Below are positions 1 through 24,268 of a DNA stretch of 24,268 nucleotides, piece by piece (the first letter of the stretch is position 1; every line of letters begins with the position of its first letter). The DNA is from a virus, in IMG/VR virus record IMGVR_UViG_3300017776_000182, positions 1 through 24,268 of that record. One strand, given 5' to 3'. The notes under the pieces were generated by a model. It worked only from the letters and a program-made list of their open reading frames with translations. It had not been told where the DNA came from and did not search any database. A program made the position numbers and the translations under genes.

Positions 1-711
1 CACCTTGAGAACCCTTTGGTCCTTGTGCACCTTGAGCCCCCGTAGGACTTGCACCTTGAGCACCTTGAGAACCTTTAGGACCTTGAGCACCTGTATCACC
101 TTTAGGACTCGAACCTTGAGCACCTTGTGAACCCTTTGGTCCTTGTGCACCTGTATCACCTTTTGGACTGGCACCTTGAGCACCTTGAGAACCTTTTGGT
201 CCTTGAGCACCTTGAGCACCTGTTGGACTTGCACCTTGAGCACCTTGAGAACCCTTTGGTCCTTGTGCACCTTGAGCACCTGTTGGACTCGAACCTTGAG
301 CACCTTGAGAACCCTTTGGTCCTTGAGCACCTTGTGAACCCTTTGGACTTGAACCTTGAGCACCTTGAGAACCTTTTGGTCCTTGAGCACCTTGAGCCCC
401 CGTAGGACTAGCTCCTTGAGCACCTTGTGAACCCTTTGGTCCTTGTGCACCTGTATCACCTTTTGGACTGGCACCTTGAGCACCTTGTGAACCTTTTGGT
501 CCTTGTGCCCCTGTATCACCTTTAGGACTCGAACCTTGAGCACCTTGAGAACCTTTTGGTCCTTGAGCACCTTGAGCACCTGTTGGACTTGCACCTTGAG
601 CACCCGTAGTTCCTTTTGGTCCTTGAGCACCTTGAGCACCTTGAGGACTTGCACCTTGTGAACCTTTTGGTCCTTGAGCACCTTGAGCACCTTGAGGACT
701 TGCACCTTGTG
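1..711 (-). repeat. 60-bp tandem repeats coding collagen-like 20-residue units
   Basis: From 1 to 600 the sequence repeats with an exact 60-bp period, ten copies in register. A further 60-bp copy (601-660) and a 51-bp copy (661-711) follow. Each full unit translates on the minus strand to about five Gly-X-Y triplets (GAQ, GAQ, GPK, GSQ, GAQ) plus one five-residue step such as G-A-S-P-T. The collagen register is therefore broken by a G-x4-G interruption once per unit. Copies differ mostly at synonymous positions, so the array is constrained at protein level. Confidence 0.9.
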
Positions 712-1345
712 AACCTTTTGGTCCTTGAGCACCTTGTGCGGATGAACCTGATGAACCTTGAGCACCTTGAGAACCTTTTGGCCCTTGAGCACCTTGAGAA
801 CTTGCACCTTGAGCACCTGTAGCTCCCTTTGCACCCGTTGAACCAGATGAACCTGCCGAACCTTTTTGTCCTTTTTGTCCTTTAGCACCTTGAGGACCTG
901 TATTGTGTATTAGTAACTCACCTACAAAGTAATTATGGTCTGGTTCTACTTCGATACTTATAAGTTCTATTGGTTTTTCAACTAATTTTACTGAAGTTAT
1001 CTTTATTCCATTGAAAAATGGTGTAGTACCACATTTACAATCACCACAACCACATGATTCGTTACCGACTGGTGAAACCCATTCACCATCTTTATATATT
1101 TTTATATCGACAGAAGTTTTTAGCTCAGTTCCGTCTGAAAGTTTAATTTGTAAGTAGGAGTCGAGAGTTCTTTCCCATTTGGTTACAACCTTATTGTACC
1201 TAATGACCCCATTTTCAACATCATAACCTTTTATATAGTCACCAAGTTCAATATTAGACAAATTGATTGGAACGCCTTGTCTATTATTTACTCTTCCTTT
1301 GATGTCTACTAAGGTATCTTTATGTAATCCATGTATATGTTCCAT
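1..1345 (-). CDS. Hint (intein-like) domain fused to collagen-like fibre protein, 3' end cut by window edge
   Basis: This reading frame is open from an ATG at 1343-1345 to the left edge, at least 448 codons. The start is firm: AAGGGG lies 6 nt upstream and an in-frame TAA sits at 1349-1351. Residues 1-148 look like a Hint/intein fold: DTLVDIKG near residue 10, LGDYIKGYD at 34-42, a middle strand region at 50-85, and the intein C-terminal signature DHNYFVGELLIHN at 136-148 followed by Thr149. Residues C98, C100, C103 and C105 form a CGCGDCKCG cluster. The intein Cys1 is absent (Gly6 occupies its expected place), and the block B T-x-x-H reads T-S-V-D. From Thr149 on, the protein is Gly-X-Y collagen-like (GPQGAKGQKGQKG, then GAQ/GPK/GSQ). 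It is probably a tail-fibre or whisker-like trimeric rod. C-terminal self-cleavage after Asn148 is inferred. It follows the 276-aa fibre gene by 10 nt. Confidence 0.9.
   Translation of the reverse strand, partial: MEHIHGLHKDTLVDIKGRVNNRQGVPINLSNIELGDYIKGYDVENGVIRYNKVVTKWERTLDSYLQIKLSDGTELKTSVDIKIYKDGEWVSPVGNESCGCGDCKCGTTPFFNGIKITSVKLVEKPIELISIEVEPDHNYFVGELLIHNTGPQGAKGQKGQKGSAGSSGSTGAKGATGAQGASSQGAQGPKGSQGAQGSSGSSAQGAQGPKGSQGASPQGAQGAQGPKGSQGASPQGAQGAQGPKGTTGAQGASPTGAQGAQGPKGSQGAQGSSPKGDTGAQGPKGSQGAQGASPKGDTGAQGPKGSQGAQGASPTGAQGAQGPKGSQGAQGSSPKGSQGAQGPKGSQGAQGSSPTGAQGAQGPKGSQGAQGASPTGAQGAQGPKGSQGAQGASPKGDTGAQGPKGSQGAQGSSPKGDTGAQGPKGSQGAQGASPTGAQGAQGPKGSQG
902..1345 (-). other. Degenerate Hint/intein-like domain, C-terminal cleavage half intact
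   Basis: These are residues 1-148 of the collagen-like protein. Intein block F/G is recognisable as HNYFVGELLIHN|T, with penultimate His147, terminal Asn148 and +1 Thr149. In inteins, Asn cyclisation cuts the peptide bond at this point. Block A has no Cys/Ser nucleophile, and the gene starts only a few residues before it, so there is no N-extein to splice. The block B histidine is replaced by Asp80. The most economical reading is a Hint domain limited to C-terminal cleavage. A fully dead remnant is the alternative. Confidence 0.75.
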
Positions 1346-1355
1346 AACTTACCCC

Positions 1356-2186
1356 TTAACTAACAAAATCAAGTCTTAATATTATTGTGAAACCAAATCC
1401 CCTTGACCTGGCCGATGAACCTCTATTTACTAATAAACTTAATGGTGCACTACCACTAAATGCATATGTTGAACCAAAAGTATAGGTTGTTGGAACACCT
1501 GCGGTTGCTGAAATTGTTCCATTTACTTCGGTTGAAATATTGCCACCCTCTTCTTTCCATTGTAATCCAACAGTACCACTTGTTGCAGATTGATGTGGAC
1601 TTACAATTACTGATTCTATATATCCATCGACAGGCGCTACATATTGCCAATAACCAGTTTGAACTTCTGCATCCATTTGGTTTATATTCCCAAAAGGTGC
1701 ATATGCGGTTATTATTTCTTTTTTGAGTACCTCACCATTTGTTACAATGATTTGTTTTTCTTTTTCTGCGTCAAGTGTACCTATAATTGTAACACCACTA
1801 TTATTTACTTGTAGTCTTTTTGTACCACCTGTTTTAACTTCAAAACTATCTGCACCACCAAATCCAAATTTAGTGTTGGTATCACCTTTATGTTCAATGT
1901 ATGTTGGTATTTCTATTAGACCAGATGCGGTAATATCAACGGCAGACAAGCTTGATTTACTCGTTAATGTATTATCTACGGTAAAACTCGTAAATCTACC
2001 ATCGTTAAATGTTAGTGCTGATGTACCAACCGACCCTATATTGTCGGTTTGTGGGACAATATTCGCTCCTGCGTTAAATTGTCCTTCAAGTTGAAAACCA
2101 CCTTCGAATAATACATCCGATGAGGCGGTTACTTTGTTTAATACGGCATTACTGCCAGAAGTTATTAATTTTTTCCAATTTGGCAT
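1356..2186 (-). CDS. Tail-fibre/structural protein with WKK-SGS N-terminus
   Basis: This 276-aa protein begins MPNWKKLITSGSNAVLNKVTAS, the same N-terminal module as the 439-aa protein encoded at 4004-2685 (MATWKKVIVSGSIASLAEVSAS). The shared start suggests a common docking or trimerisation element. The middle is beta-rich with NNSG and GTL motifs typical of phage fibre shafts (residues 60-150). The C-terminal part from about residue 175 (TGYWQYVAPVDGYIESVIV onward) looks like a compact beta-sandwich head, perhaps the receptor-facing or capping domain. The ATG has an AGAGGA ribosome site 7 nt upstream and is preceded by a structured leader. The next gene, the Hint-collagen fibre, starts 10 nt after the stop. 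I recognise the type but no named family. Confidence 0.8.
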   Translation of the reverse strand: MPNWKKLITSGSNAVLNKVTASSDVLFEGGFQLEGQFNAGANIVPQTDNIGSVGTSALTFNDGRFTSFTVDNTLTSKSSLSAVDITASGLIEIPTYIEHKGDTNTKFGFGGADSFEVKTGGTKRLQVNNSGVTIIGTLDAEKEKQIIVTNGEVLKKEIITAYAPFGNINQMDAEVQTGYWQYVAPVDGYIESVIVSPHQSATSGTVGLQWKEEGGNISTEVNGTISATAGVPTTYTFGSTYAFSGSAPLSLLVNRGSSARSRGFGFTIILRLDFVS

Positions 2187-2203
2187 ATTCTAATCCTCTT
2201 TGC

Positions 2204-2255
2204 GGTTGGTAACTCAACTATTGAGCCCACTTCCCCTTTTCGGGGGCCAACAACC
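2204..2255 (-). promoter_or_regulatory. Predicted structured RNA leader (three-way junction-like)
   Basis: In the minus-strand transcript an outer stem can form between GGTTG (from 2255-2251) and CAACC (2208-2204), or the shifted pair GTTGG/CCAAC. It encloses two hairpins: CCCC-loop-GGGG (2245-2242 with 2236-2233) and a perfect CTCAA-TAG-TTGAG (2225-2213). The structure ends just before the AGAGGA ribosome site of the 276-aa fibre gene. Its GC-rich stems stand out from the AT-rich surroundings. I do not recognise a known riboswitch class. Confidence 0.5.
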
Positions 2256-2306
2256 AGGTTCTTTAATTTATTCCTTGTATATAAGTATCAAGAAAAAAAG
2301 AAAGAA

Positions 2307-2477
2307 TTACCCTTTTGACTTTTTTGCTTTAGGAGTTTTGAGTAATTCAATCTCCATTTGAATTTTTTGTTGAAGATTTACCATCATAGATGCTTCAGCA
2401 CCTGTAATTTGTAGTTTACTTAGAGCGATTTGAATTATTTTTAAATCTGCCTCTGTTAATCCATCATATTCTTGCAT
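2307..2477 (-). CDS. Small hypothetical protein, 56 aa
   Basis: The ORF starts at ATG 2475-2477, 4 nt after the stop of the preceding 61-aa gene, and ends at TAA 2307-2309. The product starts MQEYDGLTEADLKIIQIALS and ends in a basic KTPKAKKSKG tail. It is predicted largely helical (residues 7-45), with a regular hydrophobic spacing (LKIIQIALSKLQI, MMVNLQQKI). The tight spacing, codon use like its neighbours and filling of an otherwise empty gap support it as real. It has no strong ribosome site, so coupled translation with the upstream gene is likely. The function is unknown. A minor structural or chaperone role is possible given the fibre-gene context. Confidence 0.7.
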   Translation of the reverse strand: MQEYDGLTEADLKIIQIALSKLQITGAEASMMVNLQQKIQMEIELLKTPKAKKSKG

Positions 2478-2481
2478 AACT

Positions 2482-2667
2482 TTATAATTTATCGTGTTCG
2501 TTTTGTAATTTTACTGCTAATTTGTAGATTCGTTCAATATCTCGTCCTTGGAAAGTTCCATTGGATATTAAAAACAAGAGAACCTCAAGCTCATTTTTAC
2601 TAAGCTTGAGGTTTGTCTCTTTTTTTTGTGGTTGTGTTGTTTTACTAATGTTTTTGTGATTCGACAT
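2482..2667 (-). CDS. Small hypothetical protein, 61 aa
   Basis: I choose ATG 2665-2667. The longer reading begins with TTG at 2700 and would overlap the upstream stop. The product (MSNHKNISKTTQPQKKETNL...) has a polar, basic N-terminus, then a helical segment LSKNELEVLLFLISNGTFQGRDIERIYKLAVKLQ. This resembles short proteins seen in aquatic phage genomes, with a helix, a short F-x-G-x-D-I turn and another helix. It lies 17 nt after the 439-aa fibre gene and 4 nt before the 56-aa gene, so the two small proteins are co-transcribed. The function is unknown, and no recognisable DNA-binding motif is evident. Confidence 0.7.
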   Translation of the reverse strand: MSNHKNISKTTQPQKKETNLKLSKNELEVLLFLISNGTFQGRDIERIYKLAVKLQNEHDKL

Positions 2668-2684
2668 AACTTTTTTTTTAATTA

Positions 2685-4004
2685 TTAAGAATAAATCCAA
2701 ATAGTTTCATCATCAGTTCTTACATTAATAGTACCTACTCCTTGGAATGTTGGAGCGGTTGTTGGATTTGCACCCGTTGAAGTCTGAATATTACCTAATT
2801 TAGAATCTATATTTGCACTAGTTGCATTATGTGCTAATTCTTCGACAAATCCGAAGTTACCAGTACCTGCGCCAGTTCTTTCCCAATAAATTGCGTGACC
2901 TGCTTGTGCAGTACCACTTGAACCACCAAATATAATACCAGCATCAGCACCAGCTGAACCAGAATTGATAAGTATGAATTGGTCTTCTACATTTAAGTTT
3001 GCAACATTTAATTCTGTTCTTGAACCTTCAACAGTTAAATCACCTGTCACTACCATATTTGCAAATTGTACATTAGAACTATTTGTTACACCTTGGTTCA
3101 TTGCACCTAAGTAACCCCATTGAGTTGCTGAGATTGTTGTTGTACCAATGTTCTCTAATTGTGCACCTTCGTCTGCAGTTAAGTTACTGATTTCAGTTAC
3201 TGATGCTGCGGAGATTGAACCTGAATGTATTCCTGCACCCAATCCTCTAACACCTGCTGCCGTAAGTGTAAATGCGTTTGCACCATCTGCTACATTTAAT
3301 ATACCTAAAACTTCTGATTTAGATAAAGCTTTTACTACACCATCTGAAGCTGCAGTTCTACCTACTATTGTGTCTGTTGCGACATTTTGTATTTTAGCAA
3401 AAGTAACACCACTATCTTTAATTCTTAGTGCGTCTGAGTTAAGTTCGATTGTTGAATCGTCAACACCTACTGCTAATGAGATAGTTCCATTACTTCCTGT
3501 ATTAGTAGTAAATGAACCACCACCTGATAAACCATTACCTGCAGTTACTGTTATTGTTGAATTTTGAACACCACCTAATGCAGATACCTGTGCTGATGAG
3601 GATACAATTCCTGCACCTAATGCTCTAATTCCTGCTGCGTCAGTTACATCTGCTCCGTTTTCAACATTAATCAGTTCTAATACATTTGCTTTAGTTAATG
3701 CCGATGGAGCTGCAGTGTCCCCTGTTATATTACCTAAGATTGTATTGTTTGCAATACTTTCTATTTTTGCGAGTGTTACACCACCATCTTTTATACTAAT
3801 AGTTTTTCCCGCCGCACCATCATATGTGGTACCCGAGTTAAGTTGGATTGTCGAATTATCTACTGTAAGACTATTTCCAACTTGAGTTGCTGTTGTTGCC
3901 GTTGTTGCGTTTCCGACTAAATTACCTTTGAATCCTACTGATGCAGAAACTTCGGCTAAACTAGCTATCGAACCCGAGACAATGACTTTTTTCCATGTTG
4001 CCAT
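2685..4004 (-). CDS. Tail-fibre-like repeat protein, 439 aa
   Basis: The start ATG 4002-4004 has AAGGGA 9 nt upstream. The protein opens with the WKKVIVSGS module shared with the 276-aa fibre protein. It contains two copies of a module of about 100 residues: G-x-T-I-x-I-K-D-G-G-V-T-L-A-K-I ... LELINVENGADVT ... GIRALGAGI, repeated as LRIKDSGVTFAKI ... LGILNVADGANAF ... GVRGLGAGI. An N-terminal NATTATTA stretch is fibre-shaft-like. The C-terminal 120 residues (VTGDLTVEGSRTELNVANLNVEDQF, GIIFGGSSG, YWERTGAGTG) look like a fibre tip or head-binding region of the kind found in phage tail fibres. It is probably a trimeric fibre subunit. Confidence 0.8.
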   Translation of the reverse strand: MATWKKVIVSGSIASLAEVSASVGFKGNLVGNATTATTATQVGNSLTVDNSTIQLNSGTTYDGAAGKTISIKDGGVTLAKIESIANNTILGNITGDTAAPSALTKANVLELINVENGADVTDAAGIRALGAGIVSSSAQVSALGGVQNSTITVTAGNGLSGGGSFTTNTGSNGTISLAVGVDDSTIELNSDALRIKDSGVTFAKIQNVATDTIVGRTAASDGVVKALSKSEVLGILNVADGANAFTLTAAGVRGLGAGIHSGSISAASVTEISNLTADEGAQLENIGTTTISATQWGYLGAMNQGVTNSSNVQFANMVVTGDLTVEGSRTELNVANLNVEDQFILINSGSAGADAGIIFGGSSGTAQAGHAIYWERTGAGTGNFGFVEELAHNATSANIDSKLGNIQTSTGANPTTAPTFQGVGTINVRTDDETIWIYS

Positions 4005-4077
4005 TTTGTTTTCCCTTTTAATTTATTTTTTTAAACATTATGATACACAACCAATGCATCAATAGCGAAACTTCTTA

Positions 4078-4102
4078 AATCTATATACAATAAATATAGA
4101 TT
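4078..4102. repeat. Inverted repeat in the leader of the 439-aa fibre gene
   Basis: A perfect 9-bp AT-rich inverted repeat (AATCTATAT ... ATATAGATT) has a 7-nt loop. It lies in the 107-nt gap between the 220-aa and 439-aa genes. It overlaps the promoter-like motif at 4089-4096. On the minus strand no T-tract follows it. On the plus strand a run of T follows. It could be an operator or weak hairpin. Nothing else is visible in the gap apart from the ribosome site. Confidence 0.5.
4089..4096 (-). promoter_or_regulatory. Variant of the intergenic TATTTATA box (one mismatch)
   Basis: The plus strand reads AATAAATA, so the coding strand reads TATTTATT, inside the inverted repeat and about 84 nt before the start of the 439-aa fibre gene. 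It matches the other intergenic boxes at 7 of 8 bases. Confidence 0.35.
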
Positions 4103-4111
4103 ATTTTTTTA

Positions 4112-4774
4112 TTAATTACCTATCCCCATATAAAAGTTAGATGCTGAATAAAACATTCCACCTTCTTCATATGTAGGTGTAGAACTTAATTCTTTAAACT
4201 TAATTACATTACTAACTCTAACGGAACCTGTTATATCTAAATTATTAGTAGTTGATTTGAAAGAACCTGTTGTTGTAAAGATTCCACCAAAACTTGAACC
4301 CGTAAAAGTATTTAATGCAGCAATACTTGTATTTGCTGAACCTGTAAAGTTATTTAGTGGTGTGATTACACTACTAACACCACCTTTAAATGTAGTTGAG
4401 TTAGTATCTAATGTAACAGTTGCTGCACCACTTGTTGCACCACCACTTAAACCATTTCCTGCTACTACACTTGTAATATCACCGGCACCACCACCGCCGC
4501 CACCACTAATACCTAAATTAGTTGTATGGAATGATGCGGAATCATCCGTTCCATCATAACCCGGCGTAGAAAATGCAACAAACTTTCTTGTAACATATAA
4601 TTGTTCGGTATGTTCTACCCAAATTACCTGTCCATCTCTAAGTCTGTCGTGATATATGCCTGTCATGTCTGAAGCAGAGGGTACAGTAGTCCAACCACCT
4701 TGTACATATTGTACTGATGTGAATGAGCCCGAAGCCCCACTTCTTACATAAATATCACCTGCCGTTGTTGCCAT
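4112..4774 (-). CDS. Structural/tail protein, 220 aa
   Basis: The start has a strong AAGGAAGAAG ribosome site. The N-terminal 85 residues (GDIYVRSGASGSFTSVQYVQGGW ... GIYHDRLRDGQVIWVEHTEQLYVTRKF) form a compact beta-rich domain. A glycine linker SGGGGGGAGD near 90-98 connects it to a Ser/Thr/Gly fibre-like part with NGLSGG, NNFTGSA and ALNTFTGSS motifs. The same ALNTFTGSA string occurs in the 1419-aa protein upstream, which suggests shared ancestry or exchange between fibre genes. The C-terminus (VSNVIKFKELSSTPTYEEGGMFYSASNFYMGIGN) is a small beta domain. It is separated from the upstream gene by 17 nt. It is most likely a baseplate- or fibre-associated protein. The exact role is unknown. Confidence 0.75.
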   Translation of the reverse strand: MATTAGDIYVRSGASGSFTSVQYVQGGWTTVPSASDMTGIYHDRLRDGQVIWVEHTEQLYVTRKFVAFSTPGYDGTDDSASFHTTNLGISGGGGGGAGDITSVVAGNGLSGGATSGAATVTLDTNSTTFKGGVSSVITPLNNFTGSANTSIAALNTFTGSSFGGIFTTTGSFKSTTNNLDITGSVRVSNVIKFKELSSTPTYEEGGMFYSASNFYMGIGN

Positions 4775-4791
4775 TTATCTTCTTCCTTTTA

Positions 4792-7700
4792 TTATGGTGC
4801 TGACGCTGAGTCAGGCATTAAATAATATCTTGAGTTATTTGTATTTTCACCTTCTGCAAAAATCATTCCCCATCTTGTATATCCTTCTACTGCATTTTCA
4901 GTATTGAAATAATATACACCTGTTCCAATTGTACCAGGTATTGATGAGTCTTTTGCATATACATAGTATTCGTTTGCAGTACCCGTACTATCCGGCGGTA
5001 CTCCATCATACATACTTACAGGTTTACCACCTTGATTCGATGCTGATGGGAATACTACTACTAATCTTTTTGAACCACCACTACTAAAGTTTATATATCC
5101 AAAACTTGATAGACCTGTTGCGCTACTATCTGATAGTGTTGTTTTTGAACTACTTCCAAATAATTGCATTGTACCACCAACATATGTTGGACTGAATGTT
5201 GTACCAAGTGAACCACTTTGTAATTTTGCAATTACTGAACCTGCTTCGATTCCTACTCCATCACCACCACTATCACCCATAGATGCGATTGCAGCTGCTT
5301 CACTTGCCGCAGAACCACCATCCCAACCATAAACATATGTTTTCGCTACAGGGTTAAGAATTGTTATACTTCTATTGTAACTTGTTGACTTATCAAAGTT
5401 GTCAAATACTGATGCGCTATAATTGTAAGTAACACCACTACTGATTATGCCTGTATTTTGTAGTTGATATGATGATGAGTTTGCATTTTGTGGTACAAGT
5501 TTTAAATTACCTGCGTGTGTTCCACCTAATGAAGCTGAGAATGGTGTATCCGATTCTGTATCTGATATAGTAATCGTTGTAAGATTAGTTGATGCCGCAA
5601 CTGATGCGGTCATGTTTGCACCTACTTCATTAAATGTTGCAGTTGGTGCTTGGTTTGCGAATACATTTACTGTTACCGAACCACTTCCTATATTATCAAA
5701 TTGGTCTCTGTATGTTATTGTTGATGTAATTGCATCACCACTACCTGTACTTGAACCACTAACATGAACTTTCATTGTTAAGTTACCACTATTGTTAATA
5801 CCAATTGCGGCGTTGGATGATGTAAATGATTGAACTGCGGCTGAGTTATATTGTGGTGAATAACTTACTGTTAATTGAGATGCGTTACCATTTCCAAACC
5901 CAGTAGCGTCTCTAAGTACAGAACCACTAACTGCAGATTCTATAATATATGATGTTGTATCACCACCTAAAGTACCGATTGGTGATTGAGCGATTGTTAC
6001 ACTATGTTTAGTAGTACCTGTTCTAAATCCATGACTATCTTTTATAGATGCCGTCATTTGATAAGCAGAACCACTTAAATTATTTTTTGGTTGTACTAAA
6101 TAAGTATCACCAGATTTATATGCATTTAATTGACCACTTGGGTCTGTAAAAGTAAATGAAGTATGGTTTAGTGAATCACTTTCTGTATCTGTAAATGATA
6201 TTGTTGAAAGTGTACTTCCACTTCTTGCACCATTTGTATTTAAGTTTGCAGATGTGTTACTGAAACTTGGAACTGGTGCATTATTGATAACAACTGATAT
6301 ATTTTGATTTACATATTGTTTAGTTGTTTCGAATCCATGCTCTGATGCAGTTAGTTCTACTGCAATTGTACTTCCACTTGCGTATGCCGAACCACTTAGG
6401 TTATTTGCAAGTTCTAATGTTGTTGAAGAACCCGTTGCACTTGTTAATGTAATTAAATTACCTGTTGATTTAACTTCCCATCGTTGAGATGCCGCTGATG
6501 ACCATTGTGCACTTGTTCCTGTTCTACCATTTGAGATAATTTTAATATCATCACCACTTGTTGCAGATTCTATAACATATAAGTTACTCCAATTATCAGA
6601 TATTGAGCTTGCCGCGTCATCTGCGATATTAATTCTAATTAAACCTGTATCAGATGTTGTATTAAATGCGTCTTTTACTGTTACTTGGTAAAAATATCTA
6701 TTTGCAACATCAGAATTTAGATAAACTCCATTCCTTCTTGTTACAACACCTGCAGAACTACATTGGAATGGATTAGAATGTGGGTCATATAGTGAATTAC
6801 CACCTAAAGATGAGGTAATATTTGAACCACCATCTAAATTTGCTTCTTTTAATGTAAAATTACTAAATACAATAGTATCACTCGTTGGGTCTGTTGCGGT
6901 TATTGTACCAACACTTGCACCATTACTACTATTTTCATTAATACTACCCAATGTTTGGTCATTTACTGTTGGACTTATGTTATCAACAACTTTTATTTGG
7001 AATGGTAAGTATGCAATTGCTTCAGTATCATCACCACTTACATAGTGTTCATCACTTGCAGTTAAAACTAACTCATATTTTGGTGTAGTTTCATAATCCA
7101 ATGATGATGTTGTCTGATTTAACTGAACATATGTACTTGCTTTAGTAATTGTAAATCCACTTGGGACTGAACCACTACCAATTGTGATTGTATCACTCTC
7201 ATCATCGGTGAAATAAACTCTAACTTTGTTACTTGCCGCTGCTGAGTTTTCGTTTAGTGATTGTGTAAATGTAGTTACCACAGAACCACCGACTGATGTT
7301 TGTCTCCACTTCGGTGGAGTGTTAGGTGTTACCCTAATGTATATTGTTTTTGAACCAACACCTGCGAATGTATCTACTGCTTCTACTAAGAATGGATGTG
7401 AACCACTACCTGGTGTATTATCAGTATTTAATGATGCCGTTGATTTTGTATTTAGTGTTATAGCTCCATTTGATGCTATTCTAAATTTATCTGCCGTATA
7501 AGAACTTGCAGTTCTAAATGTAATCGATTGTCCTTCTGCGTCTGTTGCACTAACAGTTCCAACAGAAGACCCACTTGCTACAAATTCACCAATTGTAAAT
7601 CCAGTTGTACTAATTGATGGTACTGTATTTGGAAAGAATACCTTTTCAACAAAGTCTGATAAAGAAGTAGTTGTTCCAAAGTTATTATTGTAAACACCTG

Positions 7701-9051
7701 ATGGTAAGTCTGTATTTGATACGACTCGGTTTCCATCAAATGAAACAAAAGATGCGGTAGCTACCGACATTGAAGAAGTCTGATTGTTAGATATAGCTGA
7801 CCCTGTAAAAGTATTCAATGCACTAATGTCGGTTGAACCACCACCGCTACTACTACCCGTATTTGCGTTATCAATATAGATAACCCCACCCATATTTGCA
7901 TGAGCAGTACATTGATAATATAAAACTCTTGGTGAATCGAATTGTACATTCCAAGTTAATGTTCCATTTGAAACATTATTGTTTGTTATACCATCATTGT
8001 ACTCAGAACCTGCCGAACCATTAGGAGTTGATTGAATCCTAAATGGGTGAGCTCCCATATTATTTATAAATTTATACTTTTGACCTCTTGTTAAATAAAG
8101 AGTTGGGTCATTTTCTGCACCTATTAAACCTGGACCAGTAAATGTGTAATGACTATTCCCATCTGCACCCAATGTCCATTGTGAAGTATAGTTACTTAGT
8201 TCGGATACCGATGAGGAGTTAACACTTGTTATTGAAGATGATATTAACCCACTTGGTAATTGTACCGAAGATGATATTAACCCACTTGGTAATTGTACCG
8301 AAGATGATACCAATCCACTTGGTAATTGTACCGAAGATGATATTAACCCACTTGGTAATGATACCGAACTTGTATTGATTGTAACTGTAACTGCGTTACC
8401 ATCATTGGTTGCCGTAACTGCGTTACCTACAAAATCAAAACTACGAACTATTTTACTTAGTGCAGTTCCTTCATCTGATGCAGTTATGTTTAATCCGGCT
8501 CCACCACCACCGCCACCTGAAAGTGATGATAAATCTACTGAATTTCCACCTGAAATACTTAATGAGTTGTTTCCATCATTAAATGATAATGTTTGTTCTG
8601 AACCTGTACTATCTGTGGTTGAGAATCCTAATGCCGTTATTTGTGCAGATGATGATATTGTTCCATCAGGAAGTGTATCACCACCACTACCAAATCCTGC
8701 GGCTGCAGCACTTGCCGATGTTAAATAACCGGCACCTTCAACATTTGTTAATCTTGTTGCTAAAGATGATGAGGTAGTACCAAACGCTCCTGATATTTCT
8801 GCTTTTGTGTAATTATTTCTTGCTTCTAATGATGTGATTCTTGTAGAAATAGAACCTGATGTAATTGGATATACTTTTTGTCTAAAGTTATTTGCTGCAG
8901 TTATCGAGTTCTTTTGAAATGCAGTTATTGTTTGAGGTCTATTCTGTATAGAATTATATGTTACTTGCGCAGATGATGATATTACACCATTAGATGATGT
9001 TATATCCCCAAAGAATGAACCGCTAAATGAACCTGAATAGTCGAATGGCAT
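4792..9051 (-). CDS. Giant modular tail adhesin with cupredoxin-like and cadherin-like domains, 1419 aa
   Basis: The start has a GGAG ribosome site. The order of parts is: (1) N-terminal Ser/Gly fibre region with repeated ISSSAQ motifs (about 1-150); (2) poly-Gly linker and NAVTV strands (170-225); (3) four tandem LPSGLISSSVQ units (about 230-273); (4) a cupredoxin-like domain (about 280-395) with H335, C381, H384 and M387 in the type 1 copper-site order (HPF ... YYQCTAHANMGG); (5) several cadherin-like or beta-sandwich repeats with D-A-E-G, DNTPGSGSHPF, INENSS and TDTESD motifs (about 470-1200); (6) a C-terminal Gly/Ser-rich region of about 190 residues starting KTYVYGWDGG, perhaps the receptor-binding tip. 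Asp-rich loops suggest calcium binding. The role as a long tail-fibre or baseplate adhesin is inferred from composition and context. Confidence 0.8.
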   Translation of the reverse strand: MPFDYSGSFSGSFFGDITSSNGVISSSAQVTYNSIQNRPQTITAFQKNSITAANNFRQKVYPITSGSISTRITSLEARNNYTKAEISGAFGTTSSSLATRLTNVEGAGYLTSASAAAAGFGSGGDTLPDGTISSSAQITALGFSTTDSTGSEQTLSFNDGNNSLSISGGNSVDLSSLSGGGGGGAGLNITASDEGTALSKIVRSFDFVGNAVTATNDGNAVTVTINTSSVSLPSGLISSSVQLPSGLVSSSVQLPSGLISSSVQLPSGLISSSITSVNSSSVSELSNYTSQWTLGADGNSHYTFTGPGLIGAENDPTLYLTRGQKYKFINNMGAHPFRIQSTPNGSAGSEYNDGITNNNVSNGTLTWNVQFDSPRVLYYQCTAHANMGGVIYIDNANTGSSSGGGSTDISALNTFTGSAISNNQTSSMSVATASFVSFDGNRVVSNTDLPSGVYNNNFGTTTSLSDFVEKVFFPNTVPSISTTGFTIGEFVASGSSVGTVSATDAEGQSITFRTASSYTADKFRIASNGAITLNTKSTASLNTDNTPGSGSHPFLVEAVDTFAGVGSKTIYIRVTPNTPPKWRQTSVGGSVVTTFTQSLNENSAAASNKVRVYFTDDESDTITIGSGSVPSGFTITKASTYVQLNQTTSSLDYETTPKYELVLTASDEHYVSGDDTEAIAYLPFQIKVVDNISPTVNDQTLGSINENSSNGASVGTITATDPTSDTIVFSNFTLKEANLDGGSNITSSLGGNSLYDPHSNPFQCSSAGVVTRRNGVYLNSDVANRYFYQVTVKDAFNTTSDTGLIRINIADDAASSISDNWSNLYVIESATSGDDIKIISNGRTGTSAQWSSAASQRWEVKSTGNLITLTSATGSSTTLELANNLSGSAYASGSTIAVELTASEHGFETTKQYVNQNISVVINNAPVPSFSNTSANLNTNGARSGSTLSTISFTDTESDSLNHTSFTFTDPSGQLNAYKSGDTYLVQPKNNLSGSAYQMTASIKDSHGFRTGTTKHSVTIAQSPIGTLGGDTTSYIIESAVSGSVLRDATGFGNGNASQLTVSYSPQYNSAAVQSFTSSNAAIGINNSGNLTMKVHVSGSSTGSGDAITSTITYRDQFDNIGSGSVTVNVFANQAPTATFNEVGANMTASVAASTNLTTITISDTESDTPFSASLGGTHAGNLKLVPQNANSSSYQLQNTGIISSGVTYNYSASVFDNFDKSTSYNRSITILNPVAKTYVYGWDGGSAASEAAAIASMGDSGGDGVGIEAGSVIAKLQSGSLGTTFSPTYVGGTMQLFGSSSKTTLSDSSATGLSSFGYINFSSGGSKRLVVVFPSASNQGGKPVSMYDGVPPDSTGTANEYYVYAKDSSIPGTIGTGVYYFNTENAVEGYTRWGMIFAEGENTNNSRYYLMPDSASAP
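8234..8365 (-). repeat. Four 33-bp tandem repeats coding LPSGLISSSVQ
   Basis: Four in-frame 33-bp copies lie at 8234-8266, 8267-8299, 8300-8332 and 8333-8365. The first two are identical, the third has a few substitutions, and the fourth differs at its end. They encode LPSGL(I/V)SSSVQ repeats in the 1419-aa adhesin, just before its cupredoxin-like domain. The near-identity suggests recent expansion or slippage, giving a linker of variable length. Confidence 0.9.
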
Positions 9052-9084
9052 CTATTTTTTCTCCAATTAAAATACTTTTACCTA

Positions 9085-9092
9085 TATAAATA
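9085..9092 (-). promoter_or_regulatory. Promoter-like TATTTATA box before the 1419-aa adhesin gene
   Basis: The plus strand reads TATAAATA, so the coding strand reads TATTTATA, ending 33 nt before the ATG at 9051. It lies in the 65-nt gap after the PhoH-like gene. It is one of seven exact copies in intergenic gaps. The position fits a -10 element with a short leader. Confidence 0.5.
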
Positions 9093-9116
9093 GTTTATTA
9101 TTTTCAATAACTGAAA

Positions 9117-9779
9117 TTAATCATATGAAAATAATAATTTTAAGACTTCATCCAAAGATTCGTGTCTATGGTTGTCTTTTAAGTTTACATTAAAAACAAA
9201 TAACGATTCCTTCAGTTTATGAACTTCGTGTACCGCTGAGTCGTTTGCAAATTTTAAATCTATTTGTTGAGGGTCACCACATAACATCATTGTAGAGTGT
9301 TTACCCAAACGACCCAAGACCATAGCTAATTGTTGTTTAGTTAAGTTTTGAAACTCGTCTACTATAACTATTGAATTATCAAAAGTTCTTCCTCTAAAGT
9401 GTGATAAAGATACTAATTCAATATTCTCATCCTTTTCCATCTTTTCTAAGATTGTAGGTTTGTTGTAGACTTTTCTCATATTAGAACGAATTGGAACTAA
9501 CCAGGGTTCCATTTTTTCATCTAATGAGCCAGGTAAGAATCCGTTGTCTTCATTTGATATGGTAGGTCTTGTTATAACTATTTTATTAACTTCTCGTTTA
9601 AAAAAACTATCAAGTGCAATCTGAACTGCTAATAGTGTTTTACCACTACCTGCTTTTCCTAATATAAAATTAAATGGATGATTTCTTATTTGTGCTTTTG
9701 CTTGTTTTTGCTCTTCTGATAAACTTATTGAAAATCTAACATTTCCTTTTGGAGCTTTCTTCGCGATATTCTCTGCCAT
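9117..9779 (-). CDS. phoH: PhoH-like P-loop ATPase
   Basis: I use ATG 9777-9779, with AGAGGA 6 nt upstream, rather than the TTG two codons earlier, which would sit on the ribosome site. The 220-aa product has Walker A GKAGSGKT (residues 41-48), the PhoH-typical ITRPTISNEDNGFLPGSLDEKM (69-90), Walker B SIVIVDEFQN with D141/E142, and a sensor-like LCGDPQQID. PhoH proteins are ATPases with RNA-helicase or nuclease-linked roles, and they are frequent auxiliary genes in marine phages, originally named for phosphate-starvation induction in E. coli. The gene sits between the capsid terminator and the fibre genes with its own promoter-like box, so it is probably a separate transcript. Its role in the phage is not established. 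Confidence 0.93.
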   Translation of the reverse strand: MAENIAKKAPKGNVRFSISLSEEQKQAKAQIRNHPFNFILGKAGSGKTLLAVQIALDSFFKREVNKIVITRPTISNEDNGFLPGSLDEKMEPWLVPIRSNMRKVYNKPTILEKMEKDENIELVSLSHFRGRTFDNSIVIVDEFQNLTKQQLAMVLGRLGKHSTMMLCGDPQQIDLKFANDSAVHEVHKLKESLFVFNVNLKDNHRHESLDEVLKLLFSYD

Positions 9780-9801
9780 AGACAATCCTCTTTTGGTTTA
9801 T

Positions 9802-9809
9802 TATAAATA
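9802..9809 (-). promoter_or_regulatory. Promoter-like TATTTATA box before phoH
   Basis: An exact TATAAATA on the plus strand (coding strand TATTTATA) lies 22 nt before the phoH ATG and directly downstream of the major-capsid terminator. That is where a new promoter would be expected. Confidence 0.55.
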
Positions 9810-9820
9810 TCCGTAGGCAT

Positions 9821-9850
9821 AAAAAAAAGGGTGACCGAAGCCACCCTTTT
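9821..9850 (-). terminator. Rho-independent terminator of the major capsid gene
   Basis: In the minus-strand RNA, GGGTGGC-UUCG-GUCACCC (9846-9829) forms a 7-bp stem closed by a C(UUCG)G tetraloop, followed by eight U (9828-9821). One pair is a G-U wobble that would be a mismatch on the other strand, supporting minus-strand function. It follows the capsid stop by 30 nt. Confidence 0.93.
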
Positions 9851-9876
9851 AATAACATTAAGTTATAATCTTATGA

Positions 9877-11538
9877 TTATCCGCTTATTGCCTCTAAACC
9901 ATGACAAATTACTTTACCATAGAACTCACCTCTTACCATTTGTTTAGCGTAACGAGTCATTACACCTTTTCTTGGTTGGAAGTTAGTTGGGTCATACACA
10001 AGAGGAGTCATAATTAATGGAATGTATGGAGCGTAAACTGCACCAGTTTCCAAGAATTGAGAACCTTTGAATCCTAATAGAATTACATTCTCTTTCATGT
10101 ATGGGTTTTTGTACACTTGGTATCTGTTAGCGAAAGAACCTACTTGGCTTACACCAAACGCAAATTGCATTTCGTTACCTGTACCATTTGACTGATAACC
10201 TGGAATAGACTCGATGATAGTAGCAACATCAGGAGATACTACCATAAAGTTTGCTCCACCTCTCATTGTCTTAGCGTGGATTTGGTTAGAAACTCTCTGT
10301 AACTGAGTACCTAAAGTCTGGAACCATTGTTGTTGAGTATATCTCTCAACTGCTGCGTTAAGACCACTTGAAGTGAATTTACTACCATCCCAAGAATATC
10401 CGATTCTAGCAGACCACTTAGCTTCAGTTAAAGCGTTTTCCATTAACATATCTAAGATTTCTAAGTCAATCTCTTGTGAGATGTACTCAGATAACATAGA
10501 AGTTAATTCAGCTTCAGCGTCAATTGAGTGATAAGCGTTTAAATCTTGTGCGAACTCAGGAGTCCATTGTGCTTTCAACTTTCTTGTCTTAGCTACGATT
10601 GGAACACTTCTAAGTTCAACATTCAATTCTGGAATACCTAAGTCTGAACCACCTGAAGTTGTGTCTTCAAAGTCACCTCTTGTAATGTCAGTTGGTTGCT
10701 TTTGGTATTTTACTTTAACACCAGCGATTGCGTTAGTAGCACCTACTAATTTAACCATGAATGATACTGAGTTAGACCCAGAAACATTTGCTTTAGTGTA
10801 TGCAGGATAGTAAGCTGCGATGTTAGAACCACTAATTTCGAATGCTCTTACGCCTTCTAAATCAGCACCACTTAACGATGCGTTAGCTACTGTTACTCTT
10901 CTTAACAATGCTCTATCAGCTGCTGATAAAGATTGTGAGAAGCTTGAATCATAATCGATTGCTGGGTCTAAAGCGACACCATTTGCGAATGATTCAGATG
11001 TAAATGTACTAGCTGCCGCTACTGCTCCAGCTGCTGCTTGAGTTAAAGGTCCAGATTCAGTCTCGTTGATTGAATATGCAAATCTTCCTGCTCCGTAAAG
11101 ACCTTCACTTGCTTCACTTGCAGTTTCAGTTACACCGAATACTGAGTCAGTTTGTGAATCTTTACCTGCACCAGTTTCAAATCCTGGTTGTGCAGTACCA
11201 TATTTAAAGTCTAAGTAAAATACCAGACCTGATGGTAAGTTCATTGGTTGTACGCTAACGAATTCTTTTGCAGCGATTTCGCTGAAAATTCTTCTAACCA
11301 ATGGAAGTGCTACACCTGCCCACTCTTCAGAGTTTGCGGATGTACCTGTTGAAGAAGCTTCTTTTACTAATTCTCTTGCTTGGTTTTCAAGTAGAGTAGC
11401 AATAGTACTTCTTTCAAAATCAGACTCGATACCTTCTAAAAGGCCAGTCTTGTCCCACTTAGATACTAATCCTTTTGCCTCATCAGACATTTTCTTAGTA
11501 TACCCAGCGGATTCGTTTAATAATGAATTTGTATCCAT
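9877..11538 (-). CDS. gp23: Major capsid protein, T4 gp23-like
   Basis: The start has GGAG 7 nt upstream. The 553-aa product (T4 gp23 is about 520 aa) has the gp23 hallmarks. Near the N-terminus these are LLENQARELV, AGVALPLVRRIFSEI and VSVQPMNLPSGLVFYLDFKYG. Near the C-terminus it reads NFQPRKGVMTRYAKQMVRGEFYGKVICHGLEAI. The N-terminal propeptide contains a good prohead-protease site: LVKE60|ASSTG, matching in place the T4 cut after Glu65. The first residues, MDTNSLLNES, also carry an L-x-E motif like those of the nearby small head proteins. The protein forms the hexameric capsid shell around the gp22-type scaffold encoded directly upstream. Transcription ends at the strong terminator downstream. 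Confidence 0.95.
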   Translation of the reverse strand: MDTNSLLNESAGYTKKMSDEAKGLVSKWDKTGLLEGIESDFERSTIATLLENQARELVKEASSTGTSANSEEWAGVALPLVRRIFSEIAAKEFVSVQPMNLPSGLVFYLDFKYGTAQPGFETGAGKDSQTDSVFGVTETASEASEGLYGAGRFAYSINETESGPLTQAAAGAVAAASTFTSESFANGVALDPAIDYDSSFSQSLSAADRALLRRVTVANASLSGADLEGVRAFEISGSNIAAYYPAYTKANVSGSNSVSFMVKLVGATNAIAGVKVKYQKQPTDITRGDFEDTTSGGSDLGIPELNVELRSVPIVAKTRKLKAQWTPEFAQDLNAYHSIDAEAELTSMLSEYISQEIDLEILDMLMENALTEAKWSARIGYSWDGSKFTSSGLNAAVERYTQQQWFQTLGTQLQRVSNQIHAKTMRGGANFMVVSPDVATIIESIPGYQSNGTGNEMQFAFGVSQVGSFANRYQVYKNPYMKENVILLGFKGSQFLETGAVYAPYIPLIMTPLVYDPTNFQPRKGVMTRYAKQMVRGEFYGKVICHGLEAISG

Positions 11539-11559
11539 TTTGATTTCTCCGTTTTTAAA

Positions 11560-12705
11560 TTATTTTATTAGTCCTGCTAACTTCTTAAATCTGTTAGCAA
11601 CTTCGTTACCTTCAGAGATTATTGATTTGCTAGGTGCAGTACTTGCAGTTGGTTTAGAAGCGATTCCTTCTTTAACAACAGTTTTCTTTTTTCTTGCAAC
11701 ATTTAAGTTTTCACCTAATGTAGCAAAAACAAGCTTAACTTCTCTTAAGTTTGCAGCTCTATCAAAGTTCTCGATAACTTTAACTTTTTGTGACTCATTC
11801 AAATCAAAAGTTCTGAATAATTTGTTGGTGTAAAGTAGTTTAGCGTTTAAAAGATTAACTTCGTTGATAGTTCCTTTTAAAGATTCGATAGTAGCGTATG
11901 CTTCTTCCAACTCTTTATTTTCTTCTTCAACTTCTTCAGTCTCTTCAACTTCTTCTTCTTCGTTTACAACAGATTCTTCAACTTCTTCTTCTTCGTTTTC
12001 ATCTACTTCTTCGTCTGACATTTCTTTTAATGTTTCAATGATTTCGTCAATATTTAACTCGTCATCGTTTTCGATGTCAGAAGAATCGTTAGCATCATCA
12101 GATGGTTCAGCGTTTTCGCCGTCACCTAAATCAGATGAGTCAAGTTCTTCTTTTACTTCTTCTTCCTCTTCAACTTCTTCTTCGTTGATAGAAGCTTCTA
12201 ATTCTTTAATTACAGATTCTAAATCAAGTTCGTCTTCGTCCATTTCATCTTCGTCCATGTCATTCATTTCGTCTGCAGGCGCTTCTTCTTCTGCTTCTTC
12301 AGCAGCTTCTTCTTCGTCATGCATTTCGTCTTCATGTCCATCAACAACATCAGATGCGATGTCTTCGACTTCTTCTTTATCTTCTGTATCTAATTCCTCG
12401 TCAGCTACTTCCTCTTCAGATACTTCATCATCAGACTCGTCCATATCTTCGTTTTCGTCAGCTACTTCTTCACCTTCATAGGTTTCGTCAGCAACTTCCT
12501 CATCAGATGCCATTGCCATTTCGTCAGCAACTTCATCTTCTTCGATATCGTCTTCGTCTAATTCTTCAGCAATCTTATGAGATAACATTGATTGAAGTTT
12601 TGGAGTGAAGGCTTCTTCTAAGGCCATCTTTGCGTTTGCTAATGCAGTTTCTTTTACTGCCTTTGCGTCAGCGATAGCTTCTTTTAATAAATCAGATTTA
12701 GCCAT
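11560..12705 (-). CDS. gp22: Prohead scaffold/core protein, T4 gp22-like
   Basis: The start has a near-perfect AAGGAGA site. This 381-aa protein has a short basic/helical N-terminus (MAKSDLLKEAIADAKAVKE, then FTPKLQSML), a very long acidic middle (about residues 45-280, dominated by Glu and Asp with repeated EEVADE), and a conserved helical C-terminal part (INEVNLLNAKLLYTNKLFRTFDLNESQKVKVIENFDRA, then REVKLVFATL). Acidic composition, helical ends and position directly before the gp23 gene identify the internal scaffold, which the prohead protease degrades during maturation. Several I/L-x-E motifs (SINE, LNE, TINE) are candidate cleavage sites. The gene is preceded by an unusually structured leader. 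The 20-nt spacing to gp23 implies co-transcription. Confidence 0.92.
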   Translation of the reverse strand: MAKSDLLKEAIADAKAVKETALANAKMALEEAFTPKLQSMLSHKIAEELDEDDIEEDEVADEMAMASDEEVADETYEGEEVADENEDMDESDDEVSEEEVADEELDTEDKEEVEDIASDVVDGHEDEMHDEEEAAEEAEEEAPADEMNDMDEDEMDEDELDLESVIKELEASINEEEVEEEEEVKEELDSSDLGDGENAEPSDDANDSSDIENDDELNIDEIIETLKEMSDEEVDENEEEEVEESVVNEEEEVEETEEVEEENKELEEAYATIESLKGTINEVNLLNAKLLYTNKLFRTFDLNESQKVKVIENFDRAANLREVKLVFATLGENLNVARKKKTVVKEGIASKPTASTAPSKSIISEGNEVANRFKKLAGLIK

Positions 12706-12737
12706 TTCTGTCTCTCCTTAATTAAATTTTGGATAAT

Positions 12738-12771
12738 AAGATTATTTGGAATCTTAATAGTGATTACTATT
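12738..12771 (-). promoter_or_regulatory. Two contiguous perfect hairpins in the scaffold-gene leader
   Basis: AAGATT-6 nt-AATCTT (12738-12755) and AATAGT-4 nt-ACTATT (12756-12771) are perfect 6-bp inverted repeats that abut exactly. They lie between the GC-rich hairpin at 12785-12804 and the ribosome site of gp22. Together the three hairpins occupy most of the leader. They may protect the mRNA 5' end, regulate translation or bind a protein. Confidence 0.5.
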
Positions 12772-12804
12772 ATAAAAATAAGTGACCACTCATTGGGGAG
12801 TGGT
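12771..12804 (-). terminator. Terminator-like hairpin after the bS21 gene
   Basis: On the minus strand, ACCACTC-loop-GAGTGGT gives a 7-bp stem (12804-12785) with a 6-nt loop, followed after a few bases by a U-rich run (CACTTATTTTTATAAT). It lies 62 nt after the bS21 stop and before gp22. A promoter-like box at 12818-12825 lies just upstream, so the hairpin may instead be the 5' end of the gp22 transcript. Confidence 0.6.
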
Positions 12805-12817
12805 ATTGTGTTCGGTT

Positions 12818-12825
12818 TATAAATA
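12818..12825 (-). promoter_or_regulatory. Promoter-like TATTTATA box upstream of gp22
   Basis: An exact TATAAATA on the plus strand (coding strand TATTTATA) lies in the gap between bS21 and gp22, 13 nt upstream of the GC-rich hairpin. A transcript from here would begin at or just before that hairpin and read through to the scaffold and capsid genes. Confidence 0.5.
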
Positions 12826-12865
12826 TAGGTCTAAAACCAAAAACAGTAAGTGTTTACTATTTTAT

Positions 12866-13078
12866 TTAATCGTTTGACCTAATTCTTCTTATATATTCTG
12901 CTCTGATAGCGTCCATCTTTTGTTTTCTTTTAACTGCGGATGGTTTTATAAACTCTTTTCTGTCCTTAAGTTCTTGTAAGACATTTGATTCTTTAACTTG
13001 TCGTTTAAAAAACTTAAGTGCGGCTTCAATATTTCCGTTGATTACTTTTGCGGCTTTGAATTTACCAGGGATAATCAT
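12866..13078 (-). CDS. rpsU: Ribosomal protein bS21 homologue
   Basis: I choose ATG 13076-13078, which has AGAAGG 6 nt upstream. It gives 70 aa, the usual bS21 length. The longer reading would start inside the U-run of a terminator. The core NIEAALKFFKRQVKESNVLQELKDRKEFIKPSAVKRKQK matches bS21 (AL-x-x-FKR, LxELK-x-R, KPS, basic C-terminus). bS21 binds the 30S platform near the 16S 3' end and helps initiation. Homologues are known from aquatic phages. The ending FIKPSAVKRKQ ... EYI resembles Bacteroidota bS21 as I remember it more than proteobacterial forms, which is a weak host hint. It sits between two terminator-like hairpins, so it appears to be separately controlled within the capsid gene cluster. 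Confidence 0.9.
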   Translation of the reverse strand: MIIPGKFKAAKVINGNIEAALKFFKRQVKESNVLQELKDRKEFIKPSAVKRKQKMDAIRAEYIRRIRSND

Positions 13079-13111
13079 TTGTTCCCTTCTTACTTTTTTG
13101 TATCTTTTTTG

Positions 13112-13150
13112 CATATATAAAAAATTAAACACCGGCCATTAGTGACCGAT
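13112..13150 (-). terminator. Terminator after the prohead gene run, before bS21
   Basis: The minus-strand RNA forms an 8-bp stem, AUCGGUCA-CUAA-UGGCCGGU (13150-13131), with two wobble pairs that would be mismatches on the plus strand. A U-rich run (UUUAAUUUUUUA) follows. It lies 36 nt after the stop of the 209-aa gene and upstream of the chosen bS21 start. Confidence 0.8.
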
Positions 13151-13153
13151 GTT

Positions 13154-13161
13154 AATAAATA
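13154..13161 (-). promoter_or_regulatory. Variant TATTTATT box upstream of bS21
   Basis: The plus strand reads AATAAATA, one base off the TATAAATA found in other gaps. It lies 3 nt upstream of the terminator hairpin and 75 nt before the bS21 start. If active, bS21 would be transcribed through that hairpin, allowing attenuation. Confidence 0.35.
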
Positions 13162-13186
13162 TAGAAATTATTTTAGTAAATATAAA

Positions 13187-13816
13187 TTATTTGAAATCTT
13201 TATCAGATGCTAACTTAGCACTATCTTTTTTGTAGAAGTCAATTAATGTTTTTAATCGTCTAGCATCAATAGTTACTGATTCATTATTTTCTTTATCTTT
13301 TATAAGAAGCGTTGGTCGGTATTCAAATTGACTAACTGCAGATTTTATTTTAGCACTTCTAAAATATTTAATTACTTCTACAATTCTTTCCTTTGTGAAT
13401 GGAACACCTTCAAGATAAAATAAACCAACTTGAGGACTGTAATGTGATGAGTAATCTTCGTTTACTGATTTTTTAGATTCTAATAGGTTCTTTTTGAATT
13501 TCTTTGATAATGTAACTACTGCCTTTATAACATCCTTAATATTTTTTGCATCTACTTGAGCGTATTGCTTTGAACCATCTTCAATACTAACATTGTATGG
13601 TTTGTCTTCATCTTCGTAATATCCAACGAATAATTGTGTTTCGCCACCATTACCTGCGTAGAATGTACTTGTGCCTGTATGGTATTCAACATCGTCCATG
13701 TTAACTTCAACATCACGACCAATAGCTTTACTCATTGCCTTTGCGATGATTTTTTTCTCACCATCTTTTAATGCTGGGTCAGCCTTTTCGCTTAATAAGT
13801 TTTTTAGTTTTATCAT
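13187..13816 (-). CDS. Putative internal head protein with KLK-LLSE leader, 209 aa
   Basis: The start has AAGGAA 6 nt upstream. The protein begins MIKLKNLLSEKADPA, sharing its leader with the 100-aa and 272-aa proteins upstream. L-S-E10 fits the (L/I)-x-E cut site of T4-type prohead proteases. Residues 15-100 form a mixed alpha/beta domain (MSKAIGRDVEVN, TQLFVGYYEDEDKPYNVSIED). A second potential cut, S-V-N-E120|D, precedes a C-terminal domain (GLFYLEGVPFTKERIVEVIKYFRSAKIKSAVSQFEYRPTLLIKD). It may yield two mature pieces packaged in the head. It is the last gene before a terminator. I do not recognise a named family. The packaging role is inferred from leader and position. Confidence 0.75.
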   Translation of the reverse strand: MIKLKNLLSEKADPALKDGEKKIIAKAMSKAIGRDVEVNMDDVEYHTGTSTFYAGNGGETQLFVGYYEDEDKPYNVSIEDGSKQYAQVDAKNIKDVIKAVVTLSKKFKKNLLESKKSVNEDYSSHYSPQVGLFYLEGVPFTKERIVEVIKYFRSAKIKSAVSQFEYRPTLLIKDKENNESVTIDARRLKTLIDFYKKDSAKLASDKDFK

Positions 13817-13824
13817 AATGTTCC

Positions 13825-14256
13825 TTAACTCGCGTACTTCATTAATTCTTTAACTTTCTTTTCCATAGCAGGTACTTTGAGTCCATATGTATTGGCCATC
13901 AACTCTTTCATGTATCCTGAGTTCATAAAGTTTTGTAATTCTTTTTTAGTTGCAACTGATGATTTAAAATCATTTTTTGCAATCTTATCTAATTCTTGTG
14001 CAGTTACTTTACCTTTCATATATGCGTTCATCGCATCTTGTTTGGTATTGTAGTTAGCTTCGTTTATACCCATATGAAGTCTACGATTCATTCCAACACC
14101 TTCAGATAAGTCATCCACTTTATTTTTAAAGTCAACAAACAACTTTGCAAATTGCTGTCTTGTCTTAGGGTCTAACTTTTTAATATTCTTAAGTGCTTTC
14201 TTGTACATAAAAGAAAGGTCTACTGAAATATCTTGTAAGATTTCCGTCTTATCCAT
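13825..14256 (-). CDS. Hypothetical prohead-region protein, 143 aa
   Basis: Its ATG overlaps the stop of the 100-aa gene (TAATG), so translation is probably coupled. It starts MDKTEILQDISVDLSFMYKK. The first 60 residues are helical and charged. Then GI-N-E66|ANYNTKQDAMNAYMKG gives a (I/L)-x-E motif that could be cut by the prohead protease. The second half (KVTAQELDKIAKNDF ... KELMANTYGLKVPAMEKKVKELMKYAS) is helical. It does not have the KLK leader of its neighbours. It is perhaps a core or internal protein in which the N-terminal half is the removable targeting part. The function is unknown. Confidence 0.72.
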   Translation of the reverse strand: MDKTEILQDISVDLSFMYKKALKNIKKLDPKTRQQFAKLFVDFKNKVDDLSEGVGMNRRLHMGINEANYNTKQDAMNAYMKGKVTAQELDKIAKNDFKSSVATKKELQNFMNSGYMKELMANTYGLKVPAMEKKVKELMKYAS

Positions 14257-14558
14257 TAGTCACCTCTCATTGCTTTTGCTAATGTTTTCAAGTGTTTCAA
14301 TTCTTCTTTAGCACCTTTATGTTTAGCATATCTATCTAAACCAAAAGACATCATAATACCTATTGATAAATGTAATCTACCTTTTTTAGCATTTGGATAT
14401 TTTCTACCATAAGGTGAAGAGTTAAACCAATCAATCATAGCTTGTGCCATTTCTTTTGATACTTTGATTCCTTCTACTCTATCAGTATTACCTTTTACAA
14501 CCTGCTTTAATCCACCGATTGCTGAGATTTCAGTTAATATGTCTTTTAATTTAATCAT
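14256..14558 (-). CDS. Putative internal head protein with KLKDILTE leader, 100 aa
   Basis: The protein begins MIKLKDILTEISAIGGLKQV, the leader shared with two neighbours. L-T-E10|I is a candidate prohead-protease site, leaving a basic mature protein of about 90 residues (GRKYPNAKKGRLHLSIG, RYAKHKGAKEELKHLKTLAKAMRGD). A basic product released inside the head resembles the T4 internal proteins, which are packaged with the DNA and can be injected. It overlaps both neighbours by TAATG junctions. The function beyond this is not visible. Confidence 0.75.
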   Translation of the reverse strand: MIKLKDILTEISAIGGLKQVVKGNTDRVEGIKVSKEMAQAMIDWFNSSPYGRKYPNAKKGRLHLSIGIMMSFGLDRYAKHKGAKEELKHLKTLAKAMRGD

Positions 14559-15376
14559 TACTTTACCTTACCACTTCTTTCTAATTCTTGTGCTGCACCA
14601 ATTACATAACTCAATGCAGTTGCAAGGTCTCTGTTCATGTATTTAGCAATCTTTCTAACTGCCATCATTACGATTCTTTTTTCTTCAGTAGAGAATGATT
14701 CAACGATTGCTTTATTTTTTGGGTTAACTGAATCCATCATTTCTTTAGCAGATACTTTCATCTTCTTTAATTTAGATGATGGTAATTCGCCCAATCCAAA
14801 TGACTCGTTTAATAAACTTGTTAGTTTCATTGACTTAGATTCATTAGTAAATTCTTTTGCATTTTCTTTATCATCTTTGTCAACTGATTTTACAGGATAT
14901 TTTTTTCCATCTACTTCGAACTCATCTTTGCCTTTAGCGATTGCTTTAGCTCTTTCAGCGCCGAATTCATTTCCTTCTTTAATTTCATAATATTTCGAAA
15001 GTACTTCACCGATTTCATCATAAGTAGACTCCATTCTTTGTTGTAGTGTGTGAACTTCACTTAATGTTTTTTGAAAAACTTTAAATGACTCGTTCATTGA
15101 TTTCATATGTCTGTTAACAGTAACTCTATCAAACCAATCACCCGTTTCTTCGAGTGTTACTTTGTTTGCATTCTCAACAATGTTCTTAATTGCGCCATAT
15201 GTTTCCATAAGGTCACCATTACGATAAATTGTTTCACCAAATTTCTTATATGCAGATACGGCTTCAAGAAATGCTCTTTTTTCTTCTGAAGTCATTTTCT
15301 TTTCTTGCTCTTCTTCACCAATGTTTACTCTTTTGTAAGACTTTGATGATTCGTTAAGTAAATCTTTTAATTTCAT
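14558..15376 (-). CDS. Putative prohead core/internal protein with two leader motifs, 272 aa
   Basis: The start has AGGGA upstream. The protein begins MKLKDLLNESSKSY. Residues 28-130 are a charged helical region, followed by a short module GKDEFEVDGKKYPVKSVDKDD (149-169). At residue 183 the leader recurs internally: MKLTSLLNESFGLG. It is followed by a C-terminal helical domain of about 80 residues (LPSSKLKKMKVSAKEMMDSV ... MNRDLATALSYVIGAAQELERSGKVK). L-N-E sites at residues 9 and 191 could be cut by the prohead protease, giving two mature fragments. The architecture looks like two leader-bearing genes fused. No ribosome site precedes Met183, so internal initiation is unlikely. It follows the protease gene by 14 nt. 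Confidence 0.77.
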   Translation of the reverse strand: MKLKDLLNESSKSYKRVNIGEEEQEKKMTSEEKRAFLEAVSAYKKFGETIYRNGDLMETYGAIKNIVENANKVTLEETGDWFDRVTVNRHMKSMNESFKVFQKTLSEVHTLQQRMESTYDEIGEVLSKYYEIKEGNEFGAERAKAIAKGKDEFEVDGKKYPVKSVDKDDKENAKEFTNESKSMKLTSLLNESFGLGELPSSKLKKMKVSAKEMMDSVNPKNKAIVESFSTEEKRIVMMAVRKIAKYMNRDLATALSYVIGAAQELERSGKVK

Positions 15377-15390
15377 AATATATCCCTAAT

Positions 15391-16023
15391 CTAAAAACAT
15401 TCACAATAGCCACCAACTTCACAGATGATGTCTCTCATAATGTCTTGTGCTTTATTATACTTATAAGTATCTTGTTTTCTACTAATACCTTCATTTATAA
15501 CACCTTCATTCTTTGGCGACATAAATGCCCCATGAGTTGATGGGTTAGATACAAAGTCCCAACAAATTAATTCAAAGTCTTGTTCTACTGCAACAGTCCC
15601 ATCTTCACTTATCTGTTTTACAGAACCCATACCTCTTGAAGAGATACCAACAGTACAACCTGCTTTTATAATTTCTTGTAATATTTTTCCTGATGGTGTA
15701 TTTAGAATTTCTACTGTTCCGATTACATCATCACCTCTCCACTTTACATTTCTTACAATGTGTGAAGTGTTTTTTAATTCAACTACTGATGATTCTGGAT
15801 GGTCTAATTCACCATACGCTCTATTCTCTGCGATTTCTTTTCCTAAGTACTTAGTAACTTCTCTTCTTAATATATCTTTTGGATATACTCGTCCATTTTG
15901 GTTTTTAGCGTTTGCTCTTTGTAAAACACCATCTACCAGAAATCTACCATGTTCAGATTTAGCCTCTGCCAACATAGTAGGAGTTACTTCAAATATCATT
16001 GTATCAATTAAAAGTGATTTCAT
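15391..16023 (-). CDS. gp21: Prohead core protease, T4 gp21-like
   Basis: The 210-aa product (T4 gp21 is about 212 aa) carries family features: NGRVYPKDIL near 43-52, the catalytic His in GELDHPESS (H75), SHIVRNVKW, and the catalytic Ser in VGISSRGMGSV (S128 or S129). The conserved ELICWDFVSNPSTHGAFM follows. The protease is a serine enzyme of the herpesvirus assemblin-like fold. It assembles in the prohead core and cuts scaffold, capsid and internal proteins after (L/I)-x-E. V-I-N-E178|G near its own C-terminus is a possible self-cleavage site. The C-terminus is Cys-rich (CEVGGYCECF). Its ATG directly follows the stop of the 48-aa gene (TAGATG), with GGAAGG just upstream. Confidence 0.95.
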   Translation of the reverse strand: MKSLLIDTMIFEVTPTMLAEAKSEHGRFLVDGVLQRANAKNQNGRVYPKDILRREVTKYLGKEIAENRAYGELDHPESSVVELKNTSHIVRNVKWRGDDVIGTVEILNTPSGKILQEIIKAGCTVGISSRGMGSVKQISEDGTVAVEQDFELICWDFVSNPSTHGAFMSPKNEGVINEGISRKQDTYKYNKAQDIMRDIICEVGGYCECF

Positions 16024-16170
16024 CTAACCTTCCCATTGTTTTTTCTTACGATATAAATCAAAGAATACTCTGGCTAATTCATGACGAATTAACTTTCGTA
16101 TTTGTTGGATATCTGTGATTTCCAACTCCTCTTTCAAGGTCACCTTTTTATTTTCACACCCACAAGACAT
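16024..16170 (-). CDS. Small conserved-looking gene between core protein and protease, 48 aa
   Basis: ATG 16168-16170 lies one base after the stop of the 181-aa gene, and TAG 16024-16026 abuts the protease ATG. The product begins MSCGCENKKVTLKEELEITD, continues with a helix IQQIRKLIRHELARVFFDLY and ends RKKKQWEG. The C-x-C at residues 3-5 could bind metal. The perfect fit between two genes without gaps and the amphipathic helix argue that it is real. It occupies the place of T4 gene 67/68 core proteins upstream of gene 21, but no homology can be claimed. Confidence 0.78.
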   Translation of the reverse strand: MSCGCENKKVTLKEELEITDIQQIRKLIRHELARVFFDLYRKKKQWEG

Positions 16171-16171
16171 A

Positions 16172-16717
16172 TTAAGCACTCAATTCTTTTAATTGTCGTG
16201 CAACTTTTAACATTCTTTCAGAAATCTTACCAAATCTTTTTTGAGTAGACTTCCAATACTGACCAGTATGTACACCCGTTTCAGTTTTTAGTTTAGAGTT
16301 CTGATTTACAATCTTTGTAATTTCCCACATCAATCTATTAATCTCTTTAATTGAAGTATTTACTTTTTGATGAGCTTTCATAGAGTCATCTCGTTTGTAA
16401 TCACGATAACTAGCCTCAACTATTTTTTCTAACTTAGCTTCAATCTTACTAACAGATTCTAATTTCTTAATATTCTTGTTTGACTTCTTAGATTTCTTGT
16501 ACCCAAATACTTCTATGTGGTCATTGTCCATATCGTCCTCACTTTTTGCAAACGCATAAGGAGTTTTTGGTGGACCTGCGCCACCATCTAAATTACCTGT
16601 AACATTGGCTTCATCTTTAGTTTCTTCTTCCTCTTCTTCTTGTCCAAGTAGAACAGTTTTCTTTTCTTCCAATTCCTCGAATCTTTTATCGAGTTGTTCA
16701 AGTAAAAATTTAGACAT
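16172..16717 (-). CDS. Charged helical protein, possible prohead core component, 181 aa
   Basis: A strong AAGGAGA site precedes the ATG, which abuts the previous stop (TAAATG). The N-terminus is coiled-coil-like and acidic (MSKFLLEQLDKRFEELEEKK, then an EEEEEE run). A Gly/Pro-rich linker (NLDGGAGPPKTPYAFAKSEDD) leads to a basic Lys-rich segment (FGYKKSKKSNKNIKKLE) and a helical C-terminal half (IEAKLEKIVEASY ... RMLKVARQLKELSA). Position between portal and protease corresponds to the T4 core genes 67/68. The charge pattern fits a scaffold-associated protein. The assignment is inferred. Confidence 0.72.
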   Translation of the reverse strand: MSKFLLEQLDKRFEELEEKKTVLLGQEEEEEETKDEANVTGNLDGGAGPPKTPYAFAKSEDDMDNDHIEVFGYKKSKKSNKNIKKLESVSKIEAKLEKIVEASYRDYKRDDSMKAHQKVNTSIKEINRLMWEITKIVNQNSKLKTETGVHTGQYWKSTQKRFGKISERMLKVARQLKELSA

Positions 16718-17554
16718 TTATCTTCTCCTTAATTCGTCAAGTAATTGATTATATCTTAATAGAGCTAATATTTGATTTTCGTTAACTACTTTATGCTTAG
16801 TTAACTCTTTTATAAGATTTATTGTTTCATTAAGTTTAATATTAGTAACTTTATCGGAAATCTTAATAGATTTTAATTCTCTTTTCAATCTAGCTACCTC
16901 AGAAACAACAAATTTTCTTAAATTTTGAGAATTGTCAATGTTATTGATGTAATTTTTCAATATAAGTTTTTGAGATTCTGAAAGAGTCGAGTATTTTGAA
17001 TTAAACGAGTCTACTAAGAACTTATATGCTAATAGTCTAACCTCTTTTGGTTGTTTCTGATATTCTTTGTTAGATACATCCTCTGTTATTACAACTTTAT
17101 CTGTTGTTATTGATTCAAAGATTGTATTCTTACACTCTACATATTCTTTTGGTGATTGTGATTCACTATTTTCAAATAATTTGTATGCAGATGCTAATTC
17201 TTTATAATTTGAAACTCTATATTTAAAAAAGTCTTCAATAAGATATGAATCTTTTATAGATTTGATTAAATTGTACTTTTCTCTTTTTAAAGTACCTTCA
17301 ATTAACTTAGCTCGTTCTTTTAAAACAATGTTTAAGAACTCTTGTGCTTTATATTGAGAGTCAAAGTTCTCTTTTGTAAGAGCTTGATATAATTTTAGCT
17401 CTGTTGCGAGTTGAGAACCTTTTGTAAAGTGTTTTTTTATAATCTGAGTTGCATAGCAGGTATTATCTGATAAAGTATCAGAGGCAATTTGTCGAACTAA
17501 TAGTTCAAACAGAATTCCTGTGTTTTTAAATTTACTATGTTTTAATTTTCCCAT
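16718..17554 (-). CDS. Portal-adjacent helical protein, 278 aa
   Basis: I use ATG 17552-17554 (MGKLKHSKFKNTGILFELL), with AAGGT 7 nt upstream, not the TTG eight codons earlier. The opening K-H-S-K-x-K-N-T-G-I-L-F-E-L-L-V-R-Q-I is one I recall from proteins next to the portal gene in aquatic T4-like phages. The rest is helical and Lys-rich with no catalytic motif (KLIEGTLKREKYNLIKSIKDSY; LAYKFLVDSFNSKYSTLSESQKLILKNYINN; NENQILALLRYNQLLDELRRR). It may be a portal-assembly, initiation or core factor. It has its own promoter-like box upstream at 17585-17592. Confidence 0.78.
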   Translation of the reverse strand: MGKLKHSKFKNTGILFELLVRQIASDTLSDNTCYATQIIKKHFTKGSQLATELKLYQALTKENFDSQYKAQEFLNIVLKERAKLIEGTLKREKYNLIKSIKDSYLIEDFFKYRVSNYKELASAYKLFENSESQSPKEYVECKNTIFESITTDKVVITEDVSNKEYQKQPKEVRLLAYKFLVDSFNSKYSTLSESQKLILKNYINNIDNSQNLRKFVVSEVARLKRELKSIKISDKVTNIKLNETINLIKELTKHKVVNENQILALLRYNQLLDELRRR

Positions 17555-17584
17555 TTTTATTACCTTAATTATTAACAACTACAC

Positions 17585-17592
17585 TATAAATA
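17585..17592 (-). promoter_or_regulatory. Promoter-like TATTTATA box after the portal gene
   Basis: An exact TATAAATA on the plus strand (coding strand TATTTATA) lies 30 nt before the ATG at 17554. It lies just after the portal stop and a T-run of nine. Confidence 0.55.
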
Positions 17593-17604
17593 TCTAAAAA
17601 AAAA

Positions 17605-19518
17605 CTAAATCGTGTCATCTATTAAATTGTTCTCATCTAACAACCCACCTTTATCATTAGGTTTGGAGTCATCTTTCAAAGATTCAAGTATTACACTTCT
17701 TGTTTTTCTCTTCATCTTACTAAGACTACTTTTCATAGCTTCGGCTTGTTCATATGCCAATGGTGATATCTTATGTTTACTATAAGATGTCTCTGGCTTG
17801 GACGCTCTTCTATTCATTTTTTGTCCAATTGGGTCTCTTCCAAATGGATTATCATCCGTTTTGTAGTTCCCTGCCTTTGGTGGTCTTCCCGCGCCATCAA
17901 ATCCACCATCTGGTGCACCAGGAGGGTTACTTGGAACACCCGAATTACCATATTCGTTTTGTGAACCTTCTTCACCATCACCATTTTGTTGTATCATAGC
18001 TAAATCATGTGGAGTACCAAACGACTCACCTGATTTTATTGGGTCATTACCTTCAGATTCTATCTGTTCATGTCTGAAACCTAACTTAAGGTCGTTTATT
18101 ACCTTACCTTGTTCAAGTTTCCATTCATCGTCTGACATATTAAAGATGTTTTTGTATACCCATTCTTGAGATACCATCTTAAGGTCTTTTAAATCACTTG
18201 CAAGTCTTGTTTTTTCAGTCCAAAGATTTGCTTTCTCTTGTTCGTATATGATTGATGGGTTAGTCAACTCTAATTCAAAGTTAACTAAGTCTGCATTTTC
18301 ATATCCTTGTGAGTATAAGTGAATGATTGCAATCTTTGTTAATTCAGATAGTACAATTTTTTGTAATCTCTCAACAGTTCTTGCGAATCTAATATCTTCT
18401 TGTGCTAATGTTGCTTTACCCTCAACACCTTCTTCATATCCAATAAATGCTTTTGGAACTTTAAGTGCTGCTAACATTCTATTTTTTAGATATTCAATAT
18501 CATCAATACCACCGAATTCCATTCCACTTAGGGAATCAATCTCAGTACCACTTTGTCCACCTCTAACAGGTAGATAGTAATCTTCTAACATATTTTGAAG
18601 GTTGAACTTAAGGTTGTAGTCACCTGTATTTTGGTCGAGGTAAGGAACTTTCTTCATTTGGTCAATAATACTTCTCATGTGATTATCAACTTCATTAGGT
18701 GGAATGTTACCTACATCAATTTTGAACACTCTTTTTTCAGGCGCTCTCATAATTCTATGAATCATCATTGCGTCTTCCATAAGAGTTAATTGTTTCCAAG
18801 TTTTTCTTGCACCTTCAATTAGAGAACGACCATATGGAAGGAAGTTTGTATCTGACATTAATCTAAAGTGTGCCATTTGATAAAACTCCATATAGTCTGC
18901 TTGTTTGTTAGATGCGACACCATGAGCTGCGCCAGCTGAACCTAACTTAAATCTAACTTCATAAGGATTCTCTGGATTAAAACCTTCTTCTCTTTCTATT
19001 TCATATGCTGACATTGGTGATGCGTTTACAATACCCACACCTTCTTCAATATCAAGATGTAAAAAGTAATCACCATATTTATTCATACCTCTAATCCAAG
19101 ACCAAAGGTTAAACTCTATATTCAGTACATCATAGAAAAGGTTTTGTAATATCTTTTTTACATTCTCGTCATTTGTCTTAATTCTAAGAACATCACCCAT
19201 ATCATTTTTTAGGGTACATTCATCCGAGTATATATCTAATACAGATGCGATGATTGAATCTTTATCCATCGCTTCATAATCTGTATATAATTCTAATTTA
19301 TTTGAATGGTAGTTGAATTGGTTATTATAAGTTTCCCAATGCTTTCTTGTAGTGTGTAATCTACCGAACCTATCATAATAGGACGAGCTCCTCAAGTTAC
19401 CTTGTGATTGTAGTCTTTGAGTATCGATAGCTTGTGTGTTACCTTTACCAATTCTACGAACAACAACTTGGGTGTTGAATAATTTCTTTAGTCTACCAAA
19501 TAATGATTTATCTGCCAT
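17605..19518 (-). CDS. gp20: Portal protein, T4 gp20-like
   Basis: The 637-aa product is longer than T4 gp20 (524 aa). Family features include YEAMDKDSIIASVLDIYSDECT (about 78-100), the ME-FYQMAHFRLMSDTNFLPYGRSLIEGARKTWKQLTLMEDAMMIHRIMRAPEKRVFKIDVGNIPP block, and IEYLKNRMLAALKVPKAFIGYEEGVEGKATLAQEDIRFARTVERLQ. The last 150 residues are a Gly/Asn/Pro-rich linker (NEYGNSGVPSNPPGAPDGGFDGAGRPP) and a basic tail (SSLSKMKRKTRSVILESL), an extension not expected from T4. The portal is the dodecameric ring through which DNA is pumped by the terminase encoded just upstream. An AGAAG site precedes the ATG. Confidence 0.94.
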   Translation of the reverse strand: MADKSLFGRLKKLFNTQVVVRRIGKGNTQAIDTQRLQSQGNLRSSSYYDRFGRLHTTRKHWETYNNQFNYHSNKLELYTDYEAMDKDSIIASVLDIYSDECTLKNDMGDVLRIKTNDENVKKILQNLFYDVLNIEFNLWSWIRGMNKYGDYFLHLDIEEGVGIVNASPMSAYEIEREEGFNPENPYEVRFKLGSAGAAHGVASNKQADYMEFYQMAHFRLMSDTNFLPYGRSLIEGARKTWKQLTLMEDAMMIHRIMRAPEKRVFKIDVGNIPPNEVDNHMRSIIDQMKKVPYLDQNTGDYNLKFNLQNMLEDYYLPVRGGQSGTEIDSLSGMEFGGIDDIEYLKNRMLAALKVPKAFIGYEEGVEGKATLAQEDIRFARTVERLQKIVLSELTKIAIIHLYSQGYENADLVNFELELTNPSIIYEQEKANLWTEKTRLASDLKDLKMVSQEWVYKNIFNMSDDEWKLEQGKVINDLKLGFRHEQIESEGNDPIKSGESFGTPHDLAMIQQNGDGEEGSQNEYGNSGVPSNPPGAPDGGFDGAGRPPKAGNYKTDDNPFGRDPIGQKMNRRASKPETSYSKHKISPLAYEQAEAMKSSLSKMKRKTRSVILESLKDDSKPNDKGGLLDENNLIDDTI

Positions 19519-19556
19519 ATTTTCTACTTCTAATTATATTGTATACTTATACATTC

Positions 19557-19564
19557 TATAAATA
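19557..19564 (-). promoter_or_regulatory. Promoter-like TATTTATA box before the portal gene
   Basis: An exact TATAAATA on the plus strand (coding strand TATTTATA) lies 38 nt before the portal ATG in the terminase-portal gap. A T-run precedes it on the coding strand, and a small palindrome GTATAAGTATAC follows within the leader. Confidence 0.5.
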
Positions 19565-19592
19565 TACAAAAAAAATAGTTTATTTCCAAATT

Positions 19593-21167
19593 TTATAACA
19601 ACCAAGTTAAATCTTGGTCATTACCATGCTGGTCTTTCTGTTTCCAAGGGTCTATTCCAAGGTTTCTATTGTTATAAGCACCTGGTTGATTCCTTTTTAT
19701 GTGGGTTAATGTAGTTCTTGTTAAGTCCATACCTTGTTGTCTTAACTTCAATGCCGTATCTCTAACCCAAAGACCTGTTGAGAAAGATATTACTAAATCA
19801 TCATTATAACCTCGTTGAGCTTCTGCTCTACTACCATTCCATATAAAAACAAACAACTCATCGATTAATCTTTTTGACCTAATCATTGGTGTTCGTTCTC
19901 TCATATAAGTATCTAATTTAGATATAACCAATGGGCGAGTTCTACTTGTCATTGAGAACCCAGGAACCATATCGTCTTTTCTTTTTAAATCAAAACCTTT
20001 TCTAAGATGAATATCCTCATCGACATAACCTAAATCTCTGTATGAATAATATAGGTTTTGGTAGTTTCTGTCTATAACTTCTTGTATTACTGCCCAACCA
20101 ATGTTTGCGTTTTCAATTACAAGTAATGCATTGTTCCAATCAGTTGCAACCGATGTTAAAAATGCACCATATTGTTTTGTTTCAATCTTACCTTTATATT
20201 CAGCAACTTGTTCCACAGTCTCAACATCAAAGACATGAAACGCAGAATAGTCAGTAGAATCCCCACGAGCAACATCAGCCACAACAACATAATCACGAGA
20301 ATAGTTAGGGTAATCCCATAACCAATAATTACCATCAAAACCTCTTTTTTCAATAGGGTCTTTAACATGCGTCTCTTCATACCATTTTAATGTTGAACCT
20401 TCTACTACTGTATAACCAGAACTGATGAAATCACAATCACATTCTTGTGCTGCTCCCTTTTCACCAAGTAACTTTGTTTGTTGTTCTCTCCATGCTTCAT
20501 CTCTTTCTGGATGGACACTCCAATGTAACTCTATCGGATTCCATTGTTCACCTGCTTGTCCTTGTAACCATATTTTGTGAAAAAAGTTACCGACACCATT
20601 TGGTGTAGATAACACGATTGCCCCACCACCAGTTGATAGTGTTGATTGTGCAGATGTCCAAATTTCTTCTACATTATCGATAAATGCAGCTTCATCAATT
20701 ACCAATAATGATAATGCTTCAGAACGACCCGCGTCACCTGCAGCAGATGTTGCTTTTATCTGAGAACCATTTTTAAGTCTTAATGATAACTTGTTATCTT
20801 CTTCAGTATTACCTCTTAACCAAGATGGTAAATTCTGATGCATGAATCTAACTTTAGTAACTAAGTTTTTTGCAACCTCTTGTTTAGTTGCAATTACTAA
20901 TACATTTTTATCTTCATGAAATAACATAAGCCAGAGAGAATATCCGGCTGATAGTGTTGATATACCTAATTGTCGTGATTTAAGAATTACATTAAATCGA
21001 TTGTCGGAAACTGCCGACATTAAGTCTTCTTGGAAGTCGTATAAATTAAAAAGAATTTTACCACGAGATGGGTGTTGAATATAACAATACTTTCTAAAAA
21101 AATATACGGGGTCTTTAGCACATTTTAAGTACTCTTCCTTTATGATTTGTTTGATATTCTTTTGCAT
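19593..21167 (-). CDS. gp17: Terminase large subunit, T4 gp17-like
   Basis: The 524-aa packaging motor carries an N-terminal ATPase and C-terminal RNase H-like nuclease. The P-loop reads KSRQLGIST (residues 63-71). The canonical Lys before Ser/Thr is Ile, and a Lys opens the motif, as in the deviant P-loops of other terminases. Walker B is LLVIDEA (154-160), with E159 as catalytic glutamate. Coupling motif III is LSTPNGVGN (186-194). The nuclease begins YVVVADVARGDSTDYSAFHVF, with a first metal-binding Asp, and includes LLVIENANIGWAV and the late GYNDDLVISFSTGLW. No small terminase subunit is visible in the window. The start lies 4 nt after the previous stop, with AAGGGG 13 nt upstream. Confidence 0.96.
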   Translation of the reverse strand: MQKNIKQIIKEEYLKCAKDPVYFFRKYCYIQHPSRGKILFNLYDFQEDLMSAVSDNRFNVILKSRQLGISTLSAGYSLWLMLFHEDKNVLVIATKQEVAKNLVTKVRFMHQNLPSWLRGNTEEDNKLSLRLKNGSQIKATSAAGDAGRSEALSLLVIDEAAFIDNVEEIWTSAQSTLSTGGGAIVLSTPNGVGNFFHKIWLQGQAGEQWNPIELHWSVHPERDEAWREQQTKLLGEKGAAQECDCDFISSGYTVVEGSTLKWYEETHVKDPIEKRGFDGNYWLWDYPNYSRDYVVVADVARGDSTDYSAFHVFDVETVEQVAEYKGKIETKQYGAFLTSVATDWNNALLVIENANIGWAVIQEVIDRNYQNLYYSYRDLGYVDEDIHLRKGFDLKRKDDMVPGFSMTSRTRPLVISKLDTYMRERTPMIRSKRLIDELFVFIWNGSRAEAQRGYNDDLVISFSTGLWVRDTALKLRQQGMDLTRTTLTHIKRNQPGAYNNRNLGIDPWKQKDQHGNDQDLTWLL

Positions 21168-21171
21168 ACAT

Positions 21172-21783
21172 TTACTTTTTCCCCTTGAACGAGATTTTCC
21201 AATAGACTCTACCGATTACTATTGGTTGGAAGTTCTGATTAACACCAAGCCCCACTCCATATACATTATCTTTTTTAGATTTGTAAAGTAAGTCTCCAGA
21301 TAAAAAGTTTATTTGCTTAGAATTACCACCGACACTTACCCCACCAAACAATTTTGGTTTATTGAGGTAAATGTCATTAGTAATGGTTGTAGTTGGTATT
21401 AATACTTGGGAGTCAAAGTTTCTACTAAATATCTTGTTTTGAGATATTGTATCTATAATAGTAATGTAACCCAACGAATCTAACTTAAGAGTATCTTGAT
21501 AGACATACTTGCTATAATAATCTTTTAAGATTTCGAGGGTATCGATTTTAGTTTTTAATACTACTGTATCTGTAACAGTCTTTGTCTCTATTCTTGTTTT
21601 GTATTTTGGTACATAAACTTTTTTTTCTACTGTTAGAGTGTCGTATCGTGTTTCGATTTTAGTAACAATCTTTTCAGTAGTAACATCGTCACCACCACCA
21701 CAAGTTTTGAGTAAGACAAGTATACAGAGGACAATAATTATTAAGTTTTGGAGTTTTGTTCCAGCCTTTTTAAATAGTCCCAT
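21172..21783 (-). CDS. Membrane-anchored beta-rich protein, weak spanin candidate, 203 aa
   Basis: An AGGAG site lies 9 nt before the ATG. A single hydrophobic segment (residues 12-26, LQNLIIIVLCILVLLK) is followed by CGGGDD. This does not match a clean lipobox, because Thr precedes Cys. The next 90 residues are Thr/Lys/Val-rich alternating strands (IETRYDTLTVEKKVYVPKYKTRIETKTVTDTVVLKTKIDTLE). The C-terminus (LFGGVSVGGN ... YGVGLGVNQNFQPIVIGRVYWKISF) looks like amphipathic beta-hairpins. A membrane anchor with an extended periplasmic beta region could be a spanin-like lysis factor, but it could equally be a virion or superinfection protein. No lysin is visible nearby. Confidence 0.6.
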   Translation of the reverse strand: MGLFKKAGTKLQNLIIIVLCILVLLKTCGGGDDVTTEKIVTKIETRYDTLTVEKKVYVPKYKTRIETKTVTDTVVLKTKIDTLEILKDYYSKYVYQDTLKLDSLGYITIIDTISQNKIFSRNFDSQVLIPTTTITNDIYLNKPKLFGGVSVGGNSKQINFLSGDLLYKSKKDNVYGVGLGVNQNFQPIVIGRVYWKISFKGKK

Positions 21784-21803
21784 TACTATGTACTCCTATG
21801 AGT

Positions 21804-22178
21804 TTATTTTTTTCCGCTTCCTCTACCTGAACCTGAACCTGAAGATTTTCTTCCTCTTCCTCTACCTGAACCTGAACCTGAACTTGCTTTACGAGGTTTT
21901 CTACCTTTTCGGTTTTTACCCTTTGCAGCTGAGACAACATCTTTAGTTTGTTTACCGACTTCTTTTACTGCGTCAGCAACATCACCGAGCTCTTCTTTAA
22001 CTCTTTTTGCTCTTCTTTTTACTTCTTTAGCAACTTTTTTAGCGTCTTCGATAGTATCTTCTACTTCATCTGGAATGTAGTCACCATCTCTGTCGTTAAT
22101 TTTACCTTGCTTGTAAAAGTAATAGTATACACCTGCTCCGACAAGTAGTACACCTAAAATAATAAAAATTGTAGTCAT
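21804..22178 (-). CDS. Small membrane protein with coiled coil and basic SG/RG tail, 124 aa
   Basis: The ATG is preceded by CGGAAAAATT. Residues 2-23 (TTIFIILGVLLVGAGVYYYFYK) form one transmembrane segment. An acidic Asp-rich stretch DRDGDYIPDEVEDTIEDA (about 30-47) recalls a calcium-binding D-x-D-x-D loop. A charged helix (AKKVAKEVKRRAKRVKEELGDVADAVKEVGK) and a low-complexity basic tail (SGSGSGRGRGRKSSGSGSG) follow. The tail could bind nucleic acid or cell-wall polymers. The layout suggests a membrane-tethered protein, with no family recognised. The next gene starts 20 nt downstream. Confidence 0.65.
   Translation of the reverse strand: MTTIFIILGVLLVGAGVYYYFYKQGKINDRDGDYIPDEVEDTIEDAKKVAKEVKRRAKRVKEELGDVADAVKEVGKQTKDVVSAAKGKNRKGRKPRKASSGSGSGRGRGRKSSGSGSGRGSGKK
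21817..21882 (-). repeat. 27-bp direct repeat coding the SGSG/RG tail
   Basis: An identical 27-bp segment occurs at 21817-21843 and 21856-21882. Each encodes the Ser-Gly-Ser-Gly-Ser-Gly-Arg-Gly tract of the 124-aa membrane protein. It was probably made by slippage or local duplication. Confidence 0.85.
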
Positions 22179-22222
22179 AATTTTTCCGTTTTATTTGATT
22201 ATTAATTAAACTTTGATTACTA

Positions 22223-22247
22223 ATATAAATATGTAAATTAATTTAAT
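22223..22247 (-). repeat. 25-bp element, copy 1, containing TATAAATA
   Basis: This segment is identical over 25 bp to 23275-23299. It contains the plus-strand TATAAATA (22224-22231) followed by an AT-rich run ending TTTAAT. It overlaps the stop codon of the glycosyltransferase gene and lies 45 nt before the 124-aa gene. It is probably an extended promoter (box plus upstream AT-rich element). Confidence 0.75.
22224..22231 (-). promoter_or_regulatory. Promoter-like TATTTATA box before the 124-aa gene
   Basis: The exact box lies 45 nt before the ATG at 22178 and is the core of the 25-bp repeated element. Confidence 0.5.
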
Positions 22248-23256
22248 TAGTTGATTTTGGGATTTCCCTACAATTATCTTCTAACTTTTCTAAGATATCG
22301 TAGTACTCATCTTTTTTAAGAAGTTGAATGAAATCGTTATTTGCTCCAACCAAATCTTCTTTTATTTTATTCCAAACTTCATATAGTTCGGGTTTGTTTT
22401 CTTTTTCAGCTTTATCATAAAATGTTTTTGCACCCCATAGATGAAATATCTGTGTACCCAACTCTTTCATAACTTGTACTGATGGTACATTCCAAACTTG
22501 GTGTTGGAATCCTAATGGTGTTGATAATGCGTTAGTTAATGACTGAGACTGAAATGGGGTTTCTCTTGATATTGGTGCACCAGTATTATCATATTCTTCT
22601 TGGAACATCATAGCACTTAATAACCATTGTTCCATTGTGATTTGTGGTGCAGTACTATCTGTAAAGTCTGATTTTTCGAAAAACTTTTCAGAATAACCAC
22701 CTTTATTATTTAGAACAAATCTAAAGTACTTGTCTGTATACCTTTTTAAAAATTCCATGTCTGTAAAACAAATAGCTGCACAATTTGCAGGCATTGTGTT
22801 TATAAATGCCATCACATCCCAATCACTCCATTTAAAAGCTTTTGGTTTATTTAAAACTGATGGGAATGCGTATGTTGTTGGTGATTCTGTATGTAAGAAT
22901 GATACCTGTGCTCTTTCTAATACATCAGGTGTTATGTTGTGTAGTACTAAATCGGTATCCAACATAAGGAAAGGTTCTTCTTGGTGTTTCATTACCCATA
23001 ACTTTGGTGAAGACCAATAATCTTTAGAAATCTTATCACTTGGATATTCGTCAAGTACTTCAGTATTGACTTCATCATATAAAGTATCCATACCAAATTT
23101 TTTATACTCGTTTAAAGTATAAGTGTCTACATACAACATGATTTTTTCAGAGGGACTTGATACCCTCAGTTTTACAACACTAAGTAATTGTGTTAGGAGT
23201 TCTAAGTCGTTAAAGGATTTACCCTCTTCGAGCTTATAAGTGTGAATGTACTTCAT
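22243..23256 (-). CDS. Glycosyltransferase-like protein, GT-A type
   Basis: The 337-aa protein has a GT-A arrangement: an N-terminal nucleotide-binding-like region (KIMLYVDTYTLNEYKKFGMDTLYDEV, 38-63), then KLWVMKHQEEPFLMLDTDLVLH (85-106) with a D-x-D motif at D100/D102 that would bind metal and a sugar nucleotide. Later segments (KAFKWSDWDVMAFINTMPANCAAICF; MEQWLLSAM; HQVWNVPSVQVMKELGTQIFHLWGAK) fit the acceptor half. It resembles short GT-like proteins I recall from Bacteroidota, but no exact family is claimed. In a virion-gene neighbourhood it might decorate phage proteins or alter host surface glycans. The start has no Shine-Dalgarno site, only an A-rich leader. Confidence 0.7.
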   Translation of the reverse strand: MKYIHTYKLEEGKSFNDLELLTQLLSVVKLRVSSPSEKIMLYVDTYTLNEYKKFGMDTLYDEVNTEVLDEYPSDKISKDYWSSPKLWVMKHQEEPFLMLDTDLVLHNITPDVLERAQVSFLHTESPTTYAFPSVLNKPKAFKWSDWDVMAFINTMPANCAAICFTDMEFLKRYTDKYFRFVLNNKGGYSEKFFEKSDFTDSTAPQITMEQWLLSAMMFQEEYDNTGAPISRETPFQSQSLTNALSTPLGFQHQVWNVPSVQVMKELGTQIFHLWGAKTFYDKAEKENKPELYEVWNKIKEDLVGANNDFIQLLKKDEYYDILEKLEDNCREIPKSTN

Positions 23257-23274
23257 AACTTGTTTTTTAGTTTT

Positions 23275-23299
23275 ATATAAATATGTAAATTAATTTAAT
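23275..23299 (-). repeat. 25-bp element, copy 2, containing TATAAATA
   Basis: Identical over 25 bp to 22223-22247. This copy is wholly intergenic, between the 5'-truncated gene and the glycosyltransferase gene. Confidence 0.75.
23276..23283 (-). promoter_or_regulatory. Promoter-like TATTTATA box before the glycosyltransferase gene
   Basis: The exact box (plus strand TATAAATA) lies 19 nt before the ATG at 23256, inside the 25-bp repeated element. Confidence 0.5.
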
Positions 23300-23307
23300 G
23301 AAATTGA

Positions 23308-24268
23308 TTACCATTTTTTACAAGACCAATATCTTGCTTTATGTCTCGGTCCAGGATTATCACAATTGTGTCTTGCTCTAAATGCTTTCCTTCTTTCAGG
23401 ATTATTTTTTTTGATAGACATTGTCTTTTCATTTCCCTTACCTTTGTGACCAAAGTTTACTTTCACTACATTTCCTTTTGGATTCTTAACATAGACTTTA
23501 AACTTTTTAACATCACCTTGCATTATTTTACCAAGCTTGACATCCCTACCTTGATACTCTGCTTCATTTATATCAGCTTTGTATTCTTTCATAAAGTTAA
23601 CAAATTCTTTTATGTCTTGTTCATTTTCTACATCATATTCTTCTACTACTGAAAATCCTTCGTAAATAGATTTAAGATACTTTAAAAAGTCTTTGTCCTT
23701 TTTCATGTCTTTAAAGTCTGGGTCTGAAAATACATTCTTGATAAAATCTCCCGCGTCTTTAGAATCTTGTCTAATTTGGTCGATTACTTTAAACATACCT
23801 TCGTTTACTGATTCTTTTACAAATCCTTCTTTGAATAAAATTTTACCTGTTCTATCTTCAATTGCGATAGTTGCTCGTGGGTATCCACCTTGCATCATTC
23901 TAAATGCTGCTGGGACTGCCATTGGTGTTTTTACTAATTCTTGTTTTACAACCTTACCTAACATAGTTGCCACAATACTAACAGGATAACTTCCTTTTTT
24001 AGCTGCTTTATGTATGATTGCAAGACCTGTTGATTCATCTATTGATTCATGCATATCTTCGATGGTAGCTGCCATATCACCAATAGCCATAGTTACATTT
24101 CCGTTTCTTTGATATAGATAATACTTAACACCTTTTGGATTCGCCGGATTTTGTAGAATGATTCTTTCTACTTTTTGTTTACCAACTAAAGTTTTTCCTT
24201 TGGATACTACAAATTCCTTTTCAACTCCACCCCTCATTGATGAACCATACTTAATCGTAATCTTATCA
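23308..24268 (-). CDS. Prohead/structural-type protein with FRARHNC C-terminus, 5' end beyond window
   Basis: The frame is open to the right edge, adding at least DKITIKYGSS before the first ATG at 24237, so the true start is outside. The N-terminal half (about 1-140 from that ATG) is alpha/beta. Two (I/L/V)-N-E sites, S-V-N-E146|GMF and D-I-N-E225|AEYQGRD, are candidate prohead-protease cuts. The second would release a C-terminal domain, AEYQGRDVKLGK ... KKFKVYVKNPKGNVVKVNFGH ... RRKAFRARHNCDNPGPRHKARYWSCKKW. This conserved Cys/His-rich ending is one I recall from many aquatic T4-like phage proteins. It may be a head-internal or core protein processed into pieces. The C-terminal CxxC-like pattern may bind zinc. 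Confidence 0.8.
   Translation of the reverse strand, partial: DKITIKYGSSMRGGVEKEFVVSKGKTLVGKQKVERIILQNPANPKGVKYYLYQRNGNVTMAIGDMAATIEDMHESIDESTGLAIIHKAAKKGSYPVSIVATMLGKVVKQELVKTPMAVPAAFRMMQGGYPRATIAIEDRTGKILFKEGFVKESVNEGMFKVIDQIRQDSKDAGDFIKNVFSDPDFKDMKKDKDFLKYLKSIYEGFSVVEEYDVENEQDIKEFVNFMKEYKADINEAEYQGRDVKLGKIMQGDVKKFKVYVKNPKGNVVKVNFGHKGKGNEKTMSIKKNNPERRKAFRARHNCDNPGPRHKARYWSCKKW

Follow-up and report, generated by a model that had tools for sequence, protein, structure and literature searches.

The fibre gene and its relatives

The window analysed here is the whole of IMG/VR record IMGVR_UViG_3300017776_000182, a virus record of 24,268 bases, and its gene content as assigned with PHROGs is T4-like, with terminase, portal, head protease, major head protein, PhoH, and a baseplate-wedge/tail-fibre connector. 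On its minus strand an open reading frame starts at the ATG in 1345-1343 and continues with no stop up to the window edge, encoding an N-terminal domain, here called Hint1, and then Gly-X-Y repeats that match the collagen family PF01391 (E 1.5e-25). These repeats, lying in a structural gene region with T4-like head and tail neighbours, identify the product as a collagen-like phage fibre. The features, all on the minus strand, are the following:

2..898, minus: Gly-X-Y collagen-like fibre, truncated by the window edge
899..901, minus: Thr149, residue +1, the proposed new N-terminus (sequence, codon table)
902..907, minus: His147-Asn148 of block G, the proposed cyclising Asn and its helper His (alignment)
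935..937, minus: His137, block F position 13 (alignment, codon table)
956..958, minus: Ser130, block F position 4, equivalent to Asp107 of gp41-1 (alignment)
1103..1114, minus: block B, Ser78-Val-Asp-Ile81, with the B:7 Ser kept and the B:10 His lost (gp41-1 alignment)
1328..1330, minus: Gly6, the position of the intein Cys1 (sequence alignment only)
902..1345, minus: Hint1 domain, residues 1-148 (profile and predicted fold)
1352..1357, minus: AAGGGG, a ribosome-binding-like stretch preceding the ATG (read from the sequence)
1356..2186, minus: upstream gene, 10 bases before the fibre ATG, without a Pfam match

The start codon and the junction are both as an earlier sequence-only reading of this DNA had described them. 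The fibre ATG is preceded by AAGGGG-TAA-GTT, in which the TAA is an in-frame stop immediately 5' of the reading frame, and AAGG lies no more than 20 bases 5' of the start in 19 of 21 relatives (the exceptions being L016 and L017); at its other end the domain closes with HNYFVGELLIHN|T, with Gly-X-Y directly after. The upstream gene begins with MPNWKK, similar to the MATWKK with which the gene at 2685-4004 opens. Given that the window edge falls within the Gly-X-Y repeat, the fibre C-terminus and the next genes are visible in relatives only. Several relatives likewise have their contig end inside Gly-X-Y, as the window does at base 1, and such repeats may break assemblies.

A complete Hint1 head was found in 31 other viral contigs, gathered by four protein-guided scans of viral contigs (one of which went through a neighbouring gene) and by a scan with a DNA pattern (30 contigs), and the most distant aligned row is 36% identical to the window. 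This count leaves out L024, which ends after 44 residues, and L145, where an apparent intein near 6001, ending VVVHN|C, lies inside a glycosyltransferase-like gene; another intein C-terminal block, ILVHN|C, was seen in one of the several ORFs making up the nrdA region of Klebsiella phage KP13-7 (L046:1-6111). The junction and N-extein were read in 30 of the 31 complete relatives (all except L137), and all 30 have HN|T-Gly-Pro and then Gly-X-Y, an identity by which a misassembled junction was rejected. The Hint-headed collagen-like fibre belongs to a group of aquatic tailed phages. A pattern scan of bacterial and archaeal genomes gave 59 matching stretches, none coding a Hint1 relative, and three Hint1 queries and one query from the second Hint domain described below (Hint2) found no close match among 50,697 records of isolated phages, the best being the C-terminal Hint of Yersinia phage fHe-Yen9-02 (E 1e-4, 32% identity). 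Microcystis phage Mel-JY01 and Flavobacterium phage immuto, chosen for having the most similar tail sheath among named isolates in the matches listed, had no Hint1 match in a comparison that contained no positive genome. The sheath of L048 resembles in part that of phage immuto. Some hosts may be Bacteroidota; the protein at L102:16360-19320 has a C-terminal end resembling what we take to be a Bacteroidota secretion signal.

The Hint fold and the lost splicing half

From profile matches and a predicted fold, residues 1-148 can be assigned securely as a Hint (intein-type) domain with blocks A, B, F, and G. In Pfam, the Hint-type models stay below cut-off for the window protein, the top one being PT-HINT (PF07591), with 21.1 bits against a gathering cut-off of 27.7, and PF07591 matches 11 of 14 members at E up to 1 (best E 2e-5). 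A profile of 14 sequences searched against the PDB matched BIL2 (5e-8), the gp41-1 intein (5e-7), and a bacterial intein-like domain (5e-6), and a profile of 16 sequences matched BIL2 6y75 at E 2e-9 and gp41-1 at E 3.5e-7. The AlphaFold2 model of Hint1 (pLDDT 74.9, pTM 0.70, with residues 1-9 below 50) resembles BIL2 with a Foldseek E of 8.9e-9 and the BIL structure 2lwy with Z 14.4 over 129 aligned residues at an rmsd of 2.3 A, so that the Hint-like character proposed from the letters is supported by profiles and predicted fold together, the fold unlike Hint that would have spoken against it being no part of the prediction. A Pfam match to Metallothio_Euk (E 0.00095) was discarded, as it arises from a Cys-rich loop that is missing in 10 of 16 aligned rows; this loop, CGCGDCKCGT, occupies residues 98-107 (window 1025-1054) and occurs in the window's clade.

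The position of the first intein residue is held by Gly in 12, Ser in 4, and Ala in 3 of 19 sequences, with Gly in the window. This placement takes Gly6 as Cys1 by a five-residue extrapolation from Thr11, which pairs with the block A Thr of gp41-1, and the structural alignments start at residues 3 to 12, nearer 9-11 for many inteins, a stretch in which the model is poor; the window protein is free of Cys in its first 97 residues, and therefore lacks a Cys nucleophile whichever placement of position 1 holds. The missing block A nucleophile was thus correctly read from the sequence. Class 1 inteins have Cys or Ser at position 1, which the window lacks, while four relatives do have Ser. For block B, the earlier placement at Thr77-Ser-Val-Asp80 has to be moved to Ser78-Val-Asp-Ile81 according to the gp41-1 alignment, and its conclusion that the block B His is gone stands, with B:10 being Ile 8, Ala 4, Ser 4, Leu 2, and Val 1 in the 19 sequences and never His. 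The statement that no N-extein exists has to be given up, since a vestige of five residues precedes position 1 in the window, and 3-7 residues do so in 30 complete relatives (ATG starts counted); this is far from a class 1 intein, which interrupts a host protein and has a substantial N-extein. An intein with its N-half in another gene was rejected because Hint1 aligns to whole inteins. Right before the Cys1 position, Ile4 and His5 (window 1328-1336 for Ile4-His5-Gly6) are invariant in 19/19 despite the near-absent N-extein, and for His5 and His8 a role in metal binding, or in place of the missing block B His, is conceivable.

With Cys1 and the block B His gone and the N-extein all but lost, Hint1 might be taken for a recent, decaying, and functionless intein insertion. 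Against this, the F/G block residues are invariant down to 36% identity to the window, and Hint1 is under purifying selection, with dN/dS of 0.05-0.27 for 11 of 12 pairs (dS being saturated, at 2.4, in one of these) and 0.53 in the twelfth, a near-identical pair, so that this reading is largely refuted and we give it hardly any credence.

Conservation at the junction and a second Hint domain

In all 19 distinct Hint1 sequences, His at F:13, His at G:6, Asn at G:7, and Thr at +1 are invariant while their codons vary: His137 is CAC in 13 and CAT in 6, His147 is CAC in 10 and CAT in 9, Asn148 is AAC in 13 and AAT in 6, and Thr149 has four different codons (the codon set and the aligned-residue set, 19 sequences each, differ by one member, L140 in the former and L003 in the latter). 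The ending of class 1 inteins, a C-terminal His-Asn and then Ser, Thr, or Cys, is therefore present as HN|T in 19/19, and a loss of this motif in relatives, which would have weighed against the sequence-only reading, was not seen among them. Invariance is concentrated in the last 20 residues, 15 of which are invariant against 21 of 129 elsewhere (Fisher p 2.6e-7; 14 distinct sequences, namely the window and 13 relatives), so the C-terminal Hint motif is not due to chance. Apart from Thr+1, the residues kept are those that excerpts of PMC4031507 name in connection with Asn cyclisation.

Another change, absent from the earlier reading, is the loss of the block F Asp, replaced here by Ser130. According to the same excerpts of PMC4031507, Asp F:4 hydrogen-bonds Asn G:7 in structures, with no cyclisation until the earlier steps are complete, and, as PMC12245125 reports, Asp107 of gp41-1 limits C-cleavage, D107G speeds it about tenfold, and D422G of Mtu RecA likewise raises it. 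The latter paper states that gp41-1 excludes Asp, Glu, and Pro at +1 and accepts Thr, that with D107G Pro is the sole +1 residue not tolerated, and that Thr at G:5 makes gp41-1 efficient; G:5 of the 19 Hint1 sequences is Val, Leu, Ile, Phe, or Met and never Thr. F:4 is Ser in 19/19, encoded by AGT in 15, TCA in 3, and TCC in 1, and given that a shift between AGT and TCA or TCC needs at least two base changes, Ser at F:4 itself seems to be selected.

An invariant Ser130 drawn from both Ser codon families, the invariant Ile4 and His5 before position 1, and a Thr that is an accepted +1 nucleophile (excerpts of PMC4031507) could together mean that class-3-like splicing persists, with Ser130 as nucleophile and a tiny N-extein ending in Ile-His joined to Thr149. 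We regard this as very improbable, for class 3 has Cys at F:4 (PMC4031507, as excerpted) where Hint1 has Ser in 19/19, the THN prevalent in class 3 (PMC12245125) is not found here, the block B His is missing, and the joining of a few residues seems pointless.

The evidence from the junction has to be read with some care, for in the copies read the Gly-Pro after Thr149 is as invariant as the Thr itself, and the start of the triple helix, and not cleavage, may be what keeps Thr at +1, which lowers the confidence in cleavage and raises the rival explanation that the Hint fold is an unreactive structural head, capping the trimer or tying the fibre to the tail, with HN surviving through packing. 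This rival also draws on a second fibre. The next gene in relatives (L006:9446-12424, L015:9754-12405, and equivalents in L048-L053, which in the window would lie beyond base 1) encodes another Hint-like domain, Hint2, then a linker, and then Gly-X-Y. The model of Hint2 (pLDDT 88.0) matches the BIL2, Mtu RecA, and Hedgehog Hint folds, while a profile comparison relates Hint1 to Hint2 only weakly (probability 26.6%, E 7e-4), so that it is fold and position that speak for their common origin. In 15 aligned Hint2 sequences, F:13 is Asp in all 15, G:6 is His in 14 and Arg in 1, and G:7 is Asn in all 15, and in 16 distinct ones (L019, with Val+1, lies outside these) the +1 residue is Phe 4, Pro 4, Ala 3, Ser 2, Asp 1, Arg 1, and Asn 1. 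To judge from these residues, Hint2 probably does not react, at any rate in the copies with Pro at +1.

HN alone thus proves nothing for cleavage, as Hint2 keeps it where cleavage is unlikely, and its conservation is weaker evidence than it seems; the earlier proposal of a Hint domain reduced to C-terminal self-cleavage, which the fibre may shed once folded or trimerised, keeps the backing of fold, residue pattern, and conservation and loses part of what HN had lent it. An unreactive head is favoured by the Hint2 domains having HN with Pro+1 in 4 of 16 and without the F:13 His, by the one with Arg for the G:6 His, by the Thr-Gly-Pro that could be kept for the helix, and by the fibre N-terminus offering no other candidate for an anchor. 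It is opposed by the F:13 His and Thr+1, which look specially kept in Hint1, by contrast with Hint2, and which in 19/19 sequences complete the full set for Asn cyclisation. We consider an unreactive head unlikely, but with enough in its favour to be taken seriously.

A fibre made without its Hint from an internal start near the junction was rejected, since in 13 complete fibres the first in-frame ATG, GTG, or TTG after the junction comes not before codon 192; it lies at codons 192, 239, 290, and 329 in four fibres, from which shorter products are possible, and at codon 647 or beyond in nine.

A proposed self-removing cap, its neighbours, and known systems

On balance, we favour as probable that Hint1 is an intein-like descendant without splicing, kept as a one-shot C-terminal self-cleavage domain, that is, a removable N-terminal propeptide. 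Regarding the cleavage, its timing, and its use, we infer the following course. After translation Hint1 would fold, and Asn148, aided by His137 and His147, would attack its own carbonyl to form a succinimide, breaking the bond to Thr149, so that the Gly-X-Y fibre is left with Thr149 as its N-terminus and the Hint departs. Ser in place of Asp at F:4 would lift the restraint that in splicing inteins ties C-cleavage to the prior N-terminal steps, and one use could be to keep the fibre end from assembling too early. By analogy, a domain in which the Asn, two helper His, and a tolerated +1 remain would correspond in nature to the C-cleaving inteins obtained by engineering. Against cleavage, Ile4, His5, and Ser130 are invariant though plain C-terminal cleavage does not need them, G:5 is not the Thr that makes gp41-1 efficient, and a cleaved fibre starting in bare Gly-X-Y needs another anchor.

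After the two collagen genes come a 2OG-Fe(II) oxygenase, a GT2, and a GT4 with an OGFOD2-like domain (L048:4681-8280 and equivalents), and oxygenase and glycosyltransferases are possibly a fibre-modifying set. Pfam on members of two loci gave PF13640 in both oxygenases, PF00535 in the one GT2 tested, and GT4 plus OGFOD2-like in both. Among the best 80 of 122 oxygenase-anchored loci, a Gly-X-Y ORF ends less than 200 bases upstream of the oxygenase in 77 (30 of them showing their start, 47 running open to the contig edge), the other three being L103, with such an ORF at 261 bases, L125, on too short a contig, and L102, with none in 10 kb; tandem Gly-X-Y ORFs are visible in 20 of these 80, and a GT2-like motif lies no more than 2.6 kb downstream in 67. 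No Hint-less fibre was found among the 27 distinct N-termini (10 of Hint1 and 17 of Hint2 type) of fibre ORFs with a visible start at these best 80 of 122 loci. The Y position in 12 fibres is mostly Gln, Thr, or Lys, with Pro once among the listed residues of one fibre, and Lys at Y ranges from 8/285 (L016) up to 87/252 (L006), being in L023 outside the seven commonest of 341. With Lys so variable, action as a lysyl hydroxylase is conceivable on some of the fibres but cannot be general. A larger picture would be a viral procollagen pathway with two Hint-capped fibre precursors. The first cap would take the part of an N-propeptide and cut itself off by Asn cyclisation, and the 2OG-Fe(II) oxygenase, GT2, and GT4/OGFOD2-like enzymes encoded next would hydroxylate and glycosylate the fibres; this pathway we find doubtful, the more so as Lys is nearly absent from the Y position of two fibres.

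If self-removal of Hint1 is true, phages have made a dedicated self-removing cap for a structural fibre out of a self-splicing element, which gave up the N-terminal half of its chemistry together with the Asp restraint on the C-terminal half, and this would be a protease-free route to phage fibre maturation. The earlier remark that no phage collagen-like fibre matured this way had been described agrees with the open-licence literature, in which, among the papers listed, we found no Hint-headed self-cleaving phage collagen-like fibre, no combination of Hint domain, collagen-like, and phage, and no self-cleaving fibre; papers that bring together intein-like elements, collagen, and bacteriophage were, to judge from their listing, on other subjects; in excerpts of the papers on phage tail inteins or Hint domains, terminase or reductase inteins and reviews appear and no such fibre, and those of PMC7029224 place collagen repeats among pelagimyophage structural proteins and mention no intein.

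Several known systems come close to the Hint1 fibre in part. In Erwinia phage Y3, Yersinia phage fHe-Yen9-02, and Alcaligenes phage Afa-NA1, Gly-X-Y and Hint likewise occur in one tail-region protein, but in mirror order, with the Hint near the C-terminus, Cys1 and the block B His kept, and 10-12 residues after HN. Such proteins, with internal Gly-X-Y and a C-terminal Hint, lie at L043:2966-4408, L044:2996-4432, and L045:3017-4447. The C-terminal self-cleaving intramolecular chaperones of phage tailspikes are folding domains that remove themselves from a fibre, with another fold, end, and chemistry than Hint1. A-type BIL domains have the Hint fold and the C-terminal His-Asn in common with it, and the nearest structures are those of the BIL domains 2lwy and 6tmm/6y75. 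A-type BIL domains reportedly, in the 2004 work of Dassa, lack a nucleophilic +1 residue, whereas Hint1 has Thr+1 in 19/19, its His-Asn motif resembling theirs. Excerpts of PMC7765530 report that A-type BILs cleave their C-terminus without ligating; the fibre Hint1 differs from them in lying at the very start of its protein, in its Gly, Ser, or Ala at position 1, in the invariant Thr+1, and in having a phage collagen-like fibre as partner. The PT-HINT (PF07591) of polymorphic toxins lies right before the part to be released (excerpts of PMC3482391), as Hint1 does before the fibre, the former preceding the C-terminal toxin in long secreted proteins and the latter being itself the N-terminus. 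Lastly, gp41-1 and other mini-inteins, with the C-cleaving variants that have been engineered from them (C1A; F:4 Asp to Gly), have the same fold and block order, and Hint1, almost without N-extein, with the block B His lost and with Ser rather than Gly at F:4, carries natural changes at positions that engineers alter in gp41-1-type mini-inteins (PMC12245125); should it cleave as proposed, it would stand as nature's version of the C-cleaving inteins made for purifying proteins, and its relatives a natural library of such domains.
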